NCBI GenBank assembly: GCA_030710605.1
Contig: CP092886.1
Location: forward strand, 50,646,390 to 50,710,389
DNA: 64,000 nucleotides
Source of the DNA: Cordylochernes scorpioides
Lineage: Eukaryota > Arthropoda > Arachnida > Pseudoscorpiones > Chernetidae
Direction: 5' to 3'
The position numbers and the translations under genes were made by a program. The notes under the pieces were generated by a model that was given only the letters and a program-made list of their open reading frames with translations, was not told the origin of the DNA and made no database searches. Positions 1 through 64,000 of this stretch are shown here, in pieces (positions within the stretch are counted from its first letter, which is position 1; each line of letters begins with the position of its first letter).

Positions 1-365
1 TATTTTTGATTTTAGAGTGCTATTTTTGATTGTATTTTGTCTATAGTAGGTTAAAATGGCTATTTCTGATTGGAGAGGATTATGTTTCATTCAAGAAGAA
101 TTCGCATATTAGAAAATGAGCTATTTTTGGGTGAAGAATTTGCATAATTGAAATTCGATAATTTTTCTTTTGTCATATTGAAAAATTAAACAGGTAAATA
201 TCCTGTCGACTTATATAAATGAAAATGAAAAGAGATTTTCTGTTTGAATTTAGTTCATGTTGAGGTTTATGCTATGGAGTTATTTGTTGGTTCTTTTTAG
301 TACTAAATGGTATTGGTGATGCAGTCGTGGCAAAATCTTGAAATTATAATACTAAAAATAGTTTT
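1..365. other. AT-rich stretch, no gene seen
   Basis: No coding frame or recognisable repeat was found. It is the left flank of the first LTR element; its last five bases (GTTTT, 361-365) are the left half of that element's target-site duplication. Confidence 0.6.
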
Positions 366-603
366 TGTTGTGTCTCTATGTTCCTACAACTACTCCAGGT
401 CACCGAGATCCATTAAGTGAGAGATAAAACCTTTATTGCCTCATGACACTAATATGACTGAACGAACTATTTACAATGGAATGATATATATATATATACA
501 TAAAAATAATTAACATAGTAACACAAACAAACACTATGCAAAACCTTATTTGCATATCTCGACAATTTATCTAAACATAACTATTGTTATGCAAAACACC
601 ACA
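366..603 (-). repeat. 3' LTR of the deleted Gypsy element
   Basis: 238-bp direct repeat of 3114-3349. On the minus strand it begins TGTGGTGTTTTGCAT and ends GACACAACA. A run of TA dinucleotides near 486-498 is the main length difference between the copies. Confidence 0.92.
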
Positions 604-608
604 TCTTC

Positions 609-1512
609 TCACCCCCAATTTGTTACACAATCTTTTAAGTATTCGGGGAGTCTCCGATTTCTTATTGGTCTACTTGGCCCAGGTGTTTTCTCCAGCCTTT
701 CCGGTGATTCGTTTGGGTCATTCATTTGTTCCCCCCTTCTTTCGGTGTTACACTCCTCCTTCTTCTCCACATCCTCCGATACTTCTTCCTTGACTCTTCT
801 CATCAATTGGTCCTGGTGTCTTTTTGCTGTCACTCCGTTTTCCATAATTACCTCATAGTTCCTGGGTCCAAGTACTGTCTTTATCTTCCCCGGTTCCCAC
901 TTTCCCTTTCCATTATATTTACGTGCATACACATTCTCTTGGGACTTGAACCTATATTGTAAGTGTTCTTTTCCATTTTCGCTATCTTCACTTTCTTTAG
1001 GGTGCAACCGGTTCATTCTTGTGGTCAGTCTGCGACCCATTAGTAGCTCAGCTGGTGTTATTCCAGTTGTTCCATGAGGTGTAGTCCGCATTGCAAACAG
1101 AGCGCGTGGCAGCGTAACCGATATGTTCTCCCATCCATTCTTTCTTATTAGCTGTTTGAGTGTTTGTACCACTCTTTCTGCCTGTCCGTTTGTCTGTGGG
1201 TGGTAGGGAGCCGATGTTATATGCCTTATTACGTTCATCCTCAAAAATTCCTGGAACTCATGACCCACAAACATGCGACCATTATCCGAAACAACCTGGT
1301 CGGGCAAACCATGAACAGCGAACAGATTTCTTAACACTCGCACTGTAGCTGTTGCCGTGCAGTGATCCATGATGATGGCCTCCGGCCACTTAGACATTGA
1401 ATCAACGACTATTAGAAACGTTCTCCAATGGAATGGACCTGCATAGTCTATGTGAATGCGTGACCATGGTTTAACTGGTGCCGTCCAAGGGTGAGCTGGG
1501 CTCGGTTTAGGA
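609..1512 (-). pseudogene. Gypsy integrase core and C-terminus (fragment)
   Basis: Integrase catalytic core and tail of the Gypsy polyprotein, which would insert the cDNA into the genome. The open frame from 1397 down to 609 shows the second catalytic block (VSDNG), the HPQTNGQAERVV block carrying the catalytic Glu, and a basic, acidic-tailed C-terminus. Upstream of the first Met the same frame continues through a PAHPWTAPVKPWSRIHIDY-type stretch that carries the first Asp. The HHCC zinc domain is absent because the internal deletion ends near 1512. The stop lies just before the purine tract and 3' LTR, the normal end of pol. Confidence 0.88.
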
Positions 1513-3081
1513 TTATTGGTTTAGGATCTGATATGCATCTTTAAGGTCCAACTTTGAGAAAACCTTTCCTCCTGCCAAATTGACTTGCAAGTCGGCTGCC
1601 GCCGGAACTGGGAAAGTATCTGACTCCACGATGGTGTTAACAGTACTCCGATAATCTCCACATATTCTTATTGAACCATCCCTTTTCAGTACTGGGACAA
1701 TTGGAGTAGCAAACCTTGTAAATTCAACAAGAGTCAATATTCCTTGTTCCTCCATCTTCCTCAAAGCCTCTTCAACCTTAGGTCTAATTGCGTATGGCAA
1801 TGTTCTAGCTCTTAGAAATGTGGGTTTCCCTAGAGTTTTGATCTTTATATGGATTGGTGGACCTCTGTATTGTCCTAATTTCTCTTTAAACACATCCATA
1901 AATTCCTCAGTGATTTGACATACACTGTCGCCATAATTTATCCATTCAAGACCAATTCCAATCTGGTCAAACGCCTCCCTTCCAATCAGATTTGGGCCCG
2001 GACCTTCGACCACAAGCAATTCCATTGTGATATTTCTTTTGTTCACTTTTACGTCGGCCTTTATTTTACCCAGAATGGATAACCTCTGTCTGTTCCATTG
2101 CACCAACTTGGTAGAATCCTTCTCTATTCTAGGCCTTTCTGACTTCACCCAAGTTTCTATATAAGTCTTCTCAGAAATAATATTTTTTCCTGTTCCTGAG
2201 TCAATGAGCATATTAATATCTCGACCGCTAGTCTGTACCCTTACCATATAATTCCGCATGTTACTTGTGTCCTTCACTTGGTTTACATTAAAAAGGCCAT
2301 TAGTTGCCTCCGCCTCCTCATCTATCGAGCAATTATTACGATCGCTCCTCCAGTTCCCGTTCTTACAGACCCTAGATATATGCCCTAACTTCTGGCATTT
2401 AAAACATCTTTTATCTTTAAAGAAACATTGCTCTTCTCTGTGATTTGTGTTTCCACAGCGGAAACATTTAAAAATCATCTTCTCATCCCTCAGTCTCACT
2501 TTAACAGCTCTTCCCATTACATTCATTTCTTCCTGAGGTTTTCCATTTTTAATTTCTGCAACGTTCTTTACCGCAGCCTCATGTGCCAATGCCATTTCTT
2601 GAGCCACTTTAAATGTTAGCATACTGTTCATTAATAGCATTGATTGTATCTCTTCGTTTAGAATGCCGCATACTAGGGCATCACGCAACCTATCTTCCAA
2701 ATCAGGAAATTCACACTTCTCTGCAATTTTCTTTAGAGCTGTTATAAATTCAGATATTGTTTCATTTGGCATTTGAAGCCTTTTCGTGAATTTAAAACGC
2801 TGCACTATTATATTTGGCGTTGGATCAAAGTATTTTTTAATCCTTGTTACCACCTCTTCCCATTCTGTCTCTAATGGGTTCTTGGGAGAGGTCAACGTCC
2901 GTATTATATTATAAGTTTCTCTTCCAAATAGCGAGAAAAATGTTGCCTTCTTTTTATCAACCTTTACTATATCATTCGCTATGCAATAGGACTCAAAGCG
3001 CTCTAAATAACCAGAAAGTTCATTACCATTGTTAGGATTGAATTGCTCAATGTTCATCATTGTTCGCTCACTTCCATTCAC
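1513..3081 (-). pseudogene. Gypsy gag-protease-RT (truncated by deletion)
   Basis: A 522-residue fused gag-pol frame. It holds a capsid-like N-terminal part, two zinc knuckles (CFRCGNTNHREEQC and CFKCQKLGHISRVC, residues about 210-245), and a retroviral-type protease active site LIDSGTG near residue 293. It ends in the RT fingers at FSKLDLKDAYQ. A fused gag-pol frame fits the mag group. The frame stops right at the deletion junction, where the 10-mer GGTTTAGGAT occurs twice (1504-1513 and 1518-1527), suggesting a microhomology- or template-switch-mediated loss. The YxDD catalytic block is missing, so no active RT can be made. Confidence 0.9.
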
Positions 3082-3102
3082 TTGTGTATAACGTTCTTGA
3101 TA

Positions 3103-3112
3103 CTCGTCGCCA
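3103..3112 (-). other. Primer-binding site of the deleted Gypsy
   Basis: Minus strand TGGCGACGAG, one base inside the 5' LTR. The same primer site occurs in the Gypsy element ending at 60493, so both use the same tRNA class. Which tRNA was not determined. Confidence 0.7.
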
Positions 3113-3113
3113 C

Positions 3114-3349
3114 TGTTGTGTCTCTATGTTCCTACAACTACTCCAGGTCACCGAGATCCATTAAGTGAGAGATAAAACCTTTATTGCCTCATGACACTAA
3201 TATGACTGAACGAACTATTTACAATGGAATGATATATATATATACATAAAAATAATTAACATAGTAACACAAACAAACACTATGCAAAACCTTATTTGCA
3301 TATCTCGACAATTTATCTAAACATAACTATTGTTATGCAAAACACCACA
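3114..3349 (-). repeat. 5' LTR of the deleted Gypsy element
   Basis: 236-bp direct repeat of 366-603. It is followed at 3350-3354 by GTTTT, the target duplication. It would hold promoter and polyadenylation signals for the element. Confidence 0.92.
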
Positions 3350-3354
3350 GTTTT

Positions 3355-3607
3355 GATCAGAGATTTCTTTAATTGAACTAAAGGAATATATAAAAAACAT
3401 GGTTTGATAAAAAGTACTGCCTGGCTTAAGGCGTAAGAATAAAAAATGAAATACTTATTTACATAATGTACAAAAGTTTTGAGCCGGACATCGTGAAACA
3501 ACAACAATCAGTTTTATATAGGAAAAGTCCCGACATCTGGTGGTAGATTTAAACAGAATATTTGAATCCATGAAATATATTTATAATGAAATAATATTTT
3601 AATATAA
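3355..3607. other. No gene seen between two insertions
   Basis: AT-rich host or old repeat sequence between the Gypsy element and the ORF1-only element. A 64-codon open frame on the minus strand (3313-3507) runs into the LTR and has no recognisable content. Confidence 0.5.
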
Positions 3608-3796
3608 TATATATATAAAGAGGGATTCGCCGCCAGGAGGCCAAGGCAAGCGGCCGCATTGAAAAATGCTCCCGAACAATTTGTAAGTAATTTATGTTTT
3701 TTTTTAGTTAAAGCGGATAATTAGTGAAAAAAAAGGGGAAAGCTAAGTTATAACTTATTTAGAAGATAATAATAATAAAACAGTTGTAAGGACGAG

Positions 3797-4762
3797 ATGA
3801 AAATTCCGAAATTTGCATACTTGTTGCTACTTCTCCATATCATAATTTGTTTCAAACGGCCAGAATACCTAATACAAGAGTTTGTTAAATGTAAACGGAG
3901 AATGTATCGGAAATCAAACGATGGATTTGGATGTGTTGGCACTCCTATACTACTACTACTGAACATATCCAGTGGCTATTGTATCCAGGTCATTTGGTTA
4001 CTTCTAATGATCAGTGGTATTGAGCCTAACCCTGGCCCCAAAAAGCAGACAACTTTGTTAACAGAGCCAACCCCCACAGGGAAGAAATCGGCTGATACTG
4101 AGTTGAAGACAATGATCGTCCAAATGTCATCAGAGATCAGAAATCTTGGCGAGAGAATAGATACGAGATTGTCAAACATCGAGAAAAGAATAATAGAGTG
4201 GGACCAGAGACTTCTTGGAGTTGAAATGAAGTTAACAACTTGTGTGGAAACCTCGGCTGCTACGAACGAGAAAGTCTCTGAGAATGTAACTAAGTTAAGG
4301 GAAATTGAAGCCAGGACCGACTTTCTGGAGATGAAGCTGCGGGAGCCAAATCTCGTTTTCTACGGAGTTGAGGGAGAAGCGAATGAAGGACCAGCTGAAA
4401 GTCTTCAAAAAGTTAAATCTATTATAAAAGAAAAAATGCTGATTCTAGAGAATATAAGTATAACTAAATGCCATAGACTTGGAAAGGCTAATAAATCGCC
4501 TATTTTGATTTCATTGCCTGAATATGAGGACAGAATTAAAATATTCAAAAATACGACTAAACTTAGAGATAGCAAAATTTACATAAGCAAAGACTACAGT
4601 AAAAAGATTAGAGATCAACGGCTTATTCTTATTGCTAAAAGGAAAGAACTTTTTGAAAAAGGCACTCGATCAAAGTTGAGAAATAACAAACTTTTTGTAA
4701 AAGGTGTAGTTTATGAAGCTGTAAATGGCCAAGTTGTCAATACTAATGGAAATAAGATATAG
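3797..4762 (+). CDS. Non-LTR ORF1 protein with 2A-like peptide
   Basis: Intact 321-residue protein of CR1/L2-type ORF1 architecture. Residues about 7-20 and 52-74 are strongly hydrophobic. They end in SGIEPNPGP (about 75-83), a close match to the 2A ribosome-skipping consensus DxExNPG/P except that Gly replaces Asp. If active, translation would yield an 82-residue hydrophobic leader and a separate RNA-binding protein. Residues about 108-180 are heptad-rich (coiled coil, trimerisation). The segment from about 185 (NLVFYGVEGE) to 300 resembles the RRM-like and C-terminal domains of LINE ORF1 proteins, including CHRLGK and SKDYSKKIRDQR. The role would be RNA packaging and chaperoning in the RNP. 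The first ATG of the frame, just after an in-frame stop, is taken as the start. Confidence 0.85.
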   Translation: MKIPKFAYLLLLLHIIICFKRPEYLIQEFVKCKRRMYRKSNDGFGCVGTPILLLLNISSGYCIQVIWLLLMISGIEPNPGPKKQTTLLTEPTPTGKKSADTELKTMIVQMSSEIRNLGERIDTRLSNIEKRIIEWDQRLLGVEMKLTTCVETSAATNEKVSENVTKLREIEARTDFLEMKLREPNLVFYGVEGEANEGPAESLQKVKSIIKEKMLILENISITKCHRLGKANKSPILISLPEYEDRIKIFKNTTKLRDSKIYISKDYSKKIRDQRLILIAKRKELFEKGTRSKLRNNKLFVKGVVYEAVNGQVVNTNGNKI

Positions 4763-5460
4763 CTAAAACAGTTTTTTTTTTTTTTTTTTTAATTATATTT
4801 CCACTATATATATTTTTTTCGCTAATAACCACAATACCCTATAGCTTCACATTGCAATCTTATATTTAAATTCCCAAACTTTTAGTATTTTGATATTTTC
4901 TTATTTAATTTGATTTCACAATGTTTTTGTTTTTAGGATTTGTATTTTTACGCACTTTACCTTATTCATATGTAATTATATCTAAAAGCGCACCTAACTA
5001 TGTAAATTTATCATTACCAACATATGTAAATTTTAACTTTTGTTTTTGTCCACCTTGATTCTTTTTCTTTAAAATGACCATTCTTTATTCCTGCCATTAC
5101 TTTTTAAAAAAGAAAAAAGATTTACATGTTCATTCTTATTTACATATTTTCCTTTTTGTATATATTACCTTTTGCCTACTGATTATTGCCTTTTCACAAA
5201 TGCCTTTTATTTTTCCTATAATCACCAAATGTTTTCCACTTATCCTTTGTTAATGTAATTTTCATATTGTTTTCAATGTTCTTCATATTCTCATGTTATA
5301 CATTTGTATTTATCATTCATTTTATTTCTCTTCCCCATTAATGATATATGTGTAATAAATGTTTAAAGTCACCCTGTTTGCCATACCTCAATTGTAAATA
5401 CTTTATCTCTCCCTTTTCCCCTGTGTTTAATATTGTTTGTAATTCAACGGCGAATCCGTA
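4763..5460 (+). other. 3' untranslated region of the ORF1-only element
   Basis: AT-rich, with a run of about 20 T at 4771-4790 and no coding frame. There is no trace of endonuclease or RT motifs in any frame, so ORF2 was lost, not merely frameshifted. Confidence 0.7.
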
Positions 5461-5500
5461 TAGGGCAAGACGCCCTAATAAAGTTGTTTTGTTGTTGTTG
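5461..5500 (+). other. LINE 3' hairpin and TTG microsatellite tail
   Basis: TAGGGC (5461-5466), loop AAGAC, GCCCTA (5472-5477), then AATAAAG and TTG repeats to 5500. A 3' stem-loop with a short repeat tail is the usual reverse-transcriptase recognition end of CR1/L2-type elements. Confidence 0.75.
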
Positions 5501-5640
5501 TATATATATAAAGAGACAAGGTTCGCCTCTCCAGTCAAAATAGACATCTAAAACCAGACGCCATATATTGACCGTCGCCGCAACTAGCGGCCTCGGGTCG
5601 GTGACAAAGCCACAACACCAGCTTTGGCAAACTGAAAAAC

Positions 5641-5695
5641 GTCCACTTAGAGACGATGGTTTCGGCCTAATGGCCCTCGTCAGTCTAGGGCGGAC
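5641..5695 (-). ncRNA. Hammerhead ribozyme-like motif (type I), copy 1
   Basis: Minus strand order: stem I strand GTCCGCCCTAGA, core CTGACGA, stem II GGGCC-AUUA-GGCC, GAAA, short stem III CCATCG, cleavage triplet GUC (cut after the base opposite 5652), stem I return strand TCTAAGTGGAC. TAGA/TCTA and GTCC/GGAC pair around an internal loop, the arrangement natural hammerheads use for loop-loop contact. Stem II is one base out of register against the other arm, so activity is uncertain. Confidence 0.7.
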
Positions 5696-5971
5696 TTTAT
5701 TCCATGAGATCCACATGGGATCTAATGGAATCTTGACAATCTGCCAAAGAGGTGTTTAGTTGGCAAAGTGGCTGGGCCATATCTATGGCTAAAATATAGA
5801 TGGAAATTTTGCCGGGAGGAAATTGATCTAATGAGACATGGGTCGCCTCTCCCGTCAAAATTTCCATCTATATTTTAGCCATAGATATGGCCCAGCCACT
5901 TTGCTAGCTAAACACCTCTTTGGCAGACTGTCAAGATTCCATTAGATCCCGTGTGGATCTCATGGAATAAA

Positions 5972-6026
5972 GTCCGCCTTAGACTGACGAGGGCCATTAG
6001 CCCGAAGCCATGGTCTATAGGTGGAC
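5972..6026 (+). ncRNA. Hammerhead ribozyme-like motif (type I), copy 2
   Basis: Order: GTCCGCCTTAGA, CTGACGA (5984-5990), a perfect stem II GGGC-CATTA-GCCC (5991-6003), GAAG (6004-6007), palindromic CCATGG, GUC ending at 6015, then TATAGGTGGAC. The invariant GAAA has become GAAG and one stem I pair is broken, so this copy is probably inactive. It is the inverted partner of copy 1. Confidence 0.65.
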
Positions 6027-6224
6027 GTTTTTCAGTTTGCCAAAGCTGGTGTTGGGGCTTTGTCACCGACCCGAGGCCGCTAGTTGCGGCGACGGTCAAT
6101 AGATGGCGTCTGGTTTTAGACGTCTATTTTGACTGGAGAGGCGACCCTTGTCTCTTTAGATCAATTTCCTCCCGGCAAAATTTCCATATATATATATATA
6201 TATAACCTAGGTCCATAAAGGGTA

Positions 6225-7500
6225 AAATACTCTCAAAAATTTTCTAGACATTTTAAAAAATAAAATATTCCCAATTTTTCCTCATTTTTCCGGATTGTAT
6301 TTTATTTTAGAAAGGAACGTATTAATATTAACTGAAATACCTTAGCGCGCGCAAATAATTAAAATAAGTTATAAACGAATGAATATTAGACATCAATGGC
6401 TAAGTGCAGTATTGTTTAGTTAGGAAATATACCACTAAGAGAAAACTATTAAAGGTTCGAAAATGTTTAAAATTGCAAAAGAAACTGTAACTTTAAATTT
6501 CTTATGTGATATTTTCTTGCACAGTAAAGTATATAGCACACAAATTTTATATCTTTATATTTTCAATTTCCAAATTTTTATCTTTGTATAACTTAATTGA
6601 AAATTAAATACACTACTCCTAACGCACACCTTCTAAATGTAAGCTGTTTTTACCCGATCCTTTTAGGTTTTGAACTTTTTCTCTTTTTCTTTGAATTTTC
6701 CTTGTGAACTTCTCTGTTTTCCAACTCATATGTGACCTCTCGTATAGATTTTTCTCGAAATGTGAAGAGCGTTATAAAGGTTTAACAGCCTAATTATGTT
6801 CTATCAACACATTTCTATTATTCAACATATGTTCAATTTTGTGAGAAAGAAAATAAGGAACTAATATTTATATTTCCAAAATGAGTTTTTGTGACAAAAC
6901 CCGTTTCGGGAAATATGAATAGAACCATGTAAGGGAGGAGACCTTCAATATTAGGGCGGTTCAATAAACATCCTTATTCGAAATATAAGTGCATTTCATT
7001 CAAAATAGGCCCCTTTTATGGATATAAACGTTCCCTAATTCCCCTGCCATTTTTTTAACCTCACTAAAAATTGGAATAATCGAGATCTCCAAATTTCTGT
7101 CTCATCGATGAATTCCTCATTTTAGTCAAATTTATTTCCTGCTATCCATTTTTCAATTCTTGGTAACAGGTATAAATCACAAGAGGCCATATCGGGAGAA
7201 AATGGGGGTTGAGGCAGCGATTCTTTACGCAATCCATGCAGTTACGACAACAGCGGATCAATATCCTGGGGCGTTGTTATGGAAACAAATCACTCTCTCT
7301 TAGCCCAATGGGATGGCATCTCCCTCAATTTCATATCGAAGCGTCTAATAGCTCGCTAAAGTATTGCACTGTTATGATTTCTCGTTTCTAAGAAGTATAT
7401 AAGAATGACGCCCTTTTAGTATAAACAATTCTTCGCTATATAATTTTCCGGCAGACGGGACCATCTTCACCTTTTAATCAAATTATCCAGAAGCAGCCCA
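6225..7500. repeat. Diverged copy of a 1.2-kb repeat (pair at 46.4 kb)
   Basis: Colinear similarity with 46375-47560. Shared phrases include CGGATTGTATT, GCAGTATT..AGTTAGGAA, GAGAAAACTA, CGAGATCTCCAAA and CCCAATGGG. The right half covers the mariner remnant below; the left 700 bp has no recognised coding content. Many indels imply an old duplication or repeat family. Confidence 0.65.
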
Positions 7501-7760
7501 TTATTTTTATTGTTGTCTCATAAACGGTCATAACTCGGTGGAAAAATCCTTTGGATCTCGAACAAATTGTTCCAAACACTCTTTGAAGTCTCATTCACCT
7601 GTTGCCCACCGTGAGAAATCTTGACACCTATCGTCTAACAACTTCTTTATCTTCAACCTTCGTGTAGTATATTGACACACATTGGCTTGTTCTACTTCAC
7701 GCACTTCCGTTCGTCTATCTGAGAGGATCATGTCGTGGATTTTTCTCTAAAGTCCTTGGT
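6950..7760 (-). pseudogene. Mariner transposase remnant
   Basis: Minus-strand frames, broken by many stops and shifts, still resemble mariner transposase C-terminal half blocks. Examples are a FHNNAP-like DNAxxH block near 7265, a truncated PPYSPDMA-like piece near 7205, and a DET..YF-type tail near 7100. A related, equally dead copy sits at 47100-47560. No clear terminal repeats were found. Confidence 0.5.
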
Positions 7761-7797
7761 AACTATATATGCTGGGCGATCCTAATTGAAAATATAA

Positions 7798-7850
7798 TAG
7801 TTTCGAATTTTGATAACAGATGGTGCGCTAATGCATTATAAATATATATA
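7798..7850 (-). repeat. End fragment of a palindromic MITE family
   Basis: AATTTTGATAACAGATGG with its flank matches, in reverse complement, the end of the MITE at 21085-21125, and resembles CCGCCATCTGTTATAAGAA at 19650. It is a terminal fragment only. Confidence 0.5.
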
Positions 7851-8386
7851 TGTTTTACCTTTTTTTTAACTTCGTTAAACCAATATCTCTAATGTTAAAT
7901 TGTATGGAAAATGGCATATCCAACTTTGTTTTAATTTGTTCACATGCTTTCACAGCCAAACCAAAAATAAGAATCACTGAGCGATACTGCACTTTCATCA
8001 TTTTTGCTTAAACAATGACCGTTGGCTAACTGAAAATGCCGCCACAAATCAAATGGATTCAACGAATCAATGCGAAATTTGGCGCGAGTGTGTGTGTGTG
8101 TTTAGGACAATATAAGAACAAAATTATTTTTAAAGAATATTTAAACAGCTTAGTAAAAATGATATTCACTTTTGACCGATCATTCAACAGCCAACTGTAA
8201 TAAGGTGTAATAAAGATATCCTAATTTAAAATGGCGCTTCGTAAAGGGCTTCGCTCCTCGATATAATTGGAAAGATCTTCATAGACACCCCTCTCCAGGT
8301 TATTTTTATCAGCATACTACATTTGAACTTTAAACTTTTTACATGCTTTTGCACTGCGTCAACTGTACTTTTATTTTTCTTCGTGT

Positions 8387-8440
8387 ATACTTTTGACTTC
8401 TCGTATACTTTTGACTTCTCGTATACTTTATGAATATTTC
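8387..8440 (+). repeat. Short tandem repeat, unit about 18 bp
   Basis: The unit GTATACTTTTGACTTCTC occurs about twice in full with a diverged continuation. It gives a repeated VYEKSK pattern in a 102-codon minus-strand frame (8226-8534) that otherwise has no recognisable content. Confidence 0.55.
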
Positions 8441-8544
8441 TTGTATACTTCTTATCTACTTTTGAAATTACGCGGAATGTTACAGGATATTTGTAAGCAT
8501 TTTCAGCGTAACATATTTGGCGACACAGTTTCACGATATAACTA

Positions 8545-9548
8545 ACAAGGTTCGGTCAATAAATAAGGTACAGCCGGTAATAGCTTTTTATTGACAAACT
8601 AGAAAACTGAAACTCTGTATATAAGAACTCCTAACAGTCTCCTCTATATATTAGAATAATTCAAAATATTCCCATTTCATCTGTACACATTTGATCCTGC
8701 GTTGTTTCCAACTTTCAAAAGCACTTTGGTAAAGCGCCTTATCCAACCCTCTGAACCACTCCCTAGCAGCTTGGAGTAAAATTGTATCATTTTCAAATGT
8801 TTTACGACATAAAAATCTTTTAATCTTCCAAACAAGTAGAAGTCTGAGGGTGACAGGTCAGGCCTTTACGCAGGGTGAGGCATCAAAATCTACCCTACCC
8901 TACAATCTGCGCCAAAGTCAGGTGCCCGTATGAGGTCTCGAATTATCATAATAAAATTTGAATTAAGTGTATTTAGAGTTAGATCTTTTTATTTCATTTG
9001 CTCTTTTTTATTTTCTAGTTATTTATTAATACAATACCTTTACATGTTGTTATATTAGTTTTTTTAAAGAGTGTTCATGAATGTCACCCCTTGGTTTTTT
9101 TTTTCAATCCCAAAAGACAGAGATAATTATTTTATCCTTATAAAGTTAAAAATCATTGTTTTTCTTTACTGGCGATGTTTTATGGATCCATAGCGTTGAT
9201 TGGGACTTTGATGAAGAATCATAATGATGAATTAATCTCATCACATGTTATCACACCTTTTCAAAAACCAGAGACGGTTCTCCAGAAAAAGTCTCCAAGA
9301 TGTCTATACAAATATTTTACCAAATTTTCATAATTTCTCGTATTAAGTGTTTGCGCACCCATTTCGAGAATACTTTTCGATATCCAAGACCATTAATAAG
9401 TTCATTATCACTTCCTTTAGACAGGGAAAATTGTTCTTTATTTGATAAGTCGCCATTGTCCGGCTATTCTCGATTAATTTCTCTGGTAGATCCCAATTTT
9501 GGTCCGTCACTAGAGACGTTGGTCTACCTGGCCATTCTTTATCACTAA
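8545..9548 (-). pseudogene. Mariner transposase remnant, nearly full span
   Basis: Read on the minus strand, the N-terminal half (9200-9545) shows GRPTSLVTDQNWD, then TYQIKNNF, then a damaged VITCDE..HHYDSSSKSQS block around the first catalytic Asp (about 9190-9260). The C-terminal half (8640-8900) retains KTFENDT..AREWF and IKCVQMKWEYFEL. Both are standard mariner (DD34D) positions. The middle is shortened and full of stops. The left end at 8545 (AACAAGGTTCGGTCAA next to TA) may be a terminal inverted repeat; no partner was found on the right. Confidence 0.65.
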
Positions 9549-9779
9549 AATAAAAATAAACAACAACAACAAATACCTTTATTAAGACACTATTTTCTTA
9601 CAAGGGGATTCCCCTAAAAGGTTATATATGTACCTGAGTGAGGATGAAAAGCAATTTAGAGGGGAGGCGGAGCAATCAGCCGTTGTCTGTGGAGTTGAGC
9701 ATTTCTTCCTTCATTTTATCAATCGCCTTGAAAAATCTAAAATATTTATAAACAAATGTTTTATCCAGCAGGAGAGTGG

Positions 9780-11056
9780 TAAAATTTCTATATACATGTT
9801 GTTCATTTCGCGAATTTCCAGTCTCTTTTACTGTAGGAATGGGCAATGGAATAGATAGTGGACCAAATTGTCTTGGATGCCAGCATTGCAGAAGTAGCAA
9901 TTTAAAGGGTCGCTGCTCCAAATTCCCGTGATATCCTCGTGGAAAAGTAGCTATAGATTCCTTTGACGGGCTATAAATCGTTTAATTTTCAAAGGGAGGT
10001 TCGATAGTAAGTAGTCCTCCGTCATAAAGGAGCTACTTAGAGATTGGTAGTGAGTAAAATGAGTTAAGTTTTGTATCTTAGCTCGGTCAAATTGGAGTAG
10101 CTGGTACACTGTGGTTTGAATAATTCTAGGCATTTCTCCTCGCGCAACCATATAATCTTCACGGTTCTTAAGAAAATAAAAACCCCTAGAGTCAATGATG
10201 TTATTCAGGTTATGAATAAAGTTCTTTCCCGCTTTTCCCATAATTGAAAATTTCCAGAGCTGCGACAAGCAAACATAAGGTAATCTTGTCCTGTCCAATT
10301 TTAAAATCCGTATCCAGAACTTCAGAATCAATTTCGTAATGTTTAATTCAAGGGACATCCTTCCGGTTTCTGTTCGTGAGATGTAGCTCGGAGTATATTT
10401 GGGAAGGTCCAGAAATCGCCGTAGGAAAATATCCTGGATCTGGTTTACAACTCCTATCTGATTCGTCGCCCACAGTGGGGCCGAGTATAACAACGTGGAA
10501 AAAACTATGGAGTCAAGTAGTTTCATCACTGCTCCGAACGATTTGGTTCTTTACTTAGATAGTATTCTCCATACTGCGTTTGTAGCAACCAATGCTTTGC
10601 TTTTAAAGTGTTGCGCCACGTAAGCAGTTGGATTCTTGGTAGTTAAGGGGTAGCCAAGGTACGTATATTTTGAGGATACTGTCAAGGGTTGTTGGCACCA
10701 AAACCAAATGTAAGATTTGGCCAAGCGGCCTCCATTTCGAAACACTACGATTTTAGACTTGGGTTGGTTCAGAGTTAGACCATTTTCCTAAAAATATCTT
10801 TTTATTAAATTAAACTTTATTTGGAGATTTATCTTGGATTCACCAAAGAGGACTATGTCATCCACGAACAGGAGGAGGTGTATAGTTCCATGGCCCGGTA
10901 AGTATATACCTGGCAGGTCAGAATCATCCAGCGTAGCAACAAGATTGTTAATGAAAATAATAAATAAATACGGTGAAACACTAAAATAAAAATCATCAGT
11001 CTGGAAATACTGAATCCATCTTTGTATTGTGCTTCTATTAATTTATTCGTTTCCAT
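9780..11056 (-). pseudogene. Non-LTR retrotransposon RT fragment
   Basis: C-terminal part of an ORF2 protein in three or more frames. From 11000 downwards: a VSPYLFIIFINNL block, the catalytic LLLFVDDIVLFGES block (about 10835-10870), a stop, then KSKIVVFRNGGRLAKS. Next come YTYLGYPLTT (about 10650), a 192-residue thumb/connection frame (9951-10529), and a terminal CYFC...HYLFHCPF zinc-like motif near 9830-9900. The N-terminal endonuclease and first RT blocks are absent, as expected for a 5'-truncated LINE copy. Clade assignment (CR1/I-like) is tentative. Confidence 0.75.
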
Positions 11057-11059
11057 ACA

Positions 11060-11967
11060 TAGACTTTAGCTTCGAGTGAATTGCCGTGGCAGGAATGTCT
11101 TCAGACTTAAACAAGAACTCCATCACCGATCATTGTCGAATTCTTGTGTTTACTTTAGGCTGCATATCTCAAAAATATACAAAAGATATCTTAATTATGT
11201 TTGCATATATGAAAATTGTAATATTTATTTGATCTCATAAAAACTATTTTTATGATGATATTATTAAATATTTTTCTATAGATCATTGCGCATTAATTAT
11301 TGACGGTTCCTTGTATTTTGGTCGCTTAGTCATCGCAAGAACATGTACCTCCCTCAAACTGGAAATAAAATGACAAATTATGTGGATAGTGACCAGTCAC
11401 ATCTCATATTGATAAAATTGAAAAATAATCCTATAGAGAAAGAGAGAGAATTAATAAAAGTATATATCATAGAATTTTAAAAATAATAACTCTTAAATTT
11501 GATTATTTAGCATATAGATAGGCTTCTACAATCTTAATATGGATTATTTTTATAAATATAGGGTATTTACGCAAATCATACATTACTACATGCCATGCAT
11601 AAAAGGATGATTCTCCATAGTATCCGTCCATATAGGGCACATCCACTACCTGGTGCCAGAGATTAGGTTTCCAAACATGTTACATTATATATTTTCTTTC
11701 TGTGCCCTTTATTTTGCTAATTTATGGAGGAATTAGAATTGTTGAAATATCTCAGGTTTCCAAAAGATTTTATATACAAAGATGTTGCTTATACAAAATT
11801 TTTATATGCAAATGTTACTTTTATATATTTAAGGTGTTATAGTGAAGATTGTTATATTGTATATATGTTGTATGTTATTGAATGCTACCAAAATTACCAT
11901 ATCTATATATAATATGTATTATTTATTCCCTAAAATTGATATTTATTCATAACTTGTTATTTTCCAG
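11060..11967. other. No clear gene
   Basis: AT-rich. A 62-codon frame at 11724-11912 has no recognisable content. A splice-acceptor-like pyrimidine stretch ending TTTTCCAG at 11967 borders the candidate exon below. Confidence 0.4.
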
Positions 11968-12242
11968 AAGGTGAATATGAATTCAAGATGTAATAAAGAG
12001 ACCTGGCCTGGATGTCTATATCCTTTATATGATCTTCTTTGTTTCTGCTGCAAATCATTTTGGAAGGACGAAAATTATCGCAATGAAGAACAACTCAAGG
12101 AAGTAGAAGAAGAAAATTGTGAAAAGGGATTTTCAAAATCAATTATAAGAAACATGTCTGACGAATTTGATTTGCCCGAGTTGGAATTGGAATCAAGAGA
12201 AGTGGTCACCAATGAAATATGTGGAATAACTGACGTTAAGAA
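11968..12242 (+). CDS. Candidate internal exon of unknown host gene
   Basis: An open block flanked by a good acceptor (TTATTTTCCAG ending 11967) and a good donor (GTAAGT at 12243-12248). It encodes about 91 residues without stop. An N-terminal cysteine- and tryptophan-rich patch (WPGCLYPLYDLLCFCCKSFW, residues about 12-31) could be membrane-proximal or lipidated. It is followed by a charged acidic stretch. It resembles no transposon protein I know, and its codons are not riddled with stops like the neighbours. No flanking exon could be linked with confidence, so a chance ORF remains possible. Confidence 0.35.
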
Positions 12243-12248
12243 GTAAGT

Positions 12249-12650
12249 TTTTAATTGAAAAAATTTAATTTTAAATTTATTTTATGAAATATTTGTAAAC
12301 AAAATAATTTTATTACAATATTTATAAGCAGTCAAAATATTTTAAATATGCAAAAAGAAGTTTGAATTATTAATACTTATGTATATTTTATGTCTAAAAA
12401 TGGGATGAATTATGTAGTTAATAATGTTCTATTGATACTTTCCTGCAAAATGTCAAGCTGAATCTAGATACAATAATATAGAGTAATATGCACCCCTTCC
12501 TTTAAATATGCATTAGAACTATAAATCTTTTAGAGGGAGAGGTGCCTTTTTTGGAACTTGAATACCATCCATCTGCAAATTATATATACCAAAATTGTGT
12601 TAGGTATCACTCTCTTTAAAATTCGCTAAAACAATACATTCCCAGTAAAA
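12249..12650. other. AT-rich, no feature seen
   Basis: If the preceding exon is real this would be intron. Nothing recognisable is present. Confidence 0.4.
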
Positions 12651-12654
12651 AATT

Positions 12655-12860
12655 TAATGGTGGGTATACGGAGTGAGCCATAATACCAATTTTGGCAAAT
12701 TCATGCAAAAAGCTAATCTATATACCATGGTTTTGGGCTTTGTCTTCATCAGTACAGGAGTGACGTCGATTTCATTATGAGAGGCAAAGTTCAAAACCAT
12801 GGTATACAGGTTGGCTCTTTGTCTGAATTTGCCAAAACTGTTGTTGCGGCTCATTCTTTA
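12655..12860. repeat. Short palindromic repeat with decayed hammerhead cores
   Basis: The arms are reverse complements: GAGCCATAATACCAATTTTG...ATACCATGGTTTTGGG against AAAACCATGGTATACAGG...CCAAAACTGTTGTTGCGGCTC. The left arm (minus) keeps CTGATGA (12746-12752) preceded by CCTGTA. The right arm keeps CCATGGTATACAGG. Together they show what an intact unit looked like: stem I CCTGTA / TACAGG and stem III CCATGG. Stem II and GAAA (now AAAA) are damaged. Same family as 34098-34145 and 30015-30055. Confidence 0.6.
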
Positions 12861-13196
12861 TTACTATCATTATGTTTTATACTGGGGTGATAAAACGAAT
12901 CCGACCGACCTTCTGCTCCAGTAAATGTTTATGCAACCAACAATATTCATTTATTGGTAGTGTTAAAAGTAATAATGTATCAGCACACACAAACACTTTA
13001 AGAAACATAAATACAAATAGCATATTTTATTATAATATATTGAAATAAACATAAAATATATATAATAATTAACTATCTTAAAAGTAAGGCGACAAATTAC
13101 AATATGTTTCTCTCTACTAAAATGCGGCAAGCGTTTGAGTGTTTATCTCTTCCCCCTTTAGGCCTACTTAATTAGCAAGTAACGAAACCTTAAATA

Positions 13197-14314
13197 CAAG
13201 GTGTGTCTGAAAAGTAGTGAGAAAAAAAGAGATAATTGGTTAAAAGTAAAATTTCAATAAAAGTTACATTGTAGCCAAATTAATCCCTCCCAAAATAACC
13301 ATCATTCACTCTACCATACCTTTCCAATCTTTTCTCTAAGGACGAAAAACAAGATGCAATATCACACGCTTGGACACTATTCGATTTTTCAACTGTGGCC
13401 TGATTATTTCATCAAATGTCGAATATCTTGATCTTTAAAGTTATTTTTAAGCCATCTAAAAAATAAGTTGCAAGGCGAAAGTTCCGGAGAATAAGGGGGT
13501 GATGCACCACCCTAACATCTTTTTTGGCTAGAGCCTGATTAATCGAAATTATCGTATAAGACCTTGCATTATTGCATAACCAGTGACCCCGGATTATGCC
13601 ACTCCAAACTTTATATTTTTGCATCTGGCTTGTATGCGTCACCCAGGTTTCATTCCCAGTGATTATACATTCAATAAAGTCGCTTCTCTCGATGAAAGAG
13701 TCCAAAACATCTTGACATTTTTCCTTCCTGTTCAACATTTCTTTTTGCACAAAATTTCAGGGACTATCCTACAAAATTTCCTTCTTTTGCTAAGAACTTC
13801 AGTCAGAATGGAATGAATTGTATTCTTGCCTATTCCCAGATCATTAGCGATATTTCAGACACTCAGTCTTCTATCAAGTGAGATGATTTCTTTAACTTTT
13901 TCAACCAGATCTGGAGTGCGAACATCCTTTGGTCTTCCTGAAAATTAAATGCTTTGGGTGTCTCCTCTCATTTTTAAAATCCGAATACCATCTGTAAAGT
14001 GTACTTTTAGGCATATGATCATGTTGATAAGCTTGGTATAGCATTTCGTAAGCTTCCATTTCGTTTTTCCCCAATAAAAAAACAAAACTTTAAATCAACC
14101 TTTCGCTCGTGTCGTAGTTTCTTGTCTCTTTCGGCCATAAGTTGGTTTGTTCTATCTGAAACAAAAGGAAAATTCAAAGAATTGTCAAACAGTCTTGTTT
14201 TGGTATTATTTTAAAGCAAAACGGCTGCCCTATTCGATTATGATAACAGTGTGACAAAAATTATTTGAAAATATTTTTGAAGAGTATTTCTCAATACTTT
14301 TCAGACGCACCTTG
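13197..14314 (-). mobile_element. Mariner-like element, degraded
   Basis: Terminal inverted repeats: CAAGGTGTGTCTGAAAAGTA at the left and the complement of TACTTTTCAGACGCACCTTG at the right, each bordered by TA (13195-13196 and 14315-14316), the Tc1/mariner target. The length of 1.12 kb is near full size. The transposase inside is on the minus strand and dead. Confidence 0.85.
13412..14140 (-). pseudogene. Mariner transposase (dead)
   Basis: The longest surviving frame (13412-13750) contains ITGNETWVTH, which is the ITGDETWV block with the first catalytic Asp changed to Asn. It also holds CNNARSYT (from DNARSHT) and a QALAKKDVRVVHHP stretch before the YSPDLxPCD block, now frameshifted. Upstream to about 14140 lie fragments of the helix-turn-helix region. 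Two catalytic Asp changes plus frameshifts make it inactive. Confidence 0.78.
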
Positions 14315-14439
14315 TATATTAAATCGAATGAATATATATTTACAAAATTCATGATATTTCAAATTATATACATATATTTTTAAAAGACATATCTTGCCCG
14401 CTAGCTTAAGTATTTATTGCCTCATAACTATACACCATC

Positions 14440-14640
14440 TTATTGACCGTCTCCATAAACTAGAAGACTCGGGTCGGCAACAAATCCACAACACCAGCTT
14501 TGGAAAACTGAGAAGCGTCCATCTAGAGACCATGGTTTCAGGCTAATGCCTCTTGTCAGTTTAAGATTGACCTTTTAAAATGATTTCTACAGAGGATCTA
14601 ATGAAATCTTTGCAATATGCCAAAGAGGTGTCTAGTTTTT
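14440..14640 (-). repeat. Single-arm copy of the 5.5-kb hammerhead repeat
   Basis: Colinear with 5568-5760: TATTGACCGTC, CTCGGGTCGG, ACAACACCAGCTTTGG, then the hammerhead segment, GGATCTAATG and GCCAAAGAGGTGT. No inverted partner lies next to it. Confidence 0.75.
14519..14572 (-). ncRNA. Hammerhead ribozyme-like motif, decayed copy
   Basis: Minus strand: CTGACAA (from CUGANGA; 14553-14559), stem II AGGC-ATTA-GCCT, intact GAAA (14536-14539), palindromic CCATGG and GUC. Stem I pairing is largely lost and one core base is changed. Probably inactive. Confidence 0.55.
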
Positions 14641-14689
14641 ATTTATATTTTGACGTGAGAGAGAGAGAATTGACAATTAATAAAAGAAA

Positions 14690-14932
14690 TATAAAGATTG
14701 GCATTTCCTTATAGTGCAACTAAAATTTTATCATGGCTTGCACCATCTACCTGAATAAATAAAATATCAACCAATCGTGGGTTTTTAATTAAACCAGAAT
14801 TGTCCAAAATGTATTCCGGCAGATAGCGCAAGCCATCAGCAACTTTTAGTTGCACGATCAGGAGATGCCCCCTTTTCCCTTAGTTTATCCACCTGATCCC
14901 AGTACAATTTCACTTTTGTACTATTTTTTTGT
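14690..14932 (+). repeat. Fragment of hammerhead repeat family B
   Basis: Shares the outer parts of the repeats at 22240-22570 and 60790-61160: ATGGCTTG(C/T)(A/G)CCATCT, GATAGCGCAAGCCATCAGCAAC, TTAGTTGCACGATCAGGAGATGCC. The central hammerhead segment is missing. Confidence 0.65.
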
Positions 14933-14936
14933 ACAA

Positions 14937-16070
14937 TTAACAGTAGAAGACTGGATGAATGGTACCGCCTTGGATTTCTTTAGCAAGAGTCGCTGTTGTC
15001 TCAGTAATAGTCAAGGAAGGCGCTGGTAGGGATGGGAACTGGTTGGTGCTCGGCCCCGAAACAGAAAATTCATAACTGAAGCCTCTTGAAGAGAAAAATA
15101 ACAGCTTATCGCTGGCGAACACTCAGTGTGGCTTGATATTGTCCCAGAAATTTCCTGGTTGGTTGCAGAACGATCCGCTGCCGATGTCTACATCGCTGCG
15201 GATTTATGAGAGGGCGTGTACTGGGAGGATGTAGGTGTCAACACTGATCGCCTCAGGTGTCCTGAAAATGGGCTGGACGACTTCCGTGGGTCACCAAGGG
15301 TCAGGTGCCTCGCCGATATCCCAGGCGATGACATCTACTACAACTTACGTCTTAGGTGATGTAAGCGGGTGTGGACTCTTCTTTAGAGATAATCACTAGC
15401 TTGGAAAGGTGCTAGTAAAGTTTCCGTCTTTCATTCAGAAGGACAAAGGAATCCCTTTTGCCGGTGGCTCAGGTGTTTCCGTCACAGGACACCACTTTAT
15501 AGGAAAAGGAGAACCTTGCAATATGGTCGCAGGGTTGAGATGACGCCTTCCTCCTACATCGCGATAGGCATTACTATTACAATTTTATCCGCCTTCTTTC
15601 TGTACAGGAATGCCCCGAGTAAGGTGTTATTGTAGGTGAGCCCTTCCTCCACCAGGCGCTCCGCCCTCTCAATGCTGGTCAATCCGACCAAAACATGGCC
15701 GGATATTTTAATCAGCTGATAGACGGATCCCTTCCCCAGAAACTCCTCGAAGGTCTTCATGTAGTATACAGGATGAGGTCCGCGGACCATTCTACATAGC
15801 AGCACTGGTCGAACAATGCTGCCGCCGATCTGGCCTTGTTCAACATCTGATGTTTTTGACGAAAGCCACGGAATCCCTTCGTGTCTGTCCAGTTGATTTT
15901 GAACTGATAGTGTCCGACTTCGCGATTTTGTTTCGCTGGATTTTAGCGCCAGACCCTTTCTTATTTTTCCGGGTTATTGGGATGAAATGCTGGGTTCACA
16001 TTCTGTTCAGCGGCCTCGATACGGTCCGCCTAATTTGAACTTTTTTCTGCGGCCTGATTAGCATCGCGCC
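14937..16070 (-). pseudogene. LINE ORF1 fragment, GC-richer than surroundings
   Basis: Minus-strand frames such as 15554-15805 (MLLCRMVRGPHPVYYMKTF..., with SGHVLVGLTSIERAERLVEEGL) look like the RRM-type nucleic-acid-binding part of a non-LTR ORF1 of the Tx1/L1-like kind. Further open pieces lie at 14937-15122 and upstream to about 16070, in several frames. Base composition is close to that of the LINE copies at 23.8-27.3 kb, so it may be the missing ORF1 of that family. This is inference from composition and style. Confidence 0.45.
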
Positions 16071-16109
16071 GCCGCAACTGTCTCTTAAAATCATAATTAC
16101 CAGGAAGAT

Positions 16110-16147
16110 GGGGGGGGGGGGGGGGGGGGGGGGAAGGGGGGGGGGGT
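16110..16147. repeat. Long poly-G tract
   Basis: About 36 G residues interrupted only by AA and one late T. It produces a meaningless poly-proline frame on the other strand. Strong G-quadruplex potential. Confidence 0.85.
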
Positions 16148-16439
16148 GGTAGGCGTTAAGAGGAAGTAGAAAAAAACGATTAAAATTATTTTTTATTCTT
16201 GTCATCGTCATCATCATCATGATAATATTTTCGCGGTGAAATTTATAAAATTTCCTATATAAATAAAATCCGCAACTTTTTCTCATCCATTCTTAGTCGC
16301 ATTCATACAAGAATGTAAATATGGATAATATTTATGGTTTATAATCAGAGGTATTGATCTCTAAGACCTTACCATGGTTTATTATGGGTTGTATGTAAAT
16401 TAGTAAGATTTTTTATTTACTTTTATAATATAATAGCCG

Positions 16440-16503
16440 AATTGAATATTTACCCGATTGAATGTTTTTATTCAAATACTATTTGTTACAATTATAAATT
16501 GGC
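16440..16503 (+). repeat. Partial copy of the SINE at 28.9 kb
   Basis: TTTACCCGATTGAATGTTTTTATTCAAA...TTACAATTATAAATTGGCGCC matches 28889-28942 with few differences. Confidence 0.6.
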
Positions 16504-16651
16504 GCCTTAAATAAATGCATATATTAGTTAATAACTATAGCCTATGTGCTTTATCTGTCTATGTACTGTTGGCTTCCGTAGGCGTCTCATACTGGGAAAA
16601 AGAAAGAGAGGATTCCATTTAGTTATTAACTAATAAATGCATTTATTTAAG
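16504..16651. repeat. Inverted repeat, 33-bp arms
   Basis: CCTTAAATAAATGCATATAT...TAATAACTA (16504-16536) is answered by TAGTTATTAACTAATAAATG...TTTAAGG (16619-16651). The spacer of about 80 bp has no ORF. Confidence 0.75.
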
Positions 16652-17490
16652 GAGCGATCCGCTCCAACACAATAGTTACAAAAACGAAAAAGCGAGTGGG
16701 GGAGGCATGATGGGGGGGGGGGGGGGGGGGGGCAAAGGTGGCATGATCGTAGCCAACCAATAGGAGGGCGCCATTCCAAAAAAAAAAGCAAACGGTGACA
16801 GAGTTGATTAGGAGATGAAGAATGACGCTCGTAACTGTATATAGAATAATAAACTTTATTTACTACACTTATGCATTAAAGAGGCAGCTATTTTACACGT
16901 AATTCACATATTAGGTATTTTTAATAGTCTAATTTTTGGACTTTACACGCAATTATGATCAAAATTATATTAAGTTGAGTTTTAAGTTTTTTTTTTTTAA
17001 TTTTAACGCGAATTAACGAAGAGATAATTTACTTATTACATTAAGTTGGTGGATTGTTGCTTCTTGTCGCCTACTATAAGTATTTATTTACCTTCATGTG
17101 TCACACACACACTTTCATAAATTGACTGTAGCTGTGTATTTTCTGTTTTTATGATAGTTTCTGACAATATGACATTTTTAATAACTTCTACTAGAAGTAA
17201 CATTCGCTGATATTTTTCGATTGGGTCTGTAAGGATAATTTGTTTGGCAATTAAGTATCGGTTATTCTTTATGCTTGTTTTCAAGAAAACTAGGTATAAA
17301 CAGCTGTCTTCAGTTAAAATTGATAGGTTTCTTTCTTTAGGTTTCTATATAGGGGTAGAAGAGTTGGTTTTCAAGAGGCTGTGATATTTTTGGGGCCAGA
17401 ATATTTTAAATATTGCATTAGAATATTCACAGAGAAGGTTTGGAAGGACTTCTTTTATATTGTTGATGAATTAGTGTATTTTAGGCCTTA
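16652..17490. other. No clear gene; second poly-G tract
   Basis: A run of about 21 G lies at 16711-16732. A 66-codon minus-strand frame (17084-17284) has no motif I recognise. The Tc1 element splits this sequence from its continuation at 18913. Confidence 0.45.
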
Positions 17491-17492
17491 TA

Positions 17493-17542
17493 CACTGCGT
17501 GACATTGAAAATGGAACACCAAGAAATTGTGGCCAGAAAATT
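17493..17542 (+). repeat. Left terminal inverted repeat of Tc1 element
   Basis: Begins CACTGCGTGACATTGAAAAT directly after the TA target. It pairs with 18861-18910. It would be the transposase binding site. Confidence 0.93.
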
Positions 17543-17734
17543 AGGCAAATTTCAGGGTAGACGCGCCTAACCGAGTTATGCAAATGATGTAAAATGCGCA
17601 GCTCTCGTGCGCACATGGAGTAAGATATAGGGAAGGAACTTGCAGAAAGGACAGTATTCGTGTCGTTATTTCTTCAAGGAAAATCATTGCAGAAATTTTG
17701 TTCTTGTGTCAAAAGACACGTGTAATAACAGAGA

Positions 17735-18766
17735 ATGCCAGGTCATCGTAAACGGAGGCAGTTCAAGCAGACTGACGCTTTTACGAGGGGCATGGTGATC
17801 GGACTGAAAAGGGCAGGTTGGTCCATACGTCAAATCGCAGCTGATACACACCTTGGTGCGTCCACGGTGCACCGACTGTGGAGAAGATGGTTGGAACAAG
17901 GAAATGTGGCAATTTATAGGAATGTCGGTGCAACCAGAGTGACGTCAGCACGTGTGGATCGGCGTATCCTTCGACAAGCAGTGGCGGCCCCACAGGCCAC
18001 TTGTACCGCCATTCTGCAACATGTGCAAGACACCCTAGATCATTCCATCTCGACCAGAACCATTTCCCGTCGATTGGTTGCTAATGGCTTGCACTCATGC
18101 CGTCCGCTAAGAAGACTGCCATTGACCCCACCGAATAGGCGCCAACGTTTGGAATGGTGCCGGGCTAGATCGACGTGGATGACGGAATGGCACAGGGTCG
18201 TGTTTTCAGATGAGTCGCGTTTCTGCTTGTCCAGTGATAGTCGCCGTGTACGCGTGTGGCGTCGACGTGGAGAAAGGTCCAATCCGGCAGCAATTGTGGA
18301 ACGCCCCACCGTGCGACAACGTGGAATCATGGTTTGGGGCGCAATCGCGTATGATTCCAGGTCACCTTTACTTCGTATTCAGGGCACTATGACGGCCCAA
18401 CGATACGTTGATGATGTGCTGCGACCGGTGACACTCCCCTACCTTCAGGGTGTACCCAATGCCCTTTATCAGCAGGATAACGCCCGACCGCACACTGCTC
18501 GCATTAGTCAACAAGCTCTGCAATATGTACAGATGCTTCCCTGGCCACCGTACTCTCCTGATCTCTCACCAATCGAGCACGTCTGGGACATCATTGGACG
18601 CCGTTTGCGTGCCTTGCCACAGCCGCGTTCAGAAGACGAACTGTGGCAAATGGTTGAGAGGGAATGGAGAGCCATCCCTCAGGACGCCATCCGTACTCTG
18701 ATTGACTCTCTACCTAGACGTGTTTCTGCGTTCATCGCCGTCCGCGGTGGTCCTACTTGCTACTAA
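17735..18766 (+). CDS. Tc1-like transposase, intact
   Basis: A 343-residue cut-and-paste transposase acting at TA sites. The N-terminal half has two helix-turn-helix regions (GLKRAGWSIRQIAADTHLGASTVHRLWRRW cut short here: residues about 24-53) for inverted-repeat binding. The catalytic triad is visible: Asp in VVFSDESRF (about residue 157), Asp in YQQDNARPHTA (about 249), and Glu in SPDLSPIEHVW (about 282). Only 32 residues separate the second Asp from the Glu, against 34 in classical Tc1. The start ATG begins MPGHRKRRQ, a usual Tc1 opening, about 240 bp inside the left end. No stop or frameshift was seen, so it could be active. Confidence 0.95.
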   Translation: MPGHRKRRQFKQTDAFTRGMVIGLKRAGWSIRQIAADTHLGASTVHRLWRRWLEQGNVAIYRNVGATRVTSARVDRRILRQAVAAPQATCTAILQHVQDTLDHSISTRTISRRLVANGLHSCRPLRRLPLTPPNRRQRLEWCRARSTWMTEWHRVVFSDESRFCLSSDSRRVRVWRRRGERSNPAAIVERPTVRQRGIMVWGAIAYDSRSPLLRIQGTMTAQRYVDDVLRPVTLPYLQGVPNALYQQDNARPHTARISQQALQYVQMLPWPPYSPDLSPIEHVWDIIGRRLRALPQPRSEDELWQMVEREWRAIPQDAIRTLIDSLPRRVSAFIAVRGGPTCY

Positions 18767-18860
18767 GCCGACGCCGTTCTCGCTCTGTATTATGACTATC
18801 ATTTTGAAATAAAGATCACTTATTGTTCGTCCCTGTCTCTCTCTCTCTGCCGAGTTTTAT

Positions 18861-18910
18861 CACTTTCTGGCCACTATTTCTTGGTGTTCCATTTTCAATG
18901 TCACGCAGTG
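18861..18910 (-). repeat. Right terminal inverted repeat of Tc1 element
   Basis: Inverse of the left end; followed by TA at 18911-18912. Confidence 0.93.
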
Positions 18911-18912
18911 TA

Positions 18913-19640
18913 TGTACCTCTTCTATAGCAGTGGTAGGGTCAAAATAACAAATGAGGAAATATGTCGGGCGTATTCTGAGTGCCCATTGAGAAGGTAATT
19001 TTAGATTAAGATTGTTTTCTAGAAAAGGTTTATATAGCTGTTAATAGTCATTCCCCTATTCGTGTCCCAGTTCAAATATTTTGAGTGTATAATACTTACA
19101 TATTTGAATGCTTCGGGTTCGAAAAGAGACATTTAATAAGATAATATATTCATGAATATCATCTGAATGCTCTCTCTTTTTATGTCTATTTTGCATATTT
19201 ATACACTTCAATTATAGTAATTATACTCTTTGCATTTTAAAAAATATGTTGTCTTTGTTTCCTTTTTTTAGCGCTAACCGATTTAGGCCTAAATCTTTTT
19301 TTTTTTTTTACTATCTTGAAGCCTTATTCATTATAACAAGATTTTGTAGCAAAAAAAAAAAGAGTAACAGAATTGACCGGAAGTAATCAAGTGATATATA
19401 AGAAATATACAAAAAGCAGGCAAGAATAAAATAAGAAAGGAAGTATATACAAGAAGTAGCCAAGAAGTCCAGGTGAAGCAGAGCAAGAACGTGTACTATG
19501 TTTTATACTTTCAAACATAGTATGCAAAGAGAACTGGGAGTCCAGGAGCGATCACCCTTTAATCATGGGGATGGCGTGTGAGGCGCCCTTTTTTTTTTTA
19601 AATATTTATTTACTCATATTTTCAATAAAATGTATTAAAC
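18913..19640. other. No gene seen
   Basis: Continuation of the sequence into which the Tc1 element jumped, then AT-rich DNA with poly-T/poly-A runs near 19295 and 19350. Confidence 0.5.
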
Positions 19641-19649
19641 CGCCATCTG

Positions 19650-20035
19650 TTATAAGAAATTTAAAATATTTAGACCCCGTATGATTCTTTTAAAATAAAG
19701 CAATTTTCTACCACCCATACTGCAATGATAAAATAATGGAAGGACCTGGCTCATCAGTGATAAGTCCTACCAGCGGTTTTTAATCTACCATACTGTTGTG
19801 TAATGTTGCTTTGGACTGTTTGGTTTTATAATACCTTTTAAAAATACCTTTTCCAAGAGTTTAGATTCAGTATCGGTATAAAAACCAAACATTCCAATGC
19901 AATATTACAGCGGTATGGTGATCAAACTGGCGAAGCCACAGGAAGGGATCACCACTGATGAGCCAGGCCCTCCCATTATTTTATCATTGCATATGGGTAG
20001 TAGAAAATTGTTTCATTTTAAAAAGAATCATACGT
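19650..20035. repeat. Palindromic MITE-like repeat
   Basis: GTATGATTCTTTTAAAAT...CTGGCTCATCAGTGAT (19679-19764) is inverted at 19949-20033. The spacer of about 180 bp has its own shorter symmetry (ATACTG / CGGTATGG). A shortened relative lies at 21115-21250. No ORF. Confidence 0.75.
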
Positions 20036-20229
20036 GTCAAAAATAGAGAGTTTCAATTACATATTTTCAATTTTACTGAACCATTTTATATATTTGCTAT
20101 TGCATTGAGGTTTTAACTCTTGCAAAGTATGTACAAATATAGAAAAATAAATAATCTCCAGTTCTTAAAATGAATATATGTACAAAATTTCATATCTTCC
20201 GTGTTTTTTTTATCAAATATAAATTTATT

Positions 20230-20428
20230 AAAATTCAAATTATATATTCTCACAATGAGTATCTTTTTTATTTAAAAAAACGCTAGCTTTCAAGCGTTAA
20301 TCGCTCTTCAACGGGCATACTAATACTATAGTAAGCCCGTTGAAGAGCGATTAACGCTTGAAAGCTAGCGTTTTTTTTTTTTTTAATAAAAAAGATACTC
20401 ATTGTGAGAATATAATTTGAATTTTAAT
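20230..20428. repeat. Near-perfect 199-bp hairpin
   Basis: Arms of about 85-90 bp (20230-20316 and 20335-20428) are almost exact reverse complements. They share AAATTCAAATTATA, CTCACAATGAGTATC, ACGCTAGCTTTCAAGCGTTA and TCGCTCTTCAACGGGC. Only 18 bp separate them, and the differences are mostly in an A/T run. It is likely a young fold-back MITE or a recent palindrome. Confidence 0.88.
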
Positions 20429-21084
20429 ACTTTTTCACAATTTTATCATGAATAGAAATATAAATTTATACTCATAGACATAACTAAAGGAAGTTGTACC
20501 TTTTAACATGTATATTGGGATTAAGACAATAACTATGAAAGATATTTGATATACAGAGGCCTTTATTGAAGACACACGAGATAACCTCGTGTGAGTAAAA
20601 TTTCTTCTGAATTCTTCCAAAAAAAAAAAAGACGACCGGCAACATTAAAGACTTTCCACTTCCTTGAGTTTTGTTCATGAGTGTATAAACATAAGGACAA
20701 AAAATATTACAAATGTATATGAAGACATTCTTTTCCTATCTCTTTAAAAAGAAAAAGACGGCATCTGTTTTCTGATGAAATTTCTCTAAATATTGGTACT
20801 GAAACATATAGGAATATGCAATTTTTATCATTATGTGCTTTTTCAAATTTCATTTAAAATGTATCTAAAAGAGAGAAAAATCTTAATCACGCTTTTAATA
20901 AACTATATAGTATGACCTATTCTGATAAGAAACACATTATGAGGAATTTTTGATACAATTAAATTTCACCAAATATTAATCGAAATTTTATACGAGCATG
21001 AGCATTTTTTTACGCTCTGCCATCTATAAAGTTCATGTGAACGTGGCCAGGATATGTCTCTTTTGATTATAATATATTTATATA

Positions 21085-21250
21085 TAATATGATGCACTAG
21101 CGCGCCATCTGTTATCAAAATTCGAAATTATTTTAAAGGAGTAAGATTCTTTTTGAAAATAAACAATTTCTACTGCCCTAACTGCAATGGAAAAATTAAT
21201 GGGAGGGCCTGGCTCATCATTGTTTATTTTCAAAAAGAATCTTACGCCTT
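21085..21250. repeat. Shortened palindromic MITE
   Basis: GTAAGATTCTTTTTGAAAAT and its complement bound 21150-21240. The interior GGGAGGGCCTGGCTCATCA matches the family at 19650-20035. The left end GCGCCATCTGTTATC recurs at 7798-7850. Confidence 0.7.
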
Positions 21251-21308
21251 TAAAATAATTTAGAATATTTATATATGCTAAATATTAAAATATATATTTA
21301 CATTGAAA

Positions 21309-21872
21309 ATAAAAAGAGCATTTCCTGACCGCTCACATTTTAGATGGCAGAGCGCCATCTAATGGAACAAAAATAAACTAAACGTTTATTTAGACTTGTT
21401 CCATAATATTTGGCCAACCCAATTTCTTGATAAACCAGGAAAAGCTAACCACTTTGAGGCTTCCTTAGAAATAAAAAATGGGTATTTAAGGTTAAATTTG
21501 CTTAATTACACTAAACGTGAGGGGAAAAAAACAAGGAAAGAATATTGCCACGTGGAAAATCAGGGAAGACAAACTTCAGGATGAGACAGCAATTTATTTA
21601 AGGAAAGAACAAACTATGAAGGATAAACCAAAGATAAGGAATGAGGGAAATTTACAGAGTAGCAAAATATAAACATAAAAATTATGCTCTGTTAATACTA
21701 GTGTAAATAAATAAATGTTTGTGTAAAATAATAAATACTTCGCTACAATATAAAAAGGTCAAGTGTTGATGGAACAAACCTCAATAAACGTTTAGTTTAT
21801 TTTTGTTCTACTAGATGGCGCTTTGCTGTAAAAAAATGTTCATGTGAGCGGTCAAGAAATGCCCCTTTTATA
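21309..21872. repeat. Element with about 80-bp inverted ends
   Basis: The ends are AGCATTTCCTGACCGCTCAC...GATGGCAGAGCGCCATCTA...AAACTAAACGTTTA (21318-21391) and the inverse at 21785-21868. The interior begins with TTGGCCAACCCAATTTCTTG and AGGAAAAGCTAACCAC. These resemble the interior of the hammerhead family B repeats (TTGGCCAAATACCC...AGAAAAGCTAAGCAC), so it may be a derivative that lost the ribozyme. The interior 62-codon frame is not recognisable. Confidence 0.65.
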
Positions 21873-22239
21873 TATATATTTTTTAAATGAACACCTGGCC
21901 TTTTTTATATATTTTCATTATTTTTCACATATATTTATATGTTTTATTTTGAATATTATAAAAATAATTTACCTCAAAATATATTTAAAATAAATAATTT
22001 TGCTGTTGTTTCAGGGGGAAAATGTCGGTGTCTTGGACAAACAATTAAAAGCAAAATAGTTCTAAATCTCTTTGTCCCCCTTCAACACTGATAAATATAT
22101 AAACACCCTGGCTCATCTGCAATGAACCCTCTACATTCCACTAATGCTAAATAACAGAATATTTAAAAGAAATTCTCAATAATTCAGAGATATAATGAAA
22201 ATATGCATCTGGACTTCACGTATAAATATATTAATTTAT

Positions 22240-22570
22240 TGAGAAAAATGCAACTCCTGATCGTGCAAATAAAAATTGCTGATGGCTTGTGCCATCTGTC
22301 GGAATAAATATCAACTAATCGCTGATTTATATTTATTCCAGAATTGGCCAAATACCCATTTTTGATTAATCAAGAAAAGCTAAGCACGTACGCGTCTCGG
22401 GCTGTTGGCCCTGATCAGCGTGGTACAAGCTGTACCTCAAAGACCAAACACTAGTCTTTCAGGCATCCTGAAAAATCATAAAATGGGTATTTATCAGCAA
22501 CTTTTATTTTCAAGATCAGGACATGCCTTTTTCATAATTTATCTACCTGATTACAGTACAATATCACTTT
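22240..22570 (-). repeat. Hammerhead repeat family B, copy
   Basis: Reverse-oriented relative of 60790-61160. Both contain GCTGATGGCTTG(T/C)GCCATCT, AATTGGCCAAATACCCAT, TTAATCAAGA, the hammerhead segment, CAAGCTGTACCTCAA and CCTGAAAAATCAT. A second GCAACTTTTATTTTCAAGAT end occurs at the right. No protein coding. Confidence 0.8.
22386..22426 (-). ncRNA. Hammerhead ribozyme-like motif, family B, mutated
   Basis: Minus strand: GTACCACG, CTGATCA (consensus CUGAUGA with one change; 22412-22418), perfect stem II GGGC-CAACA-GCCC, GAGA (from GAAA), palindromic CGCG, UA cleavage dinucleotide, CGTGC. Two core substitutions make cleavage unlikely, but the layout equals the intact copy at 60928-60969. 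Confidence 0.6.
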
Positions 22571-23690
22571 TTTGTACCATTTTTTAAATATTAATATACT
22601 ACAAATAAAAATATATTGAGCTCTATTCTATCTCATAAATTTTATATTTATAAAATAAAGGTATGTCCACTTCTCTGTGTTCCACTACCACACATGACAA
22701 ATACTCCCTCAATCATTAGGACGATATCTGGCACCCTGTCGGGCAGTTGAGATCTGCGTAGAATGGAAGACTACGCAGGATGATTGAAGGATCCAGTTCA
22801 GATATAAATTGCGCTACAGTGAGCAGAGGGATTGGGAGAGAGCATTTCATGGCGCAGAGATCAGGTGCTGGCTTGAGTCGATATTTCAGGAAGAGGTCCG
22901 GCAGCATGACTGCATTAAAGATAACCGCCTCGATTTTGAAAAGGCTGTTTTATACCATCAAGATGGATTAAAACTATCATAATTCTGGGCGTATCGTTAT
23001 GTCGCCTTACCGCTGACTTTCAGGAAAACATTTTTCTAGGACCAAGACCTCTTCATTCCCTTCTCTGCCTCACTTTAACGGTGCTTATTGAATGATTAAA
23101 GGCGATATAGAGGTATGATTAGGTTGGTAAACACAATATATTACATATATGTGCTAATATTTTAATGAGCAGGGGCAAATTATGGACATTCAAATATCAA
23201 TATTTTATATGATTTTTGAAAAATAGAAAATACGCCATTGTTCAACCCTTTTAACACTTGGTGGCACCACAAATTCGAACAATCTATAGGCACAATTGCG
23301 CAACTAACGAAAGATTTATTTAATCTTTCAAAATACTGATTTTAATAATCATGAAATTATCCAGGAACATTTTTATTAACCCATGCACCTGGAGCGTACA
23401 ATATCCAGGTATGTAGTTCAAGACGTTTTGGGAAGTTCAAGATTTTCAAACTACTTAAAAATAACATTTTACGATTTTAGAAACGAATTGATTGTTATGC
23501 AACTGATTGACACTACTATCTCAAGGTTTTACCATATATACATCATTTCAATTGTTGCTAGATATAAAACCTCATCTTACACCTAATTAACAATAAAATA
23601 AAAAATCCCTTTCCATATATATTTTTCTCAATCTTCAAACATCTTTTTATATATAGTTCCTTTAGATATTTTTATAAAGAGAGAGAGAGA
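22571..23690. other. No identified gene; GC-richer patch 22690-22980
   Basis: A 63-codon frame runs on each strand over 22716-22971. The higher GC and lack of AT runs suggest an old transposon coding fragment, but I recognise no motif. The rest is AT-rich. Confidence 0.35.
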
Positions 23691-23698
23691 GAGAGAGA
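23679..23698 (+). repeat. GA microsatellite
   Basis: Ten GA units, directly next to the 3' end of the LINE fragment that follows. Confidence 0.85.
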
Positions 23699-23719
23699 AT
23701 TGACAATTAATATACTTTT

Positions 23720-25029
23720 ATTGACATCTTGTCAATACAGTTCAAAGTCCACAGTCCGCACTATTTAGGTAACGATAAGAAATGTACCATGATGGTGATT
23801 CTGGTTATAAAACCAAAAAATAAAATATATGTTATGTACATGCCGCCTCAGCCACCGCGGCAGAACTTGATGGAAAATCGCCAGCAGGTCTCCAGCGATA
23901 CCACGTATTTCGCGATCTATGAAGAAACCGTGGATGCAGGACCGGACTAGTAGCAATGGGCCATCGACAGGTCGCTGGAGCCGCAGGCGATACAGATGGG
24001 CTAGCTCGACGACGGGTGCCCCTGATGAGGCAGGGCCAGCCGCAGAGCGATGTTCGCTGTATAGCTCCCGAAGGAGCAGCGCCGGAGATACCACGAGATG
24101 GGAACGGTAGCCAGGCGGGGACGCTCCAACATGCAACACGCAGCACCACGGCTTCCTCCAGGCTCCTCTCCTGATGCGAACTCCCCGCGTTTTCCGCCAC
24201 CAGACGCCGGCAGAATGGACCAAGGGCGGCTGCATCGTCGCAGTTGCTCCTAGTCAGCCTGGTGGTGAGCAACGGAGCAGAGCCCGCCAGATCGCGAAGG
24301 CATACTCCTCTCCACCTTGAGGGAGCCCGAAGCCCGACTCCATCAGCCATGAGTAGACATTCTTTCCTCCTGCTCGGCATTCAGCCTGAACTCCCTTGAA
24401 GCAGGCGAGTTGGAGTTGCATCCTTACATCCAGCAGCCCTAAGCCACCGACGGACACAGGGCGGGCTAGTAGACTTTCTGGGAGCCAAGCGGCTCGATGG
24501 GAAGACTCCCAGACGAACCGCGTGAGCCTGGCCTGTAGTTTGGCGATAGTTGAGTCGCCGGGCAGGTAGCCGTGCAGATGGTGGAGCACTGCTGATAGTA
24601 CCAGCGAGTTGGCCGCTCTCGCTCGCCCGACAAGGGAAAGCCACAGACGTATGGGGACCATCTAGTCATCTAGACCATCTGTTCATCCCGCGTTGGGATA
24701 TGATTGCCTACACGATCTTTTCCCGCTTCATATCAGCTGTCTCGGTATCCTTGAATACGGTGTTAGGGAGCTGTTTAAGTATCTCATTCAGTTGTTTGAA
24801 ACCTTTAGATCCTGTTCCAGTTGATTATTCCTCCTTGCCTAGAGGATTGGTTTTCATTGGAACCTGGGATCCAGGGGCTAGGGTCAAGATAAGAGCGGCA
24901 ATGTTGGTCAGGCTCCCTTTGCTTGATGTAGCCACTTCTGCCGCCACTGTTAGAGCTTCGGCACCGCTGGTTATGTTGGCAGGGGTTTTCACGAGAACAG
25001 GTTCTTCGGTCGGTGTCTCCACAGTTTAA
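23720..25029 (-). pseudogene. LINE deletion derivative (ORF1 start fused to ORF2 end)
   Basis: Minus strand. A 65-codon frame from 25022 (METPTEEPV...) resembles the N-terminus of a Tx1/L1-like ORF1. It is followed near 24660 by sequence belonging to the post-RT part of ORF2 (VGRARAANSLVLSAVLHHLHGY, LPGDSTIAK, LARPVSVGGLGLLD). The ORF2 end is then broken over two frames to 23765. Everything between (rest of ORF1, endonuclease, RT) is missing. The GC content of about 58% contrasts sharply with the AT-rich flanks. The copy overlaps in type with the neighbour at 25030-27260, in the same orientation. Confidence 0.7.
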
Positions 25030-27260
25030 TCATAGCTAAATGCAGCAGGTGTAGTTGCAGTAGGACCCGACGAGAGCGATGTTTAGGTGGAAGAAGGGAG
25101 AGATCTATGCTGGGAGGTAAATTGTCGAGTGGAGCGCTCCTCCATATCCCTCCTGGGGCATCTGGCACGCCGATGTTCTTGGCGGTAGCACTTGCTGCAT
25201 TTGGCGCCATAAGAAATGTACGCTGGCGTGTTTCACCCTTGGACTTGATCTTCAATTTCATCGGGAGCTGGTGGATATTAAGGCCTTCATTCATGAAGAT
25301 GAAGGCTTTCCATGAGATGGGGATGCTGACTTTGGGAAGCCACCGGCCCAGCAGCTGGGTGATGGGCAGTGCAGCCAGGCGTGGACGCTTCAGCATGCGG
25401 CAGGTAGTGCGAGTGGCTAAGCGCTTGAAGACGGTGTCCGTCCCGCGCAGCACGATGGCTTTCTCAATGCTGTCAACCCGGTGGGTGTAGTGACAATTCT
25501 GATCCACGAGCCGGCTACAAAAGGAGGTCAGTGCCACGACGTCAGCAAGGGCGGCGCGGGTGTTGTGCAGAGGGAGGGATGAGGAGCTGGTGATCTCACC
25601 AATGTGCACCCCCGCCCACCACGGTGCGACCAAAATATCTTAAGGCCGAAAAAACCTAGATTCTCCGATGATGTGGAGATCTTGGAGTTGATGTAGCGGC
25701 AGCACCCGGTGATCAAGTGCTAACATTTTCTAGACGACTCCCAGAGCTTGAGGAGCCTGCTGCGTCTAGGTGGATGCAATATCCCAGATGGTGGAGTCAG
25801 CCACGTTCCACTCACAGCGAGCCAAGAGTGGGCGTTGAGGCTTCCACGCAGCGTGGCCTGCACGCCCTTCAAACAAGCTAGTTGAATATGCGTCAAGGAG
25901 CCCGAAGTCGCCCACCGAGACTGGTCTTGCAAGGACGCCGCCCGGCAGCCAGGCAGTACGATGAGGCCCCCAGACAAAGCGCACTAGCCGAGCTAGTTGG
26001 CTATGGCTGAGTCTATGGGAAGGTAACCGTGAAAATGATGCACCATGGCGGATAACACCAATGAGTTGGCTGCTCTCGCCCGCCCAACTAGAGAGAAGTC
26101 GCGAACAAGAGAAGACCACTTTGCGCGCAGCAAGATGATGTCATCAGCGTAGGCCAGGACGTTTTAAGGGCCCAGAAACTGCTCCAGGTGATGAAGGAGG
26201 GGACCCGTGACAAGGCTGAAGAATGCGGCGCTGGCGGCGCTACCTTGTTTGAGACCATTGAGATGAAAGGTGTGGGTGAAGAAGTCATTGATTCGGACTA
26301 ATGCGTCGGCCCCGGCGTAGAGAGGAAGAAACCACCCCATGAAGGCCAGGGGCATCCGGATGTAAATCATCAGGGACATCAGAAAGCTCCGGTCCAAGGT
26401 GTCAATGTCTGATTCTAGAGAGGTCGGTGGACATGACAGGTAGGGGTGAACGATTCTTTGAGGCTGAGGCGACCTCGTTAGATACACACGCTATGTTATA
26501 GTAGGAGGATCGGCTTGGAACGCCGTTTCGGTACGCGACATTTCGGCACAAGGCGAGGAAGATGAGGCTGCAATCTCGCAAGGAGGACGCTGCTGAGGAT
26601 TCTGTAGTCAGAGTGGTCCGAGAGTCTGTAGTGGAGGGTCCAGTATTGTTGACATGGTCGGAGTCTTGAAGTAATAAGAATCCTCTCCAGACGATCGACC
26701 TCTACATGACTTCCGCAACTGGCGACCCTAGTTAGGAATTTGCGCGGCGTCGAATGGGGCGGTGGAGTCGACGAGGTTGGCTAGGCCCAGAAGTTCCGTA
26801 AGGGCCTCAATGGACCCCGAGGTGATTTCTGTGGCAGATTCCTCATAGTTTTTGAGGTCGCCGAGGACCCACGCATCTTCATGACTGCAATGGTCTGCAG
26901 CTGCTGGAGCCGCTCGCAAGGAGCATGAGCAAGATAGCAATTGATGAACGTAGCCGTTTGATTATTGAGCTTTAATTTGACTATGGCTTATGTTGCCCGG
27001 CCACAGGACGCTCTGGCAGAGGAAGGAGACGCCCGGCTTAAAGAGACAAGCAAGGCCGGATTTTCTGGCAGCAGCTGGTGGAACGACGACGGCGCTGTAG
27101 CCGTAGCAGAGGGCATCAACTTCGTCCAGAGCCGAGGTGTTAGTCTCCTGAATGAAGGTGATGTCAACCATGTGTTGTTTGTTTAAAAAACAACACAGCT
27201 CAATGCTCAATTACGAGCGGCTTGTCCGCGCACATTCATAGAAGCAACGCGGAAGCTCAT
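25030..27260 (-). pseudogene. LINE ORF2 (endonuclease-RT) with deletions
   Basis: Minus strand. Near 27240-26962 lies the start of an apurinic-type endonuclease (FLNKQHMVDITFIQET, then ...YGYSAVV). Around 26500-26160 are RT blocks, including LKQGSAASAAFFSLVTGP, and the catalytic AYADDIILL at about 26125-26160. Directly after it the frame jumps to SLVGRARAANSLVLSAMVHHFHGY (thumb region), so the segment between is deleted. The ORF2 C-terminus is the 214-residue frame 24989-25633. It belongs to a Tx1/L1-like family (inference from the endonuclease and the LVGRARxANSLVL block). Several stops and shifts; inactive. Confidence 0.72.
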
Positions 27261-27690
27261 TGCGTGTATTTTGTCTTACTAGGGATGTCGGCCAGTCTTT
27301 TATAGGGGCTACATTTGGATGTTCCCAGACCCTCTATCAGCTTGTTGGCAATTTCGTGCAGGCTGGCCGTTTGTTTTTGTTCGGATTCCCTAGGAAGTCT
27401 CTGAGGGAAGAGAGGGAGGTTATAGCCTTCATGATGTTTTCTTTCGGCAAGTTGCTTATCAATTTGTTGTAACGAGAACAATTGTAGCGACAGCAAGTTA
27501 TAGTTTCGTATGCACATTTTATTTTGATTTTTAGCATTCATTATCCAATATTTTCTTCCCAAAGCTGAGCAAATCAAATTGACGCTTCCGTGTAAGGTTT
27601 TACATGTGCATCTTGAATAATCAATTGGGTAAGTCTTCCTGTAGCTGTCAATAAGACTGAATATTTCTGCTCATACGATAGAGTAAGGTC
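27257..27690 (-). other. Unassigned frame upstream of LINE ORF2
   Basis: A 106-codon minus-strand frame (27257-27577) ends next to the LINE endonuclease start. It could be the tail of ORF1 or chance. No zinc knuckle or other motif is visible. Confidence 0.3.
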
Positions 27691-27962
27691 CATTTGAGTC
27701 TGCTACTGGTGATTCCTGAATCATCAAAAAATGGATTTAACGAATGGCTTTTATTTTTGTTTCCACAATGCCAATTTTTAATAACCTCTTCAGTTTTTGA
27801 CCCACTCTTGCCAACATCGTCTAAAAGCCTATCACTTCACACAGATGTCACACGATTTGTTGAATTGGCCAACCAGCCTCTTTTAATCTATTGCCGCGAC
27901 CTCTTTCAAACTCTGACATATGTCCGTAATGAGCCTGAAGCTTTAGGTGAAGCATTGATACA
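27690..27962 (-). pseudogene. Tc1-like transposase N-terminal remnant
   Basis: Minus strand, near 27900, reads MSEFERGRGNRLKEAGWPIQQI, cut here to its key part LKEAGWPIQQIV. This is the first helix-turn-helix of a Tc1-like transposase. After a frameshift RRCWQEWVK follows, the usual next block. Stops occur soon after. Different from the intact element at 17.5 kb, which opens with MPGHRKRRQ. Confidence 0.55.
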
Positions 27963-28854
27963 GTAGAAATAGGCTTATTGTAAAATATTTAACCAAAAAT
28001 TTGAAAATCATTTAATGCTGTGCCAAATATTGAGTCTAAAATACTCTTGATGGATGTGCAATTCAGATGCATTAGAACTCTTGCTTTGCATAAATTGGTC
28101 ACCAAATTTTATTCGTTTGCATATTTTATCAAAACGTCTTTGTATACATATTTTATATAAATAGGACAACTCCTTGGTGCGATGGGCCAACAGGCATAGC
28201 AAGTTGGTCTCAATCCCAGCATATCCGCACATGCAAGGCACACTAGGGTTTTGTGGCAATTGATGATGATACAATTGCCTGGCTTTTGATCACAAATGTA
28301 ACTCAATAATTTAAATTTCAAACTGATTTTTATGCATTTTTAAAAATTACATCAGCACTCAACCTCTAACCGCCATTTACCATATATATTTATATATTCT
28401 TCTCTTCTTTCTCTTATTTTTCTTTTATTTTGATCATATAATGTATATATTCTTATCTCTTCTCTCTTATTACTTTAATAAAAGTAATTAAGGGGTCTTT
28501 TGTTACTTTTAGGGGAATATTTTAAATTTTATTAATACAATATAACACCTCTTTATACCAAACCCCAATAAGACTGAACCTTTGGTTCATCATAGCCATA
28601 GTTCAATATTATAAAATAAAAATGGCTATTATTTTCAGTTAATTATAAGGGAAGGTTTTCTACATCCTCAGTTCGCTTAATCGGATTTTACTGTATTTTT
28701 TTATTGCTTATTTATCTGGATATAAAATCAACAATCTAAATCACAATTTGTGTATACTTTCTAATTTAGTTTTCTAGTCAGATTGTGGTAAACAATGCTC
28801 TTAAAGTAACATCAACAATAATGCAAACCTTAATGTTTATATGAATATATATAT
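27963..28854. other. No assigned gene
   Basis: Two overlapping minus-strand frames (28008-28321), rich in Cys and His, may be a frameshifted LINE RNase H or zinc segment, but the resemblance is too weak to name. From 28380 on it is AT-rich. Confidence 0.3.
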
Positions 28855-29520
28855 ACTAGACGAATGACCCGGGCAACGCCCGGGTTTACCCGATTAAATG
28901 TTTTATTCAAACACTATTCGTTACAATTATAAATTGGCGCCGTGGATGTCACTCTTGTGAAACGTCCCGCTCCAAACTTTACAGTCAGATTAGTTACGAT
29001 ATAAATCTTCAAATCGAGCGAGCGTCTATAAATATTTCGATTTAGATCAAGTATTCTAATTAGTAAGCGAACTATTATTAATAAAATTTTGAAAGGATTT
29101 CGATTTTAAACGTATTTATAACCTTGATAGAGGGCGCTGTTCGTGAGCTAAGTAGAATAATTTGAATATATAGTTTTAATATTTAATTTATATATAATTT
29201 AAAATAACCTATCGTTGTCCTAGGTAGCCTAGTGGTCATGGCATCTGCCCGGTAAGCAGAAGGTCGTGGGTTCGATTCCCATCCCTTGACACTTTTTTTA
29301 TTTTATCCATTCTGACCAAAGTCTATCCGTGAACTTCACACAGTGAACTTCACACAGACAGAATAAGGCAATTATATAAGTAGATAATAATTATTATTAT
29401 CATTAGATAATGATCATAATGATGATGCGCGCGTTGATGACCAAAATTTATCCGTGAACTTCACACAGTGAACTTCACACAGACAAAATAAGGCAATTAT
29501 ATAAGTAATAATAAGTAGAT
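28855..29520 (+). mobile_element. SINE-like element with tRNA-like segment
   Basis: Begins ACTAGACGAATGACCCGGGC with a CCCGGGCAACGCCCGGG hairpin, a head type shared with the element at 31011. It contains the tRNA-like segment 29217-29290 and ends in two copies of a segment running from GACCAAA..TATCCGTGAAC through AAGGCAATTATATAAGTA (29319-29381 and 29440-29504). No coding capacity. A partial copy of its early part lies at 16440-16503. Confidence 0.6.
29217..29290 (+). tRNA. tRNA-derived sequence (degenerate)
   Basis: A Pol III-type box A (TAGCCTAGTGG) and box B (GGTTCGATTCC) are present. The anticodon arm TCTGC-CCGGTAA-GCAGA and T arm GTGGG-TTCGATT-CCCAT are intact. The loop puts GGT in the anticodon position, but with C instead of the universal U33. 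The acceptor arm pairs at only 4 of 7 positions. This suggests a SINE promoter or tRNA pseudogene, not a working tRNA. A T run follows within a few bases (Pol III stop). Confidence 0.65.
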
Positions 29521-30000
29521 TGTATCAATTTTATTCTGTACTTTCTCGATTATGAAATGTTAAAGTTGAGTGTTGTTCACTCATGCTGAATTAGCTCAGA
29601 GGCATTCAGCCAATTAAAAATTTTGATATGTAGTAGAACTACCCTGTAAAAGACACCTAATTGCAGAGCCAAAGTGTCCTTTAGGGAGAGGTGTCCTCTT
29701 ACCGGAGAGTTGCTAAATTGTAAAATGGTAATTTTGCAACTGAAAACTGTCCTTTGTGCAGAGGTGTCCGCTAAAGAGAGGTTCTACTGTATATATGCTT
29801 TTTTTTCAATCTCTCTCCAATATATCACTTTTTATTATAAATAAATTAATTTTTTATAGTTTATGTGCTCAGCATGCAAATATTCATGTAAAAAAGATAC
29901 CTCCAGTTTCAAAAACTATCAAACCAACTAATTTTTTAATCTCTGTGCATTAGAACAGAATCAGGAGACAATATACACACACAAGAGCTTTGCCAAATGC
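29521..30000. other. No gene seen
   Basis: AT-rich. TTGCAGAGCCAAAGTGTCCT and GCAGAGGTGTCC-type phrases (29660-29790) resemble GAGAGGACACTCTC...AAAGGACACT at 36190-36310, so an unclassified repeat is likely. Confidence 0.4.
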
Positions 30001-30014
30001 AGACAAAACTATCT

Positions 30015-30056
30015 GTATACTATAGTTTTGAGCCACGGCCCTCACCAGTGCATGGG
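30015..30056 (-). ncRNA. Hammerhead-like motif, strongly decayed
   Basis: Minus strand: CTGGTGA (30042-30048) for CUGAUGA, GGGCCGTGGCTC stem II region, AAAA for GAAA, CTATAG, then UA and TACAG. It is recognised by its order and by similarity to 12746 and 34098, not by conserved function. Confidence 0.45.
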
Positions 30057-30074
30057 TGACTTGAATTTTGCAAC

Positions 30075-31010
30075 ACCCTATAGGATGATACATGAAATTG
30101 GTCTAAATTTCCAAAAATATTCAGCTGTTTTGGCATATTCTATTATATAATTATGTGCATATTCCACAGAGTTTTATCATAAATGCAGTTTTGACTAATT
30201 TTAAATTGGAGAAGTACCCACATTTTGCATATTAGTAACATTCTACTGTAATATTACCATTCTGTACATTAAATTAACCCTCATCTAAAAAAATATATTT
30301 TTGGCATATTTGGCCGATTTCATGACAGGTCCTCTTGAAGGTTTCAAAATTGAAGCTGCACCATTACTAAAAAAATAATTATGCCTGCATCATGAAAAAG
30401 GTTGGTGGGGGAATGATATAAACTGTCTGTTTTTGGTAGCCACGACCCTAGGATCGAATTCTGCATTAGAAACTTTTTCTGAAGAAAGGTTTTCACCAAT
30501 CGCCTTCGATTCTTGCAAAATTCCAACCCCACAAGTGAGTTCAGGATATAGCACATTAGTAAGAGCAAAATGTTAAACTGCTTCATATATGTGTAGACAT
30601 GTGCTGCACTTACATTTAAATTTACCCACCACTACTATCATGACCTGTCTACCTGTACTCGGGATAGTTTTTCAAAATAGGTACAGACATTGGTTTAAGT
30701 CTGAATTGGCCAAAGCTAGTTTTGTGACCATTCTTTCATCCAATCTGTTGGTAATGCACAAGTGTGTTAAACAAAATGCAAAATATTTTATAAATTTTAT
30801 ATTTTTAAAGGTGTCTTTGTTAATACATATATATATATACAGGCTATTACATATGGAAATAGAATTCATTCAGAAGAAGGCTAGTTAACATTTTTGGTCT
30901 GCCACTGCCTGAGGGATATTCAGACGGGATCTCTTCTAGAACTACTTAATTTGTTCCTATTATTCATTGTGATTTTAAAATGAAAAATAATATATATATA
31001 TATATATATT
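30075..31010. other. No assigned gene
   Basis: AT-rich with short chance frames. TTGGCCAAAGCTAGTTTTG at 30706 resembles the TTTGCCAAAGCTGGTGTTG phrase of the hammerhead repeats, so a worn copy is possible. Confidence 0.4.
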
Positions 31011-32735
31011 ACTAGCGGATGTGTACCCGGCTTCGCCCGGGTTTTATCCGAGTGAAAGTTTGCCTAACGAATATTATTGATAATAATATTCGGGAACACA
31101 CAGAATATTATGATAATATAATTCGTTATGTCATATATTTATATAATATATGAAATTTATTTTTCGAGCAAACATATCCACTCTCTACTGAATAGATTTT
31201 AAAAAAGATATACATAAATAAAAATATCTAGAGATATACTACATGATCTTAGCCAAAAGGCCGAGAAACGATATTTTATATATATAGATGACCTGGCTTC
31301 GTGTGTCTTCTGCTCGAGTGAATGTTTCGCTGGCAGAATTTTGTTCCTGCCTACTATTAATCATTATCTGGCTTTACCCGTGGTCTGCTTTAGTGAATAT
31401 TCCCCAAAAGCATTTTTTAATGCAATCAAGCATGATACGGAAATATTGTCATCATCATTTCTGACTAAAAAAATATTGTTGCTCAGTACTTGGTTAAATA
31501 TAATTTTTATTGGTTAGAGTGCGACAACAAAACTCTTCTAGATTTAACTCTCTGTCCTGTTCAAATTTCAGCGAGATTAGTTACATATTGAGGGCGTGCA
31601 TAGCCGACAAACATATATATATATATATGTTCCCGGCTTCGCCCCAAGTAAAAGTTTGCTTAACAAACATTTGGTAAAACGATTCTAGAAAACATCCAAT
31701 CCACCTATATATTTATTTATAAACGTATATAAATATAAATATGGTTATATGCGTTTAAATATATTTTTGAAACACATATTTTTTTGAAAACATTTATTAT
31801 ATTTTAAATAAGATATTGTCACTTTTGTGAATTTGATAATTAATTTTTTTTTTCTCAATGAATTATATATTTTAATTTAAAATTTCATTTTTGTTATCAT
31901 CATCACATACAATGTAATTTTTTATATAAACAAACGATAATAAACAACAACAATTAGGGGCTCAAAAATCATTTATTATGGTTAGCAGCTCCGTAAATAA
32001 AGATATTTCACAACAACAATTAAAGTTGCATCATCATTTTTATAAAACAACAGCAAATTAAATTAACAATGTAAAAATATTTTTTAACATTACATTTTAA
32101 CATTTAACACAAAATCGTTACAATTTTTTCATTAAATATATATTAATATTGAAATACCAAGTATTTTTTACGTCATTGGAATATTATATTACTAAATTCT
32201 CAAATTAAATTTATTATACTTGGAAAACATTTCAAGCATTGTTACAATTTTTAAATATAATTTCACCAGACACCGCTAGAGGCGCTGCTTGCGAGTAAAA
32301 GTAGAAAATTTGCAAATAAAATTGCAAAAATATTTATTTCAAATCAAATTCAAACCAGAAATCTTCCCAGTAGTATAGTAAATAACTTCCTAAAGTTTCA
32401 CGGCGATTGGATAATCTTACCTTTTAAAAACATTCATCGTGTGAACAAACTAACATTCATCGTGTAAACAAACCACGTGTTAATTATTAACCAATCAAAT
32501 TCATTTATCGTCGCGACCAGTGCGGCGCCCAAGCGGTGAAAGGCTGGAACTAACGCTTTTAGGTTTTTTATTTAAAAAAAAAAGCACATTAACCTTTTTA
32601 GTTTTTTGAATAGCCTATATGTTAAACGAAATCTTCAGCTACCTACATGCGAAATTTCATAATGATTGAGTCAGTAGATTTTGCGTGAAGCGATAACAAA
32701 CATCGATTTCGCATTTCATTTTTATAGATATAAGG
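31011..32735 (+). mobile_element. CCCGGG-headed non-autonomous elements, nested
   Basis: ACTAGCGGATGTGTACCCGG opens a stretch with the GGCTTCGCCCGGGTTTTATCC head seen at the ends of many arthropod RTE/SINE-like repeats (known type; clade here is inference). A second similar head, GATGACCTGGCTTCG...CGAGTGAATGTTTCG, starts at 31286, and a third, TTCCCGGCTTCGCCCCAAGT, near 31631. Several copies are therefore strung together. The right end reads TTTTTATAGATATAA near 32733, with AAGG repeats after. No protein coding. Confidence 0.5.
31232..31272 (-). pseudogene. U2 snRNA 5' end fragment
   Basis: The minus strand reads ATCGTTTCTCGGCCTTTT then GGCTAAGATCATGTAGTAT. This is the conserved first 40-odd nucleotides of U2 snRNA, which include the branch-site recognition neighbourhood, with one substitution at position 5 and a 2-nt loss near position 30. 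The similarity stops after about 43 nt. Too short to be a gene; probably picked up by template switching during reverse transcription or part of a U2-derived SINE. Confidence 0.85.
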
Positions 32736-33540
32736 AAGGAAGGATAAGGATTCTGATTGTAACTTTTAAAAATATTTTTTGCTTGCACAATTTCCCCACC
32801 TACTTTGTATTTTTAAAATTATTTCAACTGTGATATTATAACACTATGCGGCGCTGAGTTTGCGTATACAAAAATGTAATGCCTTGATAAAGGTTTGGCG
32901 TTCAGCCAACCAAAATATTGGCAAATCTTCTTAGGTTGTTTAAAATTTGGAATTTTTGAGCATTTGGTTGATTTTGGTATACATAAGTATTGTGGTATTG
33001 GTACCCAGTCGTGGAACAGAATATTAATAAAATAAAGTTTGAATCACAATTTACTCTAATTGTGCTAATGAGGAATACATAATTTGAAAAAATTTCCATT
33101 TCCAATCTCCATTTTCAGCTAATGTCTCTGGATTCCACCGCCATTTTAAAACCAAGACTTCCCTCCAAGATGGTGATATCCCTATAGATGATACGATGAC
33201 AAAGCCACTCTTCACGCAGCAAGAAATAAGACATTAAAGTACTAGGTACAGAGTACCAAAACTTCGGAAAATTCTTGGCATAAGCACGTTAGATCCATGT
33301 CAGTAGCAACAATATTTGCAAGCTGTGAGTCGCAGCTCCCATAGGGAAGGAGCTATGTAGCAAAGTATTTATTATATTTTATGCACAGATTAATTTTTTG
33401 ATATTTATATTATTTCTACTCTGGAAACTTCCCTCATTGCTTATCTTATATCTTATAAGTGTTGATGTTGTGCTTGTGCCTTAAATAAATTGCTGCGTCA
33501 GCCTGAAGTTTGTCTATCTAAATTTTCTACATGACAATAT
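32736..33540. other. No gene seen; shared 3' repeat piece
   Basis: TTTGCAAGCTGTGAGTC...CTCCCATAGGGAAGGAG (33312-33350) matches 47874-47912, which follows a LINE-like C-terminal motif there. It is therefore probably a LINE 3' UTR. Confidence 0.45.
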
Positions 33541-33733
33541 ATATATAAATATATATATATGATATAGATTGAAATTTTGCCAGGAAAATATATCTATAAA
33601 AATGAGCCACCTTTCTCATCAAAATAATGCTAAAACTCAGCGGCAACACACCAAGTGATTGTCTTTGCAAACTAGCGGCCTCGCGTCGGTAACAAAGACA
33701 CAACACTAGCTTTGAAAAACTGAGAAGAACCCA

Positions 33734-33776
33734 CTTGGAGATCATGGTTTTGGGCTATGGCCCTCATCAGTCCATA
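33734..33776 (-). ncRNA. Hammerhead ribozyme-like motif, family A
   Basis: Minus strand: TGGA, CTGATGA (33764-33770), perfect stem II GGGC-CATA-GCCC, AAAA (from GAAA), CCATGAUC, then UCCA pairing with TGGA. Compared with the copy at 5641 (TAGA/TCTA), both sides of stem I differ in a way that keeps the pairing. The GAAA change suggests it is inactive. Confidence 0.62.
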
Positions 33777-33889
33777 TTTTTGCCGTAGATTTGGCCTAGC
33801 CAATTTTCCAGCAAAAAAATTCTTTAGCAGATTGTGAAGATTTTATCTGAATACTTGTGGATCTATAACAGAAAAAAAATCCGCCCTGG

Positions 33890-33945
33890 GTTGAATTTCC
33901 TGGCCATTACCCCAAACATGGTTTCCAGGTGGATGCATCTCAGTT
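33890..33945 (+). ncRNA. Hammerhead-like motif, relic in inverted arm
   Basis: ATCCGCCCTGGG and TCCAGGTGGAT still form stem I (ATCC/GGAT and CTGG/CCAG), but the CUGANGA core has become TTGAATT and stem II is damaged. Recognised only by its position in the inverted arm. Confidence 0.4.
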
Positions 33946-34097
33946 TGCCAAAGCTGGTGTTGTAGCTTTGTCATTGAGCAGAGTCTGCTAGTACCAAAAG
34001 AGGCACCTTTCCTGTTAAAAATGCATTAAAACTGCATTATGGTGGTGACGAATAATGTGCCACAATTCCAGTTTTGGAAAATTTAGACCAAAGCCAA

Positions 34098-34145
34098 CCT
34101 GTATACCATGGTTTCTAGTTATGACTCTCATCAGTAAATGAGCAG
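34098..34145 (-). ncRNA. Hammerhead ribozyme-like motif, near-complete
   Basis: Minus strand: CCTGCTCATTTA, intact CTGATGA (34128-34134), AGU-CATA-ACU stem II, intact GAAA (34112-34115), palindromic CCATGG, UA, then TACAGG. Stem I pairs TA/TA and CCTG/CAGG around a 6-nt bulge. All core bases are present; the first stem II pair (10.1-11.1) is a mismatch. Confidence 0.65.
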
Positions 34146-34361
34146 GGTCAATCTCACAACTTCCTACAAGGATGGATATAATACCATTGAGTGTGCTGTT
34201 TATATAATATTTAGTAAAATCTTAGATTGTCTTAAATATTTTCTTTTTGTTTAAAAAAATGTTAAATAAAGAGTGAGATCAGGGTGGTAAAATGATGACA
34301 TAGGCATCTATTGATTTATACAACTAACTAACTAAATATTTATAATCTTTATGGATAATCT

Positions 34362-34498
34362 CACAAGGTAATAGGACCAAATCCAAATAAATAAATAGTG
34401 TGACATTAACAGTGTTGTTACCGAAACGTCACACACTATTTATTCATTTGGATTTGGTCTTATTACCTTGTGTTTATAATCTATAATCCAAATTGTGC
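34362..34498. repeat. Palindromic MITE, copy 1
   Basis: CACAAGGTAATAGGACCAAA...TAGTGTGACAT and its inverse ATGTCACACACTA-type arm, ending TTATTACCTTGTG, then a shared tail ATAATCTATAATCCAAATTG. Other copies lie at 42413-42560 and 63195-63317; a half copy may lie near 35213-35240. Confidence 0.8.
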
Positions 34499-35270
34499 CT
34501 TATCATTAAGGATAATCTCCTTAGTGGGTAATTGAGGTTTAAACTGCACTACAATGATGGGGCTCAACAGTTTTAATTCATATGACTGGCATTTCTTAAC
34601 ACAAAACATTTCAAAATATCATATTTTGACATTTAACCCTGATACAATAGTCATCTGGCAATATTAATTTATATTACCTGGTAATGTTTCCATAAACAAT
34701 TTTCTCTGATCTTTCTTTTTTAAGAATCCCCCTTTTGTAAATAAAAACTTTGTTCCAATTGTAGGTATTTTGTTTACATCACTAAGCCTATTCACTCATT
34801 TTGAAATTTGTTAAATATTGTAAGTAATTTAAACAAGCATTATACAATATATTTTATTGTTTTTTTTTGTAAACATCATACAATTCACTTTTATAATGGA
34901 AATTACATACTTATTTTGAGATGTGAGAATGAACTTTGGCATACACAAAGCATAATAAAAGCAATGGTAAATTTTCACCCATATTTAGCTGAAAATTTGT
35001 TCAGGAACAAATGGAGAAAGATGGAATCCTTTATAAAATAACAAGAATCTATAAGAATCTGAAATTAATCATTTGAAAATAATCATTAATTTGAAAGTCA
35101 ATATACTAAATCTGATTTTAATATTTGTGTGTACTTGTGAGTAATCTATTATCATATTACAATAGTTTTCAAATAAGAGGTACAATTTGGAATATATAGA
35201 TAAGAATCACACAATGCAACAAGACCAAATCCAACTATGTAATTTATATATGATGTAACTCTGCTTTTGC
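34499..35270. other. No gene seen
   Basis: AT-rich. A 77-codon frame at 34808-35041 has no recognisable content. Confidence 0.45.
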
Positions 35271-35289
35271 CAGTTTAAAACCCGGATAA

Positions 35290-35720
35290 AAAAGGTGAGG
35301 GTGAGCAGTAACAAGCTCTATAAAAAACATGGGCTCATATTGCCCCACTTGTAAGTACCCTGTAAAAGCTCCTGATTTGGGGATAGAGGATGAGCAGCAT
35401 CTGTATGCATGTTGAGAACAGTTGCACTTGGCATTTGTCTCTCATGTCAGAGGCAGACATTCCGCATTGGAGCTAAGTCAGCCTGCTACTAAATAGTGTT
35501 CCCAGATTTAATAATAAAGGCAGACACATTCTAGTTCACCCAATAATGATGGTTGTCAAATCCTCCCTTTATGCTGCATCACCACAGAATAATCTGGGCC
35601 GCTTCTGGAGTTTAGGCAGAGGGCTTCATTCCAAAAATTCCCTAGTCTTCCAATATCAAAAAAAAATTGAGTGTTCTACAGTTCAACATTCATGGCATAT
35701 CTACAAATAAGATCAATGTT
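35290..35720 (+). pseudogene. LINE fragment (zinc motif and endonuclease start)
   Basis: CPTCKYP...EDEQHLYAC (about 35338-35415) is a CCHC-like pattern seen in LINE proteins. About 260 bp later VLQFNIHGISTNKIN (about 35672-35720) matches the usual opening of a non-LTR endonuclease domain. The order suggests the end of ORF1 and start of ORF2 of a dead element. Stops are frequent. Confidence 0.45.
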
Positions 35721-35759
35721 TAGATAAGACATAAGATATATGATGCTACTGAAACTTCG

Positions 35760-36570
35760 CATATAAATGACTTATTTGAACTTGGTCTAATATTTTGAAA
35801 AAATATATATAATAAAGCCATTTAAAATCATAGGGCAGTAGATAATCATCATATGAACATTTATAGGCATATTTATATATACAATGATGCATGAACAGCA
35901 TTTCAACAACACACAAAAGCATGTGACCAATAGCACATAAAGCATAAAATTATTCCTCAATATATATAATTACATGCACTTTCAATCTATATTATATATC
36001 ATATCAATACCTTATCTTCTTTTTTAAGTTTTCGTTTACTATTTCTCATGCATTTACTATTTATATGTGAACATGCTTGAAATGTTAAAATGGTTTAAAA
36101 TAATATATGCTGAAAAATCACTTTTCAAATTGTATATTTTTAGTTTTTAATGTTGGTGAATCACTCCTAGATTCGCACATACAGTAGAACCTCCATGAGA
36201 GGACACTCTCAGAAGAGAACAACTCTATATAAAGGGCAGTTTTTATTAAAAGAATTTCAATTTTTACTAATTTGGAAATTTTCAGTAAGAGGACACTTTT
36301 TCCTTATAAAGGACACTGTATCAATTTATTTTAAAATTGCTAAATGTGGTTTAAAAACTGACAAATATGCAAAATATATTCAATACAGATTTTAAAATAA
36401 TTTTTCAATTTCAAATCATTAGTTTAATTGTGAGAAAAATGCTTCAATGTTAATTCACTGTAAATTAGCACTTTGTAAGTAAATTTTCGTCAATATTCCC
36501 CTTAGAACGGTGCAATGTTTAATTATTTACAAAGTTGGATAAAAGTTTTAATCTACCCCTTTAAAAATAT
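35760..36570. other. No gene seen
   Basis: AT-rich. The segment near 36185-36315 with GAGAGGACACTCTC and AAAGGACACT resembles 29660-29790 (unclassified repeat). Confidence 0.4.
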
Positions 36571-36574
36571 ATAT

Positions 36575-36999
36575 TGTAATATGGATAATTCTCTCCTCGT
36601 TGTATGACAAGATATCAGAGAGGCAGAGGTCCCAGGGTGAAGTTGTGGAAAGGTGGATGGATTCCGGCTGCGGGAGGATGGCCCACGTGTCTGGGGGTAG
36701 ACAAAGTCCAGACGACATTCCAACGGGGGAGTGGGGGAGAACGGCCGTGACGAGGAGACGCGGCAAGTTGGCTAGAGGAGGTGGGCCCCGACACGGTGTG
36801 GATTAACAAGAGCAGGACGAGGAGGAACCTACCTGGGGCGGCATTGAAGGCAAGTGTTCATCTCCCATGTATAGTTATTGATATCCCTTTTAAAGTTGTG
36901 GTAATAAATCTATAGTACTAAGCTGTATCCAAAACGAACCCACATTGTCTTCTCAGAAACCTTGCACGCAAACATCGACGGCTGAGAAGAGTCGTAACA
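36575..36999 (+). repeat. 5' LTR of the 36.6-kb Gypsy
   Basis: 425 bp, TGTAATATGG...GTCGTAACA, apparently identical to 41721-42145. AATAAA occurs about 95 bp before its right end and could serve as the polyadenylation signal. Short open frames within it are identical in both LTRs and are not genes. Confidence 0.96.
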
Positions 37000-37001
37000 A
37001 C

Positions 37002-37019
37002 TGGTGTCAGAAGTGGGAT
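37002..37019 (+). other. Primer-binding site of the 36.6-kb Gypsy
   Basis: TGGTGTCAGAAGTGGGAT, two bases after the LTR, the expected place and TGG start for a tRNA 3'-end complement. It differs from the TGGCGACGAG site of the other two Gypsy elements, so this is a different lineage. Confidence 0.85.
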
Positions 37020-37059
37020 ACAGCTTAGTTATCTTTTCAATTTCTGAAAATATTGGCCT

Positions 37060-38043
37060 ATGCTAACCCGGAAGAAAATGGAAGATTTTAATAAAGTACT
37101 CGAAGAGATTAATAAGAAAATAGGCTCTATACAGAGTGATATGGAGTCCCGATTGAGAAGGCTCGAGAATAATGTAGCTGATGTCCCTGTAGCCACACCC
37201 CTGTCTTTTAGAATAGCGGACAATTCTCCTCAGTTAGAAACTACTGAATGCTTTTCAAAAATCAAGCCTCCTACCTACGACGGACAGACTTCGTGGAAGT
37301 GCTTTAAGACCCAGTTCGAAGTGGTGGCCTTGGGCAATCGCTGGAACTCCAGTGAGAAGGCAATAAACCTGGCCGCATCGCTCCGAGGTTCAGCCACTGA
37401 GGTTCTACAATCCCGGCCACTAGAACAATCATTGGACTATGAATGTCTGGTCCATGCCCTGACTCTACGCTTCGGAGATGACATTTTGCAGCCCTACCAT
37501 GTCGTGAAATTAAAGAATCGCCGCCAGAAGCGCGACGAGACGCTGCAGGAGTTGGCAGCAGATGTCGAAAAACTAGCGAGGTTAGCCTTCCCTGATTGCC
37601 CCCGCCATGTTCAAGATCTGCTGGCACATCAAAATTTCGTGGATGCCATCGAGGACCCTGAGTGTCAACAATCAGTGCGCATGTCTGAAGCCAAGACGTT
37701 GCAGGAGGCGTTGATCCACTCCTTGAAATTCGAGGCAGCCCGTGATGCGACAAGAGGCTATCAGAAGGTAGTGCGCGTCATGAAGACCGACGAATCTCAA
37801 AAAGACGGCGACATTAAAGAAGCAATTTCTCAGTTACAGAGGACAGTAGAAGAAATGAAAAAAAGTATGTCTTTCTCAGAATCAGCCCCGGGGACCTATC
37901 GCCAGCGCACCTACAGACCCAATGACAAAACTATCTGCTGGAACTGTGGTAAACCAGGGCACATTAGGGCTAATTGCAGAGTACGGCAGGCACCTTTGGA
38001 GAGGGGCAATACCATTCCGAAATATTCGGGAAACGAAAATTAG
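37060..38043 (+). CDS. gag: Gypsy Gag protein
   Basis: Intact 327-residue Gag that assembles the virus-like particle and packages RNA. The N-terminus has a short coiled-coil stretch (residues about 7-45). The middle, about 75-215, has the capsid-type layout of Gypsy Gag (WKCFKTQFEVVA, then LRFGDD and LQELAADVEKLARLAFP). A single zinc knuckle CWNCGKPGHIRANC sits near residues 295-308. The start ATG is the first in-frame one after the primer site. The stop TAG at 38041-38043 lies within the stem of the frameshift signal. Confidence 0.93.
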   Translation: MLTRKKMEDFNKVLEEINKKIGSIQSDMESRLRRLENNVADVPVATPLSFRIADNSPQLETTECFSKIKPPTYDGQTSWKCFKTQFEVVALGNRWNSSEKAINLAASLRGSATEVLQSRPLEQSLDYECLVHALTLRFGDDILQPYHVVKLKNRRQKRDETLQELAADVEKLARLAFPDCPRHVQDLLAHQNFVDAIEDPECQQSVRMSEAKTLQEALIHSLKFEAARDATRGYQKVVRVMKTDESQKDGDIKEAISQLQRTVEEMKKSMSFSESAPGTYRQRTYRPNDKTICWNCGKPGHIRANCRVRQAPLERGNTIPKYSGNEN

Positions 38044-39403
38044 CCAGCCTTACGGGGCCTGGGCTGGCTATGCGATGTGACGATGCCTCAGGAAAAATTA
38101 TCAGAGTCTCGAGTCTCCAGGGAGGCTCCAATGAGCTGGCCACAGAAGGACTTGTCAACGGGTTGCCTTGTCGAATGGTGATTGATTCTGGTGCCAACGT
38201 CACCTTGCTCCGTGTCGATTTAGCTCAGAGAATGGAGTCAATATCAAGGAGGATTCCTGTGTCGAACGAGCTGGTGTTGCAAACAGCCACTGGAGAACAA
38301 GCAAAAGTCTATGGTCAAGTAGTGCTGAAATTCCAGATCGGAAACAACTTGTTCAGCCACCTTGGGTACCTCGCTGACATCAAAGACGACTGCCTCATCG
38401 GCTTGGACGTGCTTCGCAAATTTGGATTCACAATTGACTTCCAAGAGAATGTACTCAAGATTGCGGGAGAAGAGATTCCCCTAGTGGGTTCGAGGAGTTC
38501 GGCGACCAATAAAGTCCTGAAGGTAATACTCAAATCTGACGTTAAAATTCCTCCGAGGAGTGAATGCATTCTTGAAGGACGTCTAACTGCCTCTCTCGGG
38601 GTTCCCCAGCTGCTGATTGTGGAAGAGAATGGCCAGGAGTTTGGTCAAAAAGGACTCTTGTTAGCTCGGACTCTGTGTAAATCTGATCAAAGTAACATCC
38701 CGATTAGAGTGGTCAATCTCCTCGACTCCGCAAAAACCCTCGGAAAAGGGACTGAAATAGCTATAGCTGAGCCTGTTACAAATGTGGCCCATTGCACAAC
38801 TGTCGAAAACTTGGATAAAAGCCCTTGTTCCAGTTTGATTCCAGGCCATCTGCAGGAGCTATTAGAAGGAACGCGAGAGGGGCTGAACTGGATACAACAA
38901 AAGAAGCTTGAACATCTACTCTGCCAATATGAAGACGTATTCGCTACCAGCCCCAAAGAGGTTGGGCGGACGAATGTGACGCAGCATCGGATTGATACAG
39001 GAGGAGCTACTCCTGTCAAGCAGCTCCCAAGAAGATTGCCCATGACGAGGAGGGACGAGGTTGACAAACTGATTGAGGAAATGGCAGAACAAGATGTCAT
39101 CGAGCCTTCATCTAGTCCTTGGGCATCTCCCGTTGTGCTTGTAAAGAAAAAAGATGGCTCCACACGATTCTGTGTGGATTACCGACGTCTAAATGATCTG
39201 ACCAAAAAGGATTCCTACCCTCTGCCCCGAATTGATGCTACGCTCGACACCCTTTCCGGATCGCAGTGGTTCAGCACTTTGGATCTCAAAAGCGGCTACT
39301 GGCAAGTCAGCATTCACCCAGAAGACAGAGAAAAGACAGCCTTCACGACAGGAAACGGGCTTTGGCAGTTCAAGGTAATGCCATTTGGGTTATGCAACGC
39401 CCC
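37974..39403 (+). CDS. pol: Gypsy Pol part 1: protease and N-terminal RT
   Basis: The -1 frame relative to gag, entered by ribosomal frameshifting at 38028-38034; the listed start is the frame opening, not an initiation codon. Aspartic protease active site MVIDSGANVTLL at about residue 68-79. RT blocks follow: KKDGSTRFCVDYRRLN, then WFSTLDLKSGYWQV with the first catalytic Asp, then KVMPFGLCNAP. Just after this the frame is lost at the C run 39400-39404 and runs 23 wrong codons to a stop at 39476. RT continues in the next frame. Frameshift as sequenced, so this copy makes no full RT unless the extra C is a sequencing error. Confidence 0.9.
38028..38070 (+). promoter_or_regulatory. Programmed -1 ribosomal frameshift signal
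   Basis: Slippery heptamer GGGAAAC (38028-38034) is in the correct phase in gag (G GGA AAC). A 6-nt spacer GAAAAT follows, then a perfect 9-bp stem TAGCCAGCC (38041-38049) / GGCTGGCTA (38062-38070) with a 12-nt loop. The gag stop is the first triplet of the stem. Slipping back one base leads straight into the protease frame. Confidence 0.9.
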
Positions 39404-41706
39404 CTGCCACCTTCGAGCGTCTGATGGAGACGGTGCTGCAAGGGATTCCTTTGGAGACATGCCTAGTCTATCTTGATGACATTATTGTGATGGGAAAGAG
39501 TTTTGATGAGCATCTAATTAATCTTGAAAGAGTCCTACAAAAGATTCGAGGAGCAAGATTGAAGTTGAATCCGAGAAAGTGCAAACTCTTCAAAGAGAAA
39601 GTTCGTTACCTGGGCCATGTGATTTCGCGCCAAGGAATACAGACTGATCCAGACCGAACTGAGACTGTTCGGCAATGGCCTGTACCAAGGGATGTACACC
39701 AATTGAGAAGTTTTCTAGGCTTGTGCAGCTATTATAGAAGATTTGTTCCGGGGTTTTCAAACATCGCGAGACCTTTGCACCGACTAACGGAGTCTGGCCG
39801 CCCCTTCAGTTGGACTATTGACTGCGAAAGGGCGATGGATAAACTGAAGCAGGCCCTGTCTTCTCCGCCGATGCTGGCCTACCCTGATCCAGGCGAGCCA
39901 TTTATTTTGGACACAGATGCCAGCAACACTGGGATTGGAGCCGTTCTATCTCAAACCCAAGATGGAGTAGAACGTGTCATCGCTTACTTCAGTAAAACTC
40001 TGTCCAAACCTGAGAGAAACTACTGTGTAACCCGCAGAGAGTTGCTGGCAATCGTCAAATCGATTGAGCATTTCCACCATTATTTATACGGGCAGAAGTT
40101 TCTTCTTAGAACAGACCATGCAGCTCTACGATGGCTGTTGAACTTCAAGAGCCCAGAGGGACAGCTAGCTAGATGGATTCAGCGACTTCAAGAGTATGAC
40201 ATGGAGATTCAACACCGGAAAGGGAAATCTCACGGGAACGCAGATGCTCTCTCGAGGCGACCATGCCCAGTGAACTGCAAGCATTGTTCCAAGGCAGAGA
40301 CACAAGCTGAGCTCAACATTCGTAAGCTTTCCCTCGCGGAAGAACTCAAGTTAGACGAATGGAGCCCCGAGGAAATGAGAAAATCTCAGTTTGAAGACGC
40401 TGATCTTCGGCCTGTCATGAATTGGCTCAATGCCGGGACCAACAGGCCAGCATGGGAAGATGTTGCATCCTGCAGCCCAATCACCAAGAGCTATTGGTCC
40501 TTATGGGACTCGCTGGAATTTCGAGGTGGTGTTCTCTACCGGAAATGGGAGAGTGATGATGGTCAACACATTGAATGGAAGATGATCCTTCCCCAATCAC
40601 GAGTACCTTCCGTCCTCAAAGAGCTGCACAATAGCCCCAGCGGAGGACATTTTGGGATTGCAAAGACATTGGGGAAAGTGAAAGAACGCTTTTACTGGGC
40701 TGGATGCCGTGCCAGTGTTGAAAAATGGGTACGACAGTGTACGGAATGTGCTTCCAGAAAAGGACCAAAGACAAGATCGAGAGCCAAACTCAAGACTTAC
40801 AACGTGGGAGCCCCGTTCGAGAGGATCGCTATCGACATCATGGGACCATTGCCGCGAAGTGACAAGGGGAACCGCTATATCCTAGTTGCAATGGATTATT
40901 TCACCAAATGGCCTGAAGCCTTTCCGCTTGCTGATCAAGAAGCTGAAACAGTTGCTGAAACCTTAATCAGCCAGTTCTTCAGTAGGTTCGGTGTCCCCAT
41001 GCAGATCCACACTGACCAAGGGAGAAATTTCGAGTCGAGACTTTTTGCCCAAATGTGTAAACTTCTCGGAAGCCATAAAACAAGGACTACTCCCTTACAC
41101 CCCCAGTCCGACGGCATGGTCGAAAGATTTAATAGAACCTTAGCCAGTCAACTTAGTCTCTTCGTCGCCCAGAACCAAAGAGACTGGGACAGTCAACTGC
41201 CTATTCTTCTGATGGCCTACCGATCCTCAGTCCATGAAACCACGGGTTACTCGCCGGCCAAGATGCTCTTTGGAAGGAAATTAAAGCTTCCCTGTGATCT
41301 GATCTTTGGATGCCCCAATAGTATTGGGGAAGGCTCGAATGAATTTGTTGACCGACTCCATTCAAGACTTGAAAAAGTGCATCGATGGGCCAGAGAGAAA
41401 TTAGAGATTGCAAGCGAAGCAATGAAAGTGAGGTATGACACCCACGCGTGCGGGAACGACCTTCAAGAGGGAGGACTAGTCTGGTTGTACAACCCGAAAA
41501 GGAAGAAAGGTCTCTCGCCTAAGCTACAAAAATCTTGGGAAGGCCTCTTTCGAATTGTGAAGAAGTTAAATGATGTCGTATTTAGGATACAACGCTCATC
41601 CCACTCTAAACCAAAGGTTGTTCATTTCAACAGACTAGCCCCGTTCAAAGAGCCATTGATCAGCGCTGCTGGGGAGGTCCGTCCTTTTCGGGACGAAAAG
41701 AATTAA
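39400..41706 (+). CDS. pol: Gypsy Pol part 2: RT palm, RNase H, integrase
   Basis: 773-codon frame (first Met at 39385). RT catalytic YLDD at residues 29-32. RNase H region with LDTDASNTGIGAVLS near 175-189. Integrase zinc domain H415, H422, C452, C455. Integrase catalytic triad D484 (IDIMG), D544 (IHTDQG) and E580 (GMVERFN), with exactly 35 residues between the last two. A C-terminal module (LSPKLQKSWEGLFRIVKKLNDVVFRI region, about residues 705-731) corresponds to the GPY/F domain. It ends at 41706, just before the purine tract. The whole is uninterrupted and well conserved. It is separated from part 1 only by the one-base lesion. Confidence 0.93.
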   Translation, partial: PPATFERLMETVLQGIPLETCLVYLDDIIVMGKSFDEHLINLERVLQKIRGARLKLNPRKCKLFKEKVRYLGHVISRQGIQTDPDRTETVRQWPVPRDVHQLRSFLGLCSYYRRFVPGFSNIARPLHRLTESGRPFSWTIDCERAMDKLKQALSSPPMLAYPDPGEPFILDTDASNTGIGAVLSQTQDGVERVIAYFSKTLSKPERNYCVTRRELLAIVKSIEHFHHYLYGQKFLLRTDHAALRWLLNFKSPEGQLARWIQRLQEYDMEIQHRKGKSHGNADALSRRPCPVNCKHCSKAETQAELNIRKLSLAEELKLDEWSPEEMRKSQFEDADLRPVMNWLNAGTNRPAWEDVASCSPITKSYWSLWDSLEFRGGVLYRKWESDDGQHIEWKMILPQSRVPSVLKELHNSPSGGHFGIAKTLGKVKERFYWAGCRASVEKWVRQCTECASRKGPKTRSRAKLKTYNVGAPFERIAIDIMGPLPRSDKGNRYILVAMDYFTKWPEAFPLADQEAETVAETLISQFFSRFGVPMQIHTDQGRNFESRLFAQMCKLLGSHKTRTTPLHPQSDGMVERFNRTLASQLSLFVAQNQRDWDSQLPILLMAYRSSVHETTGYSPAKMLFGRKLKLPCDLIFGCPNSIGEGSNEFVDRLHSRLEKVHRWAREKLEIASEAMKVRYDTHACGNDLQEGGLVWLYNPKRKKGLSPKLQKSWEGLFRIVKKLNDVVFRIQRSSHSKPKVVHFNRLAPFKEPLISAAGEVRPFRDEKN

Positions 41707-41707
41707 T

Positions 41708-41720
41708 GGAAGGGGGGCAG
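41708..41720 (+). other. Polypurine tract
   Basis: GGAAGGGGGGCAG directly before the 3' LTR; primes plus-strand DNA synthesis. Confidence 0.85.
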
Positions 41721-42145
41721 TGTAATATGGATAATTCTCTCCTCGTTGTATGACAAGATATCAGAGAGGCAGAGGTCCCAGGGTGAAGTTGTGGAAAGGT
41801 GGATGGATTCCGGCTGCGGGAGGATGGCCCACGTGTCTGGGGGTAGACAAAGTCCAGACGACATTCCAACGGGGGAGTGGGGGAGAACGGCCGTGACGAG
41901 GAGACGCGGCAAGTTGGCTAGAGGAGGTGGGCCCCGACACGGTGTGGATTAACAAGAGCAGGACGAGGAGGAACCTACCTGGGGCGGCATTGAAGGCAAG
42001 TGTTCATCTCCCATGTATAGTTATTGATATCCCTTTTAAAGTTGTGGTAATAAATCTATAGTACTAAGCTGTATCCAAAACGAACCCACATTGTCTTCTC
42101 AGAAACCTTGCACGCAAACATCGACGGCTGAGAAGAGTCGTAACA
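41721..42145 (+). repeat. 3' LTR of the 36.6-kb Gypsy
   Basis: Apparently identical to 36575-36999; followed by the ATAT target duplication at 42146-42149. Confidence 0.96.
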
Positions 42146-42412
42146 ATATAATGCTATATTGATCAGAATATCATAATCAGAAGAAATTTAATCAGGACCT
42201 TGAAGAGAATGATATATGATTTATATATTCTATCCAGTTCTTTAAATTTCTGCCTAATCATTAATAGTGGTGTTGGTGTCATAATTTTCAAATATTAGAC
42301 TCAAAACCTTTTTTATACCTTATAAATCACTATTTGAAAAGTACAAGGGGCATTCCAAAAGTAATGCCTGTTTGCCCATAGCTCAAATAATATTTAACCT
42401 TTTTTATTTTCT

Positions 42413-42560
42413 ATTAGAACTAAAAGAAAATAAGACCTAATCCAAATATATTAATAGTGTGACATTTCGATGGTAACAATTCTGTTACCAAAATGTCACA
42501 CACTATTATTTGGATTAGGTCTTATTTTCTTGTAGTTCTAATCTATAATACAAATTGTGC
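42413..42560. repeat. Palindromic MITE, copy 2
   Basis: ATTAGAACTAAAAGAAAATA...GTGTGACATTTCG and its inverse end in CTTGTAGTTCTAAT, then the tail ATAATACAAATTGTGC shared with copies 1 and 3. Confidence 0.8.
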
Positions 42561-42659
42561 GTTATCGTTATTTTAATGTTGTTAAGTAAAGTATTATCTA
42601 ATAATTACCCTTTTATTTTCAGATACCTTAAGTAAAAGTATGAAATAAAGGCAGAAACA

Positions 42660-43658
42660 AAGAGCAGTTATTGATTTTTTGTAAATGGAGGGGTGTTCAG
42701 CTTCAGAGATTCACCAGACACTGAAAAATATATACAAAGATGCCACAATTGATGTAAGCAATGTGATAAAATGGATGAATGGATCACAAAGTGGTGAGTA
42801 TTTTTTTGGATGAAAAACCATGTAGTGGGAGGCCATCAACAGCAATCAACCCTGAAAATGAAGACAAGGTTGATGACCTTATTCGTCATGATTGAAGAAT
42901 AACTATCAGAGAGTTATGTAATATACTAAATTTTAGATCTAATGCAATATAAACATTGATTGAACATCTAGGTTATATAAAATATGTTCAAAATGGGTTC
43001 CAAGGAAACTAACCCCTTTCAGCACGACAAAGGGTTCAAATATGCCAAGAGCTAATGGATCTCTATGAGGCCCAAAAGGACACTTTTTTAAAAATATAGT
43101 GACTGGAGAGAGAGAGATGAAACCTGGGCTTACCTTAATGACCTTGAAACTAAAGCACAGTCATTAGAATGGCATCATCTTAGCTCACCTAAAAAAAATC
43201 AGTGCAGAGGTCATCCAAAAAGGTAATGACAACTGTCCTTCGGGGCATGCAAGGTGTGTAATACTGATTTATTTTCTAGAAAGTGGTATCACTGTGAACA
43301 GTTCTCGCTATGTCCTATACAAAAGCTTAGGAAAGCTATTTAAAAAAAAACATTTATCTTAAATCCTTCAAGTTACACCATGACAATGCATGGCCACACA
43401 CCTTCCAGACTTCAGAGGCTATTTGACAAATGGGCTGGTAACTGGTTCAACAACCTACATCCATACAGCCCAGATTTGGCACCTTGTGAATTCTATTTAT
43501 TCTCCTCATTGAAAAAGAAAAGTCTTAAGGGACAAATGTTTGAAGACCAGAAGGAAGTAAAATGGGCTATAAAGACATGGTGGAGAAAACAAACTCCAGC
43601 ATATCCCCAAAGTGGATTTACAGCTTGGGTTCAACGCTGGAGAAAATGTATAGACTGA
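42660..43658 (+). pseudogene. Mariner transposase (dead)
   Basis: Successive frames show an N-terminal helix-turn-helix region (AVIDFL..GCSASEIHQTLKN, about 42665-42730) and CSGRPSTAI near 42825. Near 43110-43130 is a DETW-like GETWAYL, where an ETW block normally holds the first Asp. Near 43378 is LHHDNAWPHT with the second Asp, then LHPYSPDLAPCEFYLF, where Glu replaces the third Asp of DD34D. Many stops and shifts; inactive. The last 92 codons (43380-43658) are the best-preserved frame. Confidence 0.78.
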
Positions 43659-43779
43659 AGAATATTTCCATTCTATTCACAAATATTTGATATTTATATG
43701 TGTACAAAATTTCATTTAAAATATTTAGTACCTTTCGAATTATGGCCAAACAGGCATTACTTCTGGAACAACCTATGGA

Positions 43780-44780
43780 TTCACAATGAATAGAAATTAT
43801 TATTAATTTCCAAAATACATAACAAATTTGTTATTTGGCAACAACTTGAGAGAAACATTTTATATAACTAATGAAAATTAAATTGTATCAATGATATATG
43901 TTAATACTTTGCACTCAAATAGCAAAATTTCCAAATAAATTCAAAATATTATAATATTAAGAAAAGCAATTTCATAGGTATCAAAACAACATGGTTTATG
44001 AAAATAAGGTAGGTAATACACAAGACTTTTTCTTCCAGTTGAGGCATTAATAGTCTCATCTGGATTCAGTATTTTTCACTTTAAATGTTTATATTAAATT
44101 TATAAATGCAAATAAGAAGATGACTTTTCCATATATCTTCAATGTAGGATTAGCTCTTGATTGGTTATACATAAAATATATTCTCATCCTTCAAATTGGT
44201 AAAGTAGAAAATATTTTTCCCTTAGTATGAAATTGAAATTGTAACACTTTTATAAAATTTGCATGAATATATTTCGTATTATATATATCTTTAAGAGTTT
44301 ACCAAAGCAGCAGTTTCAGGTCATAGTTTACCAAGTCTTTTCACTATAGTTATTGTATCACAACCTGTACCATAAATTCTAATTTTCAGTAAAAATACCC
44401 TTTATAGAAAAATTTAGTTTAAGATTCTCTAATTCTTATGGAGGTACATATATAGCACTCTTTTCTGGTAAGCTTCTGAACAGTTTAACAAGAAGAGACA
44501 TGACAGGGGGCTAAATTTGATGCATGCTTAAGTTGCGAAAAATGGCATCCTGCATTTTCTGTCAAGGATTTTGTATTTTTTTGATGTGCAAGATGATGCG
44601 AGAGTTGCAGAAGCTGGAGAAAGTGTAGATGTTGGAGGTAATGTAATAGAAGCTAACAAGTATGATAAAGTAATCTCTGGTGAGAAGCATGGTCTATTTT
44701 ATGTGATTAGGTAAAAACTTTTTTTGGTTGCAATATTAACAGGGACATTTTTTCTAACCACTAATTGGTTTCCATCAGAT
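43780..44780. other. No assigned gene
   Basis: AT-rich. A short stop-free stretch at 44573-44713 (FFDVQDDARVAEAGES...) looks protein-like but is not recognised. Confidence 0.35.
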
Positions 44781-44787
44781 AGATGTG

Positions 44788-45291
44788 CTACTGAGGCACG
44801 TGTTGACTTACGCATTTGAGAAGTTGATGAAAACTTGAAGCATGAGCATATGTAAGACTTGAAGCACATGTTGATGTCTGTGCCTTAGAGCGTTTTGGCA
44901 CCCTTAGTTCTGCAGAAACTGGCTTTGTTATTCGAGCAGGTATAGGAGAATATTCATTTGTTGATTCCTTTTTTTTGGAAAACTTTGGTCTTGGCCTTTT
45001 GTTTAACATTTTCTTTTTTATATAGATCCTTCAATTTCTTTTGAACTTTCAAAATTTTACTATTATACTTTAAAATTAGTTTTTCTCCAACCCACTCATC
45101 CCAATTTTTACTCCAGCCTTGATAGTGAAGTAATATATTGGCTCTTTGTCATCCATATCAAGTTTTATACATCTTGCCTCATAAAGTAAAGTACCATGAT
45201 AACAAAGAACCTTTTCTTTTTCATGATATTTGAAACTTAAAGTATCCTTTACTTGGATTAGCTTTTTTATTTGATTGAGTTTTCGACATAT
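44788..45291 (-). pseudogene. MRG15-like chromo-barrel gene, decayed copy
   Basis: Minus strand from an ATG at 45291. The reading passes through FKY..KEKVLCYHG-like, YEARCIKLDM-like and GWSKNWDEWVGEK-like blocks in two or three frames. It then runs into the 73-codon frame 44788-45009, whose KPVSAELRVPKRSK matches KPVSEKPNVPKRSK of the intact gene at 62106. Order and spacing match the first two thirds of that gene. Several single-base shifts and stops make it non-functional. No introns, suggesting a retrocopy or a duplicate of an intronless parent. Confidence 0.8.
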
Positions 45292-45299
45292 TTAAATTG

Positions 45300-46370
45300 A
45301 TGTTGACGTTTTCTTATATATAGAATTCTATATATAAAAATTTATATTTAATAAAATCTACTACACACGTCAAAATCAAGATGTCGCCAAAAAAAATTAT
45401 ACATACGAACCAATTATCTGTTTTGACAGCACAGAGTAATTTTAAAGAAGTTAAACACAAACAAATGGCAATCATTCATACAACAAGGTTTGAATTGTTT
45501 GCTTTTTATTGTACAAAAAGTGGAGCGCGCGTGCAAAAATATCATATTTTAATAGTAATTTTCTATATTAAAACAGAGGTACATTAAACATTATGATGAA
45601 AGAACGCTTTTTATCTACCTAATTCGAAAATTTATAAGGGTAAAGACAAACGCTAGCAGTTGGCCCAACCTTTATGTAAATGTTTTGTAATATATAAAAT
45701 ATACTAATAATATATATATAGTTGTTTATATTATATATATATTATCTCCCTATTTATAATTTTTGAAATGTGTGCTTGAAAATTTTGTTTTAGAGAAAGA
45801 AAACAGTGACCTGAAACACTCGATCATCGATTTAAAATAATTTGCACTAACGATAGAATAAAAGGCTGATTAAATTATGTCCTGTATTATAATTTATAAT
45901 ATAAATACTTATAATTTATAAGTATTTACTATACTTATAATTTTTTGTCTGTACTCCAACCCAGCACATCATTGTCTATTATATACAGAATAAACCAAAA
46001 GTCTTGTAAAACTTTTAAAAATAATAACTTAGGGCAAGGCGATAACGCCATTATGCTCAGGATGCAAAGGAGATTTTTATGGCTAGTAATGAAAAATTCT
46101 AGTATGATTTCAGATCGATAAATGACCCATTACCAGCATTAAATAATTAGTGGCCTTTTTTTTACAAATTGAAAAGTTATAACTGAACAAGTATTTTTTA
46201 CATGAAAGAACCTAAATAATATCTAATGATTAGCATCTTTTAGGAAGTGTAGAATAATTCAATGACAATTGTAAATGCATTCAGAGATATAATAAAATAG
46301 GTAAATGAAAATTGGAACATCTATTAAAAAATTAGATTCCTGATTTGTTGAGAACTTAAGAAATTCAAAA
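45300..46370. other. No assigned gene
   Basis: AT-rich. The 68-codon frame 45381-45587 is not recognisable. Confidence 0.45.
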
Positions 46371-46374
46371 GTAA

Positions 46375-47560
46375 AATACGCTCAGGGGTTTGAAAGACAT
46401 TTTTTTTTTAAATAAAGAAAATATTATAGAGTATTTCTTTTTTTATCATTATTTTCGGATTGTATTATAATTGAAGAAAGTATAAATTTTAACTGAATTA
46501 CTTCAGAGCGTGCAAATAATGAAAATTATAATTAAAAAAACTAATTAATATTACACATAAATGGCGAATTGCAGTATTATAAAGTTAGGAAGCATGCACG
46601 TGAGAGAAAACTACCAAAGGTTTGAAATTGTTTAGAAATGCAGAAGAAAGTATAAAATCTAATTTTAAAATAACTATATGATATTCCTTACATTTAAAGT
46701 ATATAGACAAATTTTATTTCATTTAAATAAAATTAATCGAACAATATTAATTATAGAGAATAATAGATAGCACACTTTAATTCAAATTTCACGAATTTTT
46801 ATCCTTCTAGTATAACTTAATTAAATATAATACTCCTAGCACACCTTTTACATGTTTGCTAGTTCCCCATCTTATCAGGTTTTTAAACTATTTTTCTTTT
46901 TCTTTAATTTTCCTTGAATTTCTTTGTTTTCTCTTTCATGTGACTACTCTTATAAAATTTTCTCGCAATGTGAAGAGAGTTATAATGGTTTGACACCACA
47001 AATTATGTTCCATCAACATTTATATCAAATTTTGTGAGAAAAAAAATAAGGAACTAATATTTATCCCCAGGACGAGTTTTTGTGACAACATTATTTTTTG
47101 GGAAAGCGGAGAGTTAATGGAATAGAACCATACTAAAAGGAGAATTTGTTATTATAGGTTTATTAAGCATCCTAATTAGGAATGGAAGCGCAATTTTTCT
47201 CAAATAAAATTATATATTTTCAAAATAGGCCCTTTTATGAATATACACACTTTTTTCAAATTACCTACCATTTTTCAACCCCACTAAAAATAGGAAATAT
47301 CGAGATCTCCAAAATAAAGTCCTAGTGATGAATTCCTCATTCCTCATCTTTTTTTTAGCGATTTATTTATTTTTGGTAATATGCTGGTGTGTTTTTATGG
47401 AGACAAATAACTCTCTTACCCAATGGGTCGGTGTCTCCCTCAATTGACTAAGGTATGTACAGTTTTAACTTTTCTAAGAAGATATATAAATGAAGCGCTT
47501 TTTTAGTATAAAAATTTGTCGGCATAAGGGCCATTCTTCACCTTTGAATCAGATTATACA
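46375..47560. repeat. Second copy of the 1.2-kb repeat at 6.2 kb
   Basis: Colinear with 6225-7500, same orientation, with the same mariner relic at its right (47100-47560, minus). Divergence is high, with many indels. Confidence 0.65.
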
Positions 47561-47629
47561 GATCTAGTTCATTTAAAAAGATCATTTTAGAAAGAAGACC
47601 TTAGAAAATACCTCTAGTAACTTCAAACA

Positions 47630-47920
47630 CAAAATATTATTAGAACATGAATATGTTCAAGAAGACATGTCTGAATTAAAAAAAAACCTAGATCCAGCCT
47701 CTTCATACTGTCAAGAGGAAGAGCAAATAGTATAGCATGACTTTTTCAACTACCCAGCATTTCAACTACAGGAACACAAACGGCCACATTCCTTAGACTG
47801 TCTTCTTCCAACAGCACAGCATTGTTTAATCTATCAAGAAAAAGACTGATTTGGAAACACCTGGTGAACAAAATTTGCAAGATGTTAGACATACCTCCCA
47901 TAGGGAAGGAGTTTTGAAAC
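47630..47920 (+). pseudogene. LINE C-terminal fragment
   Basis: YCQEEEQIV.HDFFNYPAF (about 47697-47765) resembles the C-terminal C..C/EEE..EH..F.CP.F zinc motif after LINE RT. It is followed by a 3' segment (CCCATAGGGAAGGAG) shared with 33335-33350. Confidence 0.4.
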
Positions 47921-47924
47921 GGAA

Positions 47925-49090
47925 TATTTATTTTTAAATAACAGATTATTTATTATGATTTATTGTTAGAAAGGATATTTCGAAAATCTTATCAATAAAT
48001 TGAAAATATGGATTAAAAATTATAATGTTTTATTAAAGTATTAAAAATGATTAAAAAATAAAATGAAAAAAAAAAGGAAATTAAAGTGGATTTATTAAAA
48101 TTGCAATGTGACTTATAACTACTATAATTTTAAAGTTATTAAAATAGTAATTAAATGTAGAATTTTAGAAATTTTAATGCTGAGATGCATATATTATACT
48201 GGTGTGGGCATTAATCTATGAAAGTAAAATTTTTAAAGAAAGCTCTCGGTATTTCAATAAGGACATATATAATTATATAAGCAGTAATAAATATCTCTCT
48301 GACACATACAAATTAATCAGATAGTTTGCGACTTATGTGCTCTCTAGGAGTCCATGTTATGCAGATGTTAGTAGTAGTTCATACAATTTCATAAGATAAT
48401 ATGTGTTTTAATAATGTTTAATATGGGTGCTTATATATAGTTTCAATAAAATGAAAACGTTAATATGATTTTATATTTAGGCAACATGAAATTCATATAT
48501 GATACAACTTTTTATATCTAAATTAATTTAAAATAGATATATTTTCTTCATTATTTTCATGACCTATTACTTCACACACAAGAACTATATAAAATGTGTG
48601 AAAATCGATTAGAATTGTTGGGCCGTTTTTCACCAAACGAACCCAACAATGATGTAAACATCTTATATCATATATTTACAGTGCCTTGCCGAAGTCTTTG
48701 TTGTCCAGATGGAGGACCTGGACGAACTTTGAGCTTTCTGTACTCCGAGGCCCACAGCAGTAATGGTGTACATAGTGTAAATATGTACATTAAATAAATT
48801 TATATGTGCCATACTTCATTCCTTTTCCTTATATATAGTGAAAGGTTAAAATCAATAGGATTTCTTAAATTACCACACGTTGAAAATTCAATAAATATAT
48901 TTAATAAATTAAATATATATTAGATAAATGAGATATCGCAAAGATAGCAATAGAATTTTAAAAGAAATACTACATTAATTTTTTTCAAGGAATCGTCTCT
49001 TTTTTATTATTAAAGGTGAACAGTAAGCTATCCTTATAGCTGGTTGTGTATCTATATAGGAAGGTGTAGTTATTCTGTTTAATGAGAATT
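47925..49090. other. No assigned gene; possible terminal exon at 48681-48797
   Basis: After an acceptor-like TATTTACAG (ending 48680) comes a GC-richer open stretch ending in TAA, with AATAAA overlapping the stop at 48793-48798. The frame from 48594 (67 codons, ...PDGGPGRTLSFLYSEAHSS...) is not recognised. It could be a 3' terminal exon of a host gene, at low confidence. Confidence 0.25.
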
Positions 49091-49099
49091 CCAATGATC

Positions 49100-50930
49100 A
49101 TTTATTTATTTATTTAACAGTTGGGAGAGACATACCATATCCACAATTTGGATAATTGCGTGTATATTTTAAATTATATACAATTAATACAATTGAACAT
49201 TGGAAATCATTAAAATTAAACGTTCAATGTCAAATTTTACATATTGCAATTATAAGTAGTAGCTTGAAATATGTACAGTCAACGCTTTCGCCTCAAAATA
49301 TACATCCTGCAGAATCTATTAAACTTGATGTATTGGTCTTTATTGCAAGCAGCTTGTTTTGTATTAGTCAGGTAAAGTTGGTTTTCTTCCCTTAGATCAG
49401 AAGTTAATGGACAGTTTATCAGAAGGTGTTCAGGGGTTTGTTGTTCGTTTCCACAAGTGCATGCAGGTGAACCAATTTTGCCAATTCTAAACAAATATGT
49501 GTTGAAGTCACCATGTCCAGTAAAAAATTGAACGTTATAGAAGTTGGGTTGAACATAGTTTGGAATTCTTGAAGTATCAAAGAATCCCTTGAAATTATCA
49601 TTGGCACACCTCCATAGTATTCCTCAAATTTCTGGTTTATAAAATTAGATATCATTTTTCTTTTAGTTGGATCTGATTTTTTGTATCCAATATTCATTTT
49701 TAGTATATTTGTTTCAATAAAATCCGTGAGCTTTGGTGTTCTAGCAACAATATGAGTACAGTTTGAAGATGTTGAATTATAAACCTGTGTACTGTGCTTC
49801 AAAATTTTGTACTGCAGAGAGTTTAATTTATCTTTGACTTTTTTTGAGTATAAAGTTGTACCAGATCGTGGAACCATAAGTTAGTGAACTTCGAAACAGT
49901 GTCTTGTAGAGTTCTATTCTTCTTTTACTGTCCAGTCCCCATGCTTTCCCGGTTAATCCAATTAGGTATCCACTAGCTCTATTTGTCTTAGTAATAATCT
50001 CATCAATATGGGGCACACAAAATCCAATTTGTTTTTATTTCTATGATTTTTAAAAGTTATTCCCATAATCTTCAGTTTTTCTACCCGATTGGCAGTGATA
50101 GTGTTAGGAATTTTTGCAGCTATTTTGCTATTAGACAAGTATAAGATTTTCGTTTTCTCTTCAGATACGGTCAACTTATTGTTCCCACACCAGTCTAATA
50201 TTCTCCCCATGACCTTTCCTGTTGTATTCCGAAGTTCTGTCAAATTGTTTCCACAACATATCACAGTTAAATCATCCGCATAAGCAATGATTTCACTGTT
50301 TGATTCTGAATAGTTATTCAATAAATCGTTTAGAATAATATTCCATATTGTAGGGGATATAGGCCCACCCTGTGGGGACATCCCTTGCTTAATTTTTTGT
50401 GGGTTTCATTTGATGAGTACCTAAATCTCACTCTTCTATTATTAAGAAAAGACTGTAGTAGTTTTATTATTGAAGCTTGAACGTTGTCCTCATCTAGTCT
50501 TTTCAGCACCATCGGCCACCATGCATTTTCGAACGCTCCACTTATATCAACTGCGATTATAGCTGTATATTCTTTGTTTTTATGTTCTAGAGCTATTTTG
50601 ACAATTTCATTTAATGCAGAGATAGTAGATCTAGATCTTCTAAATCCATGTTGACGATTGTTGAGCAAATTTGAGTCTTCATAAAATTTTATTAGTTTGT
50701 TGTTAATTATTTTTTCAAATATTTTGGAAATGTTTGAGTTGAGACAAATGGGTCTGTAGCTTTTATAAATTTTCATGTCTGTTTTACCTGGTTTGGGAAT
50801 AATTATTACTTCAGATTTTTTCCATTCATTCGGATAATAATTTAAATCTAAGCATTTTTGAAAAATTTTCACCAAATTATCATCGAATATTAACAAATTA
50901 TCTTTGGGGATTTGAACAACTGTTTTGAAA
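49100..50930 (-). pseudogene. R1-like LINE, 5'-truncated
   Basis: Minus strand. RT frame 50330-50896 shows IPKPGKTD..SYRPICL, then QHGFRRSRST, and AVDISGAFENAWWP, the last two being R1-clade hallmarks. Frame 49962-50381 continues with SPQGGPISPTIWN and the catalytic IAYADDLTVI, then DWCGNNKLTVSEEKT. Frames 49419-50016 carry the connection region. Frame 49279-49494 ends with CTCGNEQQTPEHLLINCP, a zinc motif. The 3' end is an AAAT-repeat tail at 49102-49125. Four frameshifts; inactive. Confidence 0.87.
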
Positions 50931-50955
50931 GATTTGAACAGCTCGAGTAGATAGA

Positions 50956-51213
50956 AATCCTGGAGTTAGAGTAGAGGATTAGATGCAAGGACTTTAGCCA
51001 CTCAGCACAAATAACTCCAGTAAATAATTATAGTATTAGTTTACTGTAGGATGGAAGAACTTTGACTCTCAGAATATGCGAGAGGCACGATTTCCAAGAA
51101 CTGATAGAGCCGAAGTAATATTTACACAGGTGTATGGAGGGTAAAGCAGCTATTTAAACAAGATAAGAGACGGTCTTATGTTTTAAGTACTTTCAGTGGA
51201 AGCAGATGCCACT
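50956..51213 (+). repeat. Structured non-coding repeat, copy 1
   Basis: Diverged partner of 51648-51916. It opens with a 9-bp inverted repeat CTGGAGTTA ... TAACTCCAG about 60 nt across, with GAGT..G / CCACTC inside. It closes with AGTGGAAGCAGATGCCACT, a small hairpin. The middle shares GGATG..AGAAC.., and ACA..GG stretches. Function unknown. Confidence 0.55.
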
Positions 51214-51647
51214 CCAAATATTCAGTACAATAATTTTCAAACTAGAAATCATACGTGACGAGTTGAATATTTGTTTCAACACTAACGGGAAAAGGTTGTC
51301 ATGGTATATATATATATATATATGAGAATATTTCGTAACAAAAGTCATGGGTATACTAATGGTGTGAATTTGAGCATTTTTTTAATGAAACCTACTTCCC
51401 CTTTGTAGAAGACAGCAAAATATTGTCAACGATGCTGATTCATTATATGGATTTACTGCCAGCAGAAGGCATGACAGAATATGGTAAAATTCGAGTCGAA
51501 CCAGTCATGCTCAATGTAATTTCTTATAATTATCTTGATTTATAGAGGCAAGCATTAGTTATGCTCGTGAATCAGACGTGTGGTTTCTCTCCATGACAAT
51601 AGTGTTTTAAGCATAGTTTTTTTTCCTGAAGGATCTGGGCAGTTCTA

Positions 51648-51916
51648 GATCCTGGAGTTAGAGTGGAAATCTAAATAGAAAGGCTCAGACCACTCATGGC
51701 AGATAACTCCAATGGTTAATTAAGACAACTCTAACTAACAGGATGTCCAGAAAGCAGAACTTTAAGGAATTAGTCATGTCAACGACAACATTCGCGCAGG
51801 TAACTGGGAGTAATGATGAGAAAAGATTGCAGTGGTCCGACTAATAACAGTTGAATAAATAAAATAGAAAGATCCCATATTTGGTAGCTAATATCAGTGG
51901 AAGCAGATACCACTAT
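51648..51916 (+). repeat. Structured non-coding repeat, copy 2
   Basis: Same ends as copy 1: CTGGAGTTAGAGTGG ... CCACTC..AGATAACTCCA, and AGTGGAAGCAGATACCACT at the end. Internal sequence is diverged. Confidence 0.55.
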
Positions 51917-51919
51917 GAA

Positions 51920-52980
51920 ATATATGTTATTTTTTCTCTGGAACCATGCATGAGTTTAGCAAGGAGCTGACGCCTTAAAGTGGCCTTCTCATTGGGATTG
52001 ATCGAACTTGCTGCTGATTAGAGGAAGTGTAGCGTGTCAGACCAGTGTATTGAGAAGTAATAGAGAAGACAGTTGAACTAATAAAATTAACGGAGATATA
52101 CAAGATAAAAATTTCTCCTTGAATATTCAAGGAATATGAATGCCGGCCAGGCAGCCTCTATCTTCACGATAATCCTTGAATTCAGTTAATTACCGCGATG
52201 AGAACGGTATTATAAGTCGGGAGAAAGTTGATTTGGTCACATAAGGGATGGCCTCCTAGACGTGAAAAAATCATCATGGTACTTATTGAATACCGGGCGG
52301 GATTCGCGTGTAACAATTCATGTCGTCAAGGGATAATAGGAGGAGACCAAGAAACACCCCAGAGGATCTGGGTGATGATAAGAATGACGACATAGTATGA
52401 GTTCAACAATATGCACTGGTCACATATACGATTCCTTCCACGTCAATGTTTAGACAACCACTTCATTCTGAAAAATGAGCAGCGATTTTTAACCCTAATG
52501 TTAAGGTCCTTTGGAGCGACATCTCCTGTTGCATAACATAAAGACGCATGACAATAAAGACAATAGATTTACCTAGATCAACTGTTCCCAGATGAACATT
52601 TATGACCTGCAAGAAAGCCTTCATTCACCTGCATGGATATGTCTTAGACAAGCGACCTAGTTCTATGAGCTACTATTCTGTAAGTTAAGAGTTGGCAATA
52701 ATCTTAAGATTTTTTTTAGGAATGAGAGAAATTGCATAGTCTGATTCAACCTGCGTACAATATTTATAAGATCATACCAAGTTATAGTTAGCATCTAGAA
52801 TCTATAATATCTGTAAAAGGCTTGCATAATTTCTTAAAGGGAATATTGTTCAGCTAAGTTTCAAGACTTAACCGACTTTTGTACATATATATCTCTGTTT
52901 TACCATGATAAAGTTACCCTATCTCGTTTAGTGTGGAGACAGGACTAAAAATGATTGACATGTGAAATTCCCAATGACAA
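51920..52980. other. No assigned gene
   Basis: Moderately AT-rich, no frames of note; flanks the Copia 3' LTR. Confidence 0.45.
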
Positions 52981-52982
52981 CA

Positions 52983-53199
52983 TGTTGGATCGGTGGTTCA
53001 ATCAAATTGAGAATAGATTGAAATATATATAGGTTTTAATATATCTCACGAGGTTATGCAAGCAGGTAATAGTACAAGGGAAGACATAACAGGAAGTGAA
53101 GGGGAGGGCACAGCGCCTCTAGTGGTGATGGCCGGAAGCTCCTCGAATGCTACGTCATCCTGTGACGTAGGCGCGCTGTATTTTTGAAGTAGCAATTCA
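52983..53199 (-). repeat. Probable 3' LTR of the Copia element
   Basis: On the minus strand it begins TGAATTGCTACTTC right after a purine-rich AGTGGGGGAATGC and would end ...CCGATCCAACA. The TG/CA ends are inferred because the 5' LTR is missing for comparison. The pol stop TGA is also the first three bases of the LTR. Confidence 0.55.
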
Positions 53200-54360
53200 G
53201 CATTCCCCCACTTGCGACTTCAAATTCATCTGGAAACATGCATCTCTGTGCATCAACTTCTTTAAAGTCTTGGTTTGGATATCGGCCATGTTTTCCTTGG
53301 TGTTGACAAACTGGACAACGATATCAACGGAGTTTATCTTATCTCTTGTGTAGTGGAACTGAACTGAGATGTGCTTGGAACGATTGTTCTCAATGTTATT
53401 CTTAGAGAAGTCTATGGCTGATCGATTGTCACAGTAGATTGTGAGTGGTTTGGCAAAGTGCGAGATAAATCCAAGATCAGACAGGGTTTGACCGAGCCAG
53501 ACGGCCTCTTTAGCACTGTGACATAATGCTATATACTCCGATTCCATGGTGGACAACGAAACACATTGCTGCTTTTTAGATCGCCAATTGATGACATTCC
53601 CATCAATAACTGCAATCATTCCGGAGTAGGATCTTCGATCATCCGTGTCACTCCCATAATCGGCGTCTGTGAACATTGCGACTTTATTGTTGTTTCCTTT
53701 GACATAGGAGAGTTCTAAGTCAATGGTACCCGATAGATATCTCAAAACATGTTTTGCAGCTTCCCAATGCTTCTTTCCTGGGTTTGCACAAAATTGGGAA
53801 AGTGTCGAAGTAGCAAAAGAGATATCTGGTCTAGTGCAATTGGACAAATACAACAATGCACCAATAAGCTCTTTATATGGTATATTAGACATTTGGTCTA
53901 TTTCAGCTTGTGTATGGGGACAATCTATTTTAGATAGTATGATAGCTGGGTATAAAGACGTACATACTTTGCGAACCTCGAACATATTATATCTTTGAAG
54001 TAAAGTTTGTATGTAATGTCTTTGATTAAGAGACAAACTCTCTTTGCCGTAATTTATCTCGACACCTAAAAAGAATGTAATGGCCCCCAGACTTTTAATT
54101 TGAAACTCTTGTATAATCTTATCCTCGATTTCGTCAAGTGTATTCTGGTCAACAGCAAATATCGCTAAGTCGTCTACATAAATTGCTATTATTGCCCTAT
54201 CATCAAGCACAAAAATGCAATTGCACGATGGAATTTTAGAAAAGCCCACTTTTTCAAGAAATTGACTCAGCGTGGTATTCCAACAAAAAGCTGCTTGTTT
54301 GAGCCCATAGATAGGTTTTAAAAGTCTAAGAACTTTATCTTTAGAATCCTGAAACTTTAC
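53197..54360 (-). pseudogene. Copia Pol: RT C-terminal half and RNase H
   Basis: Continuation of the Copia polyprotein. The frame is open from 54360 down (VKFQDSKDKVLRLLKPIYGL), with Met at 54249. It shows the catalytic IYVDDLAIF block, then KSLGAITFFLGVEI, and Copia RNase H with TDADYGSDTDDRRSYSG and LSTMESEYIAL. It ends in the purine tract/LTR junction. It is separated from the upstream part only by a GT-repeat insertion at 54366-54386 (plus strand). Confidence 0.93.
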
Positions 54361-55967
54361 TCCTGGTGTGTGTGGTGTGTGTGTGGCAAAGCCATGTACA
54401 ATTCTTCATGAAGTTCCCCATATAAATATGCATTATTTGTGTCTAAATGCCTATTTACCCAGCCAGCATTTTGGGTCAAAACTAAAAGCATTCGGATTAT
54501 ACCGAAATTGGCAACAGGGGCATATGTTTGATTAAATTCAATATCGGATGTCTGGCTGTAACCCTTGGCTACGAGCCTAGCTTTAAATTTACTGACCTTT
54601 CCTTTAGAATCTCCTTTTATTTTAAAAACCCACCGATTACCGATTACTTTCTTATTTTTAGGTAAATTAGTGATAACCCATGTTTGTCTTTCTTCTAAAC
54701 AATTTAACTCTTCTTGCATCGCATTTTTCCAAAGATCTGATTCGGGTGAGCAAACAGCTTCTTTAAAAGTTTGAGGTTCAGACACCTCGCATAGGTTTAG
54801 TTCAACATTTGCAAGATTCAGTGTTTTTCTTTCAATTTCACGACTACGGAGGCTCAAAGTATTTTCAGAACTACCCCCCACTATATCTTTAACTTCTGAA
54901 GTCGACGGAACTTCTAGTTGACTGTCGTAACCTTGTTGAAGGTCAGGATCACGTGGCGGGAGAACTTTGCCCTGTTGCGGCAACCAAACGAAACTGTTTC
55001 TAGCCTCGCTACCTTCCGTTACGTCATCCTTAAGCTGGTTTAAACCGACTTTATTTTCGTCGAATTTAGCATGTTTAGTTAAGAACACTTGTTTAGAATC
55101 ATTATCCCAGAGTCTATAACCTTTGGATTGTGTTGAATATCCGACTAAGATACATCTTTTAGCTCGACGGTCGAATTTCTTTCGCTTTTGCTTTGGAATA
55201 TGAGCATGAGCTAGAGCTCCAAATATTTTAAAATGACGTACGCTCACTTTTCTTGAAAGCCAAATTTCCTCTGGAACTTTGTTATCAAGAGCGCTACAAA
55301 GGCTTCTATTTTTAATGTATGCGGCACAATTAACGCTTTCGGCCCAGAATTTTTGTGGCAAATCAGCGTTATGCATTGACGCTCTAGCCATGTCAAGTAA
55401 CGAACGATTTAAACGCTCCGAGACGCCATTTTTCTGAGGGCTGTAAGAATTCGTTAATTCGTGTTTTATTCCAAGGCTCTCAAGTTTTTGTTTAAAGTTT
55501 TTATTACAATATTCTAACCCGTTATCTGTCCGCAAGCGTTTAATCTTATGACCTGTTTCTCTTTCGGCTCTAGCCCTAAAGATGTCAAAGTATTCAATAA
55601 CTTGATCTTTATGCTTTAAGAAATAAACAGTAACTCTGCGGGAGAAATCGTCTGTAAATGTTAGAAAATAGCGTGACCCAGCAAAAGAATCAACTGTAAA
55701 TGGTCCACACAGATCGCTATGTACTAACTCTAACAAATTTTTAGTTTTTATTTTATATGGAGAGCTTTTATGTGGCGACATTGTTGACTTTGTCATACAG
55801 CAATCATCGCATATTGACATTTCTCCTTTGGAAATTTCAAGACCATTAACAACGCAATTTTTAGGTAACTTGTTTAAAGTGTCTGCATTGATATGCATAA
55901 AGCGTTTATGCCAAAGTTCTAGTGTAGGCGGACTTGAACTAGCTAAGTGCGCATTTTGTAAGATAGG
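54357..55967 (-). pseudogene. Copia Pol: integrase and N-terminal RT
   Basis: Frame open from 55967 (PILQNAHLASSS..) through LWHKRFMHINADTLNKL (GAG-pre-integrase domain) and the integrase zinc cysteines (CDDCC). The integrase triad, counted from the Met at 55898, is D62 (HSDLCGP), D125 (LRTDNG) and E161 (GVSERLN), with 35 residues between the last two. The RT start includes GNRWVFKIKGD, KARLVAKGYSQ and HLDTNNAYLYGEL. It ends at ALPHTHHTHQE, where a CA-repeat insertion shifts the frame. The 5' half of the element (5' LTR, gag, protease) is missing: the adjacent Gypsy LTR begins at 55968. Confidence 0.93.
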
Positions 55968-56176
55968 TGCAATGTTTCCACAGATAAGACTTGAAAATAG
56001 AATATATCTTTAATGCCAAGAAACAAACAAAGTTAAAACAATTCCATACTAGAAAAATAGTCAACTGCTAAAAACACAAACACTATATATATGCATATAT
56101 ACACAATTATCATCATCAACTCTGTGACAACAAATAAATAAAAACAAATATTAAATTAATTCGCCAATACATCACA
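55968..56176 (-). repeat. 3' LTR of the 56-60 kb Gypsy
   Basis: 209 bp; begins TGTGATGTATTGGCG on the minus strand. It differs from the other LTR by a few substitutions and a short indel near 56062, so this insertion is older than the one at 36.6 kb. Confidence 0.9.
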
Positions 56177-56187
56177 CCATCTTCCTC

Positions 56188-57420
56188 CTACAAGCCTTGA
56201 TATCGCACAGGAGGTCTCCGATCCCTTGGAGGGTTTCTTCTTGGCAGTGGCCTCTCCTCCGTCCGGGCTTCTTTGTCTGAGGAACACGCGGATTCCCTTG
56301 GGCTGCTCCCAATCTCCTCACCTTGGTCCCCGGACACTGGATCCTGCGGCAATCCAGCTGTTTCCGACGAAAACGATTCTCTGTCCCTCCGGCTGTTCAT
56401 ACTCTCAGGAGCCATCCATATTGGGTCATCTTCCTCCTCTCTTTTCTCTCTGGCCTCATCTCCCTCTTCACCACTAGTCCATCTTCTCCTTATCTGATCT
56501 CGGTGGTAGGTCTTCACCTGTCCATTTATCAAAACTGTATAGACTCTGCTCCCCTTTCTGCCCACTATTCGCCCTGGAATCCATCCGACACCTCTAAAAT
56601 TCTTACACCACACCTTATCGTCCACCTCGAACTCCTCTTGGCCTCTTCCTCGATCATACCTCATCTGCCTGGCCTGTCGTTCCCTCACCCTATTGTCCAG
56701 GCTCTGGTGTATCAATGTCAGTCTGGTCCGCAGAGACCGACCCATAAACAGCTCTGATGGGGTCTTCCCAGTTGTCTCATGCGGCGTGCATCGATACGTG
56801 AGGAGAATTCTTGACAGTGTATCTTGAATGGTATCTTCAAACTTCCTTTTATTTTTTTCCAAGGCCATCTTTATCAATTGAACCGCTCTTTCCGCTAAAC
56901 CATTACTCTGTGGATGGTATGCTGGAATCAGAGTTTGTCTGACTCCATTTCTCTCGAAAAAACTCTTCATCTCTACCCCTGTAAACTGTGGGCCATTATC
57001 CGACACCACTTCCTCTGGTAACCCATACGCTGAAAACAATCTTCTTAACTGCTCAATCGTCTTTCTTGCGGTTATCTCTCTCATCGGGATCGCCTCGACC
57101 CATTTTGAGTGGCTATCCACCACAATTAACAAATTCACTCCATCTTTAAATGCAAAATCCATATGGATCCGTTGCCAGGGCCTGGTTGCCCACACCCACG
57201 GTCTCCAGTTTACTTTACTTGGGCCTGTCTGAGTTTGCTGGCAATTTTTACACCCATTTACCATGCATTCAATCTGGTTGTCAAGATTCGGCCACCAAAA
57301 ATGCGACCTAGCAACCGCCTTCATTTTGCCCATCCCCGAATGGGTCTCGTGTAGACAACTCAACATATTTTTCCTAAGAGAAGACGGGATGATCACTCGC
57401 ATTCCCCACACAATAAGCAT
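56188..57420 (-). pseudogene. Gypsy Pol: integrase
   Basis: 410-codon frame. Zinc domain H24/H27, C57, C60. Catalytic D88 (HMDFAF), D141 (VSDNGPQF) and E177 (GLAERAV), with 35 residues between the last two. The C-terminal tail is charged. The RT-RNase H frame ends 28 bp inside its start, in another frame, so a one-base indel lies in 57393-57420. Confidence 0.92.
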
Positions 57421-58890
57421 TCCCCGTCCATAGTTAACTCCAACTTTCTTTGAAAGTAGGGTCTGAGGTATTCCCCAACTCTTTCAGGCCAGCCTTGCTG
57501 CGTATAGCGCTTCACCACTGACAATACTTCATCTTTTTTAGTTTCCACACCTATTTCTGCTGCTGTAGCCGGCAAATCTTCCACATATGATAATATGAAC
57601 GTTTGATTCAAAACCGGTGTTTCGTCACTCTCTACTGGCAACCGTGAGAGAAGGTCTGCGTTTCCATGACCTTGAGTTCTTCGGAATTTAATTTCATATG
57701 TATAAGCCGCCAAAGTCAGTCCCCATCTCTGCAATCTTGAAGTAGACAAAGTGGGAATCCCTGCTCTCGGCCCCAAAATAGACACCAGGGGTTTATGATC
57801 TGTAATCAGGGTAAATTGTCTTCCATAGATAAACTGGTGGAACTTAGTCACACCATATATTATTGCTAGAGCTTCTCTTTCTATTTGTGAATAATTACGT
57901 TCGGCCCCGGAAAGTGTTCGTGAGGCAAACATGATTGGTTTCTCTTGGCCCTCGATAACATGGGACAGCACCGCCCCCACTCCAATCTGAGATGCGTCCG
58001 TGGCCAAAGATAAAGGTAACGTGGCATCATATGGCACCAACACTTTCTCGGAGGTAATTCTCCTTTTACACTCCGAGATCGCCTCCTCACACTCCCCTGT
58101 CCACTTCCAATAATTATTCTTTTTCAGCAGCTTGTGAAGTGGCTCCAACAGCTCTGGCAAATTCGGAATAAACTTTCCATAATAGTTCACTAATCCCAGA
58201 AAAGATCTCAATTCCGAGACATTTGTCGGGCTTTTGGCTTTCTGTAGCCCTTGTATCTTGTCCTCTAAAGGCCGAATACCATCTTCTTTGATGAGATGTC
58301 CCAAATACTGTATTTCTCTTCGCAGAAATTCACATTTTTCCCTTTTTAATTTTATGTTGTGCTTCTGCAACCGAACAAAAATAGTTTTTAATACTGCCAT
58401 ATGTTCCTCCACTGACGCCGTGGATACGAGTACATCGTCAATGTAACAAATAACCCCATTAATTCCCGCCAATATTCTATCCATAACTGACTGAAAAAAA
58501 CTAGGGGCATTTGCCAATCCAAAAGGCATTATTTTAAACCTAAAAAGCCCCTTATGCGTATTAATAGTCAGGAGTGGCTGGGTGCTAGGGTTTACCTCTA
58601 ATTGAAGGTATGCATTGCTCAGATCTAGTTTAGAAAAATACTTCCCTCTAGCCAATAAGGAAAACAGGTCCTGCTGAGTAGGCAGCGGATAGGCCGCAGT
58701 ATCCAAAAACCTATTTAAAGTCACTTTGAAATCACAGCAAATCCTAAACTCTTTATTCTTCTTTGGCACAACCACCACTGGAGTTGCCCACTTGCTGCTG
58801 GGTACTTGATACAAGTAGTCCTTCTCCACCATTCTTTCTAGTACCTCGTTTACCGCCGTTCTAATTGCAAAGGGAACTGGTCGGGCCTAT
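57393..58890 (-). pseudogene. Gypsy Pol: reverse transcriptase and RNase H
   Basis: 479-codon frame from the Met at 58832, open upstream to about 58890. RT blocks WATPVVVVPKKN, YFSKLDLSNAYLQL, IMPFGLANAPS and the catalytic CYIDDVLVS (YIDD at 130-133). RNase H with LATDASQIGVGAVLSH. Ends frameshifted into integrase. Confidence 0.92.
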
Positions 58891-59898
58891 TATTACATCC
58901 TGAATATTCACTGCAAACGTGAATCCCTTTATCGGATCTGTTGTCTCCCCAAACACAACCTGGTGTTCACTCAATAATTCCGCCAACGTGTCCTCCAAAG
59001 GCATCTGATTCACAAAATAATTTCCAATTTTCAAAACATTGATCCATTCTCTCCCCAACAAGGCCTTCCTTTCTCCTCTCACCACGACAGCTCTAAGCTT
59101 AGCGATCGTTCCCCGAAAATCGACCTTGACATCTATTTCACCCAGAATCGGTACCACAGTTCCGTCATAGGTCTTAACAATTATTCCCGCTTCTTTTACC
59201 TGCACGTCTGGGAGGTATCTCTTGAAATCCTTCTCCGATATTAAAGTCAGACAGCAACCCGTATCGATTTCAAAAGCCATCAAAGTGTCCTCTACTCTCA
59301 TCTTAATCACATAGGGAGGGTCATTCGTAGCATACTTGACTCTATAATCATACGTCCTCATGAAGACCATTCTTTGAACGGATTCTTCCTCCTCCTGATC
59401 CTCGATTTGATTAATCTTTCTCTGGTTCAGAAACCGGCTCACCTGTCTTTCGCTTGTATGTTCCCCACGGCTCCTGCAGATGGTTGCCAAGAGACCTCTT
59501 TTCCCGCATCTGAAACAGGTCGCCTCTCTAAATCTGCATAAGTCTTTATGCAACCTCCCGCAATGTATGCACTTTCTCTTTTGCTCTCTATTATATCTAT
59601 TCCCGACTTCTGCGCGTATTTTGTCCACGCTCTCTGCAGGCTCATTGACATGGAATATTCTGGTATTTTTTTCTGCTGCATCCATCGACAACGCAATTTC
59701 AACTACTCTTGCCAACGGCAAATCTCCTTCAGACAAGATCCTCCTCTGGATTTTTGCATTTCTCAATCCGCACACCAATTTGTCTCTTAAGGATTCCTTT
59801 AAAAATTCCACAAATCCACACGTTGAGGCTAGCCGCTTGATTTCCACCAGATATTCTGAAACACTTTCCGTTTCCTTTTGTATTCTTCCAAAAAACAT
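58861..59898 (-). pseudogene. Gypsy Gag C-terminus and protease
   Basis: 345-codon frame. Capsid C-terminal region (SVSEYLVEIKRLASTCGF, LVCGLRN), then zinc knuckles CIHCGRLHKDLC and CFRCGKRGLLATIC, where the second has lost its His. Protease active site AFEIDTGCCLTLI near residue 210. Runs out of frame near 58870-58890 before RT. Confidence 0.9.
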
Positions 59899-59912
59899 GA
59901 ATCTCTCTACGA

Positions 59913-60140
59913 TTATAGATCGCTTTGGGGAAAATATTCAACCAGTTTCTCAATCAATTCTTCATATTTATACTCTTTAGGCAACTTTGGGCTACATACA
60001 TTTTTCAATGTTTCATACGCCTTCCCGCCAATTAGCGTCAACAAATAGGCTTTTTTCTTTTCTTCACTTGCTTCTTCTAGAATTAGAAACTGCTCCAAAC
60101 GCTCGATAAATGAGCAAAAATTTTCATTTTTTTTCTTCAA
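59913..60140 (-). pseudogene. Gypsy Gag N-terminus
   Basis: 75 codons (FIERLEQFLILEEASEEKKKAYLLTLIG..., cut here) corresponding to the start of the capsid domain, followed by a frameshift near 59905 into the larger gag frame. Confidence 0.82.
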
Positions 60141-60285
60141 ATTCTCTAAAATGGTAATGAGCCATCATGAAAAAATTTTTCTTATGTAAATTTCCAATAA
60201 CTTATTACTTCTTTAATATTAAACAAAATTATTCATATTACCCTATACCATCGCTTGGGTACTTACTCTTAAACCTCGTCGCCAA

Positions 60286-60493
60286 TGCAATGTTTCCACA
60301 GATAAGACTTGAAAATAGAATATATTTTTAATCCCAAAAAACAAACAAAGTTAAAACAATTCCATATTAGAAAAATAATAACTGCTAAAAACACAAACAC
60401 TATATATATGCATATATACACAATTATCATCATCAACTCTGTGACAACAAATAAATAAAAACAAATATTAAATTAATTCGCCAATACATCACA
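60286..60493 (-). repeat. 5' LTR of the 56-60 kb Gypsy
   Basis: 208 bp, partner of 55968-56176; the primer site follows one base inside. Confidence 0.9.
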
Positions 60494-60789
60494 CTAATCA
60501 ATAAAGTTCATTTTTCAAATCTATGAAGTAATTCTATCAATCGTCAGTTATATATTGGTACACACATTGTGATAAATAAAACTTCAATTTGCGAGTTTAT
60601 CGCGAACAGCTATTGAATTATGAACCAAGGCAACATTTTTGTAAACAGGAATAACACTCTTTGATTATATTTTCTGGTATTTTCTTCTACTTCATATACT
60701 CCCTTTTATTGAAAAGTAACTGGATTTATTTTCTTAGAAACGATTTATATTGTGAAAAAATAGTACAAATGTGATATTGTACTGGGATA

Positions 60790-61160
60790 AGGTGCATAGA
60801 CTATGAAAAGAGCAGCTCCTTATCGTGTAAGGTCGCAGTCTCACGCAATTCTGGCCTTAACTACCCGTTTCATGATTTTTCAGGATTCCTGAATGACCAG
60901 TTTATTGGTCGTTGAGGTACAGCTTGCACCACGCTGATGAGGGCCAACAGCTCGAAACGCGTCCGTGGTTAACGTTTCTTGTTTAATCAAGAATGGGTAT
61001 TTGGCCAATTCTGTAATAAATAAAAATCAACGAGAATAGTTGATATTTTTTTCCGATAGATGGCGCAAGCCATCAGCAACTTTCAGTTGCACGATAACTA
61101 GATGCCTTTTTCATGATTTATATTGTGTTCTAAAGAATCAATCACTTTTATAAAAACTTC
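60790..61160 (+). repeat. Hammerhead repeat family B, best copy
   Basis: Opposite-oriented relative of 22240-22570. It contains CAGCTCCTTATCGTG, TTTTTCAGGATTCCTGAA, TTGAGGTACAGCTTGCACC, the hammerhead core, then TTAATCAAGAATGGGTATTT, GGCCAATTCTG, GATGGCGCAAGCCATCAGC, and TTTCAGTTGCACGATAACTA. No ORF. Confidence 0.82.
60928..60969 (+). ncRNA. Hammerhead ribozyme, type I, consensus match
   Basis: Stem I ACCACG (60928-60933), core CTGATGA (60934-60940), stem II GGGC-CAACA-GCTC (one G-U pair), GAAA (60954-60957), stem III CG/CG within the palindrome ACGCGT, cleavage triplet GUC ending at 60963, stem I return strand CGTGGT (60964-60969), fully complementary to ACCACG. All invariant bases are present. 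With only two stem III pairs and a 2-nt loop, single units would be weak, but two copies could share ACGCGU as a double hammerhead. Cleavage is predicted after 60963. Confidence 0.82.
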
Positions 61161-61169
61161 ATCTTTCAG

Positions 61170-62105
61170 AATAAGGTGCTAGGATATTTACTAATCTACA
61201 ATTGTGTCTTAATAGGATCATTTTACTCTATCTTTATTAATGGTAAAACTCTAAATCCCACAATCAGACAAATGGGTCCCAGGTATAAAATAAAATATGA
61301 TATCCCTAAATACATTATTTTCTCTCATTTCTTGCTCATGGTTAAAGATGAAAATCACCTTCAAAAATAATTTAAACAAATATATACACTCATTTTAAAT
61401 TTATATCTTCAATATATTTTAAACATAGAAATATAGATAATTATTTATTTAATTCATCCCCCACCTATAAATAGTTTCAGTGTTGCGCAATTATTTGCTA
61501 TCGTTGCTTTAAACAGTCTTTCCATTGAGTGTTTTTATCATTTTTACCGATATTTTAATATAATTAGAAATCCTTTTGAAATGTATTAGAATAAGGTATA
61601 TATCGTTTGAAACTACAAGTACAGTAGATTTATATTTCGTCACACTAGGAATTGAGCTAACAAAATTAATTTACATGTGAAATTTATTTACCTAAAGATT
61701 AAAATCTGAATAAAGATATGTTTTATTTGAAAGTGTGTGTACAATTTTCAAAAAATAATTTAAATAAGCCTTATTACATTACATTTAATATTATATATTA
61801 ATTTACATTAAATTTAATATTTATAATTTTATTTCGGAAAATATATTTTGAAATTTCAACGATATTTTTGGCACTCTATGGAGTAAAAACAAGCATATCA
61901 AACCCGCCACTTTGGAAGAATGCACCGCCTTTTGTTTACTTTTATAAAATAGATCTTTCTTTCGTTTGGGAAAAAAATCGATTAAACAATTTTTCTAGCA
62001 CTCTTTTTAAGTATTTCACGTATAGAGTAATAATTATTTTTATATAATATATATTTTTGATATTAAAAAATGTGAGAAAAGGCTCAAAAAAGCAACTATT
62101 CAAAT
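61170..62105. other. Upstream region of the MRG15-like ORF
   Basis: AT-rich, no coding. TATATAATATATATTTTTG at about 62040-62058 lies 50-65 bp before the ORF and could act as a TATA-like element, though such sequence is common here. Confidence 0.35.
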
Positions 62106-63029
62106 ATGACCAGAAGACGCTCAGCCAAAAAGGCAATTCCAATAAAATATACATCTAAATTCAAATACCAAGATAAAGAAAAGGTACTTTGTTATCATGG
62201 ACATTTAATTTATGAAGCAAAATGTTTAAAACTTGATATTAGAGACAACGAGCCAAAATATTACATACATTACAATGGCTGGAGTAAAAATTGGGATGAG
62301 TGGGTACCAGAGAGTCGAATTTTAAAGTACAATGATAAAAATGTGACCACCCAAAAGGAAATTGAAACTTTACATACAAAAGAAAATGGGAAGCAAAAGT
62401 CCAAGTCCATAGCTTCCAAAAAAATAAAACCAACAAAAGAAAGTTCTACGGTTTTTACTCTAAAAGAAAAGCCATCTCCTGTCAAAAAGCCAGTTTCTGA
62501 AAAACCAAATGTGCCAAAACGTTCAAAATCATGTTCCAAGTTGCCTGCATCAACTCGTGCACTTACTTGTGCTTCAGCACATTCATCATCACCTATTCCA
62601 ACCCGTGCATCAACACGTTCCTCAACAGCGTGTTTATTTGATGGAAGCCAAACTGCTATACGAAAAAAAGTTACAGATGAGCCAGCCACCCAAAAAAAAG
62701 TTCCTACCCCAACAGTAAAACCAGTCCGTGCTTCTTCACACAGAGCACCTCTTGCTTCACAAAGCACATTAGCTTCTCTCTCATTGCCTCCACCAGCTCC
62801 TACTACAGCAAGTACTCCAGCTCGTGGTACTCGTGCTTCAACAAAAACAAATTCTTTGGCAGCAGAATTTGCATTAGCAGCACGCACTTCACAGCCAAAG
62901 GGTGCATCAACCTGTGCCCCCCGACCTGCCCCTGCTTGTAAACCAAGAAAGAGAAAAAGTGCAGGAGTTTACCTACGTCCAAGAAAGAGAGCTAAGTATG
63001 TCCCTCCTGAGAAACCAAAGCCTTTTTAA
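62106..63029 (+). CDS. MRG15-like chromo-barrel protein lacking MRG domain
   Basis: Intact single-exon ORF of 307 residues. Residues about 18-85 form a chromo-barrel very close to that of MRG15/MORF4L1 (KEKVLCYHG, YEAKCLKLDI, YYIHYNGWSKNWDEWVPE, RILKY), including the aromatic residues that cage methyl-lysine (H3K36me in MRG15). The remainder is a low-complexity Ser/Thr/Ala/Pro/Arg tail with repeated RAST and CAS motifs, ending in a basic PRKRAKYVPPEKPKPF. The approximately 170-residue MRG domain of MRG15, which binds partner proteins, is missing, and the stop is clean. It probably acts, if expressed, as a nuclear chromatin reader without complex assembly. It may be a retrocopy-derived lineage gene, or the first exon of a longer gene. 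Confidence 0.8.
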   Translation: MTRRRSAKKAIPIKYTSKFKYQDKEKVLCYHGHLIYEAKCLKLDIRDNEPKYYIHYNGWSKNWDEWVPESRILKYNDKNVTTQKEIETLHTKENGKQKSKSIASKKIKPTKESSTVFTLKEKPSPVKKPVSEKPNVPKRSKSCSKLPASTRALTCASAHSSSPIPTRASTRSSTACLFDGSQTAIRKKVTDEPATQKKVPTPTVKPVRASSHRAPLASQSTLASLSLPPPAPTTASTPARGTRASTKTNSLAAEFALAARTSQPKGASTCAPRPAPACKPRKRKSAGVYLRPRKRAKYVPPEKPKPF

Positions 63030-63194
63030 ATTAAAAAATCAGAATTAATTTTACTGAACAATTGAAAAATGTCTTGATTGCAACACAATAACTTGAGTAA
63101 ATAGACTTAATACATTTACCAGCCAAATCTACTGTTTATAAACTCGTAAAAGCTATATAATATATAAAAAAGAAACAAAGCTAATCTTGATAAT
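63030..63194. other. 3' flank of the MRG15-like ORF
   Basis: AT-rich. No clear poly(A) tract that would mark a recent retrocopy directly after the stop. Confidence 0.4.
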
Positions 63195-63317
63195 GCACAA
63201 TTTGGATTATAGATTATAAACACAAGGTAATAAGACCAAATCCAAATAAATAAATACACATACACAGTTTACACACTATTTATTTATTTTTGGATTTGGT
63301 CTTATTACCTTGTGTTT
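63195..63317. repeat. Palindromic MITE, copy 3
   Basis: GCACAATTTGGATTATAGAT tail, then AAACACAAGGTAATAAGACC...TAAATA and its inverse ending CTTATTACCTTGTGTTT. The middle GTGTGACAT segment is shortened relative to copies 1 and 2. Confidence 0.8.
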
Positions 63318-64000
63318 AAAAAGATAATCTTGATATGAAAGCAAAATTAGGCCTCACAAATTTCACAAATAGTGTAAAATATTTTAAATAACTTCTAGGT
63401 AAAATGATAATTTAAAAATTTGAAAAATGGCAGTATCTTATGTTTAACAAAGCACTAAAAAAGCTCACATCTGAGATATATGGAAGAATTTATCCTCTGA
63501 GACTATTTGCATATATTCGATATGGACCTATGAAGGAATAGGTAAAATCACAGAAATAAAATAAGAAGTCTAGTTCCTCAAATAGATGAACTTTTTGAAT
63601 TTTTGGCTTTCAGGCCAAAAATTATGTTTTGATAACTATTTAGTGAAACCAAAGGGTGCCTGAATCATGGTGCCATGATAATTAATGGTGCACCCCTACA
63701 CTCCATTTCATGAGATGAAGTGGCTAGTTTTGAATATCAACGGATTACCTTGTTGTTAATTCATTATTGACATTACTATGTTTGGTTAGCATACATTTAT
63801 ATAATTATTTTTATGAGAATTATAGACACTATTTTAAATGTGGTTGCCAAAAATAACAAGCTTGTTAAACAAAACTCTTTGTTTTGAAATGGAACTTTTT
63901 ACATTTTAAATTTTTTTTATGTATTTAGAAAGTATTGCTTAACATTTAATTAAAAATTTCATGGTTTTCTAATGAAAATAATGTTCAATAATAATTTACC
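63318..64000. other. No gene seen
   Basis: AT-rich right end of the window; no repeat or frame recognised. Confidence 0.5.

Follow-up and report, generated by a model that had tools for sequence, protein, structure and literature searches.

The window analysed here, a 64-kb stretch of the genome of the pseudoscorpion Cordylochernes scorpioides, contains a type I hammerhead ribozyme with an intact core, which lies within a 360-bp insertion (copy A) that is bounded by a perfect target-site duplication of 13 bp (Table 1). Comparison with copies elsewhere in the genome reveals copy A as a rearranged version of a unit that is 338 nt long. Two further copies, one with a decayed hammerhead (copy B) and one without a hammerhead (copy C), are present in the same window together with a weaker family piece near 21352-21452, and for both copies the candidate duplications are only 8 bp long or less certain. 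The three changes in the hammerhead of copy B should damage it, judging from the letters, and no hammerhead model matched at this position. With these copies in the window and many more across the genome, the initial annotation of this DNA was right to call the repeat interspersed.

Table 1. Features of the hammerhead-bearing repeat family in the 64-kb window.
Feature	Position	Strand	Description or basis
Type I hammerhead ribozyme, core intact	60928-60969	+	Letters, covariance models, family covariation
Predicted hammerhead cleavage site	60963/60964	+
Hammerhead segment ACCACG	60928-60933	+
Hammerhead segment CTGATGA	60934-60940	+
Hammerhead segment GGGC/CAACA/GCTC	60941-60953	+
Hammerhead segment GAAA	60954-60957	+
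Hammerhead segment CGCG	60958-60961	+
Hammerhead segment TC	60962-60963	+
Hammerhead segment CGTGGT	60964-60969	+
Outer stem Ib, 5' strand	60921-60924	+	AGCT; letters and pair count in the alignment
Outer stem Ib, 3' strand	60971-60974	+	AACG in copy A, usually AGCT
Copy A, insertion	60755-61114	+	360 bp, minimal head-to-head product
Copy A, left arm	about 60755-60830		Inverted
Copy A, right arm	about 60831-61114		Direct
Target-site duplication, left	60742-60754	+	GATTTATATTGTG
Target-site duplication, right	61115-61127	+	GATTTATATTGTG
Copy A, outer end at the T6 site of the unit	60755-60763	-	CTATTTTTT, inverted
Copy A, outer end at the T5 site of the unit	61107-61114	+	TTTTTCAT
Copy B	22243-22595	-	79% identity to copy A across the matched part
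Copy B, decayed hammerhead	22383-22424	-	CTGATCA, GAGA and one stem I mismatch; stem II GGGC/GCCC intact
Copy C	14700-14929	-	Short, head-to-head, without hammerhead

The window also holds other repeats and open frames. Identical direct repeats of 300 nt (36575-36874 and 41721-42020) flank Gypsy-type frames at 37048-41706, and the element at 36575-42020 is probably a very young LTR retrotransposon. A second pair of LTR-like repeats (55968-56177 and 60286-60494, 96-100% alike) flanks Gypsy-type frames at 56188-59937, and stops about 260 nt short of the hammerhead-bearing insertion. An inverted repeat with 313-nt arms that are 95% complementary and 30 nt apart is located at 5506-6161, and for an open Tc1-like transposase frame at 17729-18766 a search at E≤0.001 finds 2735 relatives, of which the best 120 show 81-99% identity and all belong to Cordylochernes scorpioides. 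A chromodomain-like frame at 62076-63029, which we take to resemble MRG15, has a similar inverted piece at 44971-45267 (75-79%). In a pattern search of viral contigs two contigs matched, L001 and L002.

For the hammerhead of copy A, re-reading of the letters reproduces exactly the sequence and coordinates that had been claimed, with every invariant core base in place, six Watson-Crick pairs out of six in stem I and a stem II of four pairs, one of which is G.U. The term consensus, which had also been applied to it, is slightly too strong in view of this G.U pair and of a stem Ib that is damaged relative to the family. The altered 3' strand deprives stem Ib of two pairs, so that copy A may cleave more slowly than related copies. 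Stem III consists of two pairs and a 2-nt loop, and since the sequence ACGCGT is a palindrome, an RNA dimer could build a longer stem III. The covariance-model check suggested at the outset came out negative, as all copies scanned score under the curated cut-offs: at the copy A site RF00163 (Hammerhead_1) gives 21.5 bits against a gathering threshold of 34 and RF02275 (HH9) gives 23.5 bits against 52, while the best HH9 score among other copies, scanned at four loci, is 31.3 bits. At the gathering cut-off Rfam reports no hammerhead anywhere in the window, and when the pattern was relaxed to at least four pairs in stem I and three in stem II, only the site of copy A was found there. The hammerhead is accepted despite these scores because it recurs genome-wide and its stems show compensatory changes, and because of this family covariation we hold the curated hammerhead models to be too narrow.

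The unit (unit U, defined from locus L030) places the hammerhead at U105-146 and the cut after U140; for a second search and for folding it was rotated to run from cut to cut (unit R). It is AT-rich and counts as non-coding, its single ATG frame of at least 40 aa being 44 aa long. Between one cut and the next, the unit RNA has a folding energy of -116 kcal/mol, and stems I, Ib and II are present in the minimum-energy fold of the linear molecule; when it is folded as a circle, part of the hammerhead core pairs otherwise. In the genome assembly (2.62 Gb in 24 contigs, with the window at C24:50646390-50710389), a search with copy A gave 88 matches at 30 loci (4851 first-look candidates, 40 scored), and a search with unit R gave 195 matches (1145 first-look candidates, 40 scored). 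The unit occurs singly and in head-to-tail arrays, in which repeats of 337-340 bp abut and whole units are 98-100% identical in the unit R search; among the matches listed, arrays reach at least 13 units in one orientation. The family is abundant, as 14 family pieces were found in 9 of twenty 10-kb stretches sampled at round coordinates on 13 contigs, covering 2475 bases or 1.24%, which extrapolates, with a wide error, to about 1.8 x 10^5 pieces (order 10^5) and to roughly 1% of the genome. Four hammerheads with a full core and at least four pairs in stem I and three in stem II occur in these stretches plus L053, all of them family members, which would scale to about 5 x 10^4 in the genome. 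A second retrozyme subfamily, with a GCGC/GCGC stem II in its hammerhead, was noticed at L022:2459-2914 and L038:6176-6777, and its copies in L022 lie about 311 bp apart. Also in L022, a hairpin at 2081-2200 matches the MIR399 model with 40.6 bits, under the cut-off of 57, and is probably an inverted repeat.

Retrozymes are recognised by a type I hammerhead whose core and stems are conserved, which is present here though below the Rfam cut-offs, by a tandem repeat of 150-450 bp, which corresponds to the arrays of about 338 bp, by a GC content below 45%, which in the unit is 0.41, and by a highly self-paired RNA with a free hammerhead, which is what the linear unit gives (z -8.3). The assignment of the repeat to the metazoan non-LTR retrozymes is thus well supported, and the earlier proposal of a candidate non-autonomous ribozyme-bearing element is supported by a non-coding hammerhead unit that occurs singly or in tandem and often has target-site duplications.

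The structure of the ribozyme is backed by comparison between copies. In 36 of 41 distinct matches from the first loci, which were selected by similarity, the core is kept; four of the other five are truncated by a junction, and L011 has one altered core base. The helices covary between subfamilies: stem II is GGGC/GCCC in some and GCGC/GCGC in others, A-U is replaced by U-A as the outer stem I pair, and AGCC/GGCU and AGUC/GACU take the place of AGCU/AGCU in stem Ib. In an alignment of 19 rows, picked from 63 hits to span the diversity and leaving out near-identical copies, short hits and the decayed copy L018, 92.3% of the cells pair, and nine pairs, all within the hammerhead, account for 28 cells with changes on both sides. 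Shuffles give 8.1 such cells (sd 3.3) and none of 500 reaches 28, a comparison in which relatedness alone can surpass the shuffles; slid partners give at most two, and the weak one among five measures, further pair types, is reached by 39 of 500 shuffles. With regard to a possible tertiary contact between loops 1 and 2, stem Ib covaries, and the HH9 alignment covers the loops. Going by these alignments, the hammerhead structure is under selection.

That hammerhead-like letters arose by chance in a MITE or another DNA transposon has accordingly next to no probability, even though copies A and B have inverted arms, every model stays below threshold and a loose descriptor (core, at least six, four and two pairs in stems I, II and III, G.U allowed) is hit six times over 3217 versions of the window shuffled with dinucleotides preserved. 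The covariation between subfamilies and the tandem units speak against it, and a plain chance motif was rejected on the covariation across the 19 sequences. A MITE with terminal inverted repeats was rejected as well, since more copies show two arms of one unit; in place of the terminal inverted repeats and fixed-length duplications of a DNA transposon, the insertions have duplications that vary in length, and their ends lie at two separate sites in the unit.

The orientation of the copies follows a rule. Among 39 loci clustered from the 150 matches listed of 195, 19 read minus-then-plus, 13 are plus only, 7 are minus only and none is plus-then-minus, and of 35 sequenced insertions ten are both-strand clusters, every one of them minus-then-plus (one locus, C21, belongs to both sets). 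In L016 and L017, two loci counted as single-strand, inspection by eye shows a mere 10-12 nt of inverted sequence on the left, located at a start site. The order minus-then-plus means that the 5' sides of the RNA meet centrally and the 3' sides point outward. In the count of ends, clusters whose best identity was under 90% were excluded, as were ends lying about 5 nt or less from the locus edge, and L029, L031 and L032, which overlap L030, were left out of this count and of the 35 insertions. Of the outer RNA-3' ends, 32 of 36 fall at two fixed U-tract sites, 22 at T5 (mostly TTTTTC[AT]TA, about U287-297) and 10 at T6 (TTTTTTCA[CT], U333 to U5), fractions that are not unbiased because loci L003-L032 were selected with a query (copy A) that shares about U17-U283 with the unit, a choice biased towards copies with 3' ends past U283 and 5' ends ahead of U17. 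At the hammerhead cut lie none of the 36 outer 3' ends and none of the 19 outer 5' ends. Four of these 5' ends are at U295-299, one full turn from T5 in T5-ended copies, and six are at U331-338, where L014 and L021 are T6-ended and complete one full turn and L011, L013, L018 and L019 are T5-ended and stop at the T6 site.

The search with unit R gave 58 outer ends, with 26 at R194-204, which is the T6 site, 4 at R50-51 and 28 that stop at R338 and are unjudgeable because the search window clips some ends. The remaining ends are less sure, C21 alone having been verified on sequence; as its right end, listed to R50, actually extends to the T5 site, the reading that all outer ends from this search are genuine was dropped. 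In all six mixed inserts that have both ends at a site (L003, L007, L020, L022, L025 and C21), one end is at T5 and one at T6 by eye. The inner junctions of the 19 mixed loci vary in unit position; nine share 1-3 nt, which resembles joining by microhomology, three overlap by 7-27, and seven are separated by 8-182 bases without a match among those listed. One inner end, in L020, lies at U141, which equals the hammerhead cut and is what would be expected from a template that is cut and linear. At 10 of the 35 insertions the flanks carry direct repeats of 10-14 nt, compared with 4 of 400 placements chosen at random. The ten include AT-rich repeats possibly due to chance, such as that of L027; at the other 25 no direct repeat of at least 10 nt is present.

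These observations bear on two further explanations. It is very improbable that the repeat is a satellite or inverted repeat that owes its form to recombination, through unequal crossing-over or inversion, or to errors in the assembly. The near-identical arrays described above are the kind of sequence that recombination can expand and that is hard to assemble; against such an origin stand the duplications round single copies, the differing flanks and inner junctions and the one-way orientation in 19 of 19 mixed loci. It is unlikely, to a lesser degree, that a LINE moves a SINE-like hammerhead element and that the inverted left parts reflect ordinary twin priming. Duplications of 10-14 bp fit insertion of the LINE type, some frames in the window resemble by eye a non-LTR reverse transcriptase, and the schistosome SMalpha element, which has a type I hammerhead, has been called a SINE-like retrotransposon (PMC8490949). 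However, no A-tail is seen at the insertion ends printed, and both outer ends of the mixed inserts mostly lie at the fixed start sites. In LINE twin priming the 3' end of the RNA is found at one end only. A Pol III SINE was considered too and is weakened by the fact that the terminator-like T-runs at the ends also occur inside tandem units, as preferred ends.

We consider it probable instead that the hammerhead processes the RNA, which becomes circular, and that a Penelope-type enzyme copies it from both cut strands of the target. Tandem copies would be transcribed, the hammerhead would cut the transcript into 338-nt units, these would be circularised, and the circular or multimeric unit RNA would be the template for target-primed reverse transcription. 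Copying would begin at either of the two fixed U-tract sites within the unit, both cut target strands would be extended until the two cDNA arms converge and join head-to-head, and more than one turn round the template would produce tandem units. Copies that cross the hammerhead cut and end elsewhere require a template that was circular, longer than one unit or uncut. The preferred internal ends at either side point to an enzyme that initiates within the RNA and extends each of the two cut strands. The presumed RNA cleavage and RNA circle are not the sole way to the observed copies, most of which would be explained as well by multimeric or plainly uncut RNA. Regarding the manner of copying, the chances are about even that both strands are copied simultaneously by a Penelope-type enzyme with each arm rolling round the retrozyme circle, so that arrays would be born head-to-head, usually with one arm per U-tract start site.

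The insertions were most likely made by the enzyme of a Penelope-like element. In Anolis, the enzyme of the Penelope-like element PAc cuts both the top and the bottom strand and extends them, initiates at internal positions on both strands alike, prefers AT-rich DNA and leaves an optional 'tail', which is the stretch bounded by two start sites (PMC11167929). The hammerhead of PAc is dispensable for insertion in vitro (PMC11167929), which counts against a necessary role of cleavage. For Penelope in the rotifer Adineta, head-to-head inserts are described as the most frequent form; one of the inverted pLTRs may bear a 31-bp tail, and duplications of 8-10 bp are mentioned (PMC3846280). Insertions of the pseudoscorpion unit have the same traits, being head-to-head in 19 of 19 and 10 of 10 mixed loci (with C21 in both sets) and having fixed internal starts with an optional tail at 32 of 36 outer 3' ends in the biased sample. 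Penelope-like elements are named as a strong candidate source of the enzyme by the retrozyme authors themselves, because hammerheads, tandem copies and co-existence are common to both (PMC7229834).

Penelope-like sequences are indeed present in the host, as judged from the twenty sampled stretches and from named proteins. Compared with eight Penelope-like proteins, four stretches give coding matches at E≤1e-4, namely L038 and L046, where the matches are weak (27-40% identity), L045, where a copy shows 85-98% identity to the annotated host protein P0139, and L044, which with its continuation L053 holds a decayed copy that has a reverse transcriptase (RVT_1, 2.3e-07) and a weak GIY-YIG match (E 0.018) under the Pfam cut-off. 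The named host proteins P0121, P0139, P0140 and P0151 belong to the Penelope-like group, and three unnamed relatives carry both reverse transcriptase and GIY-YIG domains. The Penelope reverse transcriptase piece at L044:9449-10000 also gives a Pfam lipocalin match right at the cut-off, which is probably due to chance.

The unit itself could be the pseudo-LTR of such an element and the arrays pLTR-only derivatives, a possibility that we regard as quite improbable. The pLTRs of Penelope are reported to bear type I hammerheads, tails, inverted copies and duplications (PMC3846280, PMC7761336). However, the eight Penelope-like proteins have no match at E≤1e-4 in the window, as the initial annotation had stated for a Penelope reverse transcriptase, or in L003-L032 with flanks of about 1.5 kb, and no frame with reverse transcriptase and GIY-YIG flanks the unit in the same sequences. 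Moreover, the hammerheads of pLTRs are described as minimal, without helix III or tertiary loops (PMC7761336), while the unit keeps stems Ib and III. Of the two families that had been named for such ribozymes, the retrozyme-like one therefore fits better than a Penelope LTR.

The family bears on how metazoan retrozymes re-enter DNA, and by which enzyme. Here, many young insertions in one genome carry a fingerprint of two preferred start sites, priming on both strands and a target-site duplication, which is directly testable with the Penelope enzyme of the host itself. The family is also an instance of an abundant hammerhead, by extrapolation about 1% of the genome, of which every copy scanned lies under the curated cut-offs.

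Among known systems, plant LTR retrozymes (PMC4918200) are, as far as described there, likewise non-autonomous and hammerhead-bearing with a proposed spread via circular RNA, but theirs are type III hammerheads in LTRs, with a PBS and a PPT (PMC7229834), whereas the pseudoscorpion unit has a type I hammerhead and no LTR structure was seen. The schistosome SMalpha/W elements are alike in being a SINE-like repeat of 335 bp with a type I hammerhead, and one W-element monomer is mentioned with a possible target-site duplication (PMC8490949); they belong to a different phylum, and the likeness is drawn from their description. Penelope-like elements, as portrayed in PMC11167929 and PMC3846280, have in common with the unit the head-to-head inserts, internal starts of reverse transcription, the optional tail, short duplications, a type I hammerhead and, by eye only, AT-rich flanks, but the unit has no long frame, its hammerhead is canonical and not minimal, and no RT-EN frame lies alongside. 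The metazoan non-LTR retrozymes of PMC7229834 share with the unit, by that account, a type I hammerhead, tandem units of 150-450 bp with a GC content below 45%, a non-coding and strongly self-paired sequence and a high copy number, up to 120,000 copies in the axolotl. The unit of Cordylochernes scorpioides differs from them in its arachnid host and in the common head-to-head insertion from two preferred starts. The terms inverted, head-to-head, target site and twin are absent from the main text of PMC7229834 (supplements apart), 'inverted' occurs only among the references in PMC7761336, and no description of head-to-head retrozyme insertions was found in the literature searched, which comprised few subscription papers and no supplements. 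The kind of element is thus a known one, and new here is its insertion signature, a head-to-head orientation with two fixed U-tract ends.
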